Origin: Collinsella sp. AF33-16
Lineage (GTDB): Bacteria > Actinomycetota > Coriobacteriia > Coriobacteriales > Coriobacteriaceae
DNA length: 64,000 nucleotides
Assembly: GCF_003475325.1 (NCBI RefSeq)
Contig: NZ_QRQC01000001.1
Location: 1-64,000 of the forward strand
Direction: 5' to 3'
Shown here: piece after piece, positions 1 to 64,000 of the stretch
How the letters are laid out: each line of letters starts with the position of its first letter
Position numbering within the stretch: position 1 is the stretch's first letter
Program-made: the position numbers and the translations under genes
Notes under the pieces: model-generated
Told to the model about the DNA's origin: nothing
The model's input: only the letters and a program-made list of their open reading frames with translations
Database searches by the model: none

Positions 1-90
1 GTCTTTTTAGTGCCCTCGGATTGGGTCATAGTGTCTGTCGTTGCCAAGACATCGGCGCTTCCGTTGTTGTAGGTGGCAGTTAGGTGCACT

Positions 91-300
91 CATTGGGGAC
101 AGACTTAAATGAGTGCCCACAGAATGAGAGTGGATAATCTTCCGTTTTTGGCCTGCTTGGGGGTTCAAAGTGGGAGATTATCCACTCTGCGGCACTTGGG
201 GACGTTCCTTTTGTGCCGGCACTTTGGGACACTCCTTGTCATTGGTACAAAGCAACCTGTCCCCATTGCGCCAAGCGGCGTGTGCCGTTAAGCGGAGGGG
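91..300. repeat. Cluster of intergenic palindromic repeats upstream of ade
   Basis: No gene is visible in 1-401. This stretch holds three repeat-like structures. First, a hairpin with arms CACTCATT / AATGAGTG around 94-117 and a GGGGACAGA loop. Second, an inverted repeat with 17-nt arms (127-143 and 172-188; one wobble), core GTGGATAATCT. Third, GGGGACGTTCC-type and AACCTGTCCCC-type motifs at about 198-277 that recur at 2.2, 3.2, 14.7, 51.0, 56.0 and 62.1 kb. Copies were identified by eye, and the exact ends are approximate. Confidence 0.6.
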
Positions 301-327
301 GTGTATTCCCGACCCATCGTTTGGGCA

Positions 328-382
328 TACAATGGCTATTGACTTGCTGCGGTGAAGGTCTGTCCGCCCCGCAGCTTTTTTC
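328..382 (+). promoter_or_regulatory. Promoter -10 and terminator-like leader hairpin before ade
   Basis: A TACAAT -10-like hexamer lies at 328-333; its -35 is weak. It is followed by a GCTGCGG / CCGCAGC stem (346-352 and 369-375) and a T6 run (376-381). The hairpin therefore has the form of an intrinsic terminator, only about 8 nt before the AAAGGAG ribosome-binding site of ade. Either a transcript from outside the window ends here, or ade is controlled by attenuation. I see no purine-riboswitch core. Confidence 0.45.
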
Positions 383-401
383 TACGGTTAAAGGAGTATG
401 T

Positions 402-2222
402 ATGTCCGTTGAGGTCATGAGGTCTGTGATCGACGCTGCCGAGGGTCGCGTGCCCGTCGACACGCTGTTTACCAATGCGCAGATTGTCGACGTATATGGC
501 CAGCGCGTGGCGCCCGGTAGCGTTGCCGTCAAGGATGGCGTAATCGTCGGCGTGCTCTACGACGGTCGCGATGACGCTGCTGGCACCTACGAGGCGGCTG
601 AAGTCATCGACTGCCAGGGCCGCTATCTTGCCCCCGGTTTTATCGACGGGCACTTGCATATCGAATCTTCGAACATCCGCCCTGCTGAGTATGCGCGCAT
701 GGCGGCGACGCGCGGCACCACCACTGCCATTGCCGACAGCCACGAGATTGCCAACGTTTCCGGCCTGGACGGCCTGCGCTTTATGATCGAGGACGGCCGT
801 CGCGCGCCCATTTCCATCAAGTACATGATGCCCTCGTGCGTGCCCGCGCTGCCCGATGAGCAGGCCGGTGCCGTCATTACCGCCGCCGATATGCAGGCGT
901 TTTTTGCCGAGTATCCGGGCGATGTCTTCGGTCTGGGTGAGATGATGAACCTGCCGGGCGTCTTTATGGGCGACCCCGAGACCTGTGCTCGCATCGATGC
1001 TGCCAACCAGACGCCGTCCAAGCAGGTTGACGGCCACGCGCCGCTCGTTGCCGGAAAGGACCTCAACGCCTATGCCACGGCGGGCATTATCGCCGACCAC
1101 GAGTCGACGATTCCCGAGGAGGCACTCGACAAGCTGTCCCGCGGCATGTATGTGATGCTGCGCGAGGGTACGTGCAGCCATGACCTGGCCAACTTGTCGC
1201 CGATGCTGCTGGAAAACCCCGCCCGTGCCCGCCGCTGCTGCTTTGCGACCGACGACCGTGCTCCCTCCGACGCGCTTTCGACCGGTATGATCGACAACGC
1301 CTGCCGTGTGGCTATCGAGGCCGGCATTGACCCCGTGGTTGCCATCTCTATGGCGTCCCTCTCCACGGCCGAGGCGTTTGGCCTGGATCACGGCTGCCGC
1401 GACCCGTACGAGCTACGCGGTGCGATTGCCCCGGGCAAGCGTGCCGACCTGCTGGTGCTCAATGATCTGACGTTTGCCACGGCTCCGCATCGCGTATATG
1501 CCGCCGGTGCCCTGGTGGCGCAGGACGGCACCTTTGTGGGCGAGATTGCACCCGAGATGGCCGAGGTTGCGGCCCTTGCCGATGAGCTGCGTGCCTCCGT
1601 TAAGCTGCCGAAGCTTTCGCTCGATGTGTTCGACTATGCCTTTAAGCCGGGCGAGGCCGTTATCGATGTGATCCCGGGCATGGCTATCACGGGCATGATT
1701 CGCCCCGAGACTGACGAGGACTTGCGCCGCATTATGCTGATTGAGCGCCATGGCCGTGGCGTGTCGTTGCAGGTCGAGGGTGTCGACGGCGACGGCCCCG
1801 CCGGTCTGGGCTTGGTCGGCAAGCATATCGGTCGCGGTTGGGTGCGCGGTTTCACCATCACCGGTGGTGCCATTGCCTCCACGATCGGCCACGATTCGCA
1901 TAACGTGTGCGTGGTGGGCGACAATGCGGCGGATATGATGGCTGCCGTTGAGGCCGTGGGCCAGGGCGGCCACGTGCTGGTGCGCAACGGCGAGGTCGTG
2001 GCGCGCATTCCGCTGGCGCTCGGTGGCCTTATGAGCGAGGGTACGGCCGAGGACGTTGCCGCGCAGCACGACGACTTTATGGTCAAGGCGCGCGCCATGG
2101 GTATTGAGCCGCCGCTCGACCCCATCATGGGCATCATTTTCCTGCCCCTGCCGGTGATCCCGACGCTCCGCATCCGCCCCGAGGGCATGTTCGACGTTAC
2201 AACCTTCACCTACGCCGACTAG
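402..2222 (+). CDS. ade: Adenine deaminase
   Basis: Converts adenine to hypoxanthine and ammonia in purine salvage (cytoplasmic, metal-dependent amidohydrolase). The 606-residue product has the normal family length. The metal motif GHLHIESS is at residues 83-90 after an APGFID strand. Further conserved stretches are DSHEIAN, DGHAPLV and ATDDRAPSD, and a C-terminal Ade-type domain carries TITGGAIASTIGHDSHN. The longer reading frame upstream is not conserved. I chose the ATG at 402 because AAAGGAG precedes it by about 6 nt and the family normally begins shortly before the LFTNAQIVDVY strand. It stands alone, preceded by a terminator-like hairpin and followed by GGGGAC-type repeats. Confidence 0.95.
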   Translation: MSVEVMRSVIDAAEGRVPVDTLFTNAQIVDVYGQRVAPGSVAVKDGVIVGVLYDGRDDAAGTYEAAEVIDCQGRYLAPGFIDGHLHIESSNIRPAEYARMAATRGTTTAIADSHEIANVSGLDGLRFMIEDGRRAPISIKYMMPSCVPALPDEQAGAVITAADMQAFFAEYPGDVFGLGEMMNLPGVFMGDPETCARIDAANQTPSKQVDGHAPLVAGKDLNAYATAGIIADHESTIPEEALDKLSRGMYVMLREGTCSHDLANLSPMLLENPARARRCCFATDDRAPSDALSTGMIDNACRVAIEAGIDPVVAISMASLSTAEAFGLDHGCRDPYELRGAIAPGKRADLLVLNDLTFATAPHRVYAAGALVAQDGTFVGEIAPEMAEVAALADELRASVKLPKLSLDVFDYAFKPGEAVIDVIPGMAITGMIRPETDEDLRRIMLIERHGRGVSLQVEGVDGDGPAGLGLVGKHIGRGWVRGFTITGGAIASTIGHDSHNVCVVGDNAADMMAAVEAVGQGGHVLVRNGEVVARIPLALGGLMSEGTAEDVAAQHDDFMVKARAMGIEPPLDPIMGIIFLPLPVIPTLRIRPEGMFDVTTFTYAD

Positions 2223-2275
2223 TCATCGGGGACGTTCTTAAACGACTAGTCGTTGGGGACACTCTTTGGCGTGTC
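2222..2275. repeat. GGGGAC-type intergenic repeat
   Basis: Contains GGGGACGTTCTTAAACG and a GGGGACACTCTTTGG block around a perfect ACGACTAGTCGT palindrome (2240-2251). It belongs to the same family as 3232-3330 and 50998-51095. It starts directly at the ade stop codon, so it may also serve as the 3' end of that transcript. Confidence 0.55.
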
Positions 2276-2362
2276 GCCTGACGCCGCGACCGTGAGACCT
2301 CTGGCATGTGTGAGCTATTTGCCAGGTCCTTGTAACGTTTACGCCCGCGGAGTCTTATTTGA

Positions 2363-2427
2363 GCTCCCTTTGGGTACGTTGGAATCGGATACACGTTCGA
2401 TTCCAACAAGCCCGAAGGGAGCTTTTC
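2363..2427 (+). promoter_or_regulatory. Long leader hairpin that includes the RBS of the HAD gene
   Basis: Outer arms 2363-2374 and 2411-2422 pair over 12 positions with one wobble. Inner arms GTTGGAATCG (2378-2387) and CGATTCCAAC (2398-2407) pair perfectly over 10. The 3' outer arm contains the AAGGGAG Shine-Dalgarno and is followed by TTTTCT and then the ATG at 2429. The structure could act as a terminator for transcripts from upstream or mask translation initiation. Confidence 0.6.
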
Positions 2428-2428
2428 T

Positions 2429-3223
2429 ATGTTTAAACTGATTGCATCCGATATGGACGGCACGTTGCTTGACGAAAACGGCCAGGTGCCTCCCGAGACC
2501 TACGAACTGATTCTGGCGCTACGCGAGCATGGCGTGCATTTCGCCGCATCGTCAGGTCGTCGCTACGATCGCCTGTGCGAGTTCTTTGCGCCCGTTCGCG
2601 ACAAGATGGACTTTGTCGCCGCTAACGGTGCCCAGGTCTTCGCCGACGGCAAGATGGTAGACCGTGAGGTGTATTCGCACCTGGCGATTCGAAGGCTCGC
2701 CCAAGCCGTCGCGACGTTTCCCAATCTGCATCTTGCGCTTTTTGACCGAACCAAGTCCTTCTTGCTCGATGACGAGTGCAAGTTCGTGCGTGAGGTCGAT
2801 AAGGACCTTCCCAATGCCGAGCGTATTTGGGAGCTGCCCGATCCCAGCGTAAATATCATCAAGGCGAGTATCTTTTGCGATGACGGTGCCGTTATGGACA
2901 GCGCTTACGTACTGCAGCGTGAACTCGGTCAGCTCTTTACTTTTGCGCCTTCGGGCAACGCGTGGATCGATGCCATGCAGCCCGGTGTGTCGAAGGCCTC
3001 GGGCATCGCACAGCTCATGGAGCACTATGGCGTCGAACGCGACGAGGTCATGGCGTTTGGCGACTCGATGAACGACTACGAGATCATTCGCTTTGTCGGT
3101 ACGGGCTGTGCGATGGGAAACGCGCGCCCCGCGCTCAAGGCGGTGGCCGATCGCGTGGTGGGTTGTAATCGCGACCACGCCGTCCAGCAGGAGCTCCGTC
3201 GCGTGCTGGAGAGTCTCGCTTAA
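2429..3223 (+). CDS. Cof-type HAD-superfamily phosphatase
   Basis: Predicted Mg2+-dependent phosphatase of sugar phosphates or related metabolites (cytosolic, 264 residues, usual Cof length). Motif I is DMDGTLLDE at residues 8-16, with nucleophile Asp8 and acid/base Asp10. Motif II is the Ser pair in AASSGRRYD. Lys in GVSKASGIAQL is motif III, and AFGDSMNDYEI is motif IV. The large type IIB cap lies between. The substrate cannot be read from sequence. The ATG at 2429 follows AAGGGAG, which is buried in a long hairpin. A second HAD gene of the same subfamily lies convergently at 3343-4185 but is clearly diverged. Confidence 0.88.
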   Translation: MFKLIASDMDGTLLDENGQVPPETYELILALREHGVHFAASSGRRYDRLCEFFAPVRDKMDFVAANGAQVFADGKMVDREVYSHLAIRRLAQAVATFPNLHLALFDRTKSFLLDDECKFVREVDKDLPNAERIWELPDPSVNIIKASIFCDDGAVMDSAYVLQRELGQLFTFAPSGNAWIDAMQPGVSKASGIAQLMEHYGVERDEVMAFGDSMNDYEIIRFVGTGCAMGNARPALKAVADRVVGCNRDHAVQQELRRVLESLA

Positions 3224-3231
3224 TCCGGCAG

Positions 3232-3330
3232 ATGGGGACGTTCCTTTTCTGCCGGCAGTGGGGGACAGTCCTTGCAGCTTTTTCGCGAAGACTGTCCCCA
3301 ACGACTAGTCATTCAAGAACGTCCCCAGTG
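3232..3330. repeat. Nested GGGGAC-type palindromic repeat between convergent genes
   Basis: GGGGACAGTCCTT (about 3263-3276) pairs with AAGACTGTCCCC (about 3289-3300). An outer GGGGACGTTC block (about 3235) matches GAACGTCCCC (about 3318-3327). Nested pairing makes this a long imperfect cruciform-capable element. It separates two convergent HAD genes and could terminate both transcripts. Confidence 0.6.
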
Positions 3331-3342
3331 ACTGGCCAATGA

Positions 3343-4185
3343 CTAGGCGAGGGCGGCCATGATGGTGCGGGCGACGCCGTCGTGGTCGTTGTCGAACTCG
3401 GTGATGGCGTCGGCGGCGTCGCGGTCTTCGGGCTCGCCGTTGACCATGGCCATGCCGTGGCCTGCTGCCTGCAGCATGGGAATGTCGTTGATGTTGTCGC
3501 CGAACGCCCAGGCGTCGGCGAGACGCTCGCCCAAGTGCTCGCATAGCCACGTGAGGGCCGTTCCCTTGGTGGCGCCCTCGCCCATGACCTCGATATTCAT
3601 GGCGTACGAACGTGTGACCTCAATGCCTCCGAGCGTGTCGAGCTCCGCCGCGATGGCGTCGCGATCGGCCGGGTCGTGCCAGTACATGGCGATGCGTTCG
3701 AGCGTCTCGACCTCGTCGATCTTGCTGTCGATATTCATGTCGATCGGTGTTCGTGTGCGCTTGAGCGAAGCCGCGATGTGGGGGTCGCCGCCGCAGAATT
3801 CGTCCAGGCGCGTGTAGAGCGAGCGGGGGAGGAAGCACTGCCCGTCCGCGAAGATATCGAAGGTCACATCGTGGCCGGCGGCAATGCGATGGATGCGGTG
3901 GGCAATGCCACGGTCGAGCGGACGGCTCAAGATGCACGTGGCGCGCGAGGCGTCGGTGGGCGTATCCTCGTCGAGCTGCCAGACGCTGGCGCCGTTGGCA
4001 CAGACCGCGTAGTGCACGGCGGGATGGGCGAGAATGGGCTCAAAGATGCCCGACAGTGGACGTCCCGTGCAGGGAACAAACTCGATGCCACGATGTGCGA
4101 GCTCGTCGAGCATCGCCCAGGTGGCATCGCTCATTTGCTTATCGCTCGTCAGCAGCGTCCCATCCATATCGGAAAACACAATCAT
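3343..4185 (-). CDS. Cof-type HAD-superfamily phosphatase
   Basis: 280-residue cytosolic HAD hydrolase of the Cof type. Motif I is SDMDGTLLT (Asp6 and Asp8), motif II is CTGRPLSG, motif III Lys is in GATKGTAL, and motif IV is AFGDNINDIPML, with a large cap domain between. It probably dephosphorylates a small phosphorylated metabolite; the substrate is unknown. The ATG at 4185 is preceded by AAAGGA at about 9 nt. It is transcribed in the same direction as the citrate synthase gene upstream, but a strong terminator (4211-4248) separates them, so it likely has its own promoter. Confidence 0.88.
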   Translation of the reverse strand: MIVFSDMDGTLLTSDKQMSDATWAMLDELAHRGIEFVPCTGRPLSGIFEPILAHPAVHYAVCANGASVWQLDEDTPTDASRATCILSRPLDRGIAHRIHRIAAGHDVTFDIFADGQCFLPRSLYTRLDEFCGGDPHIAASLKRTRTPIDMNIDSKIDEVETLERIAMYWHDPADRDAIAAELDTLGGIEVTRSYAMNIEVMGEGATKGTALTWLCEHLGERLADAWAFGDNINDIPMLQAAGHGMAMVNGEPEDRDAADAITEFDNDHDGVARTIMAALA

Positions 4186-4210
4186 TTGATGCGGTCCTTT
4201 CTACTGGCAT

Positions 4211-4248
4211 AAAAAGCGTGGCCGAGGGCTTGGGTCCCTGGCCACGCT
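4211..4248 (-). terminator. Intrinsic terminator after citrate synthase
   Basis: Read on the minus strand, AGCGTGGCC pairs with GGCCACGCT (plus-strand arms 4215-4223 and 4240-4248) and is followed by T5 (4211-4215). It lies just past the citrate synthase stop codon. Confidence 0.85.
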
Positions 4249-4271
4249 CGAGTTCTATAACGGTCCGCGTC

Positions 4272-5690
4272 CTAGCGGTCGGCGAGCGGCTTGTACTCCA
4301 GCGGCTCGATCACCGGACGATAGGCGGGGCGGATGATACGGTGCGCGCAGAAGAGCTCTTCCATGCGGTGTGCCGACCAGCCGGCCATGCGGGCGACGGC
4401 GAATAGCGGCGTAAAGAGCGTTTCGGGCACGCCGAGCATCTTGTAGATAAAGCCTGTGTACAGGTCGATGTTGGCGCAGATGGGCTTGGTCATGCCGTGG
4501 TCGCGCATCACCTGCGGTGCCAGGCGCTCGATGCGCTCGATGAGTGCGAACTCTTCGCCCAAGTCCTTCTTGGCTGCCAGTGAGCGCGCGTAACGGCGGC
4601 ACACCTCGGCACGCGGGTCGCTCAGCGTGTAGACGGCGTGGCCCATACCGTAGATGAGACCCGTGCCGTCGAAGGCCTGCTTGTCGAGAATCTTGCCCAG
4701 GTAGGCTGCAACCTCGTCCTCGTCCTCCCAGTTGGAGACATGCGCGCGGATGTCCTCGTGCATAGACACGACCTTGGCATTGGCACCGCCGTGGCGCGGG
4801 CCCTTGAGCGAGCCGATAGCCGCGGCGTAAGCGGAATACGGGTCGGTTGCCGAAGAGGACAGCACGCGGCAGGCGAAGGTGGAGTTGTTGCCGCCGCCGT
4901 GCTCGGCATGCAGCATGAGCATAACGTCGAGCAGCATCGCCTCATCGCGGGTGAATGCCATGCCGCCGCGCAGGACCTGTAGGATGGTCTCGGCGGTGGA
5001 GAGACCGGGCGTGGGGTGCGGCACGTGAACCTCGGAGCCGCGAAGCTTGGCGATCGAGGCCATGTGTGCGAAGGCGGCGATGCGCGGGAGACGTGCGAGC
5101 ATGGAAATGGCGACGTCGATTTCGTGCTCGGGCGTGATCACGTCTGGTTCGGCATCGAAGGCGTAGAGCAGCAGCACGGCGCGCTGGAGCACGTTCATGA
5201 TGCTCGACGACACCGTGGTCATAGGGAACTCTTTGACGTACTCGTCGCTCAGATGTCTAAAGGCGCCCAGGCGCTCGCAAAAGCCGTCGAGCTCTTCCTT
5301 GTTGGGTAGCGAACCCGTGATAAGCAGATAGGCGACTTCCTCGTAGCCGTAGCGATTCTCGGCCTGGGCATTGTTGACCAGATCCTCGATGCTGTAGCCG
5401 CGAAGCGTGAGCTTGCCCTGATCGGGCACGACCTTTCCGTCGACCTTGTTGTAGCCGTGCACATCCGAGATGCGAGTGAGGCCCGCGACCACGCCCGAGC
5501 CGTCGGCGTTTCGCAGGCCGCGCTTGACGTTATGCTCGACGAACAGACCCTCGTCGTACGGATCAGTCGGCAGGCCGTAGTAGAGGTTTTCGCTTTCGGG
5601 CGAAATCTGGCGGCTCGCCTCATAATCCAAGACCAGGCGGCTCAGATGGTCATCGAAGCGGTAGTAGATTTTCTTGGCGTCGTAAGCCAT
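4272..5690 (-). CDS. gltA: Citrate synthase
   Basis: Condenses oxaloacetate and acetyl-CoA to citrate, the entry of the oxidative or partial TCA branch that supplies 2-oxoglutarate for glutamate. The 472-residue protein carries the citrate-synthase landmarks: LHAEHGGGNNSTFACRV, GPRHGGANAKV, the catalytic-site GMGHAVYTLSDPRA stretch (GHxVY) and NIDLYTGFIYKMLG near the C terminus. The extra N-terminal 60 or so residues before the first core helices make it longer than type II enzymes. The start at 5690 has GAGAGGAGCGC upstream. A methylcitrate synthase role cannot be excluded by sequence alone. The 2-oxoglutarate user gltBD is elsewhere in the window. Confidence 0.93.
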   Translation of the reverse strand: MAYDAKKIYYRFDDHLSRLVLDYEASRQISPESENLYYGLPTDPYDEGLFVEHNVKRGLRNADGSGVVAGLTRISDVHGYNKVDGKVVPDQGKLTLRGYSIEDLVNNAQAENRYGYEEVAYLLITGSLPNKEELDGFCERLGAFRHLSDEYVKEFPMTTVSSSIMNVLQRAVLLLYAFDAEPDVITPEHEIDVAISMLARLPRIAAFAHMASIAKLRGSEVHVPHPTPGLSTAETILQVLRGGMAFTRDEAMLLDVMLMLHAEHGGGNNSTFACRVLSSSATDPYSAYAAAIGSLKGPRHGGANAKVVSMHEDIRAHVSNWEDEDEVAAYLGKILDKQAFDGTGLIYGMGHAVYTLSDPRAEVCRRYARSLAAKKDLGEEFALIERIERLAPQVMRDHGMTKPICANIDLYTGFIYKMLGVPETLFTPLFAVARMAGWSAHRMEELFCAHRIIRPAYRPVIEPLEYKPLADR

Positions 5691-5767
5691 GCGCGCTCCT
5701 CTCCGGGCCGCATCGGGGTGGCCTGCATGGGCATGCGCGTGTCAGGCTATTCCCAGCGGCCTGCTCG

Positions 5768-6055
5768 CTACAGGCGGTACATAAAGTTAAAGACGTCCTC
5801 GCGCTGGATGGACACGTTGACGCCCGAAAGCTCGCCGGCCTCGGCCAGCGCCTTCTGCAGCTCGGCGAAGTCGAGCTTGGACTCGGCGGTATCGGCCAGC
5901 ATGGTCATGGTGAAGATGTCCTCGATAATGGACTGCGTGATGTCGCGGATGTCGACGTTGGCCTCGCCTAGGACACGGGTGACGCCGGCGACGATGCCGG
6001 GGCGGTTCTTGCCAAGGACGGTGATGACGATACGGGAGGACGAGATCTCGGCCAT
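5768..6055 (-). CDS. ACT-domain protein (UPF0237-like)
   Basis: 95-residue single ACT domain. It begins with the ITVLGKNRPGIVAGVTRVL strand-loop-helix in which ACT domains bind amino acids, followed by NVDIRDITQSI. It ends in FNFMYRL. Stand-alone ACT proteins of this size are thought to be small-molecule sensors or regulatory partners; the ligand here is unknown. It lies 77 nt upstream of citrate synthase on the same strand and could be co-transcribed with it. The start at 6055 is preceded by GAAAGGGTTTCCC on the minus strand, which gives a plausible ribosome-binding site. Confidence 0.85.
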   Translation of the reverse strand: MAEISSSRIVITVLGKNRPGIVAGVTRVLGEANVDIRDITQSIIEDIFTMTMLADTAESKLDFAELQKALAEAGELSGVNVSIQREDVFNFMYRL

Positions 6056-6236
6056 GGGAAACCCTTTCGCGTGATTGCGGCGCGCGCGGGGCGCTCCGCT
6101 ACGGTACAGTGTTCATCATTGTACCTGTCTGGCGCAAAAAAGGCGCGCTCGCTGCGGCGTTACATGCCTGCAACATGAGCGTAAGGGGGAAGGCCGCACG
6201 GGGAAGAGCCGTCTGGCGCGTGTCCGGCTCGTGTTG

Positions 6237-6300
6237 GGTTGATTTCCGATCTCAGCCGAACACATTGAGCGGACAGGCCGTTCCCGCAGTCAGCCGAACG
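6237..6300 (+). repeat. 64-bp direct repeat, left copy (candidate attachment site)
   Basis: This block, starting GGTTGATTTCCGATC and ending CCGAACG, is repeated at 13866-13929 in the same orientation with 62 of 64 positions identical. It sits beyond the 3' end of the integrase remnant, where an att core is normally found. Between 6300 and 6451 there is no gene; I see several GC-rich hairpins, for example CCGCGGC / GCCGCGG near 6365-6382. Confidence 0.6.
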
Positions 6301-6451
6301 CCTCCGACGGCTGATTCCGAACTGGAAGCGGAGGGCATCCCCGCCCTTCGGTAGGGGATACCGCTCCGCGGCGCATGCCGCGGGCGGCGCCCCTATCGGA
6401 CCACCGTGACCTCAGTTGGGATGGGCCCAGCACTGCCGCGTACTCGGTGAG

Positions 6452-7177
6452 CTAGAGCCAACTGTTCGTCTTCACGTCGCGTATGGCGATATTTCGGTCG
6501 TCCGGCTCGGTGATGCCGTAGCCGAACGCCTGGAGCGTCTCGATGGACTCCTGGATCCTCTGTTGGAACATGGGACCCGGATCGACCCTCGGCCCGAGGT
6601 GCCCGCGCCAAAGGCACGGCGTGGCGCGCAGCATGTTATGGATTTTGGAGATGGGCTCGATGTCGGCGTAGACGTTGAGCGTCGCCATGGCGTCCTTGTG
6701 GCCGAGGATCGATTGGAGCGCCTTGATATCGCCGCCTTGGCGGATCCACTGCGTTGCGAACGTGTGGCGAAGGCCGTGGAACGTGATCAGCTCGTCGTTG
6801 GTGCCCATGAGGCCGTTGGTCTCCGAGAACGTCTTGAACGCCCTGCGGATATAGCTTGTCGTCGCGAAGGTCGCGCCCGGCTCCGACAGGATGTAGCAGT
6901 CCCCGATCTCGACCGCCCCGGTAAGGCCGCGCAAGCGCAGCTTTCCGCAGTCGATCTCGTGGGTCTCCTTCAGGAAGGGGAGTAGGCCGACCGGGTCGAT
7001 GGGGATACCCCTGGCGTCATGGGTCTTGGTGTCCTTGATGAACGAACCCATTCCCTTCGCGTACGCCACCGAGTGTCTGATCGAGATCAGGCCCGTCTCG
7101 AAATCCACATCGCACCACCGAAGGCCGCAGACCTCGCCGATTCGCATCCCCGTGTGCAGGGCGAGTACGACCGCCCT
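6452..7177 (-). pseudogene. Tyrosine recombinase (integrase), 5'-truncated
   Basis: The frame encodes the catalytic domain of a phage-type integrase. The first Arg is in MRIGEVCGLRW, then HGLRHTFATQW, LGHKDAM and the nucleophile-bearing NVYADIEPISKIH. The open reading continues upstream only to RAVVLALHTG and then meets the TAG that ends the XRE gene (7178-7180). The arm-binding and core-binding domains, normally 150 or more residues, are missing. Internal ATG 7147 could start translation, but the product would lack DNA-binding parts. All catalytic boxes are intact, so the truncation is probably a deletion fused to the XRE locus. Confidence 0.75.
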
Positions 7178-7429
7178 CTAATCCTCGGCGGACCAATCGA
7201 GTCCGAACTCCTTTCGGGCATCCTCTTCGCTCATGACTTCGAGAAGGTCTCCGGGTTGGCAACGAAGGGCGAGGCATAGCTGCTCGAGTGTGTTGAAGCG
7301 AATGCCGCGAATATGCCCTTTTTTAATACGGGACAGGTTCACGGGCGTGGTTCCAATCCTTTCGGCAAGTTCGTTCGAGGAAATCTTTCGCTCGGCCATG
7401 ATCTTGTCGAGGCGAACAATTACGGGCAT
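7178..7429 (-). CDS. XRE/Cro-type helix-turn-helix regulator (YozG-like)
   Basis: 83-residue HTH protein. An N-terminal VRLDKIMAERKISSNELAE helix leads into the HTH IGTTPVNLSRIKKGHIRGIR, then LEQLCLALRCQPGDLLEV. This is the compact regulator class usually paired with DUF2975 membrane proteins. That partner (7439-7951) lies 9 nt upstream on the same strand, so the two are almost certainly co-transcribed. The stop codon abuts, in the same reading frame, the truncated integrase, which marks a recombination junction. DNA target and signal are unknown. Confidence 0.88.
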   Translation of the reverse strand: MPVIVRLDKIMAERKISSNELAERIGTTPVNLSRIKKGHIRGIRFNTLEQLCLALRCQPGDLLEVMSEEDARKEFGLDWSAED

Positions 7430-7438
7430 GGCGTTTCC

Positions 7439-7951
7439 TTACGCAATCTCGTCGGAGTCGAGGTACAGCTCTCGGGCGTACAAGAAGAGCTGGGAAAGCA
7501 TGAACAGGACGATGCCGAGAACCAGAGAGGTCCAATCGAATGATGAAGCGATCTCTTGGGCGCCGACGGCCCCCTCGCCGCCAAACATCGAAACGGAGGT
7601 TTTGAGTGAGCCGGCGTAGAGGCTGGTGGCAGCTTGAACAACGAAGAGAATGCCGAGCACCTTCAAGCATGTCGCAGACCCTTTCTTGAAGGGGTCTCCG
7701 CTCTTGATCGTCCACACGAGAACGGCGCTGAGGATGGTCGTAGCGATACCGATGACGGCAGGGACCAATGTCGAGATCGCAAGGGCTGGATACGCGGGGG
7801 AGTCTGCAATTACAGGGTTGTCGAGCACTTCGATTGCTGGCTTTAAGGAGAACGCCACTTGTGCGATGGCGGTGGCGCAAAGGGTCGCAGAGGCTATCGC
7901 ACATGCGATGCGGAAGGAATGAAGCCGGGGAGTGCGATTGTCGGAACTCAT
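7439..7951 (-). CDS. DUF2975-type four-helix membrane protein
   Basis: 170-residue membrane protein with four predicted helices: about residues 12-33, 55-82, 95-117 and 138-160. It ends in a short charged tail (RELYLDSDEIA). Size, topology and the downstream YozG-like HTH gene fit the DUF2975 family, whose function is not established but which is often found as a membrane protein/regulator pair. The ATG at 7951 has CGGAGG upstream. It is divergent from the secreted-peptide/ABC cassette and may sense or regulate it; that link is inferred from position only. Confidence 0.75.
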   Translation of the reverse strand: MSSDNRTPRLHSFRIACAIASATLCATAIAQVAFSLKPAIEVLDNPVIADSPAYPALAISTLVPAVIGIATTILSAVLVWTIKSGDPFKKGSATCLKVLGILFVVQAATSLYAGSLKTSVSMFGGEGAVGAQEIASSFDWTSLVLGIVLFMLSQLFLYARELYLDSDEIA

Positions 7952-7974
7952 AATAACCTCCGAAGAATTTAAAA

Positions 7975-8070
7975 AACTCAGGTTACTTTTTAACAGTTTA
8001 TGTTAAATTGACTTTGCCGGCAAGTAATCACAGCATACTGTAACCGAAACCCCTCTAGATTGGAGAGGAT
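7975..8070. promoter_or_regulatory. AT-rich divergent intergenic region with inverted repeat
   Basis: The 120-nt gap between the DUF2975 gene and the first secreted-peptide gene is AT-rich compared with its surroundings. It contains the inverted repeat TTTTAACAG / TATGTTAAA around 7990-8008, with TTGACT just after it (about 8009). This is where promoters and a repressor site for both sides should lie. I cannot place a convincing -10 for the plus strand. Confidence 0.35.
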
Positions 8071-8071
8071 T

Positions 8072-8437
8072 ATGTTCAGTACTGTTAAGTCGTGTAAGCT
8101 CTTGGTTTTCCTCGGCCTCGCTCTTTGTCTGTTGCTGCCGGGAGCCCCCGCTTTTGCGGATACCCCGATGCCTCCTTCCCAGGAGAGCAGCCAGTGTGCC
8201 CTCGTTGAGCCCCTCGGGTATACGGACGACGTCGTCGATACCTACTGGAGCTACAGCTGTCCTCGCGGCGTAAGCGGGCACAGCATCTCGATGTTCAACA
8301 TCTCTTACAAGACGATCTCCTACCGAAATGGCTATCGCCGATCCGCGCATCATAGGGAATCCCGCCTCGCTGCAATGTGCTCCTGTGGTGTTCTTGGCAC
8401 AACTGATAAATGGCAATTAGTCTATAGCACCTACTAG
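8072..8437 (+). CDS. Small secreted Tyr/Cys-containing protein A (candidate bacteriocin-like peptide)
   Basis: 121 residues. A classical signal peptide (basic start, Leu-rich core LLVFLGLALCLLLPG, cleavage after AFA at about residue 29) leaves a mature chain of about 92 residues. That chain has four Cys, a Tyr-rich central part (ISYKTISYRNGYRR) and a C-terminal LVYSTY. I do not recognise the family. First gene of a cassette with two permease/ATPase modules and a second small secreted Tyr-rich protein, an arrangement reminiscent of lactococcin-972-type bacteriocin loci. The ATG at 8072 follows GGAGAGG at 4 nt; the in-frame TTG at 8060 has no such site. Function unproven. Confidence 0.65.
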   Translation: MFSTVKSCKLLVFLGLALCLLLPGAPAFADTPMPPSQESSQCALVEPLGYTDDVVDTYWSYSCPRGVSGHSISMFNISYKTISYRNGYRRSAHHRESRLAAMCSCGVLGTTDKWQLVYSTY

Positions 8438-8441
8438 ATGC

Positions 8442-8473
8442 GAGGAAGGGCCGAGCATTTTGTTCGGCCCCTC
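8442..8473 (+). promoter_or_regulatory. Intercistronic hairpin between peptide A and its permease gene
   Basis: GGGCCGA (8448-8454) pairs with TCGGCCC (8464-8470), and GAG / CTC extends the stem past a two-base bulge. No T-run follows, so complete termination is unlikely. Hairpins in this position commonly lower expression of downstream transporter genes relative to the peptide or protect the upstream mRNA end. Confidence 0.55.
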
Positions 8474-8503
8474 TGTTCCGACTGGATGAGGTTAAGGTTG
8501 GCG

Positions 8504-10726
8504 ATGAATATGCTCAAAATCTCGAAGGCGATCTTTAGGTCGCTTCTCTCCTCCAGGTCGCTCTGTGTTGTCGTTGTTGCGTTGATGGTTCTTTGTGCTC
8601 TGCCCGTCTTCAGGAGCGCGGCTGGCATCGACGGACGGGTCGAATACCTCGAGTCGGGAATAACCCGTGTTGAGCAGGAATTGTCAGCATCCTATGCGGA
8701 TGCGCTTGTGAATGCGGGGGAGGACGGTGTCTATACCTCTTCATCAAGCATGCCCGCGCTTCTGTACCCTCTTGCCGCGGGACGTCTTATCTTGGCACCG
8801 CTCTCTCCCCTACTTCCGTTTCTGCAGATATCGGATGGAGAGTACACCTATTATGACGGATCGAAGGAGTACTTGCTATGGGTCGCAACGGCCGTTGCCG
8901 TCTCGTTCCTTGCCGCGCGTCTTAACAAACGTGAAAAGCTCATCATCCAGGCACCGATGGGCGAGCTGGGTAGACTTGTTGCATCGAGCGTATGGGCGAG
9001 TGTTTTTGCAATGCTTGCCGTCCTCGCCATCAATCTTCCAGGGATAATCGCCGCGCTTGTGAAGAATGGCCCGGGCTCGCCGTTCTATCCGATAGGCTAC
9101 ATTCAATATGCGACTCCGGTTATCAAACCGGCTTGGCTGGTGTTCGCGCAGACGGCCATCTTGCAATTCTTGGTGGCAGCGTTCATCTCGCTTGTCGTTC
9201 ACCTTGCCGTGAAGATTGCCAATAACCCTACGCTTGGAATCGTGTTCGTATGTGCCCTGATGGGGGTGACGATGGTTCCCGGGTATTACGGAAGATCCAT
9301 CGCTTTACGTGAGTTCGCCCTGTTGAATCCCCTTACGTATGCGAACACTGAGTTGACCGTCGGCGCCTATAGCCCGTACCCGACAACGCAGATAGTGAAT
9401 CTGCCTGGACTTTGCTTCGAGCGTGGCGCGATTGCCCTCGTATGCGCAATCGGGATCGAGGTGCTGGCAATTAGCCTGCTTTGCGTTGCTGGAAAGAGCG
9501 GCTGCGCGTGCCCGATATCCCCGATTTGTCTTGAGAGAGGTTCCTTCACTGCATCGAGAACGGCAACTCGTTCGAGCGCTTGTGCCTCCGCCGTTGCATA
9601 CGTAAGAACGATGGGGAAACTGCTCCTGCGTTCTCCTACCCTCGCCGTATGCGCGATTGCAATGTCGACGACGATGCTGGCCCCGGCTCTGGTCGAGATG
9701 TTTCCTGACGCTGATAACGTTTCCGCTGTTCGGTATAGGGATGGGGAGCTCCGTTCAATAGATCGGTATCTAGAGCAGAACGCTGCGAATATGGACGTCG
9801 AGGGCAAAGCGGCCCTGGAAGACATGCGGGATGCTCTTTCGGGTTTCGTGTACGCGCCTATGCCTGCGGAGGGGTTTCGAAGCCTTGCGACGTACGAGTG
9901 CGCTCGAGGTGAGCTGGGCGCGGCAGATGCGACTCTCCTGCAATCGATCGGAATCGAGCCGGAGACTCCTTCTCGTGCGGAGGCGCGCGCCCTTCTGCTT
10001 GAGTCGATCGCGAGCTTGCCGGACCCCAAGGTTTACGAGTTAAGTACGAAGATGCCCCCATTAATCCTCCTTTCGTATCTCCAGGCAGCGCTTCCCTCCT
10101 TATTTTTGCTGTTGCCCGTGGTTGTCACATCGCTCGCGTGCACCCACCTGCAGTGTCGTTCCCTTCTGGTTCTCCAGATCCCCGCAACAGCGCATGTGCG
10201 TTTTCTGACGGCTGTTGCGCTGGCTCTCCTGCTTGGCTTGGTGCTGCTTTTGGTGTCGATGGTTCCCGCTGTCGTTGTGTCCGTGATTAAGAACGGTGCG
10301 GGTGGATCGGAGTATCCCGTCGCTCTCATTCGGGCGGGAGCTTCGACAACGTCCATGGTGGGGGAGGCGGTGTTGTGCAGTATTCCGTTGCTGGTCATGG
10401 CATACGGCGTGATTTCCGTCGTCGCTGCGTTGACAGCAGCGATTAGCCGCAACCCCGTTGTCACCGGAATGGTTTGCGCGGTTCTCTTGGTGTTGGGTTC
10501 GTTGAGCGCTCATGTTGAAAGCGTGGGCATGGGCGTCGCGCTGCTGGCTCCATTCGCCTCGTTTGATCCCGCTTCCCAGGTGGGGACGATTGGGTTCCTT
10601 GGGCGAGGGACGAACGCGATGCCTTTTGGAGAGGTCGTCGGCGCATCGGGCGCTCTGCTGGTGGTCTTGGGCGCCGTATCTCCGTTGATGGTGCGCCTGA
10701 GTGTTCCAAAGATCGAAAGGGGATGA
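8504..10726 (+). CDS. Double-length ABC permease of the secreted-peptide cassette
   Basis: About 740 residues, made of two related membrane halves. Each has an N-terminal helix, a long extracytoplasmic segment and a cluster of about six helices. The signature VKNGPGSPFYPIGYI in half 1 corresponds to IKNGAGGSEYPVALI in half 2, each after a hydrophobic helix. The fused transporter downstream has LNGSGQIGYPIAFF at the equivalent place. One polypeptide thus probably supplies both transmembrane domains to the ATPase at 10732-11472. Several in-frame ATGs exist; I chose 8504 (AAGG 6 nt upstream, MNMLKIS start), although 8510 is equally possible. It could export or confer immunity to protein A. Confidence 0.7.
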   Translation: MNMLKISKAIFRSLLSSRSLCVVVVALMVLCALPVFRSAAGIDGRVEYLESGITRVEQELSASYADALVNAGEDGVYTSSSSMPALLYPLAAGRLILAPLSPLLPFLQISDGEYTYYDGSKEYLLWVATAVAVSFLAARLNKREKLIIQAPMGELGRLVASSVWASVFAMLAVLAINLPGIIAALVKNGPGSPFYPIGYIQYATPVIKPAWLVFAQTAILQFLVAAFISLVVHLAVKIANNPTLGIVFVCALMGVTMVPGYYGRSIALREFALLNPLTYANTELTVGAYSPYPTTQIVNLPGLCFERGAIALVCAIGIEVLAISLLCVAGKSGCACPISPICLERGSFTASRTATRSSACASAVAYVRTMGKLLLRSPTLAVCAIAMSTTMLAPALVEMFPDADNVSAVRYRDGELRSIDRYLEQNAANMDVEGKAALEDMRDALSGFVYAPMPAEGFRSLATYECARGELGAADATLLQSIGIEPETPSRAEARALLLESIASLPDPKVYELSTKMPPLILLSYLQAALPSLFLLLPVVVTSLACTHLQCRSLLVLQIPATAHVRFLTAVALALLLGLVLLLVSMVPAVVVSVIKNGAGGSEYPVALIRAGASTTSMVGEAVLCSIPLLVMAYGVISVVAALTAAISRNPVVTGMVCAVLLVLGSLSAHVESVGMGVALLAPFASFDPASQVGTIGFLGRGTNAMPFGEVVGASGALLVVLGAVSPLMVRLSVPKIERG

Positions 10727-10731
10727 TCTCG

Positions 10732-11472
10732 ATGATTGACCTTCAAACGCTGACGATCTCTTATGGAAAGAAGGTGCTCGTAGATTCGGTGAACGCTGAG
10801 TTTGCCCCGGGTACGGTCTACGGTCTCGTCGCTCCGAACGGGCATGGAAAGACGACGTTGCTGCGTGCGATGGCAGGTTTGCCGGGTCCTCGCGTGGACG
10901 GGAGCATCGTTCTGGATGAGGTGCAGGGTACGGGTGCGAGAGAGGTCCGTTCTATGATCTTCTATGCACCTGGTGAGGGGACGCTGCTGTATCCCGGATT
11001 GCGTGCGGAAGATCACCTCAAGATGGTTTGCGATATGTGGCCGCATGCTCGCGATATCGAAGAGATAGTGGAACAAACGCAGATAGGCGAGTTCGCGAAG
11101 ATGAGGATCCGCACTCTGAGCCAGGGCATGAAGCAGCAGCTTACCCTGGCGATTGCGTATGCGACGGGCGCGCGGTACCTTCTATTAGATGAGCCCATGA
11201 ACGCGCTCGACCCCAGCAGGGTGGACTTGCATTCCGAGATTCTCAGGAAGCTGGCCGATTCTGGTACGTGCATCATCATGTCATCCCACATCTTGGATTC
11301 GGTCGATAGGCTGTGCGATGAGATTCTGTTTTTGAAGGATGGGAGGCTCATTAGAAACATTCCGCAAGATGATGCTGCGCCGAAGTCTCCTGGATCCCAT
11401 TTCGCAAAGCCTGCTGGACGCGCCGAGGGTGCGCTAAGCACGTATCGGCGACTCTACGAAAAGGGCGGGTAG
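10732..11472 (+). CDS. ABC transporter ATPase
   Basis: About 246-residue nucleotide-binding subunit that would energise the preceding permease. Walker A is in APNGHGKTTLL, the signature is LSQGMKQQ, Walker B is YLLLDEPMNALD, and the switch His is in SSHILDS. It belongs to the single-domain export-type class seen in bacteriocin and peptide transporters. The gene overlaps or abuts the permease stop. AAGGGG sits directly on the ATG at 10723 but 9-10 nt before the ATG at 10732, so I prefer the latter. It shares the APNG..GKTTLL and S.GMKQQ wording with the fused transporter at 11626. Confidence 0.88.
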   Translation: MIDLQTLTISYGKKVLVDSVNAEFAPGTVYGLVAPNGHGKTTLLRAMAGLPGPRVDGSIVLDEVQGTGAREVRSMIFYAPGEGTLLYPGLRAEDHLKMVCDMWPHARDIEEIVEQTQIGEFAKMRIRTLSQGMKQQLTLAIAYATGARYLLLDEPMNALDPSRVDLHSEILRKLADSGTCIIMSSHILDSVDRLCDEILFLKDGRLIRNIPQDDAAPKSPGSHFAKPAGRAEGALSTYRRLYEKGG

Positions 11473-11474
11473 AA

Positions 11475-11606
11475 ATGCAAGTTAAAAATCTATGTGGCCA
11501 ATGTGATACCGTTGAACCCGCATATCGATACCGCTCAGCCATTCGCCTCGCCCCCGTCGCACGTATCTTCATCCGGTCTGTTACTTTTAATCTAACGATT
11601 CTTTGA
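11475..11606 (+). CDS. Possible 43-residue small protein with CxxC
   Basis: The 153-nt gap between two ABC genes contains an ATG-started frame, MQVKNLCGQC..., ending at a TGA in the leader of the next gene. The upstream AAGGGCGGG could serve as ribosome-binding site. There is no signal peptide or membrane helix. It may be a real small gene, a leader peptide for the fusion transporter, or chance. I cannot distinguish these. Confidence 0.22.
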   Translation: MQVKNLCGQCDTVEPAYRYRSAIRLAPVARIFIRSVTFNLTIL

Positions 11607-11625
11607 GGAACGTAGGTGCTTCTAA

Positions 11626-13440
11626 ATGTACTGTCGACTTCTTCTCAAACTAATCCTAAGAGACAAGGCCGCATGGATTTGTACGCTCGTTCTCGCTGCA
11701 GCCTTTTCCGTCCCCATTGCGTTCAATTCACCCATCTACGGGCCCTTCTTTATGAAACAGGGCATGCAGGGCTTTGTCGACGCATTCAATACGCGCGCGC
11801 CCCAGGCCAGCGGCACAGACCTATCTCCAGAGCAGCAAGCTGACGCGGAGCTTGCAAGATACGCGAACGCCGCCCTTGCCGCTCAAACCGACGCCGCCTT
11901 TCTCGATTCTGCCGAGAGCTACTACGCGCTCATGGACGAAGGCTTCCAATCCGGGTCCATCGTGGGAGACCGAGAGACCAATGACGCGGAGCTCGCATAT
12001 TGCCGTGCCCTGAGCAGCTCCGGCATCACGGATATCCCGGCCTCCGCAAGCGACCTGCCATTCCTTTCCTTCCTGCCTTACGCCATTGCCGCGGCGCCGT
12101 CTTTCCTTCCCTTCATCCCCTTCCTTCTCTCGTCGATACTCGTGCTCGGCGCCACAAGGCCTGCGACCCTGGCGGCGAAGGCGCCCGCGCCCAAATTCCG
12201 GCGCCTTATCCAGATCGTGTTTTCGATAATCGCCGCGGGGACCGCGATGCTCCTCGCCGGCCTCGCACCCGGGGGCATTTACGCCTTGGCCCTAAACGGC
12301 TCCGGGCAAATTGGGTACCCGATCGCCTTCTTCCATGACGGCGCGCTTACCACCACGACCGCGGGAAACGTCTTCACGGCCCTGCTTCTCGCGCTGCTTG
12401 CGGGCGGAACCTTGATATCCGTTTGCTCCGCCGTCCTATCGACCGCAACGAGGCGCGTCCTCGCGGGCCCCCTTACCTCAGCGCTGCTTGTCGCGGCCCC
12501 GGCATTCCCGTTGCTGTCCGATTCGGCACTAGGGCATAATGCCGTGCTCGGGCTCCTGCCGCTGGCCGTGTTCTCGCCTATCGAGGCAACGGGCTACGTA
12601 GGATGCTTCCCGACAGAATTCATTGGCTCCGGTTCGGGCAGCGCATCGATGCTTGCCGTGGCCCTGGCATACGTCGCGGTCCTTTTTGCGGTCGGCGCCG
12701 TTGCGACACGTTCCCCCAAACAGCCTGGCCCCGCGAAAAAGCGCCATGGGCTCGAGCTTCTGGACGCGAGCGTGGGATACGGAAGCACGACGATACTTTC
12801 AATCGGGTCGCTTTTCCTGAGCCCGGGAACGGCGGCGGGCCTCGTTGCTCCCAACGGCTCGGGGAAAACCACCCTTCTTGAAGCGCTGTCGGGCCAATTT
12901 CCCACCCGCATCCGCTCGGGAAGCCTGGCGGCAGACGGAATCTGCCAACGTCGATCAGCCGAATTTGCAGAACTCGTCTACCTGAGCTCTTCGGGCGGCG
13001 CGGATCTCTATCCCACGCTATCGGCCATCGAGCACCTTGCTTTCGTTAGGGAGGCGTGGAAATCGGCCGCCGACATCGACTCGCTCTGCGACTCCCTCGG
13101 AATCTCCCCATATCTCGACAAGCCGACCCGTAAACTCTCGACGGGAATGAAGCAGCAGGTAAAGCTTGCCATGGCGATAGCGACCGATTGCCCGTACCTC
13201 ATCCTCGATGAACCGCTGAACGGCCTCGATCCGGGAAAGCGGAAAACCTCCTGCGACGCGATGCGCAGCGAGGTGGCGCGGGGACGCAGCGTGCTCATTT
13301 CAAGCCATCTGCTCGACGACCTGGCAGACCTCACCAACTCGTTCTACTTCATCGAGGCCGGCACGCTCGTGGAAAAGATCAAGTCGTCCTCGCAGACGCT
13401 CAAGCAGGAATACCTCGATACATACGAGGAAGGTGAATGA
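11626..13440 (+). CDS. Fused ABC permease-ATPase of the secreted-peptide cassette
   Basis: 604 residues. An N-terminal membrane domain (about 1-370) consists of a first helix, an extracytoplasmic segment and six or so helices including LNGSGQIGYPIAFF. A C-terminal ATPase (about 375-600) has APNGSGKTTLL, LSTGMKQQVKLA, YLILDEPLNGLD and the switch His in SSHLLDD. The membrane domain is related to each half of the upstream double permease, so this protein probably works as a homodimer. The ATG at 11626 lies about 9 nt after AGGTG. The gene overlaps or nearly overlaps protein B, indicating coupled expression. It may export protein B or serve in self-protection. Confidence 0.8.
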   Translation: MYCRLLLKLILRDKAAWICTLVLAAAFSVPIAFNSPIYGPFFMKQGMQGFVDAFNTRAPQASGTDLSPEQQADAELARYANAALAAQTDAAFLDSAESYYALMDEGFQSGSIVGDRETNDAELAYCRALSSSGITDIPASASDLPFLSFLPYAIAAAPSFLPFIPFLLSSILVLGATRPATLAAKAPAPKFRRLIQIVFSIIAAGTAMLLAGLAPGGIYALALNGSGQIGYPIAFFHDGALTTTTAGNVFTALLLALLAGGTLISVCSAVLSTATRRVLAGPLTSALLVAAPAFPLLSDSALGHNAVLGLLPLAVFSPIEATGYVGCFPTEFIGSGSGSASMLAVALAYVAVLFAVGAVATRSPKQPGPAKKRHGLELLDASVGYGSTTILSIGSLFLSPGTAAGLVAPNGSGKTTLLEALSGQFPTRIRSGSLAADGICQRRSAEFAELVYLSSSGGADLYPTLSAIEHLAFVREAWKSAADIDSLCDSLGISPYLDKPTRKLSTGMKQQVKLAMAIATDCPYLILDEPLNGLDPGKRKTSCDAMRSEVARGRSVLISSHLLDDLADLTNSFYFIEAGTLVEKIKSSSQTLKQEYLDTYEEGE

Positions 13441-13441
13441 C

Positions 13442-13786
13442 ATGAAACTATTTGAACAGCTGAAGTCCAACGCGTCGCGCATGGCTGTCTACGCCATCCT
13501 CGTGGCAACGGCTTTATGCGGAATCGCGGCACCCGTCTATGCGCTCAACGGAGAGAAAGGCGATGTCGAACCCGCGTACATGGCTTCGACGGTTAAAGAC
13601 CGGTACAAAGCCTTCTCTGGAGACACGTTTTACGTAGCAGAGTACGACACGATCTACCGTCAGCTTCGCTACAACAAGGGCTACGACTATCTAGGCGCAG
13701 AGGCAATCAGCTATACGTCGGGTTGGTACCGCTCCAACTATGGACACATAACCCAGTTCAAGTGTAACTACCGTGTGTACAACTAA
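13442..13786 (+). CDS. Small secreted Tyr-rich protein B (candidate bacteriocin-like peptide)
   Basis: 114 residues with a signal peptide (KLFEQLKSNASRM then VYAILVATALCGIAAP, cleavage after VYA near residue 34). The mature part is about 80 residues and very rich in Tyr, with one Cys. Its ISYTSGWYRSNYGH segment resembles ISYKTISYRNGYRR of protein A in position and composition. I do not recognise the family. A GTG at 13433 is possible, but AGGAAGG lies 8 nt before the ATG at 13442. It follows the fused transporter at 1 nt and is closed by a strong terminator, so A, the transporters and B likely form one transcription unit or two nested ones. Confidence 0.65.
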   Translation: MKLFEQLKSNASRMAVYAILVATALCGIAAPVYALNGEKGDVEPAYMASTVKDRYKAFSGDTFYVAEYDTIYRQLRYNKGYDYLGAEAISYTSGWYRSNYGHITQFKCNYRVYN

Positions 13787-13801
13787 AGCAACCGGCCGGG
13801 A

Positions 13802-13836
13802 CGAGGGGTGACGCAAAAGCGTCGCCCCTCGTTTTT
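13802..13836 (+). terminator. Strong intrinsic terminator closing the peptide/ABC cassette
   Basis: A 13-bp stem (13802-13814 with 13819-13831, one wobble) with an AAAA loop and T5. It sits 15 nt past the stop of secreted protein B and defines the 3' end of the cassette. Confidence 0.93.
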
Positions 13837-13865
13837 AACCATGTCAACTGAACCTAGTTCAGTTT

Positions 13866-13929
13866 GGTTGATTTCCGATCTCAGCCGAACACATTGAGCG
13901 GAAAGGCCGTTCCCGCAGTCAGTCGAACG
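13866..13929 (+). repeat. 64-bp direct repeat, right copy (candidate attachment site)
   Basis: Same orientation and 62/64 identity with 6237-6300; the two mismatches are a C/A and a C/T. Together the copies bracket the integrase remnant, XRE/DUF2975 pair and peptide/ABC cassette. Just beyond it, 13929-13959 forms a 12-bp perfect GC-only stem with a 7-nt loop. Confidence 0.6.
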
Positions 13930-14040
13930 TCCCCGGGGCCCTTCTCAGGCCCCGGGGACGGCATTTTCCCAGTTGAAGGAACGGTGGAGATGTGTTTCGA
14001 TGGGTCAGATTCGTGTCGTTCCGAAAAGACCGTGAACCTT

Positions 14041-14130
14041 TTGTGGGACACGCGGCGCCGTGGTACCATAGCCGAGTTTGTTGTCTTGGTCGGAAACCAA
14101 GACGCCTTATGCGCTGATCGGTAACCAGCG
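14041..14130 (+). promoter_or_regulatory. rpmE: rpmE promoter and two-hairpin leader
   Basis: A TTGTGG -35-like hexamer (14041-14046) is followed after 17 nt by TACCAT (14064-14069). Downstream are two small stems, GTCTTGGT / ACCAAGAC (about 14081-14102) and GCGCTG / CAGCGC (about 14110-14131), before the AAGGAG of rpmE. Paired leader stems before a ribosomal-protein gene suggest autoregulation, but I do not recognise a described leader. Confidence 0.45.
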
Positions 14131-14153
14131 CCTGACCAATAAGGAGTCCTACC

Positions 14154-14579
14154 ATGAAGCAGGGTATCCATCCCCAGTATGTCGAGTGCACGGTGACGTG
14201 CTCCTGCGGCAACACCTTCAAGACGCACGCTACCGTGTCCGAGATGAAGGTCGAGCTTTGCAACGAGTGCCACCCGTTCTACACCGGCCAGCAGAAGTTC
14301 GTCGACACCGGTGGACGCGTCCAGCGCTTCGCCGACAAGTTCGGTGGCGCCGCTGCCGCCCAGCTCAAGAAGGCTGAGGAGGCCAAGGCTGCCAAGGCCG
14401 CCAAGGCTGCTGAGGCCGAGGCCGCTCGCAAGGCCGCCGCTGAGGCTAAGGCTGCCGAGAAGGCTAAGCGTGCCGCTAAGTTCGCCGAGGAGGCTGCCAA
14501 GCAGGCCGCCGAGGCTCCCGCAGAGGCTCCCGTCGAGGAGGCCGCTGCCGAGGCCGAGACCACCGAGGCTGCTGAGTAA
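14154..14579 (+). CDS. rpmE: Ribosomal protein bL31 with long Ala/Lys/Glu tail
   Basis: Large-subunit ribosomal protein. The first 70 residues are canonical zinc-binding L31: [12 protein letters not shown] near residues 16-18, [10 protein letters not shown] near 37-45, then [12 protein letters not shown]. The remaining half of the 141 residues is a low-complexity helix-prone tail of Ala, Lys and Glu that ends acidic ([11 protein letters not shown]). Usual L31 is 65-90 residues, so the tail doubles its size. Translation starts at the ATG after AAGGAG. It is a single-gene unit with its own leader and terminator. Confidence 0.95.
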
Positions 14580-14616
14580 ATAGCTCGCCGCGGAATCACT
14601 CGCATTCATGGCATGA

Positions 14617-14656
14617 GGGCCGTGCATCCATTTGGGTGCGCGGCCCTTTTCTTTTT
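14617..14656 (+). terminator. Intrinsic terminator after rpmE
   Basis: GGGCCGTGCATCC (14617-14629) pairs with GGGTGCGCGGCCC (14634-14646), followed by TTTTCTTTTT. It is a compact, strong terminator 37 nt past the stop. Confidence 0.92.
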
Positions 14657-14760
14657 ATTGGCGCAAGCTAACCTGTCCCCGTGGCACCAAATGGCAGAGA
14701 GACGGCGTTTGCTCAGATAAAACCTGCCAAAATAAACCTGTTCCATTGCGGCAGGTTGGT
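14657..14760. repeat. CTGTCCCC and AAACCTGCC intergenic repeats
   Basis: Holds a TTGGCGCAAGCTAACCTG / TGTCCCC / GGCACCAA element (14657-14690, relative of those near 270, 56.0 and 62.1 kb). It also holds a GATAAAACCTGCC...GGCAGGTT inverted repeat (14715-14758) that recurs at 32045-32089. There is no gene between rpmE and secA. A TACAAT hexamer at 14820-14825 may be the -10 of the secA promoter. Confidence 0.55.
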
Positions 14761-14886
14761 CATAGTTATTACGTGGCGGTCGAGGTCGACCGTATAGGCC
14801 GCGCCTTGTTTGGCTAAAGTACAATCATCTGTGTTTAACTCGCCCGCAGCTGCACGGCGTGGGCGATGGCCAAAAAGGAAAACCAC

Positions 14887-17693
<2,807 letters not shown>

Positions 17694-17694
<1 letters not shown>

Positions 17695-18842
17695 TGGCCG
17701 AGGCTTTAGAGGTAACGCCCGCCGAGCTGGACGCGTTTGCGGACCGGCTCGGCGAGGTCGAGTCGTATCTTCATTTGGACGAGAAGCGCACGCGCGTGAC
17801 CGAGCTCGAGGCCAAAAGCGTGGCCCCCGGCTTTTGGGATGACGCCGACGCCGCTCGCGCCACCATGGAGGAGATCGCTCGCGCCAAGGAAGATATCGCT
17901 GCCGTGGATACCGCGCGCGGCGAGTTATCTGACGCCCGCGCGGCGCTGGAGCTTGCCGAGGAGATGGGCGACGACCCCGATGCCGCCGCATTGCGCGAGG
18001 AGGCTGCCGCTACGGCAGAACGCCTGGCCCGCGCTATCGACGAGCTCGAGCTTTCGAGCTGGTTTACCGGTGAGTTCGATCACGGCGACGCGATTGTGAC
18101 CATCAAGCCCGGACAGGGCGGCCTGGAGGCGCAGGACTGGACCTTCATGCTCTTCAAGATGTACATGAAGTACTGCCAGCGTCGCGGCTGGAAGGCCACC
18201 ATTAACGACTGCCCCGCAGCCGAGGTCATCGGCATCGACCGTGCGACCTTTACCGTCGAGGGTAAGGACGCGTTTGGCATGCTGCGCGCCGAGGCCGGCG
18301 TCCACCGTCTGGTGCGCATTAGCCCCACCGACGACAAGAAGCGCCGCCAGACCACGTTTGCCGGCGTTGAGGTCATCCCCGTGCTGCCTGACGATATCGA
18401 CATCGAGATCAGTCCCGACGATATCCGCGTGGACGTGTATCACGCGAGCGGCCCGGGCGGACAGGGCGTCAACACCACCGACTCCGCCGTACGCGTGACG
18501 CATTTTCCCAGCGGCATCGTTGTCACTTGCCAAAACGAGCGCAGCCAGATTCAAAACAAGGCCGCGTGCATGCAGATTCTCAAGGCCCGTCTGTACGAGA
18601 TCGAGCTCGAGAAGCGCGCCGAGGCGCTCGACGAGATTCGTGGACCCAAGACCACGATCGGTTTTGGTAACCAGATTCGCAGCTACGTGCTCTACCCGTA
18701 TCAGATGGTCAAGGACCTGCGCTCGGGTGTGGAGACCAGCAACGTCGAGGCCGTTCTCGACGATGGCGATCTGGATCCGTTTGTAATTGGCTATCACCGT
18801 TGGGCTACCGGCAACGCCGGTGCGGAAGGCTCGGACGCCTAG
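17694..18842 (+). CDS. prfB: Peptide chain release factor 2
   Basis: Releases nascent chains at UGA and UAA codons. 382 residues, start ATG overlapping the secA stop (TAATG), so translation is coupled. It has coiled N-terminal helices, then GQGGLEAQDW, the catalytic GGQ in ASGPGGQGVNTTDSAVR, and SYVLYPYQMVKDLR. No internal in-frame UGA is needed: the classical programmed frameshift of prfB is absent. The odd point is the stop-codon-recognition tripeptide. Where release factor 2 normally has SPF (RxSPFD), this one reads RISPTDDKKRRQTTF, so Phe is replaced by Thr and a residue is inserted nearby. UGA is used as a stop in this window. Confidence 0.95.
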
Positions 18843-18931
18843 GCACATGGTTGGCTCCGGGTCCATACAAACACTTCGCAGGGGTGGTATTTGCCCGGTG
18901 AATCGGTAGAATCGAATACAGTAAGAAGTTC

Positions 18932-18960
18932 AAAGCGCACTCGTTTGGGTGCGCTTTTTT
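18932..18960 (+). terminator. Intrinsic terminator between prfB and the YitT-family gene
   Basis: AAGCGCAC (18933-18940) pairs with GTGCGCTT (18949-18956) and ends in a T-run to 18960. The ribosome-binding site GAGGGAGG of the next gene follows directly, so the terminator lies inside the leader of that gene. Confidence 0.82.
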
Positions 18961-18972
18961 GAGGGAGGCAGC

Positions 18973-19863
18973 ATGGCATATCGTCTGGACATCAAGCGCA
19001 TTCTTTCGCTGAACTTCTTTCATGACTTGCCCAAGATCATGTTTGGCTGCGCCCTGGCGGCTATCGCGACGGACCTGTTTTTGATTCCCAACGGTCTTGC
19101 TGCCGGCGGCGTTACGGGTCTCGCCACGATTATCCAGGCGGTCGGCGCCTCGCATGGCATCTCGCTGCCTGTCGGTATTCAAACCATCGTGATGAATGCC
19201 TTGCTGCTACTGGTCGTTATGCGCGAGGGTGGCATGTTCTACGTGGTCCAGACGGCGACGGGCTTTGTGCTGCTGGGCTTCTTCACCGACCTGTTCGCTC
19301 CGTTTGTGGCGCCGCTGGCACATGCCGACCTGATGCTGCCCGCTATGTGGGGCGGCATCATCACGGGCATTGGCTACGGCATGGTGCTGCGCGCCGGTGC
19401 CAACACTGGCGGCTCTGACACCATCGGTCAGATTATCTCGCGCAATACGTCACTACCGGTGGGCTCCACCGTCATGGCGATCGATGTTGCCGTGTGCGCG
19501 CTGTCGGCCCCGGTCTTTTCGGTCGAAAACGCGCTGTATGCGGGCCTTTCGATGGTCATTAGCGGCTACGTGATCGATGCCGTGGTCGACGGTGGCAACA
19601 GGCGCCGTATGGTGCTCATCATCTCGGACAAGTTTCCCGATATCGCGGCCGACATCATGTATGGCCTGGGTCGCGGCTGCACCAAGTTTAAGGCGACCGG
19701 CATGTACTCGGGCGCCGAGAAGCCGGTAATCATGGTAATCGTGAGCCGTCGCGAGCTCAACACGCTCAAGACCATTGTGCGTGAGCGCGACCCGCATGCT
19801 ATCGTGACGGTGGCCGATGTCACGGAGACCTTCGGTGAGGGCTTCAAGGACATTAACGCGTAG
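18973..19863 (+). CDS. YitT-family membrane protein (DUF2179 C-terminal domain)
   Basis: 296-residue integral membrane protein. An N-terminal half has five or six helices (for example GCALAAIATDLFLIPNGLAAGGV and the LVVMREGGMFYVVQTATGF region). A cytosolic C-terminal DUF2179 domain begins about residue 205 (RRRMVLIISDKFPDIAADIM) and contains GRGCTKFKATGMYSGAEKPVI. The family is widespread but its transported substrate or role is not known. The ATG at 18973 follows GAGGGAGGC. It is a single gene downstream of a prfB terminator. Confidence 0.88.
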   Translation: MAYRLDIKRILSLNFFHDLPKIMFGCALAAIATDLFLIPNGLAAGGVTGLATIIQAVGASHGISLPVGIQTIVMNALLLLVVMREGGMFYVVQTATGFVLLGFFTDLFAPFVAPLAHADLMLPAMWGGIITGIGYGMVLRAGANTGGSDTIGQIISRNTSLPVGSTVMAIDVAVCALSAPVFSVENALYAGLSMVISGYVIDAVVDGGNRRRMVLIISDKFPDIAADIMYGLGRGCTKFKATGMYSGAEKPVIMVIVSRRELNTLKTIVRERDPHAIVTVADVTETFGEGFKDINA

Positions 19864-20071
19864 GGCCGACTGCGTTCCATCCAAAAGACGTTCACATTGA
19901 TAAACCGTTTCATCAGCGGTTCTGCCTGCTCAATTGTTCAAATAATGATAAATACTCTGGTAAAGCTTCCAGTTTCCAGCATAATGAATGACGTACGTGC
20001 ATCGCGGCTGTGTTGGGACTACCTTTCCGTGCCGTGCGCATCTTGTCTTAAGAGAATGAAAGGAAGGCACA

Positions 20072-20902
20072 ATGAGCGACGAAGAGCTCAAAAAGGTTGC
20101 CAACGAGGTAAGGAAGGGCATCGTCACCGGCGTGCACGCTGCCAAGTCCGGCCATCCGGGCGGTTCGCTCGGCGCTGCCGACATCATGACCTATCTGTAC
20201 TTTGAGGAAATGAACGTCGACCCGGCCGACCCCCGCAAGGCCGACCGCGATCGCTTCGTGCTTTCCAAGGGTCATTGCGCGCCTGGTCTGTACGCCGTGC
20301 TCGCCGAGCGCGGATTCTTCCCCAAGGAGGATCTCGAGACGCTGCGCCACATCGGCAGCCACCTGCAAGGTCACCCCAACATGAACGACACCCCGGGCGT
20401 TGACATGTCCACCGGTTCGCTCGGCCAGGGCATCTCCGCCGCCGTGGGCATGGCCGTTGCCGCCAAGCACTGGGGCGATACTTATCGCACGTACGCCCTG
20501 CTGGGCGATGGCGAGAGCGAGGAGGGCCAGGTTTGGGAGGCCGCCATGTTTGCCGGCAACCAGCAGCTCGACAACCTCTGTGTGATCGTCGACCACAACG
20601 GCCTGCAGATCGACGGTCCCGTCGAGGAGGTCAACGACCCCATGCCGCTCGCCGACAAGTTCCGCGCCTTTAAGTTCCACGTGGTGGAGCTTGCCGACGG
20701 CAACGATTTCGATCAGATCCGCGCCGCCTTTGCCGAGGCTCGCGCTACCAAGGGCCAGCCGACCGCCATTATCGCCGAGACCCTGAAGGGCAAGGGCGTG
20801 TCCTTTATGGAGAACCAGGTTGGTTGGCACGGCAAGGCCCCCAACGATGAACAGTTTGAGCAGGCCATGGCAGAGCTCACGGCCGCCGGAGAGGAGCTCT
20901 AG
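20072..20902 (+). CDS. Transketolase, N-terminal (TPP-binding) subunit
   Basis: First half of a split transketolase, which moves two-carbon units in the non-oxidative pentose phosphate pathway. 276 residues with SGHPGGSLGAADIMTYLY, SKGHCAPGLYA, STGSLGQGISAAVGMA, the thiamine-diphosphate/Mg motif LGDGESEEGQVWEA...CVIVDHNG, and the terminal GWHGKAPNDEQFEQA. Split enzymes of this kind need the partner subunit immediately downstream (1-nt gap). The ATG follows GAAAGGAAGG. The 208-nt upstream region contains an AACCG / CGGTT stem at about 19903 and probably the promoter; I see no other gene there. Confidence 0.95.
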   Translation: MSDEELKKVANEVRKGIVTGVHAAKSGHPGGSLGAADIMTYLYFEEMNVDPADPRKADRDRFVLSKGHCAPGLYAVLAERGFFPKEDLETLRHIGSHLQGHPNMNDTPGVDMSTGSLGQGISAAVGMAVAAKHWGDTYRTYALLGDGESEEGQVWEAAMFAGNQQLDNLCVIVDHNGLQIDGPVEEVNDPMPLADKFRAFKFHVVELADGNDFDQIRAAFAEARATKGQPTAIIAETLKGKGVSFMENQVGWHGKAPNDEQFEQAMAELTAAGEEL

Positions 20903-20903
20903 G

Positions 20904-21845
20904 ATGGCAGACGTCAAGAAAATCGCCACGCGTGTAAGCTACGGCGAGGCCCTCGTCGAGCTCGCCAACGAGCACGATGACTTTGTGGTCCTCGACGCCG
21001 ACCTGGCCGCCGCCACGCAGACCGGTAAGTTTAAGGCCGCTTGCCCCGACCGCTTCTTCGACGTGGGTATCGCCGAGAGCAACCTGATGGGCGTCGCCGC
21101 CGGTATCGCGACCACTGGTCGTGTTGCCTTCGCGAGTACCTTTGCCATGTTCGCTGCCGGTCGCGCCTTTGAGCAGGTCCGCAACTCCATCGGCTACCCG
21201 CACCTCAACGTTAAGATCGGTGCCACGCACGCCGGCATCTCGGTGGGCGAGGACGGCGCCACGCACCAGTGCTGCGAGGATATCGCCCTCATGCGCGTTA
21301 TCCCTGGCATGACCGTTATCGTTCCCGCCGACGACGTGGAGGCTCGTGCCGTGACGCGCGCCGCCTACGAGTGCGACGGCCCCGTGTACATGCGCTTTGC
21401 CCGTCTGGCCTCGCCGGTCATCAACGACCCCGAGACCTACAAGTTCGAGGTAGGCAGGGGCATCGTCATGCGCGAGGGCACCGACGTCACCATCATCGCC
21501 TGCGGCCTAATGGTTGGCGAGGCCCTCGAGGCCGCCGAGCAGCTCGCTGCCGAGGGCATCGATGCCGAGGTCATCAACATGCATACCATCAAGCCCATCG
21601 ACGCCGACCTGATCGTCAAGAGCGCCACCAAGACCGGTCACGTCGTGACCGTCGAGGAGCACTCCGTGATCGGTGGCCTGGGCAGCGCCGTTGCCGACGT
21701 TCTGTGTGAGCAGTGCCCGACGCCGCTCAAGAAGATTGGCGTCAACGACACCTTTGGCGAGTCCGGTCCGGGTGCCGAACTCCTGCACAGGTACGGCCTG
21801 GACGCCGCCAACATCGTGGCAACCACCAAGGAGTTCTTGGCCTAG
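20904..21845 (+). CDS. Transketolase, C-terminal subunit
   Basis: 313-residue partner of the preceding subunit, with pyrimidine-binding and C-terminal transketolase domains. Motifs include LDADLAAATQTGKF, the catalytic-Glu region VGIAESNLMGVAAGIA, FASTFAMFAAGRAFEQVRN, GATHAGISVGEDGATHQ (substrate loop) and GPVYMRFAR. The last domain is AEVINMHTIKPIDADLI...VEEHSVIGGLGSAVA. It starts at the ATG after GAGGAGCTCTAGG, whose site overlaps the end of the first gene; the two are clearly one operon. A DXS-like role is less likely because of the GEDGATHQ loop and the split arrangement. Confidence 0.95.
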   Translation: MADVKKIATRVSYGEALVELANEHDDFVVLDADLAAATQTGKFKAACPDRFFDVGIAESNLMGVAAGIATTGRVAFASTFAMFAAGRAFEQVRNSIGYPHLNVKIGATHAGISVGEDGATHQCCEDIALMRVIPGMTVIVPADDVEARAVTRAAYECDGPVYMRFARLASPVINDPETYKFEVGRGIVMREGTDVTIIACGLMVGEALEAAEQLAAEGIDAEVINMHTIKPIDADLIVKSATKTGHVVTVEEHSVIGGLGSAVADVLCEQCPTPLKKIGVNDTFGESGPGAELLHRYGLDAANIVATTKEFLA

Positions 21846-21900
21846 GGCGGTCTGCTTTGGCCTTAACTTGAGAGCCGCTTTTCGCATTGGGTAACGAATA

Positions 21901-21940
21901 AGCCGGGGCGCCTTCCATGTGGAGGGCACCCCGGCTTTGT
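21901..21940 (+). terminator. Intrinsic terminator after the transketolase operon
   Basis: AGCCGGGG (21901-21908) pairs with CCCCGGCT (21929-21936), with GCC / GG pairing inside and TTTGTGTTT after. The stretch from 21941 to 22157 has no recognisable gene or repeat. Confidence 0.85.
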
Positions 21941-22157
21941 GTTTGAAGGCGGCGGGGAAAGAAGTTAGAGAGGTTTTACGGTCGGGCCAGGGCGCAGTTG
22001 CGCAACGTTCAGCCCTAAACCCTAACAGCCAGAGGCGAATCGGAGAGGATTTCGCCCTGACATACGTGAGTTTCCGCAGGTCAGAAAGAGGGAGTAAATT
22101 TCGGGGCTGGCACCCGCAGGCCAGGGCGTTGCGAGCTAAATCGGCGGCGCGATAACA

Positions 22158-22183
22158 AGAAGGCGGGATTAACTCCCGCCTTC
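22158..22183 (-). terminator. Terminator-like hairpin beyond the ABC permease gene
   Basis: GAAGGCGGGA / TCCCGCCTTC, a 10-bp perfect stem with a 5-nt loop. It lies about 90 nt past the minus-strand permease stop codon. The T-run is poor in both directions, so efficiency is uncertain. Confidence 0.55.
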
Positions 22184-22273
22184 AGACAATCCACCTTCGC
22201 CCAGATGGTGCGCAATCACTCGAAGGTTCGCCGATTCATGCATTCTTGGCGGCAACGGCTCTGCTTGACATCA

Positions 22274-23527
22274 TCAGGCAACCTGATGGCGTTTGAACGT
22301 CCTTATCGCGAGAACAATGCCCGCCGCGAAAAGCAGAAGGTAGAAAGCAGCGAGGAACACGGGGAGCTCGACCACGACAGGGCCTATGGCGTACGAGACC
22401 ATGTCGAAGAGGTTCAAGGGGTTCAGTGCGTCGTAGGGGAACAGGTAGATGATGTGGTTCGCGATGCTGCTCGTCATCGTCGGCACGAAGATCGGAATCA
22501 AGATGAGAGCAACGCCGACTGCGAGGATTCCCATGGGGCTGTCTACCTTGGCCGACAGCGCAAGCACTATCCCAAGGAGGGCGAGGGTTGCGAGATACCC
22601 GACGAGGCAGCATATGAGGGCGGCGGCTGACAGGCTTATGCCGTAGGTGCATGTGATGTTGCAGATCTGGATGGGTAGACCTGCGCCGTCGGCTCCGTAG
22701 AAGACGAGCGGTATTGCCAGGAAGACGAGTGTGAAGACCCAGTATATGGCGCTTGCCGCGATCACAGAGGCTGCCGCCTTCGCGCGCCCGAGCCTTGATT
22801 TGCCGAACTTGGTGGACAGCAGGATGGCGTCGGTTTTGGCCCGGTACTCCCCGTTGAACACCGATGCGCACGTTATCACGACTGCGAGCATCGCGAATAT
22901 GAGGAACTGGGCGAGGTTGAGGAACTCCGCCCACCCTCCTGCGTATCCGTACTCGATGGGCGTGTGCACACCTTGCGCCTTCTCGCTCCAGAACGCCCTC
23001 TCCTCGTCGTTGTACGAGAGGGCCCCGTTCGCGTGGAGCGCGGAGACTATCTTCGAGCGGACTTGTCCGTAGAGGTCGACGGTGCCAGTCGTGTCGATAG
23101 TGGCTACCGCGGACACGGGCATCTGGTTGTCTTGCATCCAAGGGCTTGTCAGCAGCGCCATAAGGGAGCCGTTCTTCGCTCTGAACTCCCAGTACTCGTC
23201 CGCCTTTTCCCCGTAGGGCTTTCTGTCCATTCTGTACTCTTCCTTGACCTCGCCGTCCGGACCGACGAACTCCTTGAACTCGCGGAGCGCCTCGGTGGCC
23301 TTCTTGTCGGTGATGGGGCCTGCGAGCGCTTCCGCGTTTGCCTTTATCTGGGCGATGGCGGCAGTGCCCTCGAATTCGGTGCCCATCTCCTTGGGTTCGA
23401 GGGCGTACTGGGACGTTACGTAGAAGAAGGCTATGACCGCGACCAACACCAGGACGGCTGCTATAGAGACCTGCGAGACGCGCCTTGAGAGCATCTTCTT
23501 GAGCTCGTATCTGATGAGGCTACCCAC
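22274..23527 (-). CDS. ABC-2 type transporter permease
   Basis: 417-residue membrane subunit partnered with the ATPase upstream. A first helix at about 20-38 (AAVLVLVAVIAFFYVTSQYA) is followed by a long extracytoplasmic domain of about 170 residues, then five or six helices to the C terminus, a layout typical of ABC-2/BcrB-like permeases. The start is the GTG at 23527: AAAGGAG precedes it and the first residues GSLIRYELKKML are typical of this family, whereas the longer frame upstream is out of context. It overlaps the end of the ATPase gene by 8 nt, so translation is coupled. Substrate unknown; peptide antibiotics or lipids are typical. Confidence 0.85.
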   Translation of the reverse strand: MGSLIRYELKKMLSRRVSQVSIAAVLVLVAVIAFFYVTSQYALEPKEMGTEFEGTAAIAQIKANAEALAGPITDKKATEALREFKEFVGPDGEVKEEYRMDRKPYGEKADEYWEFRAKNGSLMALLTSPWMQDNQMPVSAVATIDTTGTVDLYGQVRSKIVSALHANGALSYNDEERAFWSEKAQGVHTPIEYGYAGGWAEFLNLAQFLIFAMLAVVITCASVFNGEYRAKTDAILLSTKFGKSRLGRAKAAASVIAASAIYWVFTLVFLAIPLVFYGADGAGLPIQICNITCTYGISLSAAALICCLVGYLATLALLGIVLALSAKVDSPMGILAVGVALILIPIFVPTMTSSIANHIIYLFPYDALNPLNLFDMVSYAIGPVVVELPVFLAAFYLLLFAAGIVLAIRTFKRHQVA

Positions 23528-24467
23528 GGTGCGCTCCTTTCCTGCGTGCGATTGCGTCCTGCCCCACTTCCGCTTTCGTTTGCGAAACCGGCAGGCACCC
23601 GGACTGCTCTTGGAAGAGGTAGAGGTAGACGTCCTCCAGCGTCGGCTCCACGGCGCGCGCACTCGGATGCGGACGCTGCTGCGCCACCACGCGAACGATG
23701 GCAGAGCCGTCCTGGGCGTAGTGGATGTTGCCCACCGTGAGCGATGCCGACATGGCGTCTGCCTCCCTCGGAGCGACAGCGCACTCCCAGACGCATCCCC
23801 TGATGTCCCCCGTGATCTCTTCGACCGTGCCCGTCGTGATGATGCCGCCAGCGCGCATCACGAGAATCTCGTCGGCGATGTACTCCACGTCCGAGACGAT
23901 GTGCGTGGAGAGGATGACGATCTTTTCTTGGGCGAGAGAGGATATGAGGTTGCGGAAGCGGACGCGCTCCTTGGGGTCGAGCCCCGCGGTGGGCTCGTCG
24001 AGCACGAGGACGGACGGGTCGTTGAGCACCGCCTGGGCGATGCCGAGCCGCTGCTTCATGCCGCCGGAGAAGGTCTTGACCTTCCGCTTTGCGGCCTCTG
24101 CGAGGCCGACAACGCCCAAGAGTTCGCGCGTGCGCACTTTCGCCTGCTGCGCGGTGAGCCCCTTGAGCGATGCCAGGTACATCATGAAGTCGCAAGCCGT
24201 GAAATCCGGGTAGTAGCCGAAGTCCTGGGGCAGGTACCCGAGGCGCGCCCGATAGCCGTCGCCAAGCTGGTCTATGGGGGTGCCCCCGAACAGCACGCTT
24301 CCCGATGTCGGCCTCATGACGTCGCATATCATGCGCATGAGCGTGGTCTTGCCCGCGCCGTTGGCCCCGAGTAGGCCGTAGACGCCGGGCGTGAAGCTGA
24401 AGCTCACGCGATCGACAGCGATATGGCTGCCGAACTGCTTGGTGAGCCTGTCGAGCCTGAGTTCCAT
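23520..24467 (-). CDS. ABC transporter ATPase (BcrA/CcmA-like)
   Basis: 315-residue ATPase with Walker A LLGANGAGKTTLMR, Q-loop YLPQDFGYY, signature FSGGMKQRLGIAQA, Walker B VLVLDEPTAGLD and switch LSTHIVSDVEY. A C-terminal regulatory extension of about 90 residues follows, typical of BcrA-like antibiotic-resistance or ABC-2 exporters. It forms the transporter with the permease at 22274-23527. It is preceded by a membrane-protein gene and an ECF sigma gene, all on the minus strand. This suggests that the transporter is the target of the sigma factor circuit. Confidence 0.92.
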   Translation of the reverse strand: MELRLDRLTKQFGSHIAVDRVSFSFTPGVYGLLGANGAGKTTLMRMICDVMRPTSGSVLFGGTPIDQLGDGYRARLGYLPQDFGYYPDFTACDFMMYLASLKGLTAQQAKVRTRELLGVVGLAEAAKRKVKTFSGGMKQRLGIAQAVLNDPSVLVLDEPTAGLDPKERVRFRNLISSLAQEKIVILSTHIVSDVEYIADEILVMRAGGIITTGTVEEITGDIRGCVWECAVAPREADAMSASLTVGNIHYAQDGSAIVRVVAQQRPHPSARAVEPTLEDVYLYLFQEQSGCLPVSQTKAEVGQDAIARRKGAHRG

Positions 24468-24515
24468 GTTCGTTCCTTGTCCTTCGTTCGATGTTGCAGA
24501 TAAGCAGGAGGAGAG

Positions 24516-25301
24516 CTAGAGCGCCGCCTTTGACAGGTGTGGCGAGAGGCCGCCCGAGACGCAGCGCATGAGCCTTGACGCCTCCAGGGCGGCGAGCGCC
24601 ATGGAGGCCATGAGCGCCGCGACCCATACGGCGAGAGACGCACCCTCGTACCAGAGGGGGAACGTCGCGCTCAGCAGCCAGAGCGCCGCGAGTACGGACA
24701 TCGCGGGAGCGACGCTGGCGACGAGCGAGTTGCCCGGCAGACGGCGCGCCGCATAGAAGCAGGTGGCACACGAGCAGAAGAACGGCGTGCATGCGTACAG
24801 CAGTACGCGAAGCGCGTCGATCCCCGCGAGCGTTGGCACTGCCGCAACGGCGAGCGTAATCCAAAGCACGTCGGCCAGGCCGAAAAGCAAAAGCCTGCTC
24901 GCCAGCACTTGCACGCAGCTGAACCGGCATGAGTACTCCATCTCGCAGACGCGGGTCTCGAAGCTCTTGAATACCGATGGTGCCGCTATGGCAACCGAGA
25001 GGGCCGATGCCGCCATGACGACGATGGGGCTTCCCGAGTGCGGGCCGATCTCACCGACGAGAACGAGCATGCATGCCAGAAGCGCGATCTGGAGCATCCA
25101 TGCCCAGGGACGCACGAACCGAACCTGGCTCGCGACGAACCGCCAGAGCGGGATGTAACCCGCCTCCCTCGCGCCTCCGCAGGCGCGAGCCGCCTCTGCT
25201 TCCACGAGCAGCAAGGTGCGCTTGCGCGCCGAAGCGTCGGGGGATGCCGCGTCAGCGGCGTAGTAGCTCCTCAGCGCATCCTTTAGCTTCGAGTCATTCA
25301 T
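24516..25301 (-). CDS. Membrane protein of the ECF-sigma operon (candidate anti-sigma or transporter accessory)
   Basis: 261 residues. A charged cytosolic N terminus of about 60 residues precedes six predicted helices, beginning with WAWMLQIALLACMLVLVGEI. The family is not recognised. The N-terminal region lacks the zinc-binding HxxxCxxC of classical anti-sigma factors. Its ATG overlaps the sigma-factor stop by 8 nt, the position normally held by an anti-sigma factor, so it may hold the sigma factor at the membrane. An alternative is an accessory subunit of the ABC exporter. It is AGG/CGC-rich like its neighbours. Confidence 0.6.
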   Translation of the reverse strand: MNDSKLKDALRSYYAADAASPDASARKRTLLLVEAEAARACGGAREAGYIPLWRFVASQVRFVRPWAWMLQIALLACMLVLVGEIGPHSGSPIVVMAASALSVAIAAPSVFKSFETRVCEMEYSCRFSCVQVLASRLLLFGLADVLWITLAVAAVPTLAGIDALRVLLYACTPFFCSCATCFYAARRLPGNSLVASVAPAMSVLAALWLLSATFPLWYEGASLAVWVAALMASMALAALEASRLMRCVSGGLSPHLSKAAL

Positions 25302-25830
25302 GGCCTTCTCCCATCAGTTCCTTGAGCCTGCCGAGCGCGCGCCGCTCGATTCGATAGAGGGCGAACCTCGACTTCCCCGTCACGGCGGAGATGTCGGACA
25401 TAGGCAGGTCCTGGCCGTAGCGCAGCTCGATGATCTCGCGCTCCTCTTCCGTAAGGCGGGCAAGGGCGTCTGCCATGATCAGCCGTCCGTCCATGTCCAC
25501 ATGCCGCGCGTCAGGAATTGCCGGCGCATCGTCCTCGTCCAAGGTGCCAACCGGTTTTTGGCCTCGGTAGAAGTCGGCACAGACGTTGCGCGCGCAGGTG
25601 TAGAGATACGCGAGGGGCTTTCCATGCTCGGCGTATAGCGCATCGCTCCGCACGAGTCGAAGGAACACCTCCTGAGTCACGTCTCGGGCATCCTCTTTCG
25701 AGGGGAGCCTTCGCGCGCAGTAGCGGTATACCTCGTCGTAGTGCTCCTCTGCGAAGCGCCCCACCAAAGAGTCGTTTTCGCGGCCTGGCGCGTCCGTCCT
25801 GCCGTTGCTGCCGTATGGAAAGCCTTGCAT
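25294..25830 (-). CDS. ECF-type RNA polymerase sigma factor
   Basis: 178-residue sigma-70 family protein with only regions 2 and 4. Region 2 is at about 25-95 (YDEVYRYCARRLPSKEDARDV, then TQEVFLRLV and CARNVCADFYRG). Region 4 is at about 125-172 (LTEEEREIIELRYGQDLPMS, DISAVTGKSRFALYRIERRA). It would direct transcription of its own operon and perhaps other genes after an envelope signal. It is the first gene of the minus-strand cluster with a membrane protein and an ABC exporter. The ATG at 25830 is preceded by AGGAGGTGAGG. Confidence 0.92.
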   Translation of the reverse strand: MQGFPYGSNGRTDAPGRENDSLVGRFAEEHYDEVYRYCARRLPSKEDARDVTQEVFLRLVRSDALYAEHGKPLAYLYTCARNVCADFYRGQKPVGTLDEDDAPAIPDARHVDMDGRLIMADALARLTEEEREIIELRYGQDLPMSDISAVTGKSRFALYRIERRALGRLKELMGEGHE

Positions 25831-25849
25831 TCTCTTCCCTCACCTCCTA

Positions 25850-26368
25850 TAGGGCATAACGTGGTTTGGCGCCGGGATGTGCGCGGAATTTTGAAATTTA
25901 CGTCCCATGCAATGGGGGAAACCGCAGTCAGCGATGCTCGGTGAGTGGCGGATATGCGAGGGTGTGGCAGGCAGAAAGGGAGCTTATTCGCTTTCCCAAA
26001 CCGCTCTGGTCATTTGAACGAGACGCGCCGGAGACCGTAACCGTCCCGAGTCATCTTCCCCGACTTGAGGTTCTCCTGTGCGTCCTGCCATGCCTTGATG
26101 GCAGCGTCAAGCTTCTGGGCTCCCTTTGCCTTCGGGTCGATGCGCAGAGCGCCAGACGGGCTCATCGAGGAAATCGGCCTGCTATACGTCGGCGTCACGC
26201 GCGCTCGAAAGGCGGTATATGCCTCCGCCTCGATGCAGCGCAGGACAAAATCGGGGGACTATCAGGCCACCTGTCTCTCTTGTCTAATATCTATTCCGAG
26301 TATTGCACCTGTGGGCTGGGCGGTGATGGATGCGGAGAGCTGACTTCTGGTGCTACGAGACGTGTCCG
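25850..26368. other. Gene graveyard between ECF operon and Abi gene
   Basis: About 520 nt without an intact gene. On the minus strand 26010-26198 is open for 62 codons (segment KLDAAIKAWQDAQENLKSGK), which does not resemble a whole protein. On the plus strand 26152-26280 is a helicase motif VI remnant (listed separately). Codon pattern and mixed strand signals suggest piled-up fragments left by insertion and deletion. Confidence 0.45.
26152..26280 (+). pseudogene. Remnant of a UvrD/RecB-type helicase (motif VI)
   Basis: The plus-strand frame reads GLIEEIGLLYVGVTRARKAV followed by YASAS. This is the signature of motif VI at the end of superfamily 1 DNA helicases (xEExRLLYVxxTRAxxxLY). No walker motifs or other helicase boxes occur upstream, and the frame loses similarity after about 40 residues. 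The fragment probably survives from a larger, now deleted gene such as an AddA-, UvrD- or defence-type helicase. Confidence 0.5.
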
Positions 26369-27295
26369 CTATGGCCGTGAGAGCCGGTCAGCCGTCTTGT
26401 CCATGACCTCGCTGAGCATGGCCAGGCCGTTCTTCAGCTCGCCCTGCTTGGAGAAGTAGTCCCTGTGCGCCATGAATCGTCTGCGCAGGGCTCGGAGCTG
26501 CCCGGCGGCGTCCCCTCTTGCGTTCTCGCTCTTGGCTATGTGCATGTAGCAGAGGGCGAGGGCGGTGAAGTCGTGGACGATGGGCGCTCTCTTAGTGAGT
26601 GACACGAGCTCGCGGTCGATCCCCAGCTCCTCGACCGCCATGTGTCCAGGGTCTCCGTACTTCTCGATGAGCCCGCGGGTGTATGAGGACCCTCCCAGCC
26701 CGGCGAGACTCCTCTCGGTGTGCTCGGGGTCTATCCCGTCGAGCGAATCCGATGCAAGGTGCAGAATGGAGGCTAGAGCGGAGATGACGGTCTCGGCGTC
26801 CTGGGCGGCCAGGTCTCCGGACAGGCCCATGACCGTCGGGGCTTTCGACCGAACAGAGTCGAGATCGACCCTCTTCTCGAGTACCCTGACCTTTCTCTCG
26901 CGCTCGGAATTGAAGAAGGACGCCATGAGCTCGTAGGGATCGTCTCCCTCGTCCATGATCATCTTGTTGAGCTCGACCTTCATGTAGTGCTCGATGTCGA
27001 GCGTGAGGGAGAGGACTGTCTCGCGAAGGTGGTGGTCGAGCCTCGTGAGCTCGGCGAGGTGGGCGAAGTCGAGGTTGATGTAGGAGCCGAAGTGCTCCGA
27101 GTCGGGGTTGGTGTAGCGGGAGAAGCACTTCGCGAACGCCTTCACCTTGAAGAAGTTGCTCTCTCGCAGGAACCGCTCGGCCTCCCGCTCGTCTGTCAGC
27201 TCGAAGCGGACCCCTCGGTCCTTGAGGTGGCGGACTTGCTGGGCGGCGCCGATGAGTGGCCGTTCCCTTGTTGTGGCGGTGCCGGAATCTCCCAT
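26369..27295 (-). CDS. Abi-family (Abi_2, AbiD/F-like) protein
   Basis: 308-residue cytosolic protein. The N-terminal part matches the Abi_2 pattern: VRHLKDRGVRFELTDEREAE, an FFKVKAFAKCF block, YINLDFAHLAELTRLDHHLR and then ALDIEH-like VLSLTLDIEHYMKVELNK. Proteins of this family cause abortive infection against phages in lactococci; the mechanism in this lineage is unknown. The AHRD-type RFMAHRDYF near the C terminus resembles the HEPN RNase motif (RxxxxH relatives). It is a single minus-strand gene beside gene debris, which fits a small defence locus. The start at 27295 is inferred from frame length; the ribosome-binding site is poor. Confidence 0.72.
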   Translation of the reverse strand: MGDSGTATTRERPLIGAAQQVRHLKDRGVRFELTDEREAERFLRESNFFKVKAFAKCFSRYTNPDSEHFGSYINLDFAHLAELTRLDHHLRETVLSLTLDIEHYMKVELNKMIMDEGDDPYELMASFFNSERERKVRVLEKRVDLDSVRSKAPTVMGLSGDLAAQDAETVISALASILHLASDSLDGIDPEHTERSLAGLGGSSYTRGLIEKYGDPGHMAVEELGIDRELVSLTKRAPIVHDFTALALCYMHIAKSENARGDAAGQLRALRRRFMAHRDYFSKQGELKNGLAMLSEVMDKTADRLSRP

Positions 27296-27317
27296 ATCGG
27301 CTCCAAAAGATAAGAAA

Positions 27318-27368
27318 AATGCGGCTGAAGGTACAGGTACCCGCAGCCGCTAAAAGCCCTAGGGCTTT
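27318..27368. repeat. Two palindromes upstream of the Abi gene
   Basis: GCGGCTG / GCAGCCGC forms a stem across about 27322-27350. It is followed by a perfect 18-bp palindrome AAAAGCCCTAGGGCTTTT (27351-27368). They could act as bidirectional terminators or as an operator for the abi promoter, which must lie here. Confidence 0.6.
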
Positions 27369-27546
27369 TCACAATGACTGAAGTATACCCGATTGAGGCG
27401 GACGGGGGAGGTGTTCGGATGAAGTTGATATTCAAGGGGGCCGACGGGAATCCAAGGCGCGCCATGCTTCTTATGTGCAGCAAAGGCAATCCTGCTAAAA
27501 TACAAAGCGCTCATGTAGTTTAAACGCACGACGATAAGGAGCACCA

Positions 27547-28767
27547 GTGGGTAACCACTTCCGTACCTCCGGTGCGGGCGATGAAGCCCCCAAGACGCAG
27601 CCGAGCGTCGCGGGCAGTCGTTTCGCCACTCCGGATTCAGAGGATCAGCTGTTTAGCCCGATCCCCGCACAGCCGGCAGATCAGGCACAGCCGGCGGCAG
27701 ATCCCTTTGCCTACAACCCCAACAACGATGTTGCGCTTTCCGGCACGGCTGGCTTTGAGCCCGTTCAGACGGTGACCGCCCGCGTGGCTCAGCCTCAGAT
27801 GAGCGCCGCCACGCCGCAGCCTACCATGGCCGGCATCCCCGACCCCTTGGCCCCTGCGGCTCCCGCGCCGCAGCCCGCGCAGTCCGGTCTTTTTGCCGGC
27901 ATTCCCGACCCCACGCAGCCTGCGGCTCCCGTGGTCGAGCGCGATCAGGCCGCCGAGGTTGCAAGCCTCGACAGCGCGCTCAACAACCCCGACTTCACGT
28001 CGGTGTTTGCGCCCATCGACCCGCAGGCCAGCCGCAAAAAGATGGCCAAGCAGGCCGGTGTCGAGCCCGTCATCCTTATGGAGCACGTCACCAAGATCTA
28101 TCCGGCGCAGCCCAACAAGCCCGCACTCGACGACATCAACATCGAAATCTATCCGGGCGAGTTCGTCTTTTTGGTCGGTCACTCCGGCTCGGGTAAGACC
28201 ACGCTGCTGTCGACGCTCAACCGCGACGTCAAGCCCACAAGCGGTCGCATTTTGGTCGCCGGCCAGGATCTCATGAAGATCAAGAACCGCAAAGTTCCGT
28301 TCCTGCGTCGTCAGATTGGCGCCGTGTTCCAGGACTTTAAGCTCCTGCCGCAAAAGACCGCCTACGAAAACGTGGCGTTTGCCCTGCAGTGCATCGGCAA
28401 GCCCAAGGGCGTCATTCGCAGCCAGGTGCCCGAGGTGTTGCGTCTGGTCGGTCTGGCCGACCAGATGGACTCGCTGCCCGATCAGCTTTCCGGTGGCGAG
28501 CAGCAGCGCGTGGCCGTTGCCCGCGCTATGGTCAACCGCCCGCCGCTGCTTATCTGCGACGAACCCACGGGCAACCTCGATCCGGCGATTTCGCTGGGCA
28601 TCATGAAGCTGCTCGAGCGCATTAACCGCACCGGTACCACCGTGATCGTCGCTACGCACGACCGCGAGATGGTCGATAGCATGCACCGTCGCGTGATCGC
28701 CCTCGAGGGCGGCCACGTAATCCGCGACCAGGAGAGGGGAGGTTACGGCAACTATGGCACCAACTAA
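27547..28767 (+). CDS. ftsE: Cell division ATPase FtsE with long Pro/Ala-rich N-terminal extension
   Basis: ABC-type ATPase that, with FtsX, activates peptidoglycan hydrolases at the septum. 406 residues, whereas FtsE is normally about 225-230. The canonical domain starts near residue 175 (VILMEHVTKIYPAQPNKPAL) and has GHSGSGKTTLL, VFQDFKLLPQKTAYENV, LSGGEQQRVAVARA, LLICDEPTGNLD and VATHDREMVD. The first 170 residues are low-complexity Pro, Ala and Gln with repeated AGIPDP segments, predicted disordered. Translation starts at a GTG after AAGGAG; no ATG lies between it and the ABC domain that would give normal length. It overlaps ftsX by 14 nt. Confidence 0.93.
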   Translation: MGNHFRTSGAGDEAPKTQPSVAGSRFATPDSEDQLFSPIPAQPADQAQPAADPFAYNPNNDVALSGTAGFEPVQTVTARVAQPQMSAATPQPTMAGIPDPLAPAAPAPQPAQSGLFAGIPDPTQPAAPVVERDQAAEVASLDSALNNPDFTSVFAPIDPQASRKKMAKQAGVEPVILMEHVTKIYPAQPNKPALDDINIEIYPGEFVFLVGHSGSGKTTLLSTLNRDVKPTSGRILVAGQDLMKIKNRKVPFLRRQIGAVFQDFKLLPQKTAYENVAFALQCIGKPKGVIRSQVPEVLRLVGLADQMDSLPDQLSGGEQQRVAVARAMVNRPPLLICDEPTGNLDPAISLGIMKLLERINRTGTTVIVATHDREMVDSMHRRVIALEGGHVIRDQERGGYGNYGTN

Positions 28768-29674
28768 CGTGGGCTACTCGCTCAAAGAGGCAATCAGCCA
28801 CTTCTTCCGTGACTGGACCACCTCGCTCGGCGCCGTCATCACGATTTTCCTTTCGCTGTTTATCATCGGCCTGTTCATTATGGGTTCCGCGATGCTGAAC
28901 TCCGTGATCGGCACCGTCGAGGATCAGGTCGTCATCAACGCCTTTATTAGCGATGACGCCGACCAGGCAGATGTTCAGGCCTTTGAGGCCGAACTCAAGA
29001 CGTGGAGCAACGTCAAGTCCGTGACGTACAAGGACAAGGACGACGCACTGGCCGAGTACACGAGCAAGATGTCGGGTAACGCCGACGCTACCATGAGCGC
29101 GCTTGACGGTCAGAACCCACTGCCGGCTTCGTTTGCCATCGAGATGGACGATCCGTCCATGGTCGAGAGCACGGCCCAGAAGCTCAAGAAGAACGCCGAT
29201 TTTCAGAAGATCGCGGACGACGGCGACGTTAACGCGAGCGTTCTGTACGGCCAGGAGGAAGTGAGCCGCCTGTTCCAGGTGACGAACTACATTCGTACCG
29301 CCGCTGTGGTGCTCGTCGGCCTGCTGACCTTTATCGCGTTCATTTTCATTAACAACACGATCCGCCTGTCCATTACGGCGCGTCGTCGTGAGATCGCGAT
29401 CATGCGTCTGGTGGGCGCAAGCAACGGCTTCATTCGCGGGCCGTTCATTACCGAGGGCGTGCTGCAGGCCATTTTGGGCTCGCTGCTTTCCATCGGCGTG
29501 CTGGAGCTGCTGCGTAACCTGATGGTTCCGCGTTTGCAGGAGAGCATCGGTTGGATGTCGTTTGCGCTGCCGATGCAGTACTACCTGGTGACCTACGCCG
29601 CGCTGATTTTGGTCGGCGTCATTATCGGTCTCTTTGGTTCCGCCATCGCCATGCGCCGCTATCTGCGCGTGTAG
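28754..29674 (+). CDS. ftsX: Cell division membrane protein FtsX
   Basis: 306-residue membrane partner of FtsE. It has a cytosolic N terminus (GYSLKEAISHFFRDWTTS), helix 1 at about 25-48 and an extracytoplasmic domain of about 130 residues. Three further helices form the FtsX/MacB domain, with RLSITARRREIAIMRLVGAS between helices 2 and 3. It controls septal or lateral wall hydrolases in response to FtsE ATP cycling. It starts within the last codons of ftsE, so the two are translationally coupled. A terminator follows. Confidence 0.95.
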   Translation: MAPTNVGYSLKEAISHFFRDWTTSLGAVITIFLSLFIIGLFIMGSAMLNSVIGTVEDQVVINAFISDDADQADVQAFEAELKTWSNVKSVTYKDKDDALAEYTSKMSGNADATMSALDGQNPLPASFAIEMDDPSMVESTAQKLKKNADFQKIADDGDVNASVLYGQEEVSRLFQVTNYIRTAAVVLVGLLTFIAFIFINNTIRLSITARRREIAIMRLVGASNGFIRGPFITEGVLQAILGSLLSIGVLELLRNLMVPRLQESIGWMSFALPMQYYLVTYAALILVGVIIGLFGSAIAMRRYLRV

Positions 29675-29698
29675 GCGTGCTTGGAATTCGTTCCTTCA

Positions 29699-29732
29699 AC
29701 GGGTCGTCTCTTTTGGGGGCGGCCCGTTTTTT
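29699..29732 (+). terminator. Intrinsic terminator after ftsEX
   Basis: ACGGGTCGTC (29699-29708) pairs with GGCGGCCCGT (29718-29727, two wobbles), then T6. Confidence 0.88.
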
Positions 29733-29797
29733 GTCCCCTAGGGATCATTTGGGTAGACTCTTGGGGTGTAAGCGGCCATCGATAGTAAGGAGGCGCC

Positions 29798-31933
29798 ATG
29801 GGGCGCAATAACAAGCATAAGCGTGGAGCTCGCAATAAGCGCGGGCCGGTGCGCAGCGAGCGTCGCCCGAGTCTGACCGGACGCGTGCAGCTCCATGAGC
29901 ATAGCGCCTACGTTGTAACCGAAAACGGCGACTACAAGGTCATGGGCCGCGGCAAGCGCGAGATTATGGACGGCGATACCGTTGCCGTAAGTATTAAGAA
30001 CAGCCCGCATGGCGAGCGACGCGCCGTAATTGAGGGCGTCGTTGAGCGTGCGGCCATCAGTGTGGTGGGCACGTACCAGACCGCCGGCCCGCTCGGGGTG
30101 ATCGAGCCGCTTGATTCTCGCCTTAAGGCCGATTTCTTTGTTCTGCCGGAGGACACCTCGGCGGAGCGCTTGGGCGTTCATCCGGGTGATGCGGTCGTCG
30201 CGCGCATTCTGACATATCCGACGCGTCTGGAATCGGGCACCGTGACGATTGAGCGCCGTATTGGCGGCGATGATGCGCCCGATTTGGGCGTTCAGTATGT
30301 GATGGCGCGCTATGGCTATACCGACAGCTATCCCGAGGCCGCACTTGCCGAGGCCGAGGCGCTTTCGCTTGACGTGGCCTCGGCGCTCAAGGACCCGCTC
30401 CGCCGAGACCTGCGCGATCGCTTTGTCATTACGATTGATCCGGTCGACGCGCGCGACTTTGACGACGCCATCTCGCTGGAGCGCACGCTCGAGGGTGGCT
30501 ACAAGCTGGGTGTCCATATTGCCGACGTTTCGCACTATGTTGCCTGGGACGGACATATCGATCTGGAAGCCCGCCATCGCACGACGTCGGTGTATCTTGC
30601 CGATCGCGTGCTGCCCATGTTGCCCGAGCGCCTGTCGAACGATTTGTGCTCGCTGCGTCCCGACGAGGATCGCCTGGCGTTTACCGTCGACATTGAGCTC
30701 GACGCGCAGGGTCGCGTGCGCCATTACGATCCCTATCCCAGCGTGATTCGCTCACGCGTGCGCATGGACTACGACGGCGCCGAGGCGCTGCTGGTACGTG
30801 CCGGTGCGGTGGAGTATTCGGTGCTGGAGGGTGCCGCCGAGGATGTTGCCGCGGTTGAAGCCTCGCGCGAGGAAGCGCTCGGGCGCGGGCTTGCGTGCGA
30901 GAAAACCGCCCGCGGCTATAACGTCGACTTGGGGGATTTCCTCGTAGCCGCCAACGAGCTCGCCGAGCTTCGCCGTCGTATTCGTCGCGCACGCGGTTCG
31001 GTCGACTTTGATACGGCCGAGATCCGTGCACTGTTGGACGAGGACGGTGTGCCCGTGCAGATCGTGGCCCGTGAGCGCTCGTGCGCCACGTCGCTGATTG
31101 AGGAAGCCATGCTGCTGGCCAACGAGTGCGTGGCGGAGTGGCTGGCCGACCGCGATATCGAGGCCTGCTATCGCGTGCACGACGATCCCAGTCCCGACAG
31201 CCTGCACGGTGCCGCCGTGGCGCTGGCGCAGCTGGGTATCATCGATGACCGTCGCGCGGCCGGCATTGCTCTGGGAAGCCCCGACGAGCTGCAGGCGGCG
31301 GTTGATGCCGCAGCCGGTACGGCCAATGCGCCGCTCGTCAACACGTTGCTACTGCGCAGTATGCAGCGCGCACTGTACAAGCCGCGCAACGAGGGCCACT
31401 TTGCACTTGCCGCGCCGTGCTATTGCCACTTTACGAGTCCCATTCGCCGCTATCCCGACCTGGTGGTGCATCGCGTACTCAAGTTGCAGCTGGCCTACGA
31501 GCGGCTGGGCGGCAAGGACGCCTTGGTGCGTACGCCGCGGCTGATCGGTAAGGGTCGCGAGTCCCTGCCGCGCATCCTGCCGCAAATCTGCCGCGCGTGC
31601 AGCGATGCCGAGCGTGCGGCCGACGCCGCCAGCCATGCGACGCAAAAGATCAAGATCGCCCAGTACTACGAGGACCGCCTGGGTGAGCGCTACGCCGGAA
31701 CGATTTCGTGGGTCAGCAGCATGGGTCTCTTTGTGCGTTTGGATCTGACACAGGTTGAGGGTTTGGTTTCGATCAAGAGTCTGGGCAACGAGTGGTTTGA
31801 GTTTGATGAGGACGCGCTCACGCTCACGGGTGCCGACACGGGGACTCGCTACGAGCTGGGGCAGCGCGTGATCATCGAGGTCTCGCGCGTCAACACCACG
31901 CGCGGGCACTTGGATTTCAGGCTTATTCATTAG
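29798..31933 (+). CDS. rnr: Exoribonuclease R (RNB family)
   Basis: 3'-to-5' exoribonuclease for structured RNA and mRNA/rRNA turnover. 711 residues. A basic N terminus (NNKHKRGARNKRGPVRSERR) precedes cold-shock/OB domains, and the RNB catalytic domain follows with DPVDARDFDDAISLE, whose Asp residues bind metal. Further motifs are HIADVSHYV, LSNDLCSLRPDEDRLAF and YCHFTSPIRRYPDLVVHR. A C-terminal S1 domain (YAGTISWVSSMGLFVRLD) completes it. RNase R often works with the SmpB-tmRNA rescue system; smpB is 8.5 kb downstream. The ATG at 29798 follows AAGGAGG. Confidence 0.95.
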   Translation: MGRNNKHKRGARNKRGPVRSERRPSLTGRVQLHEHSAYVVTENGDYKVMGRGKREIMDGDTVAVSIKNSPHGERRAVIEGVVERAAISVVGTYQTAGPLGVIEPLDSRLKADFFVLPEDTSAERLGVHPGDAVVARILTYPTRLESGTVTIERRIGGDDAPDLGVQYVMARYGYTDSYPEAALAEAEALSLDVASALKDPLRRDLRDRFVITIDPVDARDFDDAISLERTLEGGYKLGVHIADVSHYVAWDGHIDLEARHRTTSVYLADRVLPMLPERLSNDLCSLRPDEDRLAFTVDIELDAQGRVRHYDPYPSVIRSRVRMDYDGAEALLVRAGAVEYSVLEGAAEDVAAVEASREEALGRGLACEKTARGYNVDLGDFLVAANELAELRRRIRRARGSVDFDTAEIRALLDEDGVPVQIVARERSCATSLIEEAMLLANECVAEWLADRDIEACYRVHDDPSPDSLHGAAVALAQLGIIDDRRAAGIALGSPDELQAAVDAAAGTANAPLVNTLLLRSMQRALYKPRNEGHFALAAPCYCHFTSPIRRYPDLVVHRVLKLQLAYERLGGKDALVRTPRLIGKGRESLPRILPQICRACSDAERAADAASHATQKIKIAQYYEDRLGERYAGTISWVSSMGLFVRLDLTQVEGLVSIKSLGNEWFEFDEDALTLTGADTGTRYELGQRVIIEVSRVNTTRGHLDFRLIH

Positions 31934-31960
31934 CCGGAATTTGGTGATTCATAGAGAACG

Positions 31961-31987
31961 GGGCGGTCTTTTGGGGCCGCCTTTTTT
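31961..31987 (+). terminator. Intrinsic terminator after rnr
   Basis: GGCGGTC (31962-31968) pairs with GGCCGCC (31975-31981, one wobble), followed by T6. Confidence 0.85.
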
Positions 31988-32044
31988 GTGCCGGCTCAGT
32001 CGTCTTTCCGCTCGCGCGCTTGCGTCTTCCGCCTGCTATAGGGG

Positions 32045-32089
32045 AGATAAAACCTACCAAAATAAACCTGTCCCTTTTTGGGAGGTTTA
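32045..32089 (+). repeat. AAACCT inverted repeat (second copy of the 14.7-kb element)
   Basis: Begins GATAAAACCTACCAAAATA and ends GGGAGGTTTA, so AAACCT.CC pairs with GG.AGGTTT. The first 30 nt match 14715-14744 with two differences. It ends just before the start region of the serine recombinase gene. Confidence 0.6.
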
Positions 32090-32107
32090 CGAGAGAGCGG
32101 GGATGAG

Positions 32108-32713
32108 ATGACAACGGTGTACGGGTATGCGCGGGTGAGCTCGCGTGATCAAAATCTGAATCGGCAGCTGGATGCGCTGGGCGCCTATGGCGTGGAACCG
32201 GCGAATATCTTTGCCGACCATGCGAGCGGCAAAGACTTCGATCGACCGCGGTATCGCGAGCTGCTGCACATCCTGGGAGACGGGGACGTGCTGGTGGTGC
32301 TTTCTATCGACCGGCTTGGCCGTAATTACTCCGAGATTCTTGAGGAATGGCGACGCATTACCAAGGAGCTCGGGGTTGCCATTGTGGTGTTGGACATGCC
32401 ATTGCTTGACACGCGCGCCAGGGCCAGCGGCGCGCCGGATGTGACCAATACCCTGATTGCCGATATTGTGCTACAACTGCTGAGCTACGTGGCGCAGGTG
32501 GAGCGCGAGAATATTCATCGGCGCCAGGCGGAGGGGATTGCAGCGGCGCGGGCGCGAGGGGTCCGTTTCGGTCGACCTCGCAAGCCGTGCCCTCCTCAGT
32601 TTGAGCTGGTACGCGATAGCTATGAGGCAGGCGATATTACCCGCAGCCAGGCAGCAAAGTGCCTGGGCGTGTGCGTGGGGACGTTCGATCGCTGGATGCG
32701 CGAGGCGGGGTAG
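32108..32713 (+). CDS. Serine recombinase (resolvase/invertase family)
   Basis: 201-residue site-specific recombinase. The N-terminal catalytic domain starts YGYARVSSRDQN (nucleophile Ser in ARVSS), followed by DRPRYRELL and the conserved SIDRLGRN active-site region. The long E helix ends REN.HRRQAEGIAAARARG. The C-terminal HTH (DITRSQAAKCLGVCVGTFDRW) binds the recombination site. Size is that of small resolvases/invertases rather than large integrases. No transposase, inverted terminal repeats or invertible promoter are visible beside it, so it is an orphan here. The ATG at 32108 has a weak GGGGATG site. Confidence 0.92.
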   Translation: MTTVYGYARVSSRDQNLNRQLDALGAYGVEPANIFADHASGKDFDRPRYRELLHILGDGDVLVVLSIDRLGRNYSEILEEWRRITKELGVAIVVLDMPLLDTRARASGAPDVTNTLIADIVLQLLSYVAQVERENIHRRQAEGIAAARARGVRFGRPRKPCPPQFELVRDSYEAGDITRSQAAKCLGVCVGTFDRWMREAG

Positions 32714-32817
32714 GGGTTTGCGTCGCTTTGGCGCTTCCTGTTGCGATTCAAATTTTGATACGGTGACGATGTCATTTGGGGCTACAGTCGCTGATATTCA
32801 AAAAAGGAGGTAGGCCC

Positions 32818-33399
32818 TTGGCGCGCGTAAAACAAATAATCGGATGGACCGCGATCGTTCTGTTTACTGCAACGCTGGCGGGCATCTGGGTGCTGACGGA
32901 GCAAAATGCGGTGGAGACGTCGTTGCTGAGCGAGTCCACCGCGCGTGTGGTGGAGGGTCAAGCTACGGGCGTACAGGCTGCCGATGTCGCGGGTGAAGCT
33001 CAGACCGAGAATGGGATGACCGGGGGCACCGATTCGGCTGCTTCGAATGTCCGGTCTGGCCGACTTGCTTCCATTCGCATGTGGGTGGGCACGAACGTCC
33101 GTCGCGTTGCCCATACCGTAGAGTTTTTCTTCGTCGGATTGTTCGCCTCGGTGGTCGTGGTTTGCTTTTCCAGGCGTCCGTGGAGCGTATGCTCCCGTTG
33201 CGTGCCCGTGTTGCTCTTTTGCGCCGTCTGCTCCGTTGGCGATCAGGTACATAAGATCTTTGTTCCCGGCAGGCATTTCGACGTTATCGATTTAGGATTC
33301 GATGCTGCGGGCTATGTTACCGCGATGCTGTTGGTATTGCTGGCAGCGGTGTTGGTGCGCCATGCGACTCGGCCGATCGGCGCCCATGCGAGGCGCTAG
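32818..33399 (+). CDS. VanZ-family membrane protein
   Basis: 193 residues. A first helix (IIGWTAIVLFTATLAGIWVL), a non-conserved periplasmic insert of about 60 residues, then the VanZ-like core: AHTVEFFFVGLFASVVVV, a third helix, DQVHKIFVPGRHFDVIDLGF and a last helix. VanZ proteins give low-level teicoplanin resistance in one operon, but most homologues have no known role. The start is TTG at 32818, the only start positioned 7 nt after the excellent AAAGGAGG; a longer frame from 32776 would bury that site. It is a single gene. Confidence 0.78.
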   Translation: MARVKQIIGWTAIVLFTATLAGIWVLTEQNAVETSLLSESTARVVEGQATGVQAADVAGEAQTENGMTGGTDSAASNVRSGRLASIRMWVGTNVRRVAHTVEFFFVGLFASVVVVCFSRRPWSVCSRCVPVLLFCAVCSVGDQVHKIFVPGRHFDVIDLGFDAAGYVTAMLLVLLAAVLVRHATRPIGAHARR

Positions 33400-33480
33400 C
33401 CGGTAACAAGCCCGTTTTTGATAATGCGACCTTGTTGAATTATTTTGTGTCGCGCGTATTTCCGAGCGGTCGGATTTGAG

Positions 33481-33507
33481 GGGCGAGCGGTAGAACGCTC
33501 GCCCTTT
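33481..33507 (+). terminator. Intrinsic terminator after the VanZ-like gene
   Basis: GGGCGAGCG (33481-33489) pairs with CGCTCGCCC (33496-33504), followed by TTTG. Stem strong, T-run short. Confidence 0.65.
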
Positions 33508-33603
33508 GTGCGCCACGATGCGGCACAATGTACCGCAAAAGCTGTTTGTATCCGGTACGAATCGTTCGTTGGTCTTTAATTCTTCTCAACGGAGGTGTTT
33601 GAG

Positions 33604-34455
33604 ATGGCAAACGGATTGCTTTTGCGGCTTCGCGAGCGTGAGCTCAGCGCGAGCCCGGCGGAACGCAATGTCATCGCATATGTAAGCGCTCATCCGCACG
33701 AGGTGGTCGGGCTGTCCGTCCGCGGTCTTGCCGATGTCACGTTCTCCTCGCCCTCGAGCATTTTGCGCTTTTGCAAGCGTTTGGGTTTTGCGGGCTACAA
33801 GGAGTTCCAGCGCGAACTGATTGCCGAGCTGGCGCTCTTAGGTGACAAGAAAGACGTAGCCCTCGAGGACATCTCCATGGATGACAGCGTCGAACGTATC
33901 GTGGGGAAGGTGATGAAAAGCAACGTGCGCACGATCGAGGCGACGGCACGAACGCTCGATTACACCGTCTTGGAGCGATGCGCGGCCCGTCTTAAGCGAG
34001 CACGCGCGGTCAATCTGTTCGGTATTGGTGCCTCCCGTTTGGTCGCGCACGATCTGGCGCAAAAGCTCATGCGTGTCGACAAGGAGTGCCATCTGTACGA
34101 CGACTGGCATGATCAGCTCTTGTGTGCCAAGAACATGCATGAGGGCGATATGGCAATCGCCTTTAGCTACTCGGGCTTGACGCAAGAGGTGCTGGACTGC
34201 ACCGCCGAGGCTCAACGTCACAACTGTCCCGTTGTGGCCGTTACCAAAGTAGATGGATCATCCAAGCTTGCCACCGTGGCCGATGCCGTGCTCGGCGTCG
34301 CTGCGAGTGAACCCTTGGTCCGCAGCGGTGCCATGGCTTCGCGTATGGCCCAGCTTATGGTTGTCGATGCCCTGTACGCTGCTTACGTTGCGAGCGATTA
34401 CGAACGGGTGACGCATGTCATTAAGCAAAACTACATCGAGAAACAGGAAAGATGA
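33604..34455 (+). CDS. murR: MurR/RpiR-family transcriptional regulator
   Basis: 283 residues. The N-terminal RpiR HTH (AERNVIAYVSAHPHEVVGLS, ADVTFSSPSSILRFCKRLG) is followed by a SIS sugar-phosphate-binding domain at about 120-255 (FGIGASRLVAHDLAQKL, AIAFSYSGLTQEVLDC). By analogy with Escherichia coli MurR it senses MurNAc-6-phosphate and controls the cluster it heads. Its symbol is inferred from the neighbouring murQ. The ATG at 33604 lies 8 nt after GGAGG; a GTG at 33595 overlaps that site. A GTACC / GGTAC pair at about 33533-33557 upstream is a possible operator. Confidence 0.85.
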   Translation: MANGLLLRLRERELSASPAERNVIAYVSAHPHEVVGLSVRGLADVTFSSPSSILRFCKRLGFAGYKEFQRELIAELALLGDKKDVALEDISMDDSVERIVGKVMKSNVRTIEATARTLDYTVLERCAARLKRARAVNLFGIGASRLVAHDLAQKLMRVDKECHLYDDWHDQLLCAKNMHEGDMAIAFSYSGLTQEVLDCTAEAQRHNCPVVAVTKVDGSSKLATVADAVLGVAASEPLVRSGAMASRMAQLMVVDALYAAYVASDYERVTHVIKQNYIEKQER

Positions 34456-34465
34456 GGTGAATGAA

Positions 34466-35389
<924 letters not shown>

Positions 35390-35446
35390 GTGCGCGGCGT
35401 GAGCTGATATGACATCCAGACGAGATACCCAATACAAGGAGGAGTT

Positions 35447-36877
35447 ATGACGAACAAAGAGCTGGCTCAAAAGCTGCTGGACCTTTTGGGCGGTAAAGAC
35501 AACGTGCTGGCAAACGCGGCGTGCATGACGCGCCTGCGCGTGACCGTCAAAGACACGGGCAGCGTCGACACGGAGGGTATTGAGGCACTCGACGGCGTGA
35601 TGGGCTTGGTCGAGGACGACACGATGCAGATCGTGCTGGGGCCGGGCAAGGTGAATAAGGTGCTCGAGGAGTTCTCCAAGCTCACCGGCCTTGCGAAAGG
35701 CGTTGCCGACGAGAGCGTGGTTGACGCTGCGGCCACAAACAAGGCCGCGCAGAAGGCAAAGTACGAGTCCAAGCCGGTTCAGGCCTTCCTCAAGAAGATT
35801 TCCAATGTCTTCGTCGCCCTGCTTCCCGGCATCATTGCGGCTGGCCTCATCAACGGTATCTGCAACGTCATTAACGTCTCGACGGCAGGCGCGCTTGCAG
35901 GCGAGTGGTGGTACCAGGGCATTCGTTCCATGGGCTGGGCCCTGTTTGCCTATCTACCCATCTTGGTGGGCTATAACGCGGCACGTGAGTTTGGCGGCTC
36001 CGCTGCGCTGGGCGGCATCGCCGGCATGATGTGTATCGCCAACAGTGCCATGCCCCTGCTTGCGCCTGGCGCGGCTGATCCTGCCACTGCCATTCTGCTG
36101 CCGCTCACCAATGCGCAGTACAACCCCGCAGCGGGCGGCATGATCGCGGCTCTTATCGCTGGCGCATTTTTTGCCTGGATGGAGCGTCAGATTCGCAAGG
36201 TTATGCCCAACGCACTCGACACGTTCTTGTCCCCGCTGCTGGTGCTCATCATCGGCGCCTTTGCTCTGATGCTCGTCATCCAGCCGGTTGGCGCATGGCT
36301 GACGACTGCCATCTTTAGCGTTTTGACCTTTATCTTCGAGAAGCTGGGCGTCCTGGGCGGCTATATCCTGTCGGCAGGCTTCTTGCCGCTGGTTTCCGTC
36401 GGCCTGCATCAGGCGCTCACGCCGATCCACGCTATGCTCAACGATCCCGACGGTGCTACCAAGGGTATCAATTACCTGCTTCCCATCCTTATGATGGCTG
36501 GCGGCGGCCAGGTCGGTGCCGGTCTGGCGCTGTACTTTAAGACCAAGAACGCCAAGCTCAAGAAGTACGTCGCAGAGTCCATTCCCGTTGGAATCCTGGG
36601 TGTGGGCGAGCCTCTGATGTATGCCGTTACGCTGCCGCTCGTTCGTCCGTTTGTGACGGCCTGCCTGGGTGCCGGATTTGGCGGCGCGCTCGCGGCGCTG
36701 CTTCACATCGGCACGGTTTCTCAGGGCGTTTCCGGTCTGTTTGGCCTGCTGATCGTCGTTCCTGGCCAGCAGCTCGGCTACGTTGCCGCTATGCTGCTTG
36801 CCTATGCCGCCGGCTTTGTCCTGACGTGGTTCTTTGGCGTCGACGAGCAGAAGATCAATGAGTTCTTTGGCGAGTAG
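35447..36877 (+). CDS. murP: PTS transporter subunit EIIBC, MurNAc-type
   Basis: Phosphorylating uptake of an amino sugar, most likely N-acetylmuramic acid given murQ and mupG. 476 residues. EIIB domain at about 1-90 has the phosphorylated Cys in NAACMTRLRVTVKD. EIIC domain at about 110-470 has about ten helices and conserved GVGEPLMYAVTLPL. There is no EIIA domain, as in E. coli MurP, so phosphate must come from a separate EIIA(Glc)-type protein such as that at 62366-62878. The ATG follows AAGGAGG. A GlcNAc or glucoside substrate is the alternative. Confidence 0.88.
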   Translation: MTNKELAQKLLDLLGGKDNVLANAACMTRLRVTVKDTGSVDTEGIEALDGVMGLVEDDTMQIVLGPGKVNKVLEEFSKLTGLAKGVADESVVDAAATNKAAQKAKYESKPVQAFLKKISNVFVALLPGIIAAGLINGICNVINVSTAGALAGEWWYQGIRSMGWALFAYLPILVGYNAAREFGGSAALGGIAGMMCIANSAMPLLAPGAADPATAILLPLTNAQYNPAAGGMIAALIAGAFFAWMERQIRKVMPNALDTFLSPLLVLIIGAFALMLVIQPVGAWLTTAIFSVLTFIFEKLGVLGGYILSAGFLPLVSVGLHQALTPIHAMLNDPDGATKGINYLLPILMMAGGGQVGAGLALYFKTKNAKLKKYVAESIPVGILGVGEPLMYAVTLPLVRPFVTACLGAGFGGALAALLHIGTVSQGVSGLFGLLIVVPGQQLGYVAAMLLAYAAGFVLTWFFGVDEQKINEFFGE

Positions 36878-36944
36878 TTTGATATCGTGAGCCGTGTTGC
36901 TCGGGGTTCGCGGCGCGCGGCAGATTTCTTGATGCTATGGTTGT

Positions 36945-36978
36945 GCCGGCGGGGCTAACTGCTCCGCCGGCCTTTTTT
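36945..36978 (+). terminator. Intrinsic terminator between murP and mupG
   Basis: GCCGGCGGGG (36945-36954) pairs with CTCCGCCGGC (36962-36971) with a small internal mismatch, then T6. The AAAGGAGCG site of the next gene starts 3 nt further on, so the terminator lies within its leader and could reduce or regulate mupG expression. Confidence 0.9.
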
Positions 36979-36994
36979 AAAGGAGCGTTGTAGC

Positions 36995-38047
36995 GTGAAA
37001 ACGGGTATTTCGATTTATCTTTCCAGCCCTTTGCAGGATATTGAGCGGACGATTGAGCGTGGTGCCGCGGCGGGTGCGCGCTACGCGTTCACCTCACTGC
37101 ATATTCCCGAGGATGGGGGAGCGGCGTATGCCGATAAGGTCCGTCATGTGCTGTCGCTGCTCTCCGCCCGCGGCATTGCGCTCATTGCCGATGTGGGGCC
37201 TCGCACGTGCGAGTTGCTCGGGCTTGAGCGCATCGAGGACCTGCGCGATCTGGGGTTGGAATACCTTCGTTTGGACTATGGCTTTAGCGCCCAACGGGTC
37301 GCGGAGCTGTCCGGTGTATTTCGCATAGTGGTCAATGCATCGACGGTGAGTTCTGATGAAATCGCATCGTGGCGTGAGGCCGGTGCCGATGTGACTCGTT
37401 TTGCCGCCTGCCACAATTTTTACCCCAAGCCTTATACCGGTTTAGCTCTGGAGGACATTGCTCGGGTGAATCTTCGTCTTGCGGCGCTTGGATTCGAAAT
37501 CATGGCTTTTGTGCCGGGTGATGCCAACGTTCGCGGGCCGGTATTCGAGGGACTGCCGACGGTCGAGGCGCAGCGCGGTCGCGCGTCAAAGGTTGCCCTC
37601 AACATGCTTGAGCTTGCACATGGCGCCGATTGCGACATTGTGTTGGTCGGCGACCCCGATCTTTCCGATGCGGGCTGGACGCAGTTTGCTCATGTTTCCG
37701 CCGGATACGTGGACCTGCAATGCGAGCTTGAGCCCGGTTATGCCTATGTACGTGGGCAGATTCATCACGACCGACCCGATTCGAGCACCCTCATCTTTAG
37801 GTCTCAGGAGTCGCGTACGACGCTTAAGCCGGATTCCGTGCCGATGGATGCCGGTGCCGGCCTGTCACGAAAGACGGGGTCGATCGCTGTGAGCAATAGC
37901 GGCTATGGGCGCTACGAAGGCGAGCTTGAGATTGCGCGGGTCGATCTTCCCGGTGACGAGCGCATGAACGTTGCGGGTCATATCACGCCCGAGGCAATGG
38001 AGCTGCTGCCGTTCATCAAACGCGGATTCGGGGTACGGTTCGTTTAG
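36995..38047 (+). CDS. mupG: DUF871 / MupG-like 6-phospho-N-acetylmuramidase
   Basis: 350 residues. MupG-type enzymes hydrolyse MurNAc-6-phosphate-GlcNAc disaccharide taken up through MurP. An N-terminal TIM-barrel (MKTGISIYLSSPLQDIERTI, LIADVGPRTCELLG, LRLDYGF, NASTVSS, CHNFYPKPYTGL, FVPGD) is followed by a C-terminal cyclophilin-like domain (IHHDRPDSSTLIFRSQESR, VSNSGYGRYEGELEI). This is the arrangement of the DUF871 family. Start GTG at 36995 after AAAGGAGCG. Position downstream of murQ and murP supports the assignment. Confidence 0.88.
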   Translation: MKTGISIYLSSPLQDIERTIERGAAAGARYAFTSLHIPEDGGAAYADKVRHVLSLLSARGIALIADVGPRTCELLGLERIEDLRDLGLEYLRLDYGFSAQRVAELSGVFRIVVNASTVSSDEIASWREAGADVTRFAACHNFYPKPYTGLALEDIARVNLRLAALGFEIMAFVPGDANVRGPVFEGLPTVEAQRGRASKVALNMLELAHGADCDIVLVGDPDLSDAGWTQFAHVSAGYVDLQCELEPGYAYVRGQIHHDRPDSSTLIFRSQESRTTLKPDSVPMDAGAGLSRKTGSIAVSNSGYGRYEGELEIARVDLPGDERMNVAGHITPEAMELLPFIKRGFGVRFV

Positions 38048-38139
38048 CGTGTGACCCGTGGGCTACAATTGGCCCATCATGCGAAGGCGCCTCGTGTGGC
38101 GTGTGCCTGCGTTGGCCGATCTATATTCGGAGGATTTCC

Positions 38140-38499
38140 ATGACCGTACTGTTTGTTGAATATCCCAAGTGCTCGACCTGTAAAAAGGCTAAGGCATGGC
38201 TGGACGAACATGGGGTTGAGTATATCGACCGCGATATCGTTTTGGACAATCCCACGGCTGATGAGCTTGCGACCTGGACTGCTCGTTCGGGGCTGCCGGT
38301 GCGGCGCTTCTTTAATTCGTCGGGCATGAAATATCGAGAGCTGGGCCTGAAGGCGCGTCTAGATGCGGGCATGACGGATCGGGAGTGCTACGAGCTGCTG
38401 GCGACCGACGGCATGCTGGTCAAGCGTCCGCTGTTGGTGGGCGACGACTTTGCGATTCCCGGCTTTAGGGAATCGGCTTGGGTCGAGGCGTTGCTGTAG
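38140..38499 (+). CDS. ArsC/Spx-family thioredoxin-fold protein
   Basis: 119 residues. The N-terminal FVEYPKCSTCKKAKAWLDEH contains a CxxC in the ArsC/Spx position. Then come YIDRDIVLDNPTADEL, the RFFNSSGMKYRELGLK segment and the terminal LVKRPLLVGDDFAIPGFRES. This is the YffB/ArsC-like group whose members are annotated arsenate reductases or Spx/MgsR relatives. The RPLLV segment is shared by all of them. No arsenic genes are nearby, so the substrate is open. The ATG at 38140 follows CGGAGG. A TACAAT at 38064-38069 may be its -10. Confidence 0.85.
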   Translation: MTVLFVEYPKCSTCKKAKAWLDEHGVEYIDRDIVLDNPTADELATWTARSGLPVRRFFNSSGMKYRELGLKARLDAGMTDRECYELLATDGMLVKRPLLVGDDFAIPGFRESAWVEALL

Positions 38500-38501
38500 C
38501 G

Positions 38502-38618
38502 GCTGCGGAAAGTGCGACCCGTTTTGAGCTTCGATTACGGGATACGGTTTCCGGTTGAGGGCTCGATGGGAAAGTGGGGACCGGTTTGAGCTTGAAATCT
38601 GGGACGCACTTTCCGCCG
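38502..38618. repeat. Long inverted repeat with an internal direct repeat
   Basis: GCGGAAAGTGCGACCC at the left end pairs with GGGACGCACTTTCCGC at the right end (one mismatch over 16). The two halves also resemble each other directly: GGAAAGTG, then GACC, then GTTTGAGCTT occurs in each. It starts within 5 nt of the upstream stop codon. Confidence 0.7.
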
Positions 38619-38633
38619 GCAGGCTTGCCCCAG

Positions 38634-39044
38634 TCAGTCCTCCAACTGCGCCCATTCGTGCGGATCGTAGACCTTTACGTGCTTGTTGGGCTTGCCGCTC
38701 CAGTACTCCTCGTCCATAAAGGGCAGATATGCCTGAACGCCGGGGCAGATAAAGGGGATCCGCTGCTGTTGCAGTCGCTCGCGCTGGCGCTGCTCCAGGT
38801 GCGCCTCGGATATGACGGTCGGCATACCGGACAGCTCGACGAGGCTTGCCTGGATTCGCTTAAGGTCGGGGAGTCCCGCGTGCCATGACATCCGCATGAT
38901 CAAAAAGGATGCACGGCGGTATTTTGCCTGCATCACCGTGATGGCGGGGCGCAGAGTGGGATGGATTTTGTCCCGTTCGGGCCAAAGGTCAGCAGTGATC
39001 TCGAGGCCCAGGGTCTCCCATAGGTAATCAAGCTCTTCGTCCAT
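38634..39044 (-). CDS. Uncharacterised 136-residue protein
   Basis: Acidic soluble protein with no signal peptide or membrane helix. The run LIMRMSWHAGLPDLKRIQAS, then LSGMPTVISE and RERLQQQRIPFICPGVQAYL, then PFMDEEYW resembles a domain found in some MarR-annotated regulators. There it precedes a winged helix, which is not present here. It may therefore be a stand-alone or truncated version. The start codon at 39044 has no strong ribosome-binding site in view. It is flanked by a repeat and by tRNA genes. Function unknown. Confidence 0.6.
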   Translation of the reverse strand: MDEELDYLWETLGLEITADLWPERDKIHPTLRPAITVMQAKYRRASFLIMRMSWHAGLPDLKRIQASLVELSGMPTVISEAHLEQRQRERLQQQRIPFICPGVQAYLPFMDEEYWSGKPNKHVKVYDPHEWAQLED

Positions 39045-39209
39045 GGCGCCTCGATATCTACGTGATCATTGATGCTTCGATTGTGTTGCCTGGTGCTATC
39101 GTTTTCGCGGTAGAATCTGCCAACGGTTGACGGCTACCGCTCGCGGCGTTTTGCCCTTCGTGTACAGCGGTCGGCTTCACAGGTCCTTCACGGGTTGGAC
39201 TAAATTAGG

Positions 39210-39244
39210 CCAATTTGACTGAATTTTAAAAAAGTCAAAATTGG
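39210..39244. repeat. A/T-rich inverted repeat upstream of the tRNA pair
   Basis: CCAATTTGACT (39209-39220) pairs with AGTCAAAATTGG (39233-39244) with one bulged base, around an AT-only loop. It stands out in a GC-rich setting. It could be part of the tRNA promoter region or a transposon-end relic. A TAGAAT at 39111-39116 is the best -10 candidate further upstream. Confidence 0.5.
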
Positions 39245-39320
39245 GGCTTGCGTCACGGCGGTACTTCCCGTATATTTCTTTCTTGCGCAAAGGCACAGCC
39301 GAGCGCAGCGATGCAGTCAT

Positions 39321-39394
39321 TGGGATGTCGTCTAATGGCAGGACAGCGGATTCTGGTTCCGTCAATGGGGGTTCGACTCCCTCCATCCCAGCCA
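39321..39394 (+). tRNA. tRNA-Gln (anticodon CTG)
   Basis: Acceptor strands TGGGATG and CATCCCA pair perfectly, the D stem is GTC / GAC, and the anticodon stem is GCGGA / TCCGT around the loop TTCTGGT with anticodon CTG (reads CAG). The T arm has GGTTCGACTCC, the discriminator is G, and CCA is encoded. Confidence 0.95.
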
Positions 39395-39411
39395 TTGCAT
39401 TTGCTACATAT

Positions 39412-39488
39412 GGCCCGTTCGTCTAGCGGTTTAGGACGCCGCCCTCTCAAGGCGGAGATCACCAGTTCGAATCTGGTACGGGCTACCA
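39412..39488 (+). tRNA. tRNA-Glu (anticodon CTC)
   Basis: Acceptor strands GGCCCGT and ACGGGCT pair with one G-T. The anticodon stem CCGCC / GGCGG encloses CTCTCAA with anticodon CTC (reads GAG). The T loop is TTCGAAT and CCA is encoded. It follows tRNA-Gln by 17 nt and is probably co-transcribed with it. Confidence 0.95.
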
Positions 39489-39499
39489 AAATTGAACGC

Positions 39500-39529
39500 C
39501 CCGGGCCTCGTTAGAGACCCGGGTTTTGT
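39500..39529 (+). terminator. Intrinsic terminator after the tRNA pair
   Basis: CCCGGGCCTC pairs with GAGACCCGGG (one mismatch) around GTTA, followed by TTTTGTGT. Confidence 0.85.
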
Positions 39530-39586
39530 GTATTGACCGATATTTAAGGCGCGCGTTGAGTCTGCCGCCCGGACCGAGGAGTTGTC

Positions 39587-40504
39587 ATGGACCTGCCTAT
39601 CAGCTTGGAAGACATCACGTATGCCGAGAACTATCTGGCGCAGGGCGACCTGGCTACGGCGACGCCGCTGCTTGAGCGTCTGGTGGAGCTCGCCGAGGAG
39701 TATATCGACGCTGAGTGCAAGACGGAGGAGAAGCGCCAGTACTTTAGCTTCGACAGCAAGTTTGAGCGCCTGGCCTATCGCCGTGTGGAGAAGGATCCGC
39801 GCGAGCTGGTGCAGGTCGAGGTTCCCTTTGACCGCCTGTACTCCGACATGGCGTTTGCCTACATTCGCCAGCAGGATTATGTGTGTGCTCGGAATGCCCT
39901 GATGCAGGCCGTGCGTTGGGATCCCATGAACTGCAACTATCGCTTGGACTTGGCCGAGCTGTTCCGCGCGCTCGAGGACAAGCAGGAGTGGGCATCGCTC
40001 TCGTTCTCGGTGCTGGAGCGCGCGAGCGACGGTAAGTGCGCCGCACGCGCCTACACCAACTTGGGTCAGTACTTCTTGGAGCCCGAGACCGAGAACATTT
40101 CGGCTGCCGTGGGCTGCGCGCGTCTGGCGCTGCGCCTGGCACCCAATGATGCGCATACGACGCGCCTGCTCAACAAGATCCATACCACCTATCCGGATGC
40201 CGCGGACGAGAGTGACGACCATGTGATGGGTGAGCTCGCCCTGCAGGGCGTGCCGACCTCGCCTTCGGCCGAGATCGCCATCTGCCTGATCATGTGCGCG
40301 ACCGATGCTGCAAGCGACGGCGACAAGCAGGAGGCTACGCGTCTGACGGTCCGTGCCCGCGACCTGGTGGGCGAGGAGGCATGCGCGGCGATTATCAAGC
40401 TGGTGCGCGAGAGCGATGCCGAGCTTAATGCCGAGCGCAGGGCAAAGCGCGAGGCTGCGGGCTCAAACGCCAATGGCGCCAAGGAGGCCGGCGATGCCCA
40501 GTAA
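39587..40504 (+). CDS. TPR-like repeat protein
   Basis: 305 residues, soluble and acidic. Helix pairs typical of tetratricopeptide repeats include YAENYLAQGDLATATPLLER, SDMAFAYIRQQDYVCARNAL, MQAVRWDP and YTNLGQYFLEPETENISAAV. A charged Ala/Arg C terminus follows. It is probably a scaffold for protein contacts; no catalytic motif is seen. It overlaps the smpB start by 11 nt, so the two are translationally coupled, which hints at a role near translation quality control. The ATG follows GAGGAGTTGTC. Confidence 0.75.
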   Translation: MDLPISLEDITYAENYLAQGDLATATPLLERLVELAEEYIDAECKTEEKRQYFSFDSKFERLAYRRVEKDPRELVQVEVPFDRLYSDMAFAYIRQQDYVCARNALMQAVRWDPMNCNYRLDLAELFRALEDKQEWASLSFSVLERASDGKCAARAYTNLGQYFLEPETENISAAVGCARLALRLAPNDAHTTRLLNKIHTTYPDAADESDDHVMGELALQGVPTSPSAEIAICLIMCATDAASDGDKQEATRLTVRARDLVGEEACAAIIKLVRESDAELNAERRAKREAAGSNANGAKEAGDAQ

Positions 40505-40964
40505 GCGCGAGCGCAAGCTCATTTCCAAGAATCGCTCGGCACATCACGAGTACTTTATCGATGAGACGTTTGAGTGCGGTATTGAGCTGAGCGGTACCGA
40601 GGTCAAGTCGATTCGCGAGCGCGCGTGCCAGATTACCGATACCTTTGCACTGATTCGTGGCGGGGAGTGCTGGCTCGTCGGCCTGCATATCCACCCTTAT
40701 AGCCATGGTGGCGTGTGGAATCGCGATCCCGACCGTCGGCGCCGTCTGCTGCTGCACCGCAAGGAGATCGACTTTCTTGACGGCAAACTTCGCAACCGTG
40801 GTTATGCGCTGGTTCCGTTGGAGCTCTACTTTAATACCGACGGTCGCGTAAAACTGCTGCTGGGCCTGGGTCGCGGCAAGAAGCTCTACGACAAGCGCGA
40901 GGACATGGCCAAGCGTGATGTCCAACGCGAGATCGACCGCGCCCTCAAGGAACGCAACCGCTGA
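40494..40964 (+). CDS. smpB: SsrA-binding protein SmpB
   Basis: Binds tmRNA and brings it to stalled ribosomes for trans-translation. 156 residues, normal length. Conserved stretches are KLISKNRSAHHEYFIDETFE, CGIELSGTEVKSIRERACQI, the HPYSHGG segment, RRRRLLLHRKEID, ALVPLELYFNTDGRVKLLLG, LGRGKKLYDKRE and the basic C-terminal tail. The ATG at 40494 is inside the end of the TPR gene and follows AAGGAGG at about 9 nt. No tmRNA gene is visible next to it. Confidence 0.96.
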   Translation: MPSKRERKLISKNRSAHHEYFIDETFECGIELSGTEVKSIRERACQITDTFALIRGGECWLVGLHIHPYSHGGVWNRDPDRRRRLLLHRKEIDFLDGKLRNRGYALVPLELYFNTDGRVKLLLGLGRGKKLYDKREDMAKRDVQREIDRALKERNR

Positions 40965-40976
40965 CCGTCCTTCATA

Positions 40977-41043
40977 AGTTGCGGTGGAATACGGACTGTT
41001 TTGCCTGTTTGAGGGGCTATTCAGTCCTTATTTCACCGCAACT
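40977..41043. repeat. 67-bp inverted repeat, copy 1
   Basis: AGTTGCGGTGGAATACGGAC and a final TTATTTCACCGCAACT pair along most of their length. The unit is the same length as the copy at 62024-62090, with few differences, all in the loop half. It follows smpB and could end its transcript. Confidence 0.8.
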
Positions 41044-41062
41044 GCGGGCGTCTCATCTTGCT

Positions 41063-41125
41063 TATACTGTTTTGACACATATGTCTCAAAGGTGGTGTCC
41101 GTTGTGGGCGCCGCCTTTTTTGTGG
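41063..41125 (+). promoter_or_regulatory. Promoter -10 and terminator-like leader before the flavin-reductase gene
   Basis: TATACT at 41063-41068 is a good -10. About 25 nt later GGTGGTGTCC and GGGCGCCGCC form an imperfect stem (about 41091-41119) ending in T6, some 50 nt ahead of the start codon. The order promoter, terminator, gene suggests attenuation; no known riboswitch core was recognised. Confidence 0.45.
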
Positions 41126-41172
41126 GTACATACATCCATGAGGTTCCAACCCGGGTTAGGGGAGTGATTGTT

Positions 41173-41676
41173 ATGGACAAAACTGCGTTCTTTACCATGC
41201 CGAGCGGTCTGTACGTGGTGAGCGCCGCGGCAGACGGGCTGCGCGCCGGCTGCGTCATCAACACTGCGGTGCAGGTGACGTCCATGCCGCCGCGCATTTC
41301 GGTTGCCGTGAACAAGGACAACGTCACCTCGGGCGTCATCGCTTCGGCCAAAGCGTTCGCGCTGACCGTGATCGATCAGACCGCCGATATGCTCTACATC
41401 GGTAACTTTGGGTTCCGCACCAGCAGCGATTATGACAAGTTTGCCAAATACGAGACCCGCGAGACGGCTCTGGGCATGCCCTATGTGCCCGAGCACGCGG
41501 CGGCCCTGTTTAGCTGCCATTTGATCGACACTGTGGATGTTGGCACGCATCTACTGTTTATCGGCGAGGTCGAGGATGCCGAGCGCTTGAGTGACGAGAC
41601 GCCGCTCACCTACGATTACTACCATAAGGTCCTGAAGGGCAAGACGCCTCCGAAGGCGTCCTCGTATCAAGGCTAG
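41173..41676 (+). CDS. Flavin reductase-like FMN-binding protein
   Basis: 167 residues. The split-barrel flavin reductase fold is suggested by FTMPSGLYVVSAAADGLRAG, the VINTAVQVTSMPPRISVAVN core and VNKDNVTSG. Further along, FALTVIDQTADMLYIGNFGF, then SCHLIDTVDVGTHLLFIGEV, is typical. In anaerobes such domains are joined to rubredoxin in high-molecular-weight rubredoxin; here a mini-rubredoxin is encoded 89 nt downstream. They probably form an NAD(P)H or electron-transfer pair against oxygen or NO stress. The ATG at 41173 follows GGGGAGTG; the longer upstream frame runs through the leader and repeat. Confidence 0.85.
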   Translation: MDKTAFFTMPSGLYVVSAAADGLRAGCVINTAVQVTSMPPRISVAVNKDNVTSGVIASAKAFALTVIDQTADMLYIGNFGFRTSSDYDKFAKYETRETALGMPYVPEHAAALFSCHLIDTVDVGTHLLFIGEVEDAERLSDETPLTYDYYHKVLKGKTPPKASSYQG

Positions 41677-41765
41677 AAATGTTTTAAAAGTACTTGCATT
41701 ATATTATTGAGAATCTATACTGATAAATGAAGTACATCACCAGTCGCGTTTGAGAGGAGAACATC

Positions 41766-41909
41766 ATGGCTGAGGAGAAGAAGACGTATAAGTTCGTGTG
41801 CGTCGTTTGCGGTTACGAGGTTGAGGTCGATACGCCCGAGCTGCCCGAGGATTATGTGTGCCCGGTGTGCGGCGTCGGTCCCGATCAGTTTGAGCTCGTC
41901 GAGGAGTAG
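41766..41909 (+). CDS. Short rubredoxin
   Basis: 47 residues, one-electron carrier. [14 protein letters not shown] and [20 protein letters not shown] supply the two CxxCG knuckles that bind a single iron. The stretch between them is only about 16 residues, shorter than in ordinary 52-54-residue rubredoxins, so the middle loop is deleted. Start ATG at 41766 after GAGAGGAGAACATC. It follows the flavin-reductase-like gene; an AT-rich stretch with TTGCAT and TATACT (about 41694-41722) in the gap may give it its own promoter. Confidence 0.88.
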
Positions 41910-41949
41910 CTCGCAGACACACGGCGAAAGCCGAACATAGCTCTGTCCA

Positions 41950-41985
41950 AGGGCCTCGGTCGAATTCTCGGCCGGGGCCCTTTTC
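41950..41985 (+). terminator. Intrinsic terminator after the rubredoxin gene
   Basis: GGGCC(T)CGGTCGA pairs with TCGGCCG(G)GGCCC around ATTC, then TTTT at 41981-41984. Confidence 0.88.
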
Positions 41986-42063
41986 CTCCGCCCCCAAGGG
42001 ATCACGGTTGCTGTTGGCCGATCCTGTCTGTTGTGAGTCCGGCCGACCTTTTGTCTTAACCCG

Positions 42064-42189
42064 CCACATCTAACGGTGGAAATTGGGCCCACTTGTTACA
42101 TATCGAGACAAACCAAAACCGTCCGGCAGAAGATCTCAATCTGTAACATCTAGACATCGAAAGCGGGTCTAGATGTTGCAGATCGAGAC
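42064..42189. repeat. Palindromic repeat family A, two copies
   Basis: A full copy at 42132-42189 has arms GATCTCAATCTGTAAC and GTTGCAGATCGAGAC. A degenerate copy at about 42064-42109 keeps only the right arm (TGTTACATATCGAGAC in altered form). The stretch 41986-42063 between the rubredoxin terminator and these repeats has no gene. Confidence 0.8.
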
Positions 42190-42216
42190 GTTTGCCTGAG
42201 TAGGTGCCCCGCCCCA

Positions 42217-43473
42217 TTACATCCCTGTCAACAACACGACATCGAGAATCGTCACGATGGCACCGATCCCTACGAGCAGCGCGTTGAGCGGGCGCGAATT
42301 GGCATATTTGCCCATGACGCGGCGTGAGCTGGTGAGCCGTATGAGCACAAAGACCGTAATCGGCAGCTGAAGCGACAGCAGCGCCTGACTCCAGATGAGA
42401 CCTTCAAAAGGATTTGGAACGACCAGGCACGCCGCCACTGCTCCGGCGAAACAGGCCGCCACCCCGACCGAGGAATGTCGGTCGTGGATGTCGTATTCCT
42501 CGTCGAACATGCCCGCGGTGATGGTGCCCGCCGCCATGCCCGCCGTCACACTACTCGAGAGGCCCGCAAACAGCAGCGCTACCGCAAAGATGGTCGAGCT
42601 CGCCGGGCCCAAGATGGGGGAGAGCGTGGCCGCTGCGACGGCGAGGTCGTCTACGACCATGCCGTGCGCAAAGAAGGTCGTTGCGGCCAGGATGACCATG
42701 GCCGAGTTGATTGCCCAGCCCACGCCCATCGAAAAGAGCGTGTCGAAGAGCTCGTAGCGCAGACGCTCTTCGATAACCTGCTCGCCTTGGCCTTCGAAGT
42801 GCATGGATTGGATGACCTCGGAGTGCAGAAAAAGGTTGTGTGGCATAACGACCGCACCCAGAACGCTCACGATAATCGCGGCAGAGCCAGTGGGCATACT
42901 GGGCGTGATCCAGCTTGCGGCGGCTTGCGGCCAGTCGACCTTGACTAGTGCAAGCTCGGCCAAAAACGAGAGTCCTACCACGCCTACGAAGGCGATGATC
43001 CAGCGTTCGGCTCGCTTGTAGGAGTTCGTCATGAGCATCGCCATCGATACTGCCGCCACGATGACGCAGCCCGCACGCACGGGCAGCCCAAAGAGCATTT
43101 GAAGGGCAATCGCGCCGCCCAGGACTTCGGCCATGGCGGTGGCGATGGTCGCGAGATAGGCGCTGCCGAGCACCGCGCGTCCCACGATGCGGGGGAGAAA
43201 GCGGGTCGTGGCCTCGGCAAGGCAGGCGCCCGTGGCGATGCCCAAGTGCGCCGCGTTGTGCTGCAGCACGATGAGCATAATCGTGGACAGCGTGACGATC
43301 CACAGCAGCGCGTAGCCAAACTGCGAGCCCGCGGCCATATTGGAGGCCCAGTTGCCCGGGTCGATAAAGCCGACGGTCACGAGCAGCCCGGGGCCGATAT
43401 GCCGCGCAATGTCTAGGCCTCCGTGACCACCGGTGCGTCGGGAGCCAAAGTGTTGTTTGAGATGGTTGAGCAT
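42217..43473 (-). CDS. mntH: Nramp-family Mn2+/Fe2+ transporter
   Basis: Proton-coupled divalent metal importer in the cytoplasmic membrane. 418 residues with eleven predicted helices. Helix 1 carries the metal-binding DPGN motif (GFIDPGNWASNMAAGS) and helix 6 the MPHN motif (AVVMPHNLFLHSEV), both hallmarks of Nramp. Start at 43473 (MLNHLKQHFG) after AGGAGC; a longer frame of 12 residues is not needed. It is 75 nt downstream of gpmA on the same strand; since many phosphoglycerate mutases of the other class need Mn, the linkage may be incidental. No Mn riboswitch is visible. Confidence 0.93.
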   Translation of the reverse strand: MLNHLKQHFGSRRTGGHGGLDIARHIGPGLLVTVGFIDPGNWASNMAAGSQFGYALLWIVTLSTIMLIVLQHNAAHLGIATGACLAEATTRFLPRIVGRAVLGSAYLATIATAMAEVLGGAIALQMLFGLPVRAGCVIVAAVSMAMLMTNSYKRAERWIIAFVGVVGLSFLAELALVKVDWPQAAASWITPSMPTGSAAIIVSVLGAVVMPHNLFLHSEVIQSMHFEGQGEQVIEERLRYELFDTLFSMGVGWAINSAMVILAATTFFAHGMVVDDLAVAAATLSPILGPASSTIFAVALLFAGLSSSVTAGMAAGTITAGMFDEEYDIHDRHSSVGVAACFAGAVAACLVVPNPFEGLIWSQALLSLQLPITVFVLIRLTSSRRVMGKYANSRPLNALLVGIGAIVTILDVVLLTGM

Positions 43474-43548
43474 GGTGCGCTCCTGCGTATGGGCGGCGTG
43501 ACGTCGCATCTGGGTCGTGCGGCGCCACGCGTCGGATTTGGGTTGGGG

Positions 43549-44322
43549 CTACTTGTGCGCTTTGCCCTGATTGGCCACGGCGTCGATCTTGGCGGCGATG
43601 GTCGCCGGGTCGCCGATGTAGCGCTTGTCGAGGACATTGAAATCGGTATCGAAGGTGTAGACGAGCGGCACGCCGGTGGGGATGTTGACCTTGAGGATCT
43701 CCTCGGGCGTGAGGTGCTCGAGCTTCATGACGAGTGAGCGCAGGGAGTTGCCGTGTGCGGCGATGAGTACGCGCTTGCCGGCGAGCATCTGGGGGCGAAT
43801 CTCGTCTTCGAAATAGGGCCAGGCGCGGGCGATCGTGTCCTTGAGGCATTCGGTATAGGGCAGCTGATCGGGCGCGACATCACGGTATTGCTCCTGGGTG
43901 TGGGGATCGCGCGCGTCGTTCGGCTCGAGTGCCGGCGGGCAGATATCGAAGGAGCGGCGCCAGATGAGCACCTGCTCGTCGCCGTGCTCCGCCGCGGCAT
44001 CGGCCTTGTTGAGACCCTGCAACGCTCCGTAGTGGCGCTCGTTGAGCTTCCAGGATTTGATGACGGGCAGCCACTCGCGATCCATTTGGCCGAGCACGAT
44101 GTTGAGGGTGTGGATCGCGCGCTTGAGGCGCGAAGTGTAGCAGACGTCAAAGTCGAAACCGGCTTCTTTGAGGGCTCGACCGCCTGCTGCGGCTTCTTCG
44201 CGGCCCGTGTCGGTGAGCTCAACATCGGTCCAGCCGGTGAACAGGTTGAGCTTGTTCCACTCGGACTCTCCGTGACGGATGAGGACGAGTTGCATCGTCT
44301 GCTGGTCTGCTTGGTGCGCCAT
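43549..44322 (-). CDS. gpmA: 2,3-bisphosphoglycerate-dependent phosphoglycerate mutase
   Basis: Interconverts 3- and 2-phosphoglycerate in glycolysis. 257 residues. The catalytic phospho-His is in LVLIRHGESEWN (after an extra nine-residue N terminus). NLFTGWTDVELT, SRLKRAIHTLNIVL, SWKLNERHYGALQGLNK, the second His region LIAAHGNSLRSLVMKLE and IPTGVPLVYTFD are all conserved. Start at 44322 with AAGGAGG 5 nt upstream. Confidence 0.96.
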   Translation of the reverse strand: MAHQADQQTMQLVLIRHGESEWNKLNLFTGWTDVELTDTGREEAAAGGRALKEAGFDFDVCYTSRLKRAIHTLNIVLGQMDREWLPVIKSWKLNERHYGALQGLNKADAAAEHGDEQVLIWRRSFDICPPALEPNDARDPHTQEQYRDVAPDQLPYTECLKDTIARAWPYFEDEIRPQMLAGKRVLIAAHGNSLRSLVMKLEHLTPEEILKVNIPTGVPLVYTFDTDFNVLDKRYIGDPATIAAKIDAVANQGKAHK

Positions 44323-44460
44323 AGGGGCCTCCTTGATCTGGCACGGTGTGCGTGCCGTTTGCTTGACGCCGCAAAGGATACCCGTTTTAGGCTTAAAAGT
44401 TAACCAAGACTAACAAAATTGTTGTATTTGAATGGGATGGTGAAGGGGGGCTGCCGAAAT

Positions 44461-44597
44461 GTCTCGATCTGTAACAACTAGGGATGGAAATTGGGCCTAG
44501 GTGTTACAGATCAAGACAGGAAGAAATGGTCCTATGGAAAATCTCGATCTGTAACAGCTGACCGCCAAAACCGGCCCTTCATGTTACAGATTGAGAT
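44461..44597. repeat. Palindromic repeat family A, two copies
   Basis: Copies at 44461-44517 and 44541-44597, each with arms TCTCGATCTGTAAC / GTTACAGAT(C/T)(A/G)AGA. They lie in the divergent region between gpmA and gltB. The rest of 44323-44781 has no gene. A GTTTCGAAAC palindrome (44692-44701) and a TACTAT hexamer (44734-44739) are possible parts of the gltB promoter. Confidence 0.82.
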
Positions 44598-44781
44598 GTT
44601 TGAAGTGGTGAGCTAACAGGCCGAACTTGGGGCCTATGTTGTCGCCCTTGAGGTCGGCGGTGTCCACTCGTAGGGCGTGCGTTACGCGATTGTTTCGAAA
44701 CGGGTGGGAAACACAACGGGCCGACGATGCTCCTACTATGCCTATTCAACTGACTGTCTAAATATCTAGGGGAGGATCGCG

Positions 44782-47700
44782 ATGCAGGCAGATTCCGCTC
44801 AGCAGCAGGGCCTTTATCGCCCCGAATTCGACCACGATGCATGTGGCATCGGCGCGCTTGCCGATATCAACGGTGAGCGCCATCACCAGATTCTGGACGA
44901 CGCACTGTCCATTCTGGTCAACTTGGAGCACCGCGGCGGCACGGGACTCGAGAAGAATACCGGCGATGGCGCTGGCATCCTGTTCCAGGTTCCGCATCAC
45001 TTTTTCCGTAAAGAGGCTCAAAAGTGCGGTCAGATTCTGCCGGCAGAGGGCGACTATGGCGTGGCCATGCTGTTCTTCCCGCAGGACGACAAGGGCGTAG
45101 AGGATGCCCGCCGCGTGTTTGAGGAGGGCTGTGCCGAGGCCGGCGTGCCGCTGCTCTTTTGGCGCGAGGTGCCCGTCGACCCGCACGACCTGGGCGAGAC
45201 GGCCCGCGCCTGCATGCCCACTATCCTGCAGGCCTTCCTGGGCCGTCCGGACGACACGCCCGCCGGCGATGCCTTTGAGCGTCGCCTGTACGTGTGCCGC
45301 CGCACCATCGAAAAGAAGGCCGATGCCGAGTTTGCCCTGCGAGACAAGATCTTCTACGTGTGCTCCATGAGCTCGCGCACCATCGTGTACAAGGGCATGC
45401 TGGTCGCCACGCAGATGCGCCGCTTCTTCATCGACCTCAACGACGCCGCCGTCAAAACGGCCGTGGCGCTCGTCCACTCGCGCTACTCCACCAACACCAC
45501 GCCCAGCTGGGAGCGTGCGCACCCCAACCGCTTTATCATCCATAACGGCGAGATCAACACCCTCAAGGGCAACGTCAACTGGATTCGCGCCCGCGAACCC
45601 AACCTGTACAGCCCCGTGCTGCAGCACGATCTTGAGCGCGTGATGCCCATCATCAACCGCGAGGGTTCCGACTCCGCGATTCTGGACAACGTGCTCGAAT
45701 TCTTGGTCATGAACGGTCGCCCGCTCACGCGTGCCGCGTCCATGTTGCTGCCCGAGCCGTGGGACCACAACGATAGCCTGAGTGAGGAGCGCCGCGCCTA
45801 CGACGCTTACCAGTCCATGCTCATGGAGCCCTGGGACGGCCCGGCGGCCATCGCCTTTACCGACGGTCGCACGCTGGGCGCCGCCCTCGACCGCAACGGC
45901 TTGCGCCCCGCCCGCTACTACGTGACGCGCGATGGCCGCTTTATGCTGGCAAGCGAGGTGGGCACCATCGAGGTGAGCCCCGAGAACATCCTGACGAGCG
46001 GCTGCCTGGGACCGGGCCAGATGCTCGAGGTCGATTTTGCCCGCGGCCGCGTGATCTACAACGACGAGCTGCGCGCCCGCTATGCCAAGGAGAAGCCCTA
46101 CCGCGACTGGATTGCCGAGGAGACACTGACCGTCGACGCGCTCGATGAGCCCGCCGCGCCCGCGCCCGCCGAGGATGCCGAGGTGCCCGCCGCCGTGCGC
46201 ATGGCCAAGCTCGGCTATCACTGGGATGATGTTGACGAGGTCGTGCGCCCCATGGCCCAGCAGGGCAAGGCCCCGCTCGCCTCGATGGGTATCGATGCGC
46301 CGTTGGCCTGCCTGTCCAAGAAGACGCGTTCGTTCTTTGACTACTTCTATCAGCTGTTCGCTCAGGTCACGAATCCTCCGATCGATGCCCTGCGCGAGCA
46401 CATGGTGACTTCGACCACGCTCTACCTGGGCAACCACGGCAACCTGCTCGAGGATTCCCGCACGGCCTGTCAGCTGGTGCGCTTGGAGCGCCCATTGCTC
46501 AACGAGGAAGAGCTCGAGCATATCTGTGCCATCGACCGTGTTGGCTTTAAGACCCGTCGTTTCCGTGCCGTCTACCGCCGCGATGCCGGCGAGGGCGCGC
46601 TGCAGGCTGCGCTCAAACAGCTTGCCGAGGACGTTGAGGCTGCGGTCCGCGACGGCGTGAACATTGTGGTGTTGAGCGATCGTGCCGCTGCGGGCGAGGT
46701 GCCCGTGCCGTCGCTGCTCGCCGTGGGCTGTGTGCACAACCACCTGATTCGCGCTGGCGTGCGTACCTTTGCCGACATCGTGGTGGAGTGCGGCGACGCC
46801 GTGTCCCCGCACGACTTTGCGGCACTGGTGGGCTACTCCGCGAGCGGCATCTATCCGTACAACGCACATGCGTGCATCCGCGATCTGGCGGCACGCGGCG
46901 ACCTGGACGTGACGGCCGAGCAGGGCATCGCCAACTACAACAAGGCTGCGACCGCCGGTATCGTCTCCATCATGTCCAAGATGGGCATCTCCACGGTGCA
47001 GAGCTACCATTCGGCGCAGATCTTCGAGGCCGTGGGCTTTACGCCGGAGTTCGTCAACGCGTACTTCGCCGGCACGGTGAGCCGTGTGGGCGGTATGGGT
47101 GTCGAGGACGTTGAGTGCGAGCAAAACGAGCGCTACGACGCCGCGCTCGCTATCCTTAAGAGCCCGGCTCCCGATCAGCTGCCCACACTGGGTCTGACCA
47201 AGTGGCGCCCGCTCGGCGGCGAGGATCACCTCATCGATCCGCAGACTGTCTACTTGCTGCAGACCGCCTGCCGTGAGGACAGCTACGACACCTTTAAGGA
47301 GTACAGCGCCCGCCTGCACCGCACCGGCCGCGCCGTGCGCCTGCGCGACCTGCTGGACTTTGATGCCAGCGGTCGCACTCCGGTGGCACTCGACGAGGTC
47401 GAACCCGCACTCAACATCGTCCGCCGCTTTAACACCGGCGCCATGTCGTATGGCTCCATCAGCAAAGAGGCGCACGAGTGCATGGCCATCGCCATGAACC
47501 GCCTGCACGGCCGTTCCAACTCCGGCGAGGGCGGTGAGGACCCGCGTCGCGAGACCCCGCTGGCTAACGGTGATTCCAAGAACTCCGCGATCAAGCAGGT
47601 GGCAAGTGCGCGCTTTGGCGTGACGAGCCGCTACCTGTGCAGCGCCTTCGAGATTCAGATCAAGATGGCCCAGGGCGCCAAGCCCGGCGAGGGTGGCCAC

Positions 47701-49479
47701 CTGCCCGGCAAGAAGGTCTACCCCTGGATTGCCGAGGTCCGTCAGTCTACGCCCGGCATCGGCCTGATCTCGCCTCCGCCGCATCACGACATCTACTCCA
47801 TCGAAGACCTGGCCGAGCTCATCTTTGACCTTAAGAACGCCAACCCTGGCGCACGCGTGTCGGTCAAGCTGGTCAGCGAGGCCGGCGTCGGCACCATCGC
47901 CACCGGTGTGGCCAAGGGCGCTGCCGACAAGATCTTGATCAGCGGCCACAATGGCGGCTCGGGTGCCGCTGCTCGCGATTCGATCTGGCACGCCGGTCTG
48001 CCGCTGGAGCTTGGCCTTGCCGAGGCCCAGCAGACGCTGCTGCAAAACGGCCTGCGCTCGCGCGTGGTGCTCGAGGCCGACGGCAAGCTCATGGACGGCA
48101 CCGATGTTGCCGTCGCCTGCCTGCTGGGCGCCGAGGAGTTTGGCTTTGCGACCATGCCGCTCATCTCGATGGGCTGCCTCATGCAGCGCGACTGCCAGCA
48201 GGATACCTGCCCCGCCGGCATCGCCACGCAAAACTGCCGCCTGCGTCGCGGCTTCCGCGGCAAGCCCGAACACGTCGAGCACTTTATGCTCTTTGTTGCC
48301 GAGCAACTGCGCGAGGTCATGGCGAGCCTGGGCTTCCGCACCGTCGACGAGATGGTCGGCCATCCCGAGTGCTTGCGCCAGATTGAGGTCCCGGGCAACC
48401 GTAAGGCCAACCTGCTCGATCTGTCGCCCGTGCTGGCGAGCGCGACCTGCGAGTTCGGTGCCCATATCCCGGGTGCCGACGGTCGTCACTTCCTGCCGCA
48501 GATGGCCGCGGACAGCGAGCTCGACAAGACGCTCGACTCCACGCTGTTCGTGCCCTATACGGCCGATGCCCGTGCGCACCTGCGTCCGATTCGCTTCCGC
48601 GCCGATATCGCCAACGTCAACCGTTGCGTGGGCACCATCCTGGGCAACGCGGTGACCAAGGCACATCCCGAGGGCTTGCCCGCCGGCTCCATCACCGTCG
48701 ATTGCGATGGTTCGGCCGGTCAGAGCTTTGGCGCGTTCCTGCCGCGCGGCATTACGCTCAACGTGTGCGGCGACGCCAACGACTACTTTGGAAAGGGCCT
48801 TTCGGGCGGCGAGGTGTCGGTGCGCCCCAACCCGCATGCGACCTACAAGTTCGACGAGAACATCATCGTGGGCAACGTTGCGTTCTTTGGCGCCACGAGC
48901 GGCCGCGGCTTCATTAACGGTCTGGCAGGCCAGCGCTTTGGCGTGCGCAACTCCGGTGCCACCGTGGTGGTCGAGGGCTGCGGCAACCATGGCTGCGAGT
49001 ACATGACGGGCGGTCTGGCGCTCATCTTGGGCGAGGTCGGGCAGAACTTCGCCGCCGGTATGACGGGTGGCGTGGCCTATGTCTTTGACCAGTACGGCAC
49101 GCTCAGTGCCCGCGTGAACCACGAGAGCGTGGAGCTCAAGGCCCCGACGGCCGGCGAGCTGGCACAGATTCGCGAGCTCATCCAGGAGCACGTGGACGCG
49201 ACGCAGAGCCCGCGCGGCATCAAGCTGCTCTACAGCTTTGAGACGATGAGCAAGCACTTCGTGAAGGTCATTCCGACCGAGTACGAGCGTGTGCTGGCGA
49301 TTGTCGCCGCCGCCGAGGCCGTCGGCAAGACGCATGCGCAGGCAGAGGAGCTGGCGTTTGACATCGTGACCGGTCGCGCGAGCGCTGCGGATCTCGCTCG
49401 CTTCGATGCTGCGGGCGGTGCTGCGGGCGCTGCGTCCGTGGCTGCCAGCCCTGTTGCTTCGACCAAGAAGGAGGCGTAA
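44782..49479 (+). CDS. gltB: Glutamate synthase, large subunit
   Basis: Makes two glutamates from glutamine and 2-oxoglutarate, using electrons passed on by the small subunit. 1565 residues. It has a class II amidotransferase domain whose catalytic Cys21 (DACGIGALADI) would be exposed by removing a 20-residue propeptide. A central domain and an FMN-binding synthase domain follow (PGEGGHLPGKKVYPWIAEVR, ISGHNGGSGAAARDSIWHAG), with Cys residues in CLMQRDCQQDTCPAGIATQ for the 3Fe-4S cluster. The C terminus is the GXGXG beta-helix (GATSGRGFINGLAGQ, GNHGCEYMTGG). The ATG at 44782 follows GGGGAGG. The gltD gene follows at 5 nt. Confidence 0.97.
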   Translation: MQADSAQQQGLYRPEFDHDACGIGALADINGERHHQILDDALSILVNLEHRGGTGLEKNTGDGAGILFQVPHHFFRKEAQKCGQILPAEGDYGVAMLFFPQDDKGVEDARRVFEEGCAEAGVPLLFWREVPVDPHDLGETARACMPTILQAFLGRPDDTPAGDAFERRLYVCRRTIEKKADAEFALRDKIFYVCSMSSRTIVYKGMLVATQMRRFFIDLNDAAVKTAVALVHSRYSTNTTPSWERAHPNRFIIHNGEINTLKGNVNWIRAREPNLYSPVLQHDLERVMPIINREGSDSAILDNVLEFLVMNGRPLTRAASMLLPEPWDHNDSLSEERRAYDAYQSMLMEPWDGPAAIAFTDGRTLGAALDRNGLRPARYYVTRDGRFMLASEVGTIEVSPENILTSGCLGPGQMLEVDFARGRVIYNDELRARYAKEKPYRDWIAEETLTVDALDEPAAPAPAEDAEVPAAVRMAKLGYHWDDVDEVVRPMAQQGKAPLASMGIDAPLACLSKKTRSFFDYFYQLFAQVTNPPIDALREHMVTSTTLYLGNHGNLLEDSRTACQLVRLERPLLNEEELEHICAIDRVGFKTRRFRAVYRRDAGEGALQAALKQLAEDVEAAVRDGVNIVVLSDRAAAGEVPVPSLLAVGCVHNHLIRAGVRTFADIVVECGDAVSPHDFAALVGYSASGIYPYNAHACIRDLAARGDLDVTAEQGIANYNKAATAGIVSIMSKMGISTVQSYHSAQIFEAVGFTPEFVNAYFAGTVSRVGGMGVEDVECEQNERYDAALAILKSPAPDQLPTLGLTKWRPLGGEDHLIDPQTVYLLQTACREDSYDTFKEYSARLHRTGRAVRLRDLLDFDASGRTPVALDEVEPALNIVRRFNTGAMSYGSISKEAHECMAIAMNRLHGRSNSGEGGEDPRRETPLANGDSKNSAIKQVASARFGVTSRYLCSAFEIQIKMAQGAKPGEGGHLPGKKVYPWIAEVRQSTPGIGLISPPPHHDIYSIEDLAELIFDLKNANPGARVSVKLVSEAGVGTIATGVAKGAADKILISGHNGGSGAAARDSIWHAGLPLELGLAEAQQTLLQNGLRSRVVLEADGKLMDGTDVAVACLLGAEEFGFATMPLISMGCLMQRDCQQDTCPAGIATQNCRLRRGFRGKPEHVEHFMLFVAEQLREVMASLGFRTVDEMVGHPECLRQIEVPGNRKANLLDLSPVLASATCEFGAHIPGADGRHFLPQMAADSELDKTLDSTLFVPYTADARAHLRPIRFRADIANVNRCVGTILGNAVTKAHPEGLPAGSITVDCDGSAGQSFGAFLPRGITLNVCGDANDYFGKGLSGGEVSVRPNPHATYKFDENIIVGNVAFFGATSGRGFINGLAGQRFGVRNSGATVVVEGCGNHGCEYMTGGLALILGEVGQNFAAGMTGGVAYVFDQYGTLSARVNHESVELKAPTAGELAQIRELIQEHVDATQSPRGIKLLYSFETMSKHFVKVIPTEYERVLAIVAAAEAVGKTHAQAEELAFDIVTGRASAADLARFDAAGGAAGAASVAASPVASTKKEA

Positions 49480-49484
49480 GTGCC

Positions 49485-50966
<1,482 letters not shown>

Positions 50967-50997
50967 AGTAGTCACGGAGATATTCAACAATCGAATC

Positions 50998-51095
50998 GGC
51001 AAGGGCTGTCCCTAACTGCCGGCACAAAAGGAACGTCCCTAAGTGCCGACAGTTAGGGACGTTCCTTTTGTGCCGGCATTCGGGGACACTCCTTG
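50998..51095. repeat. GGGGAC-type repeat with perfect 25-bp inverted arms
   Basis: Arms 51018-51042 and 51053-51077 are exact complements (GCCGGCACAAAAGGAACG then TCCCTAA), with a 10-nt loop. Flanking TGTCCC and GGGGACA extend the pairing. This is the cleanest member of the family seen at 0.2, 2.2 and 3.2 kb. The remaining 51096-51390 has no recognisable gene. Confidence 0.85.
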
Positions 51096-51390
51096 CGGAT
51101 TTGCGAGCAGTTTGCTCGTTTGTCGACGTGCGGGTGTTCATTTGTCGACTTCTTGGGCTGTGGTCACCTGTTGTTTCTGTGGTGGCTGCGGGCATCTGGC
51201 TCAAAAGGGCGGGTTGGCCGTCTATGTTTGCCTGCGGTTTTGTTGCGGTGCGCATTTTCGGTCAAGCTTTTCGTCAAGTGTTTGGTCAGCATCTGGTTTG
51301 CAGCCGGAGGCCTATTTTGCCCGCGCTGGTCGTGGCTGCCCACCCTCCTCGTAAGCTCAAATTGAGGTCCATCAGTTTGAGGAGGATGCC

Positions 51391-52098
51391 ATGACTGACC
51401 ACGCTTTTGACCGAGCAGAGCTTGCTGAAGCCGTCGGCAACGATATTGCCGACATGGCTCACTTTTGGATGCTGCGGAAGTTTCAATTCCTGGAGCCGGC
51501 ACGCGAACAGTTCGAGGTCATTGTCGACCCGTGGCTCAGCTATTGCGAGGGGCCTTCTCAAAACGAAATCATGGCCTACAACATGGCGTTTACCGATTGG
51601 CTGCTGTTTGAGCGCCCCTATCGCCATGGCAAAACGCTGCTCGAGCTATATGTTGACGAGCCGCCGGCATCGCTTTCGCCTGCCTCGCTCAAGCGGCTCG
51701 AGCAGGTACGCGACACGCAGTATTTCTCGCGCTTTGGCATTTTGGACAAGAATCCTGCGTCCGGCATGGTCGTGCTGAAGGACACGCGCACCGATCATCG
51801 CTTTGATGTCTACGACCCGCATATCGTGCAGAAGGAGCATTGGAACGACGGCGCGATTGCGGTGCGCCTCGCCTGCGTCGACGATGTCTGGCTTACGGCG
51901 GGACAGCTCTACCTGTATGACATCGCGCGCCTGAACGACACGGCGGTCGACGGACCGGGTGCGGTGCATCCCGAGGATCTGCAGGACGGCTTTGACACCT
52001 CGTGCATCAGCTTCTTCTTGCGTCTGGTCCGCGACATCATGGGCGCCCAGGGGCGGTACGTAAAGTCCCTCAACATCTACGAACAGGAATGGGGGTAG
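51391..52098 (+). CDS. Uncharacterised 235-residue protein
   Basis: Soluble protein with no signal peptide. It has an N-terminal helical part (MAHFWMLRKFQFLEPAREQF), a YNMAFTDWLLFERPY block and a C-terminal FLRLVRDIMGAQGRYV. I do not recognise the family. Codon use is like that of the core genes and the ATG at 51391 has GAGGAGG 5 nt upstream, so it is a real gene. It follows gltD across a palindromic repeat and precedes a three-copy repeat block. Confidence 0.7.
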   Translation: MTDHAFDRAELAEAVGNDIADMAHFWMLRKFQFLEPAREQFEVIVDPWLSYCEGPSQNEIMAYNMAFTDWLLFERPYRHGKTLLELYVDEPPASLSPASLKRLEQVRDTQYFSRFGILDKNPASGMVVLKDTRTDHRFDVYDPHIVQKEHWNDGAIAVRLACVDDVWLTAGQLYLYDIARLNDTAVDGPGAVHPEDLQDGFDTSCISFFLRLVRDIMGAQGRYVKSLNIYEQEWG

Positions 52099-52138
52099 AG
52101 GATGGGCGGTTGTCGCCTGCCTTGCCTTCTGCCCTTTT

Positions 52139-52357
52139 GTCTCGATCTGTAACGTTTGGGGACAAAAACCAGTCTATCTGTTACAGATCGAGACGAATGC
52201 TTGGGCGCCGCTGGTTTGTCTAAATCTGTAACGTTTAGGGGCCTGGAGAACGTCTTACTGGTACAGATCGAGACGTTTGGCACCTGGCTGGGGGGGGGAT
52301 GTCTCAATCTGTAACATCTACAGTCCAAAAATCGGTCTTCCTGTTACAGGTCGAAAC
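52139..52357. repeat. Palindromic repeat family A, three copies
   Basis: Copies at 52139-52194, 52218-52274 and 52301-52357, separated by about 25 nt. Arms GTCT(C/A)(G/A)ATCTGTAAC and G(T/G)TACAG(A/G)TCGA(G/A)AC. The last copy ends about 10 nt before the ribosome-binding site of the nuclease-like gene. Confidence 0.88.
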
Positions 52358-52377
52358 GTTTGTCGGCGGAGGCAACG

Positions 52378-53454
52378 GTGACGATGGTCCATTTGTCCGA
52401 TGTGGTGGTGATGGAAGTGTCTAATACCGTTTTCAAGCACAAGCATACGACTCGCAACACGTTGGCGCGGAATAGGATGCTCGCGCGACTCACGGAGGCG
52501 ACCGAGCAAGGTGCGCTGCTCGCAACGCATGACAATGCCGAGCTCATGTGGCTGCGGCGTCATGTTGGAACCGACGATATCGCGGAACCCGAGCCGTATT
52601 TGTTCTGCTTTCAACATGATTGGGGTGTGCTGACGCCGGCGGAGCGAACGCTGCGTACCATCAAAGGGCTTGCAGAGTTTCATCCCGATTGGGCGTTTTG
52701 GGGCTATGACGCGGCGCTTTTGTGGGGTCTGGAGGTGCCGAATGATCTGCTTGGGTCGCGTTTTCTTGTTAAGACGGGTTGTTCGGTGGCGTTGAGCGGC
52801 GGGTGCAGGTTGTTGCGTCCGCAGATGGCGGGCGCACTCGAGCATGTTGATGGCGTGCGGGTGACGTCGTTTTGGCGCACGGTGGAGGATTGCCTACTGC
52901 GTGCGCCGTTCTCCTACGGGTTGGCGATTGCCGATTCTGCACTGCGGGCGAAAGGCGTATCACGTGGGGATTTGTGCGAGCGCCTCCGCGCCGATTGCGA
53001 GGGCAGGCGAGGGTATCGCAGGGCACAGGTGATTGCGTCGTATGCGGACGGGCTGTTTGAAAACGGCGGCGAGTCTCGGTTCCGAGCATTCTTTATTGCG
53101 TACGGCTTTCCGGTTCCGGAGCTGCAGGTGGAGTTTCGCGACCCGCTCGATCCGAGCCAGGTGTTTCGCGTCGACTATTTTTGGCGGCTCGAGGACGGGA
53201 CGTGTGTCATCGGCGAGCTCGACGGAAAGGGGAAGTACACCTTGCAGAGCGGCGAGGGTCGGGAGTCGGTTGACCCATTCGTGGCAGAGCGTCAGCGGGA
53301 ATCTCATCTGACAATGCTCGGGCATAAGGTGCTTCGGTTTACGTTTAACGAACTCAAGAACCCGGGGAACCTGGCTGAAAAGATGAGACTGGCGGGAATT
53401 CCACAGCGGGCCGATCTGGCTGAGGAATGGAAGCGTCAGTGGTATGGGTGCTAA
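52378..53454 (+). CDS. AbiEi-like / DUF559-type endonuclease-fold protein
   Basis: About 358 residues. The N-terminal two-thirds resembles AbiEi-like winged-helix proteins (LLATHDNAELMWLRRHVG, WGYDAALLWGLEVP, VDGVRVTSFWRTVEDCLL). The C-terminal third has a Vsr/DUF559 nuclease fold. The Asp in FRVDYFWRLEDG, then CVIGELDGKGKYTLQ, gives the D-(E)xDxK pattern of PD-(D/E)XK enzymes; QRESHLTMLGHKVLRFTFNE follows as usual. Such proteins are common in Actinobacteria with unproven function. GTG at 52378 (GGAGG 5 nt upstream) or ATG at 52384 can start. It is bracketed by seven family A repeats. Confidence 0.72.
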   Translation: MTMVHLSDVVVMEVSNTVFKHKHTTRNTLARNRMLARLTEATEQGALLATHDNAELMWLRRHVGTDDIAEPEPYLFCFQHDWGVLTPAERTLRTIKGLAEFHPDWAFWGYDAALLWGLEVPNDLLGSRFLVKTGCSVALSGGCRLLRPQMAGALEHVDGVRVTSFWRTVEDCLLRAPFSYGLAIADSALRAKGVSRGDLCERLRADCEGRRGYRRAQVIASYADGLFENGGESRFRAFFIAYGFPVPELQVEFRDPLDPSQVFRVDYFWRLEDGTCVIGELDGKGKYTLQSGEGRESVDPFVAERQRESHLTMLGHKVLRFTFNELKNPGNLAEKMRLAGIPQRADLAEEWKRQWYGC

Positions 53455-53495
53455 GGGGTGCAACTGACGCGAATGTGGTTGTTCCTGCCGAGTTT

Positions 53496-53793
53496 GTCTC
53501 GATCTGTAACAACAAGGGGCCGTTTGGCCTCGTAGCTGTTACAGATCGAGACAGAAGGTTGGCTGCCGCTAAAAGATCTCAATCTGTAACATCTAGAGGC
53601 CGAAAACCTGTCTAACTGTTACAGATTTAGACGTTTGACGACAGGGCTGGAGAATATCTTAATCTGTAACATCTAACGGCCAAAAACCGCTCTAACTGTT
53701 ACAGATCGAGACAAAGGTTGGACGCGGTGCCGAAAGATCTCGATCTGTAACATCTGGCTGCTAAAACCCGGTCTACCTGTTACAGATCTAGAC
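53496..53793. repeat. Palindromic repeat family A, four copies in tandem
   Basis: Copies at 53496-53552, 53575-53632, 53655-53712 and 53736-53793, spaced 22-23 nt. Left arms (T)CTCGATCTGTAAC with small changes, right arms GTTACAGAT(C/T)(G/T)AGAC, loops variable but commonly with GGC.AAAACC. This is the densest cluster of the family and fills most of the 488-nt gap before the amidohydrolase gene. Confidence 0.9.
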
Positions 53794-53942
53794 ATTTCCC
53801 GGATGTCGCTGGGATGGGACTGCAATGCATTCCGTTCTCCGTGTCTCATCCTTTCTCCGTTAACCGATATGTCCGCAGCAACCCTGCCGCACTGGGTGAT
53901 AATGGACAAATGTTCAAGTTAATCGTGAGGGAGGAGCTCGAT

Positions 53943-55313
53943 ATGGCATCTGCCGATCGTTCCACGTTGTTTATCAATGCGACCATTCTGGACGGTTCGG
54001 AGCATATGGAGCCGCAACCCGATATGGCCGTGACTGTTGAGCGCGGCGTCATCACCTGGATGGGGCCGAGTGCTGTGGCGCAGGCGCCCGCGGGTGCCGA
54101 GGTCATCGATCTGGCAGGGGCGTATCTCATGCCCGGTCTCATCAATATGCACGCGCACCTGTGCGGCTCGGGCAAGCCTGTCTCGGCCGGCGATGCGGGA
54201 GCGCTGATGAAGAAGCTCGATAATCCCGTGGGGCGTGCCATCGTCCGCCGCATCCTCAAGGGCAGTGCCCAGCAGCAGCTGGCAAGCGGCGTGACCACGG
54301 TGCGCGGCGCGGGCGACCCGCTGTTTGCCGACATTGCCGTGCGCGACGCTATCGACGCCGGCAAGTATCAGGGTCCGCGCCTGGTAGCGCCGGGAACGGG
54401 CGTCACGGTGCCGGGTGGCCATGGCGCGGGCTTGTTCGCCCAGGTGGCCAACAGCCCCGTCGAGGTAGCCGAGCAGGTGCGAGACCTGTATGCGCGCGGC
54501 GCCGACGTCATTAAGCTGTTCGTAACGGGCGGTGTGTTCGATGCGACCGAGGTGGGCGAGCCGGGCGTGCTGCGTATGCCGGTGGAGGTTGCCGCGGCGG
54601 CGTGCAAGGCGGCGCACGAGGTGGGCCTGCCGGTTATGGCTCATGTCGAGAGCACCGAGGGCGTGAAGGCCGCGCTTGAGGCCGGGGTCGACACGATCGA
54701 GCACGGTGCCCCGATGACGCCCGAGATCCTGGAGCTGTACCGTGGCGCCGCGGGCACGCAGCTCGAGGGACGTGCGCCCAGCGTTACCTGCACGATCAGC
54801 CCGGCGCTGCCGTTTGTGTTGCTCGATCCGGGGAAGACCCATTCGACTGACACGCAAAAGAAGAACGGCGACATCGTGTGCTCGGGCATTATCGAGAGTG
54901 CTCGTGCGGCGCTGGAAGCTGGCGTTAAGGTGGGCCTTGGCACAGATTCGAGCTGCCCGTTCGTGACGCAGTACGACATGTGGCGTGAGGTTGCCTATTT
55001 TGCCAAGTATGTCGGTGTGAGCAACGCCTTCGCGCTGCATACGGCTACGCAAGTCAACGCCGAGCTGCTGGGGCTGGGCGGCGAGACCGGTGCGATCGAG
55101 TGCGGCAAGGCCGCCGATATCCTGGTGACGCGCAAGAATCCGCTCGATGACCTGTGCGCTCTGCGTGAGCCGATACATGTGATGTGTCGCGGTGATCTGG
55201 TACGCAAGCTCAAGGTAAAGCGTATTCCCGAGGTGGACGCCGAGCTCGACGCGATTATGGCCATGCCGGCCGAGGCGCTGGCCGAGGAGCTCGCCCGCGA
55301 CGGTGTGGCATAG
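53943..55313 (+). CDS. Amidohydrolase (imidazolonepropionase/prolidase-like)
   Basis: 456-residue metal-dependent hydrolase of the amidohydrolase superfamily, subtype with a TIM barrel and small beta domain. Metal ligands are in LMPGLINMHAHLCG (HxH), ADVIKLFVTGG (Lys), VMAHVESTEG (His), DTIEHGAPM (His) and GLGTDSSCP (Asp). The closing GLGGETGAIECGKAADILV segment is typical. Members hydrolyse Xaa-Pro or Xaa-Arg dipeptides, or cyclic amides; the substrate here is unknown. The ATG at 53943 follows GGGAGGAGC; the longer upstream frame is non-conserved. Confidence 0.9.
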   Translation: MASADRSTLFINATILDGSEHMEPQPDMAVTVERGVITWMGPSAVAQAPAGAEVIDLAGAYLMPGLINMHAHLCGSGKPVSAGDAGALMKKLDNPVGRAIVRRILKGSAQQQLASGVTTVRGAGDPLFADIAVRDAIDAGKYQGPRLVAPGTGVTVPGGHGAGLFAQVANSPVEVAEQVRDLYARGADVIKLFVTGGVFDATEVGEPGVLRMPVEVAAAACKAAHEVGLPVMAHVESTEGVKAALEAGVDTIEHGAPMTPEILELYRGAAGTQLEGRAPSVTCTISPALPFVLLDPGKTHSTDTQKKNGDIVCSGIIESARAALEAGVKVGLGTDSSCPFVTQYDMWREVAYFAKYVGVSNAFALHTATQVNAELLGLGGETGAIECGKAADILVTRKNPLDDLCALREPIHVMCRGDLVRKLKVKRIPEVDAELDAIMAMPAEALAEELARDGVA

Positions 55314-55346
55314 GTGTGACAAAGGTGTAGCTCCGTTGCCGCATGT

Positions 55347-55386
55347 AAAAAGCCGAGGTCTCAACACGAGGCCTCGGCTTTTTTAT
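55347..55386 (+). terminator. Intrinsic terminator after the amidohydrolase gene
   Basis: AAAGCCGAGG pairs with CCTCGGCTTT (core 55351-55358 with 55372-55379), with CTC / GAG inside, then a T-run. It can also act in reverse for the minus-strand gene at 55447. Confidence 0.9.
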
Positions 55387-55446
55387 CGAACAAATACTTA
55401 AGATTTGGGACAAACAAACCTGATTAATTTGTCCCGCGTGCGGGCG

Positions 55447-55920
55447 CTAGGAGCGGGTTTCCATCTTAGCGTGGCACTTGGGGCAGGTGACGCGGATCTT
55501 GCCCTTGCCCTTGGGGACGGAGAGCATCTGGCCGCAGTTGGGGCACTTGAGGTATGCCGTGGTCTTGCGACCCTTCCACATCTTCTTGGCCGTGCGCTTG
55601 GCGCGCTCAAAGTCTTCCTTGCTCGTTCCAGCCGCGCGCGAGGTGCCGGCCGCCGCAGCGCCGCCGCCCAAGCTGGCGACAAACTTGCCCAAGCCGGGGA
55701 CGTTCGCGGTCGCGGTGACAAAGGCAGCGTTTTCCTTGCGACGCGCATCGATGTTTTTGGACAGGCCGCGCAGCACGCCAATCACGATCACGGCGATGGC
55801 GATCCAGCTGAGCCACTGGATGCGGGCTATCGATCCGATCATCGCGATGACGATGCCGGCAAAACCCATCACGATGGTGAGTTCATCGGCACCATTGCGA
55901 CCCTTCATAAAGTCATTCAT
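55447..55920 (-). CDS. Two-helix membrane protein with C-terminal zinc ribbon
   Basis: 157 residues. Two adjacent helices at about 13-50 (ELTIVMGFAGIVIAMIGSIA, SWIAIAVIVIGVL) are followed by a basic Ala-rich linker. A C-terminal zinc ribbon (LKCPNCGQMLSVPKGKGKIR, then VTCPKCHAKM) has two CPxC knuckles. It is a common actinobacterial architecture with no assigned role; the ribbon suggests nucleic-acid or protein binding at the membrane. It has no catalytic motif and no operon partner. Start at 55920 with GAAAGGCAA upstream. Confidence 0.72.
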   Translation of the reverse strand: MNDFMKGRNGADELTIVMGFAGIVIAMIGSIARIQWLSWIAIAVIVIGVLRGLSKNIDARRKENAAFVTATANVPGLGKFVASLGGGAAAAGTSRAAGTSKEDFERAKRTAKKMWKGRKTTAYLKCPNCGQMLSVPKGKGKIRVTCPKCHAKMETRS

Positions 55921-55974
55921 GCAAATTGCCTTTCGTTCGATATGCTGCTCGCCTTTATACCCGATTTAGAGCAA

Positions 55975-56060
55975 GGGGGACAGGTTAATCTGCACCAAGG
56001 TGGTGCAAACGTACCTATCCCCGATACACCAAGATGGTGCAAAGCAGTCTGTCCCCAATG
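55975..56060. repeat. TGCACCA / CCTGTCCCC intergenic repeat
   Basis: GGGGGACAGGTTAATC, then a perfect TGCACCA-AGG-TGGTGCA hairpin (55991-56007), then a related TACACCAAGATGGTGCAAAG with CTGTCCCC. Relatives lie at 226-277, 14657-14690, 61984-62016 and 62095-62128. It separates the zinc-ribbon gene from the copper operon end. Confidence 0.65.
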
Positions 56061-56066
56061 CCCCAA

Positions 56067-56339
56067 TTACTTGGAGAGCTTGTCGACGACGCGTTCGATC
56101 TCGGCGAGCTTGGCGGCTTTGAGGTCTTCGTCGCCCGATTCGATTGCCGAAGTCACGCAGCCCTCGATATGCGCCTTGAGCACATCGGCGTTAATGCGCG
56201 CGATGAGTGCCTGCGTGGCCATGAGCTGCGTGGAGATGTCGACGCAATAACGGTCCTCCTCGACCATCCGCAAGATGCCGTCGATCTGACCGCGTGCCGT
56301 CTTGAGCATGCGGGTCACCGATTTATGGTCTGCCATCAT
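56067..56339 (-). CDS. csoR: CsoR/FrmR-family copper-sensing repressor
   Basis: 90-residue all-helical DUF156 repressor. SVTRMLKTARGQIDGILRMV leads, then EEDRYCVDISTQLMATQALI with the Cys ligand, and LKAHIEGCV with the His and second Cys. This C-H-C set is the Cu(I)-binding triad of CsoR. It should block the copA promoter until copper binds; a matching operator is at 59154-59170. It is the last gene of the minus-strand copper operon. Two adjacent ATG codons exist (56339, 56336), preceded by CGAGGA. Confidence 0.93.
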   Translation of the reverse strand: MMADHKSVTRMLKTARGQIDGILRMVEEDRYCVDISTQLMATQALIARINADVLKAHIEGCVTSAIESGDEDLKAAKLAEIERVVDKLSK

Positions 56340-56386
56340 GGCGGGTCCTCGTTTCTGATCGATAGGGGCGGATGCTACCGACGGCG

Positions 56387-56608
56387 CTAGGCTGCGGTCA
56401 CCGAAAGGGCATGGAACTTCTCGCCCGCGGCCTCGACGGCGGCAGCGAGCTGCTCGGCGGTCACGGTGTCGGCGCACTCCACCTGGACGGTCTGGGTCTC
56501 GTGATCGGCGTCGGCATCGGTCACGCCGGCCACGTTGAGCAGCGCGGTCTCGACGGTGGCGTCGCAGTGGCCGCACATGAGGCCGGAAGTCTTGATTGTG
56601 TAACGCAT
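56387..56608 (-). CDS. copZ: Heavy-metal-associated (CopZ-like) copper chaperone
   Basis: 73 residues, a single HMA ferredoxin-like domain. TSGLMCGHCDATVETALLNV contains the metal-binding MxCxxC, and AEQLAAAVEAAGEKF ends the fold. It probably carries Cu(I) to CopA or CsoR. The ATG at 56608 follows AGAGAGGAATACCC. It lies between copA and csoR on the same strand. Confidence 0.93.
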   Translation of the reverse strand: MRYTIKTSGLMCGHCDATVETALLNVAGVTDADADHETQTVQVECADTVTAEQLAAAVEAAGEKFHALSVTAA

Positions 56609-56637
56609 GGGTATTCCTCTCTGTTGCGTCGGCTTTC

Positions 56638-56722
56638 CCAGGCACCCGACCTTGACCTTCAAGCCGTCGCTCGCGTACCAAAGTACGCGTCGCTCCTCTT
56701 TCAGGTCAATCTCGGGCACCTG
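56638..56722 (-). promoter_or_regulatory. Long hairpin in the copA-copZ spacer
   Basis: CCAGG..CCCGA, TTGACCT and a terminal GCGTAC / GTACGC (loop CAAA at about 56681) pair with TCGGG..CCTGG, AGGTCAA on the other side. The result is an extended, interrupted stem of about 85 nt. No T-run follows in the direction of transcription, so it is more likely an mRNA-processing or stability element that sets the CopZ:CopA ratio. Confidence 0.6.
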
Positions 56723-56755
56723 GAAAACCCGTTCTAAATGGACTTAATGGTGAGC

Positions 56756-59095
56756 TTATTTTGCCACTTTAGGCTTAAAGGATTTCAGGCGCAGAGCATT
56801 GCTTACGACGCACACGCTCGACAGGCTCATGGCCGCGGCGCCGAACATCGGCGAGAGCTGCCAACCGGTGAGGGGGGAGAACACGCCCGCCGCCAGCGGA
56901 ATGCCGATGCCGTTGTAGAGCAGCGCCCAGAACAGGTCCTGCTTGATGTTGCGGATTGTGGCACGTGACAGCTCGATGGCACGGGCGACGTCCATGAGAT
57001 CGCTGCGCATGAGCACCACGTCGGCGCCCTCCTTGGCGATGTCGGCGCCGGTGCCGATCGCAAGGCCCACGTCGGCGCGCGCCAGGGCGGGGGAGTCGTT
57101 GATGCCGTCGCCCACCATGGCGACCTTGCTGCCCGCATCCTGCAGCCCGCGCACGTGGCGCTCCTTGTCGGCGGGGAGGACGTCGGCGATGACCTGCTCG
57201 CTGCTCAGCCCCACGCGGCGGGCGATGGCCTCGGCCGTCACGCGGTTGTCGCCGGTGAGCATGCGCACGTCGACGCCGAGCTTGCGGAGCGCAGCGATGG
57301 CCTCGGCGCTCGTCTCTTTGACCTCGTCAGCCACGGCGATGGTGCCGACAAGCTCGCCGTTCTTGGCAAAGAACAGCGGCGTCTTGCCTTCGGCGGCAAA
57401 TTGCTCGGCAAGACCCGCGGGCACGGTAACGCCCAACTCGTCCATCAGGCGCACGTTGCCGGCTGCGATGACATTCTGCCCCTCGCGCGCCGTTACGCCA
57501 CGACCGGGCACGGAGGCAAAGTCCTCGACCATGCGCGCGACAATTCCGCGTGCCTCGCACTCGGCCATGATCGCCTCGGCCAGCGGGTGCTCGCTCGAGC
57601 GCTCCAGCGCGGCAGCGAGCTTCAGTAACGCCTTTTCACTCATAGCGGGCGAGCCGTCGGCGCGCGCGACAACCACAATGTCGGTCACGGCCGGCTTGCC
57701 GCGGGTGACCGTGCCCGTCTTATCGAGCACCACGGTGCCCACGCTGCGCAGGTTCTCCAGCGCCTCAGCGCTCTTAAACAGAATGCCCATCTCGGCGCCC
57801 TTGCCGGTGCCCACCATAATAGCGACGGGCGTGGCCAGGCCGAGCGCGCACGGACAACTGATCACCAGCACGGCGACGGCGGAGGTAAGCGCTTCGTTGA
57901 CGCTTCCGGTCAGCACCATCCACGCCACAAAAGCTACGGCAGAGATTACAAACACCACGGGCACGAACACGCCGGCGACCTTGTCGGCCATGCGGGCGAT
58001 GGGCGCCTTGGTGGCGTTGGCGTCCTCGACGAGCTGGATAATCTTGGCGAGCGATGTCTCGGCACCCACACGCGTGGCGCGGAAGGTAAACGAGCCGGTG
58101 CGGTTGACCGTGGCCGCATTGACAGTGTCGCCGGCGGTCTTCTCCACGGGAATGGATTCGCCGGTGAGCGCGCTTTCGTCCACGGCCGAGCTGCCATCGA
58201 GCACCACGCCGTCAACGGGGATGGACTCGCCGGGGCGCACACGCAGCACCTGGCCGGGCAGAATGGCATCGACGTCGACGGTGGCCTCGATACCGTCCTC
58301 GGCCACGACGGTCGCGGTCTTGGGTGCTAAGTCGATGAGCGCCTCGATAGCGCCGCCGGTTTTGGACTTGCTGCGCGTCTCGAGGTATTTGCCCACGGTG
58401 ACGAGCGACAGGATGGTGCCGGCGCTCTCAAAATATAGGTTGTCCATGCTCGTCATCATGGCCTCGTGCACCTGACCTGCGGCTAGCTGGTCGGCCATGA
58501 TGAACATGGCGTAGAGCGACCAGGCGATGGACGCGGTGGCGCCCACGGCGATGAGGGCGTCCATGATAGGCGCGCCGTGCGCGAGCGATTTAAACCCATT
58601 GATAAAGTACGCGTCGTTGACATAGACGATGGGGATGAGCAGGACGAGCTCGGTGAGGGCGAGCGTCATGCTGTGGGCATGGTCGGTGAAGACGCCGGGC
58701 AGTGGCCAACCGAGCATGTGCCCCATGCCTATGTAGAACAGCGGGATGAGGAAGATGATCGAGACGATGAGGCGGGTGCGCATGGCAGAGGCGGCGGCCT
58801 CCAACTTTTTGGTCGGCGACTCCATATGCGCGGCGCCGGACCTGGCTTGCGCACTTCCGCTTTGGACAGCGTCGGTGCCCGTGCTGATGGGCGAGGCCGA
58901 GTAGCCCGCGCGGTCGACAGCGGTGCAGATGTCGTCGGAGGTGACCTGCGCGGGGTCGTAGTCGACCATCATGGAACCGGCGAGCAGGTTGACCGCGACG
59001 CTTTGGACGCCGTCGAGTTTGCTCACGGCGCGATCCACATGCGCCTGACAGGCGGCGCATGTCATGCCGCCCACGTCGAACTTATCTTGAGCCAT
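56756..59095 (-). CDS. copA: Copper-translocating P-type ATPase
   Basis: Exports Cu(I) across the membrane at the cost of ATP. 779 residues. One N-terminal HMA domain ([20 protein letters not shown]), eight helices with the metal path [13 protein letters not shown], and the actuator TGES ([11 protein letters not shown]). The phosphorylation site is in [14 protein letters not shown], the nucleotide-domain HP is in SEHPLAEAI, and the hinge is [18 protein letters not shown]. The C-terminal [15 protein letters not shown] is typical of IB-1 type pumps. Start ATG at 59095 after GAAAGGAGAAACC. First gene of copA-copZ-csoR. Confidence 0.96.
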
Positions 59096-59144
59096 GGTTT
59101 CTCCTTTCTGCAGTTCGGTGTTGGAATTGTTAACCTGCCGATAC

Positions 59145-59173
59145 TATATACCCATACCCCCTGGGGGTGTCCA
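59145..59173 (-). promoter_or_regulatory. copA promoter with embedded CsoR-type operator
   Basis: On the minus strand TGGACA (-35, plus-strand 59168-59173) and TATATA (-10, 59145-59150) are separated by exactly 17 nt. The spacer contains the pseudopalindrome ATACCCCCTGGGGGTGT (59154-59170), matching the GC-rich core of known CsoR boxes. CsoR bound there would occlude RNA polymerase, so copA-copZ-csoR is probably autoregulated by copper. Confidence 0.82.
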
Positions 59174-59246
59174 GTGGGGATGAAAATGTATGACATTTCG
59201 CTACAGATGCGGGTGGCTGCTCAATCGTTGGCAGCTCATGTCAAAC

Positions 59247-59383
59247 ATCTCGATCTGTAACATCTAGCGGGGAAAATGACCTCTAACTGTTACAGATCGA
59301 GATTATGTTTTGCGATGTTTGAGTTCGTCTCAATCTGTAACGTGTAGACCCGGTTTTGTCTCGTAACTGTTACAGATTGAGAC
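59247..59383. repeat. Palindromic repeat family A, two copies
   Basis: Copies at 59247-59302 and 59327-59383 between the divergent copA and DEAD-box helicase genes. Arms TCTCGATCTGTAAC / GTTACAGATCGAGA and GTCTCAATCTGTAAC / GTTACAGATTGAGAC. Confidence 0.85.
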
Positions 59384-59450
59384 AATCGGCCCAGGCCCGC
59401 CTCGTCCGCTCCGTCATCTGTGGTTTACGTGGGGGCATGTGAAGCACGGG

Positions 59451-59655
59451 TATACTAACCGGCGGCGAATCTGCTCCATCGTTTAGTGCTGCTGCGTCTG
59501 GACGGCGCGTGATAGGGCTGCCAAAGCGATCGCCAGCGTGCTGAGCAACGTCCTCTCTGTGCGCACCCGTTTTTGTATGTATTAGCGCACTACCAAGCAC
59601 GCCCGCGCGGCCGCATGCCGTGCCCATTGCGCGTGCAGATAAGGAACAACAACAT
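59451..59655 (+). promoter_or_regulatory. Promoter -10 and about 200-nt leader of the DEAD-box helicase gene
   Basis: TATACT at 59451-59456 is a good -10 with weak -35. The start codon is 200 nt away and no open frame fills the gap, so the mRNA has a long untranslated leader. Long leaders are typical of cold-shock-regulated DEAD-box and csp genes; I cannot identify a cold-shock box. Confidence 0.4.
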
Positions 59656-61917
59656 ATGCGTAATTCTGTATCCGACGTCACCGACGCCGAGATTCTGGAC
59701 GAGACCCGCGAGGCCATGACCCAGGCTGCCTTCGATGCTGCCGATGAGGCCAATGCTGCCCAGGCCGTCGAGTCCGCTACCGAGAGCCTGCCCGCCTTTG
59801 ACGAGCTGGGCCTTTCCGACGAGATGCTTCGTGCTATCGAGAACCTGGGCTACACGGCGCCGACGCCCGTGCAGGCCGGTTCGATTCCTGTGGTGCTCGA
59901 AGGCCGCGACCTGCTTGCCGCCGCTCAGACCGGCACCGGCAAGACGGCTGCCTTTTTGCTGCCGACCATGAACAACCTGGAGCACATCGCTCCTCCCAAA
60001 CCCGTGCGCGAGCGCGGCGGCCGCAACCGTCGTCGCGGCGCCAAGAAGCCCGAGGGCAACGGCCGCGGTCCCGTGATGCTCGTCATCACTCCCACGCGCG
60101 AGCTTGCCCAGCAGATCGACGAGGTTGCGAGCAAGATCGCCGACGTCACCGGCCACGTTGCCGTGACCGTCGTGGGTGGCGTGAGCTACAAGCCGCAGAC
60201 CGCTGCCCTCAAGTACGGCTGCGACATCCTGGTCGCAACGCCAGGCCGTCTGGTCGACTTGATCGAGCAGGGAGCCTGCCATCTGAACGAGGTCAAGGTG
60301 CTGGTGCTCGACGAGGCCGATCGCATGCTCGACATGGGCTTTTTGCCCGCCGTCCGCCGCATTGTGCGCGAGACGCCGGCCGAGCGCCAGACGCTGCTGT
60401 TCTCGGCGACCCTCGACGAGGAGGCCGTGGGCGAGATCACCGACCTGGTGAGCGACCCGGCCCGCGTGGAGATCGCGCCGGCCACGTCGACCGCCGACAC
60501 CGTCGACCAGTTTGTGTTCCCGGTGTCCATCGAGGCAAAGAACAACCTGCTGCCTGAGTTCCTCAAAAAGGAGGGCCCGGAGCGCACCATCGTCTTTATG
60601 CGCACCAAGCACCGCGCCGACAGCTGCTGCCGTCGCCTTGAGCGCAAAGGCATCAAGGCCGCCGCGATTCACGGCAACCGCAGCCAGGCCCAGCGCGAGC
60701 GCGCGCTTTCTGCCTTCCGCGACGGCACCGTCGACGTGCTGGTGGCAACCGATGTTCTCGCCCGCGGCATCGACATTAGCGACGTGCGCTACGTCGTGAA
60801 CTTCGACGTGCCGGCCGAGCCGACCGACTATATCCACCGCATTGGCCGTACGGGCCGCGCCGGCGAGCTGGGCTGGGCCATTACGTTTGTGACCGAGCAG
60901 GACGTCGACGAGTTCTACGAGATTGAGAAGCTCATGGACAAGACGGCCGACATCTACGAAGCCGGCGACCTGCATGTGGGTCCCAACCCGCCCGCCGTCG
61001 ATCCCGAGCGCGATCCTGCCGCCTTTAAGGTGAAGAAGAAGACCAAGCGCGGCAAGTCCAAGAGCAAGAAGAAGCTTGAGCAGGCGCGTCGCGACGGCAA
61101 GCGTAACGGCGACGATTACGGCGACGTGGCTGGTCGTTCCAACCGCGGTCGCGACGAGCGTCGTGGCGACGGCGAGCGCCCGAGCCGTCCCAAGCGCGGC
61201 GGCAAGACCCGCGTGCGCGAGGGCGTTCAGGCTCGCGTGGACGAGGCCGTGGAGAGCGTTGCCCGCGAGGTGGCTGCCGAGGAGCGCGGCGGTGCTGGTG
61301 CCGTCGAGCAGGTCCCGCGAGGCAACCGTGCCGAGCGCCGTGCCAAGCAGTTCCAGGGCGAGGCGCACCGCCGTCGCCGAGAGGACGAGGACCGCGGCGG
61401 TCGTCGCCGTGTTGAGCGCGAGGACGAGGGCCGTGGCTCGCGTGGCGGCAAGCGCGGCTCGGGCGACCGTCGTCGTTCCGGTCGCGATGACGGTCGCGGC
61501 GGCCGAGACGAGCGTCGCGGCGGCGAGGGTCGCGGTGAGCGTGGCACCCGCAGCGGTGAGTCCCGTGGCGGCAAGCGCTTTGAAGAGCGCGGCGGCCGCG
61601 ACGGAGGCCGCGGTGGTGAGCGTCGCGAGGGCGCTCGTGGCAACGGTGGCCGCAGCGGCGCCGGTCGTTCGAATGAGTCGCGCGATCGTCGCGACCCGCG
61701 TGCCAGCCGCGATCGTCGCGATGATTGGCGCAACTACGACGACACCCGCGAGGAGCGCCGTGGCGGCTATCGTGGTGGTCGCGGCGGCAACCAGTCCGGC
61801 TCTCGTGGCGGCCGCGCCGGCGGTCGCGATAACCGTGGCAGCTATGGTAACAATCGTGGCGGCAAGCGCGGCGGCAGCTCCCGTCGTCCCGGCGACGGCG
61901 GCGGCAAGCGCAAATAA
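59656..61917 (+). CDS. DEAD-box RNA helicase with RGG-rich tail
   Basis: ATP-dependent RNA helicase for ribosome assembly or mRNA turnover. 753 residues. An acidic N-terminal 60 residues precede the two RecA-like domains: Q motif TPVQAGSIP, AAQTGTGKTAAFLLPT, TPTRELAQQI, LVLDEADRMLDMGF, LLFSATLDEE, TDVLARGIDISDV, YIHRIGRTGRAG. A basic insert (GGRNRRRGAKKPEGN) lies between motifs I and Ia. The last 270 residues are Arg/Gly/Asp repeats (RGGR and similar), a likely RNA-binding or phase-separating tail. Start ATG at 59656 with AAGGA about 10 nt upstream. It is a single gene with a long leader. Confidence 0.94.
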   Translation: MRNSVSDVTDAEILDETREAMTQAAFDAADEANAAQAVESATESLPAFDELGLSDEMLRAIENLGYTAPTPVQAGSIPVVLEGRDLLAAAQTGTGKTAAFLLPTMNNLEHIAPPKPVRERGGRNRRRGAKKPEGNGRGPVMLVITPTRELAQQIDEVASKIADVTGHVAVTVVGGVSYKPQTAALKYGCDILVATPGRLVDLIEQGACHLNEVKVLVLDEADRMLDMGFLPAVRRIVRETPAERQTLLFSATLDEEAVGEITDLVSDPARVEIAPATSTADTVDQFVFPVSIEAKNNLLPEFLKKEGPERTIVFMRTKHRADSCCRRLERKGIKAAAIHGNRSQAQRERALSAFRDGTVDVLVATDVLARGIDISDVRYVVNFDVPAEPTDYIHRIGRTGRAGELGWAITFVTEQDVDEFYEIEKLMDKTADIYEAGDLHVGPNPPAVDPERDPAAFKVKKKTKRGKSKSKKKLEQARRDGKRNGDDYGDVAGRSNRGRDERRGDGERPSRPKRGGKTRVREGVQARVDEAVESVAREVAAEERGGAGAVEQVPRGNRAERRAKQFQGEAHRRRREDEDRGGRRRVEREDEGRGSRGGKRGSGDRRRSGRDDGRGGRDERRGGEGRGERGTRSGESRGGKRFEERGGRDGGRGGERREGARGNGGRSGAGRSNESRDRRDPRASRDRRDDWRNYDDTREERRGGYRGGRGGNQSGSRGGRAGGRDNRGSYGNNRGGKRGGSSRRPGDGGGKRK

Positions 61918-61950
61918 CATACGCATCGCGCGATAAGGCGAGATGAGTTT

Positions 61951-61985
61951 GGGCCCCGAGCAGACTATGCTCGGGGCCCTTTTTG
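61951..61985 (+). terminator. Intrinsic terminator after the DEAD-box gene
   Basis: GGGCCCCGAGC (61951-61961) pairs perfectly with GCTCGGGGCCC (61969-61979), followed by T5. Confidence 0.95.
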
Positions 61986-62145
61986 GTGCAAAGAGGTCAG
62001 GTTAATCTGCACCAACGTCTTGAAGTTGCGGTGGAATACGGACTGTTTTGGCCTTTTGAGCGGCTTTTCAGTCCCTATTTCACCGCAACTCATGATTGGT
62101 GCAAAGTAACCTGTCCCCCATGCACCAAACAAGGAGTGTCCCTAA
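61984..62145. repeat. Composite repeat block including 67-bp inverted repeat, copy 2
   Basis: GGTGCA...GGTCAGGTTAATC...TGCACC (61984-62016) is followed by the 67-bp inverted repeat (62024-62090; copy 1 at 40977-41043). A TTGGTGCAAAGTAACCTG / TGTCCCC / TGCACCAA element (62095-62128) and an AGGAGTGTCCCTAAGTG piece of the GGGGAC family come last. Three repeat families are thus stacked head to tail. Confidence 0.75.
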
Positions 62146-62200
62146 GTGTCGCTTAAATACCGTTTATCGAAGAAAAAATACCGTTCGCCGGTCATAATGA

Positions 62201-62345
62201 TTGTTCTGGCTTTGGGCTTGTCTACAATAGCTCCCGTAAAAAGAAATGCGGAAGGTTACCGAGTCCCTCGGACGTGGGCCTAACCAAAGTCTTTGAACGG
62301 ATGTGTCTCTATGGACGCATTCGCTTGATTTTGGTTGGGCTATAT
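62201..62345 (+). promoter_or_regulatory. EIIA promoter, RAT-like antiterminator and overlapping hairpin
   Basis: TTGTTC (62201-62206), 16 nt, TACAAT (62223-62228) form a promoter. In the leader, GGTTACCGAG / CTCGG..TAACC (about 62254-62286) folds into a bulged stem like the RNA antiterminator targets of BglG/LicT proteins. Its 3' strand is also the start of GCCTAACCAAA, which pairs with TTTGGTTGGGC (about 62331-62341) just before TATATTT. The two structures are mutually exclusive. A BglG-type protein is encoded 540 nt downstream. Confidence 0.6.
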
Positions 62346-62365
62346 TTATGAAGGGACATGCCACC

Positions 62366-62878
62366 ATGGGTTTCTTTTCTCGCCTGATGGGCGGTTCGGA
62401 TGAGCAGAAGACTGCAACTTCCGAGTTCGAAATCCTCGCTCCTGTTTCCGGCGAGCTTGTTCATCTAGAAAATACCAATGACCCCGCTTTTAGCAGCCGT
62501 GCCGTGGGCGATGGCGTTGCCGTGGTTCCCCAAGAGGGAACGGTGTGCGCTCCTGTTTCCGGTACCGTCGCGGCGCTGTTCCCGACCGAGCATGCACTGG
62601 GCATCATGTCCGACGACAGCTCTGCTCAGGTGATGCTGCATATCGGAATCGACACTGTTAAACTTGAGGGCAAGGGCTTCCATGCGCTTGTTGCCCAGGG
62701 TGACCATGTCGACGCGGGCCAGCCCCTCGTTGAGGTCGATTTTGACGCGGTCCGCGCCGCCGGCTTCGATCCCACGGTCTTCGTTATTGTATGCGAGCGT
62801 TCGGAGAACTCGACTCTTCGTGAGCATGCTTCCGGCCCTGTTGCTGTTAAAGAGCCTGTCGTCTGGCTTTCCGAGTAA
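62366..62878 (+). CDS. PTS EIIA, glucose type
   Basis: 170-residue phosphocarrier that passes phosphate from HPr to an EIIB. EILAPVSGELVHLENTNDPA, then GDGVAVVPQEGTVCAPVSG and the TVAALFPTEHALGI stretch lead to the active-site His92 in QVMLHIGIDTVKLEG; His76 is the supporting residue. HVDAGQPLVEVDFDAV ends the barrel. The ATG at 62366 lies 9 nt after AAGGGA; an upstream in-frame ATG (62348) lacks a site. It heads an operon with a BglG-type antiterminator and an EIIC. It may also serve MurP, which lacks EIIA. Confidence 0.92.
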   Translation: MGFFSRLMGGSDEQKTATSEFEILAPVSGELVHLENTNDPAFSSRAVGDGVAVVPQEGTVCAPVSGTVAALFPTEHALGIMSDDSSAQVMLHIGIDTVKLEGKGFHALVAQGDHVDAGQPLVEVDFDAVRAAGFDPTVFVIVCERSENSTLREHASGPVAVKEPVVWLSE

Positions 62879-62884
62879 ATTCTT

Positions 62885-63751
62885 GTGGTGGGTACCGTGG
62901 TTATCAAGCGAGTTTTCAACAATAACGTCGCAATGGTCACTTCGGACGATGGCTCCGAGCTTATTGTCATCGGTCGAGGCCTCTGCTTTGGCCGTCATGC
63001 CGGCGACGCTATCGATGAAGCATCGGTCGAAAAGACCTATGCGCTGCAGGAGGGCACTTCTCAGGATTCGCGTACGATTGACCGCTTGGCACATCTTTTG
63101 GAGTCCATTCCCACCGTCAACCTCGTGATTTCCGAGGACATTGTTCAGATGCTTCGTCGAGAGCTCAATGTCGACATCAACGACAAGATTCTCATTGCTC
63201 TCGCAGACCATATCAGCCTTGCTTTGGAGCGCGAGCGCAAGGGCGTCTCCTGCGAGAATCCGTTGCTGCTCGAGATCCAGCAGTTCTATCGCAAGGAGTA
63301 TGCGCTCGCTGGTCGTGCGCTGCAGATTGTCAAGGAGTATATGGGCATCCAGATGAGCGAAGAAGAGCAGGGTTTTATTACGCTGCATATCGTCAACGCC
63401 ACTATGCCGCAACGCTCCGACCGCCTCATCATTTCGGTCCAGCTTGTTCGCGACGTGCTCGCAATTGTTTCCGAGCGCTATGCTACGACCCTCGATGACA
63501 CCTCGCTGCCCTATGAGCGTTTCGTCCGCCACCTGCAGTTTTTCGCACAGCGGGCGCTTGACCCCGCGGCCGGGCAGATCAATGACGATGCACTGTTCCG
63601 AATCGATGAAACTAAGTATCCGTGCGCGTTCTCGTGCGCGGACGCCATAGCCGCCCACTTGTCGTCTACCTATAACGTTGTCGTTACCGATGCCGAGAAG
63701 AGTTATCTCGCATATCACATTGTTAACCTGCTTGGAGAACCTGGTCTCTAG
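62885..63751 (+). CDS. BglG/LicT-family transcriptional antiterminator
   Basis: 288 residues. An N-terminal RNA-binding CAT domain at 1-55 (VVIKRVFNNNVAMVTSDDGS, then ELIVIGRGLCFGRHAGD) is followed by two PTS-regulation domains. PRD1 is at about 65-165 with ALADHISLALERERKGV; PRD2 begins about 170 and has conserved His in FITLHIVNAT and YLAYHIVNLLGE. Phosphorylation of these His residues by PTS proteins would switch antitermination. It starts at GTG 62885 (other GTGs at 62888 and 62897) just after the EIIA gene. Its likely target is the leader at 62254-62345. Confidence 0.94.
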   Translation: MVGTVVIKRVFNNNVAMVTSDDGSELIVIGRGLCFGRHAGDAIDEASVEKTYALQEGTSQDSRTIDRLAHLLESIPTVNLVISEDIVQMLRRELNVDINDKILIALADHISLALERERKGVSCENPLLLEIQQFYRKEYALAGRALQIVKEYMGIQMSEEEQGFITLHIVNATMPQRSDRLIISVQLVRDVLAIVSERYATTLDDTSLPYERFVRHLQFFAQRALDPAAGQINDDALFRIDETKYPCAFSCADAIAAHLSSTYNVVVTDAEKSYLAYHIVNLLGEPGL

Positions 63752-63850
63752 GCATAACGTGCCCATACATCGATTGATATAAGGCAAGGCTCACGGTCTT
63801 GTCCAGGGCACATCTGTCTTAATTTGCGGAAAAGGAAGGGGAGTACCGCT
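63752..63850 (+). promoter_or_regulatory. Spacer hairpin before the PTS EIIC gene
   Basis: GTGCCC (about 63759-63764) and GGGCAC (about 63807-63812) can pair around a 40-nt loop that also contains TTGATATAAGG. It is followed by GGAAAAGGAAGGGGAG, the ribosome-binding region. Possibly a second leader target of the antiterminator, but no clear RAT sequence is seen. Confidence 0.3.
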
Positions 63851-64000
63851 ATGACCGCAAAAAAGAAGTTCAATTTCAAAGCGCCGTTGGAGGTGTTCGC
63901 GAAGTCGATCGTTCAGCCGATGATGTATCTCTCGGTTGCCGGCATTCTGCTCATCGTGGGCATCATTCTGACCAACAAGACCATTTGCGCCTTGATCCCC
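63851..64000 (+). CDS. PTS EIIC component, partial at window end
   Basis: The first 50 residues only: a basic start (TAKKKFNFKAPLEVFAKSIV), then QPMMYLSVAGILLIVGIILT, the first helix of a glucose/maltose-class EIIC. The rest lies outside the window. It is downstream of EIIA and the antiterminator on the same strand, so it completes a glucoside or glucose-type PTS. An EIIB domain is expected later in this protein or next to it. Confidence 0.75.
   Translation, partial: MTAKKKFNFKAPLEVFAKSIVQPMMYLSVAGILLIVGIILTNKTICALIP

Follow-up and report, generated by a model that had tools for sequence, protein, structure and literature searches.

Coriobacteriia are common gut commensals, and Collinsella is a human gut bacterium; a limited literature search found little on bacteriocins of Coriobacteriia. 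Among the described systems against which the present locus can be set, PmtCD is an exporter of phenol-soluble modulins, and NosDFY, which comes without a secreted peptide family, is a maturation system of nitrous oxide reductase and not a peptide pump. In LanFEG lantibiotic immunity, an ABC pump adjoins the secreted peptide. Lactococcin 972-like bacteriocin loci, such as that of streptococcin B (scbABC), encode a Sec-signal peptide, then a multi-TM protein and then an ATPase. The passages of PMC8538875 that deal with ABC immunity give precedents from lantibiotic and other bacteriocin systems. According to the part of PMC11796350 that concerns streptococcin B, D39-like strains are without a functional peptide while the immunity genes are still in the locus; by themselves, these strains leave the locus unexpressed, and they are reported to be inhibited. 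Since the peptide-less strains are inhibited and the locus is unexpressed alone, the kept genes are not demonstrated to be protective, and the same part of that source describes the B and C genes of lactococcin 972 loci as untested (PMC11796350).

We analysed a 64,000-nucleotide stretch of Collinsella DNA (the window), in which a sequence-only reading had proposed a secreted-peptide system: two small Tyr-rich proteins with signal peptides, a double permease, its ATPase and a permease-ATPase fusion, with one strong terminator at the end. All of these genes were found on one strand as placed, and the locus reaches further upstream, to a truncated integrase and a 74-bp repeat. Its features are as follows.

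6233..6306, no strand assigned: left-hand copy of an imperfect direct repeat of 74 bp, matching the right-hand copy at 93%
6452..7147, minus strand: C-terminal part of an integrase, truncated (Phage_integrase, 68.7 bits)
7178..7429, minus strand: HTH_26 (Cro/C1-type) regulator (75.2 bits)
7439..7951, minus strand: DUF2975-like membrane protein (21 bits against the 27-bit Pfam gathering cut-off, E 3e-4)
8072..8437, plus strand: pep1, Tyr-rich with a signal sequence, 121 aa, mature part about 92 aa
8448..8470, plus strand: RNA hairpin between pep1 and the permease, 10-bp stem, without a U run
8438-10726 (ORF; likely start 8504), plus strand: double ABC-2 permease of two homologous halves
10723..11472, plus strand: ABC ATPase of the double permease
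11626..13440, plus strand: permease-ATPase fusion; residues 1-368 permease (predicted ABC-2/type V fold), ATPase C-terminal
13442..13786, plus strand: pep2, Tyr-rich with a signal sequence, 114 aa, distant paralogue of pep1
about 13798-13836, plus strand: intrinsic terminator hairpin, then a T run
13862..13935, no strand assigned: right copy of the 74-bp repeat

The terminator is as strong as had been supposed (-33.3 kcal/mol, z -5.7; 0 of 200 shuffles equal it). For the hairpin at 8448-8470 (z -2.1; equalled by 9 of 200 shuffles), a role as an attenuator or processing site is possible, and it could cut pump expression relative to the peptide. An AAGG resembling a ribosome site, judged by eye, suggests that the double permease starts at 8504 (740 aa). 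Since the fusion is preceded by a 153-bp gap, and since the fusion with its leader is also present at other sites in genomes, the pep1-side and fusion-side genes are probably two transcription units rather than one operon. The divergent DUF2975/HTH pair that had been put forward as a possible control element is present, although its DUF2975 match lies under the cut-off; the DUF2975-like protein is a candidate partner of the HTH protein, and the pair may control the locus.

Judged by eye and hydropathy, both peptides carry signal sequences. That of pep1 shows a lysine in the n-region, then a hydrophobic stretch and an AFA cut site (by eye); the 92 mature residues after it include 8 Tyr and 4 Cys. 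In pep2 the cut site is VYA, and Tyr accounts for 13 of the approximately 80 mature residues. At E values up to 1, neither the peptides nor the double permease matched any Pfam or NCBIfam model; pep1 and pep2 were also without a match in PHROGs or PADLOC and had only chance-level matches in the PDB. The earlier statement that the peptides belong to no recognised family is thus borne out by the empty Pfam, NCBIfam, PHROGs and PADLOC searches. Single-sequence searches retrieved 42 proteins related to pep2 and 24 related to pep1, all close or broken relatives; the frameshifted and truncated forms among these matches were discarded as evidence because they may be assembly errors. A profile seeded via a small peptide adjoining a distant permease joined pep1, pep2 and further divergent peptides, and an alignment search then brought in divergent catalogue proteins, for 62 in total. 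By profile, pep1 and pep2 are paralogues within one divergent family.

At E 0.01, the peptide profile found matches in 30 of 396 genomes and 12 of 153 genera of the class, and a wider profile run on the phylum sample found them in 5 of 396 genomes, all from the window's order; within the genome samples searched, the family is confined to the window's class. Several of the matches near E 0.01 sit within long frames and are probably due to chance. Family members typically show the motif V-x-DT[YF], a strand of the form Y[KR]-x-[IL]-x-[YF] and, at the end, a pattern resembling Y-x-[TV]-[WY]. Both of two Cys positions are occupied in 16 alignment rows, neither in 13, the first only in 3 and the second only in 0; the rows are related. 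A disulphide is probably present in many family members. Structure prediction, which the sequence-only reading had proposed, gave a confident model of mature pep1 from a 32-row alignment, with four long antiparallel strands (pLDDT 87.1, pTM 0.67; about 62 pLDDT over the first 20 residues), but the model had no confident match in the PDB or BFVD. For likeness to the beta-sandwich of lactococcin 972, this four-stranded model and its lack of a confident PDB match are the available observations.

The resemblance to lactococcin 972 loci that had been noted from the sequence holds for the gene layout and fails for the family. The peptides could in principle be true lactococcin 972 members that have diverged past recognition: the layout equals that of the class's own lactococcin 972 loci (peptide, membrane protein, ATPase), and both sides have signal peptides and beta structure, predicted in the case of pep1. 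We regard this as very improbable, since PF09683 works in this class, detecting true members in 6 of 396 genomes, and misses pep1 and pep2, while profile-profile comparison aligned only 8 columns of the signal region (with a set of 5 peptides on the lactococcin 972 side). The permeases are also of a different type: of three local lactococcin 972 permeases, two match DUF1430 below its cut-off and one matches FtsX just over it, whereas the window's permeases match neither model, have no profile similarity to those permeases and are predicted to be of ABC-2/type V. The window further differs in having two tandem units, one with a permease-ATPase fusion. Membership in the lactococcin 972 family was rejected on these grounds.

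The ABC-2/type V assignment comes from comparison of predicted structures. None of the window's permeases matched the Pfam ABC2 membrane models over their cut-off, and relatives at two other loci scored 20.1 (L099) and 9.4 bits (L022) against a cut-off of 31.6 bits. The best NCBIfam match of the separate ATPase was galliderm_ABC, a likeness to LanFEG, although at 124.4 bits it lies far under the cut-off of 309.75 bits, and the window's peptides differ in bearing Sec-type signals. The match to PmtC (like galliderm_ABC, an NCBIfam name) reached 90.7 bits against a cut-off of 375, and the window again departs from the PmtCD system in that its peptides have their own signals and a predicted beta-sheet fold. 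The fusion matched RbbA best and galliderm_ABC at only 78.5 bits. NosDFY matches as well as PmtCD does, and in predicted fold the permease also lies close to NosDFY and to lipid transporters of the ABCA/ABCG type; by sequence, the closest PDB relatives of the ATPase are ABCA lipid transporters. Both the low score for lantibiotic immunity and the equal match to NosDFY count against an immunity role.

The locus pattern suggests bacterial weapons with self-protection pumps, and we put at roughly 50% the probability that pep1 and pep2, as members of one family, are bacteriocin-like peptides exported by Sec and that the adjacent ABC-2 transporters are self-immunity pumps. Since Sec export needs no dedicated exporter, the ABC-2 pumps are best read as serving immunity or peptide removal. 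On this account, pep1 and pep2 would leave the cell via Sec as small beta-sheet proteins, held in many family members by the probable disulphide; the double permease and its ATPase would serve pep1 and the fusion would serve pep2, each clearing peptide out of the membrane of the producing cell, a mechanism already put forward for known ABC immunity systems. Both units lie in tandem on a genomic island, with parts swapped between strains, and strains that lose the peptide yet keep the pump would be immune non-producers. Secretion, killing, immunity and the target are the steps that we infer here.

Linkage of the peptides to ABC genes was assessed from the peptide side, using profile matches at E 1e-5 or better outside the loci of the permease search, which gave 11 loci (L089-L099). 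In all six loci with a single peptide (L089, L090, L095, L096, L098, L099), an ABC ATPase and an ABC-2 permease adjoin the peptide, with a fusion in two cases; seven more single-peptide loci (L021-L026, L029) derive from the permease search and are not independent. The proposal of a secreted-peptide system with ABC genes that is absent from family libraries is upheld in that one peptide family is linked to ABC-2 genes in several genera. In the five loci with tandem peptides (L091-L094, L097), neither a related permease nor an adjacent ABC gene was found (0/5 for each), which counts against immunity through the ABC genes; ATPase-like frames lie farther away in L091, L093 and L097. Small frames with 3-5 TM segments occur near the peptides in L091, L093, L094 and L097 (on the opposite strand in the last two) and in the single-peptide locus L090. 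Somewhat short of even odds, we propose that the peptides make up a new class of bacteriocins that is specific to Coriobacteriia, secreted via Sec, of beta-sheet fold and without kinship to lactococcin 972. The class would be wired in two ways. In one, a single peptide goes with its cognate ABC-2 immunity pump, and such pumps are shuffled and retained once the peptide is lost; in the other, peptides come in pairs and lack ABC genes, and for some of these pairs a small membrane protein is a possible immunity factor.

Nine fetched loci (L027, L028, L030-L036) carry related permeases without a recognisable peptide, and they remain a real argument against a peptide-pump system. In the permease tree, each half of the double permease clusters with two of these, L030/L031 (97/94 and 100/98), whereas the fusion of the window clusters with L096 and L098 (96/96), both of which are peptide-linked and come from another family. 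Peptide similarity correlates with permease similarity across 15 loci (Spearman 0.42, p 0.004) and within cross-family pairs only (Spearman 0.42, p 0.006), which shows co-inheritance and not specificity.

The sequence-only reading had held that absence of the peptides from homologous loci would speak against it, and this was found in part. Among 15 high-identity double-permease loci (the window, 12 genomes, L117 and L128), pep1 is intact in 5 (the window, L049, L050, L056 and L128, the last with a version shorter by one residue), is cut off by an early stop in 1 and is missing from 9. The eight junctions looked at among the nine pep1-less loci fall into two deletion types; because one of them retains the end of the pep1 gene, the absence of pep1 is, as judged from these junctions, deletion rather than insertion. 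The permease is open in 14 of the 15 loci and the ATPase in all 15. At least three events of pep1 loss stand against a single permease frameshift, counts that are not independent because the strains are related; the frameshift is in L049, where pep1 is intact, which counts against immunity. The near-identical loci without pep1 read best as peptide lost and pump kept, a pattern that is also compatible with a pump that has a job of its own.

The fusion showed an exchange of partners. It occurs in the genus in 18 copies in 17 of 43 genomes, in frames of 602-655 aa, with no stops in the permease part searched. The slot behind it holds pep2 in 10 copies, an unrelated protein in 5 and nothing in 3; the unrelated protein (142 aa, membrane-anchored) is unlike the peptides, starts at the same ATG as pep2 and weighs against an immunity role. 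One genome (G024) has two fusion copies with differing partners, two (G005, G036) have every ABC gene and zero peptides by profile, and one (G019) has a fusion without a partner but carries pep2 on another contig.

These observations bear on an unlikely but substantive alternative, in which the substrate of the transporters is a lipid, a cell-wall component or a drug-like compound, and the secreted peptides assist or regulate its transport from outside the cytoplasm. The nine loci with same-family permeases and no recognisable peptide fit it, as do the fusion slot that may hold another membrane-anchored protein or nothing, the fold near NosDFY and ABCA/ABCG and the kinship of the ATPase with ABCA. 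Loss of a required helper by three or more routes, with the pump still open, would however be unexpected, and tandem peptides exist without an adjacent ABC gene. Peptide-less permeases, the swapped partner protein and the equal NosDFY match keep room for a non-bacteriocin role.

Genes for regulators adjoin many of the peptides: two-component pairs at L090, L092 and L096 (by eye), LuxR-type multi-TM proteins at L022 (Pfam) and at L026 and L089 (by eye), and HTH proteins in the window and at L095 (by eye). The peptides might accordingly serve as pheromones or as signals at the surface that adjacent membrane regulators perceive, and the ABC genes would be the target of this signalling or would modulate it. 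We consider this decidedly unlikely: the mature parts of 80-92 aa with a compact predicted sheet are large compared with known Gram-positive peptide pheromones, which are smaller, the regulator type varies between loci, and such regulators also govern bacteriocins. More improbable still is an action of the peptides on the host or on surfaces, as an adhesin, matrix or immune-active small protein for whose maturation or delivery the transporter would be responsible. In a gut commensal, Tyr-rich proteins with a signal sequence and a predicted beta-sheet would suit such a role, and their frequent loss suggests a dispensable niche trait; yet signal sequences are enough for Sec export, neither peptide shows a cell-wall anchor (by eye), and an intact pump without a peptide would be purposeless.

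If peptides and pumps are indeed bacteriocins and their immunity systems, they would represent a new antibacterial peptide family with immunity genes supplied alongside, would help explain why gene content turns over between strains of Collinsella aerofaciens, and would provide defined strains (producers, peptide-less and island-free) for direct competition tests.

Together the genes make up an island of 8 kb, whose site is empty in 11 other genomes that were examined. The distance from an ACT-domain gene to rpmE is 8.1 kb in the window; in these 11, a selection of genomes lacking the island here out of 43 from the genus, it is about 305-351 bp, and the island genes are absent between the two genes; 7 of the 11 carry a fusion copy elsewhere. 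The double permease recurs in 12 of 98 other genomes searched (94-100% identity), which makes the locus more than a chance arrangement; 12 loci with a 95-100% identical permease belong to Collinsella aerofaciens (8) and to Collinsella sp. or uncultured Collinsella (4). The window is probably from Collinsella aerofaciens or a near relative of it. The 74-bp flanking repeats were rejected as proof of integration sites, as this sequence is scattered through the genus, where it matches 21 of the 43 genomes. An origin as phage cargo was not supported (pep2 had no confirmed match in viral_contigs, and the peptides and double permease had none in PHROG), nor was one as plasmid cargo (the double permease had no PLSDB match). 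Between strains, the integrase, HTH, DUF2975, permease and ATPase genes are 96-100% identical and the fusion 95-98%, compared with 92-96% for gltA and 93-96% for secA. Recent exchange of the island's left part is therefore likely from these identities but not proved, since the ACT gene and rpmE also reach 97-100%. Relative to the window, dN/dS of pep2 is about 0.5 in the three most diverged copies and 0.14-0.19 in two near ones, and it is 0.24-0.39 in six fusion copies.

Members of the pep1/pep2 family also occurred as tandem pairs at five loci from other genomes, with no ABC gene adjoining the pair in any of them:

L091, 5949-6748, tandem peptide pair
L092, 5937-6739, tandem peptide pair
L093, 6161-7013, tandem peptide pair
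L094, 6830-7668, tandem peptide pair
L097, 5667-6613, tandem peptide pair

The first Cys was present in one peptide per pair, with TG or DG at that site in the partner. One peptide of the L091 pair was broken, one of the L097 pair lacked a signal, and small frames with 3-5 TM stretches lay close to the pairs in four of the five loci.

The pep2 slot, behind a near-identical permease-ATPase fusion, was filled by another protein at L039, L042, L045, L046, and L047:

L046, 2230-2658, 142-aa membrane-anchored protein (also in the other four)

This protein showed no resemblance to the peptide family and matched nothing in Pfam above the family cut-off. A protein-catalogue entry, P0022, fuses its N-part to the C-part of pep2, reflecting either natural recombination or an assembly chimera.

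Two copies of a 74-bp repeat flank the peptide/ABC island:

Window, 6233-6306, 74-bp repeat copy
Window, 13862-13935, 74-bp repeat copy

The repeat is dispersed in Collinsella (as many as ten per genome among the copies listed) and may provide homology for exchange of the island.

Lactococcin 972-like loci, detected as PF09683 matches, were found in 6 of 396 Coriobacteriia genomes (L111-L116). Paired half-size permease-ATPase genes lay close to double permeases of the window's permease family at L033, L034, L035, and L036, with no recognisable peptide at these loci. At L021, the stretch 6179-9076, immediately 5' of a peptide/ABC unit, holds another ABC unit along with a protein of 235 aa that has a single TM stretch.
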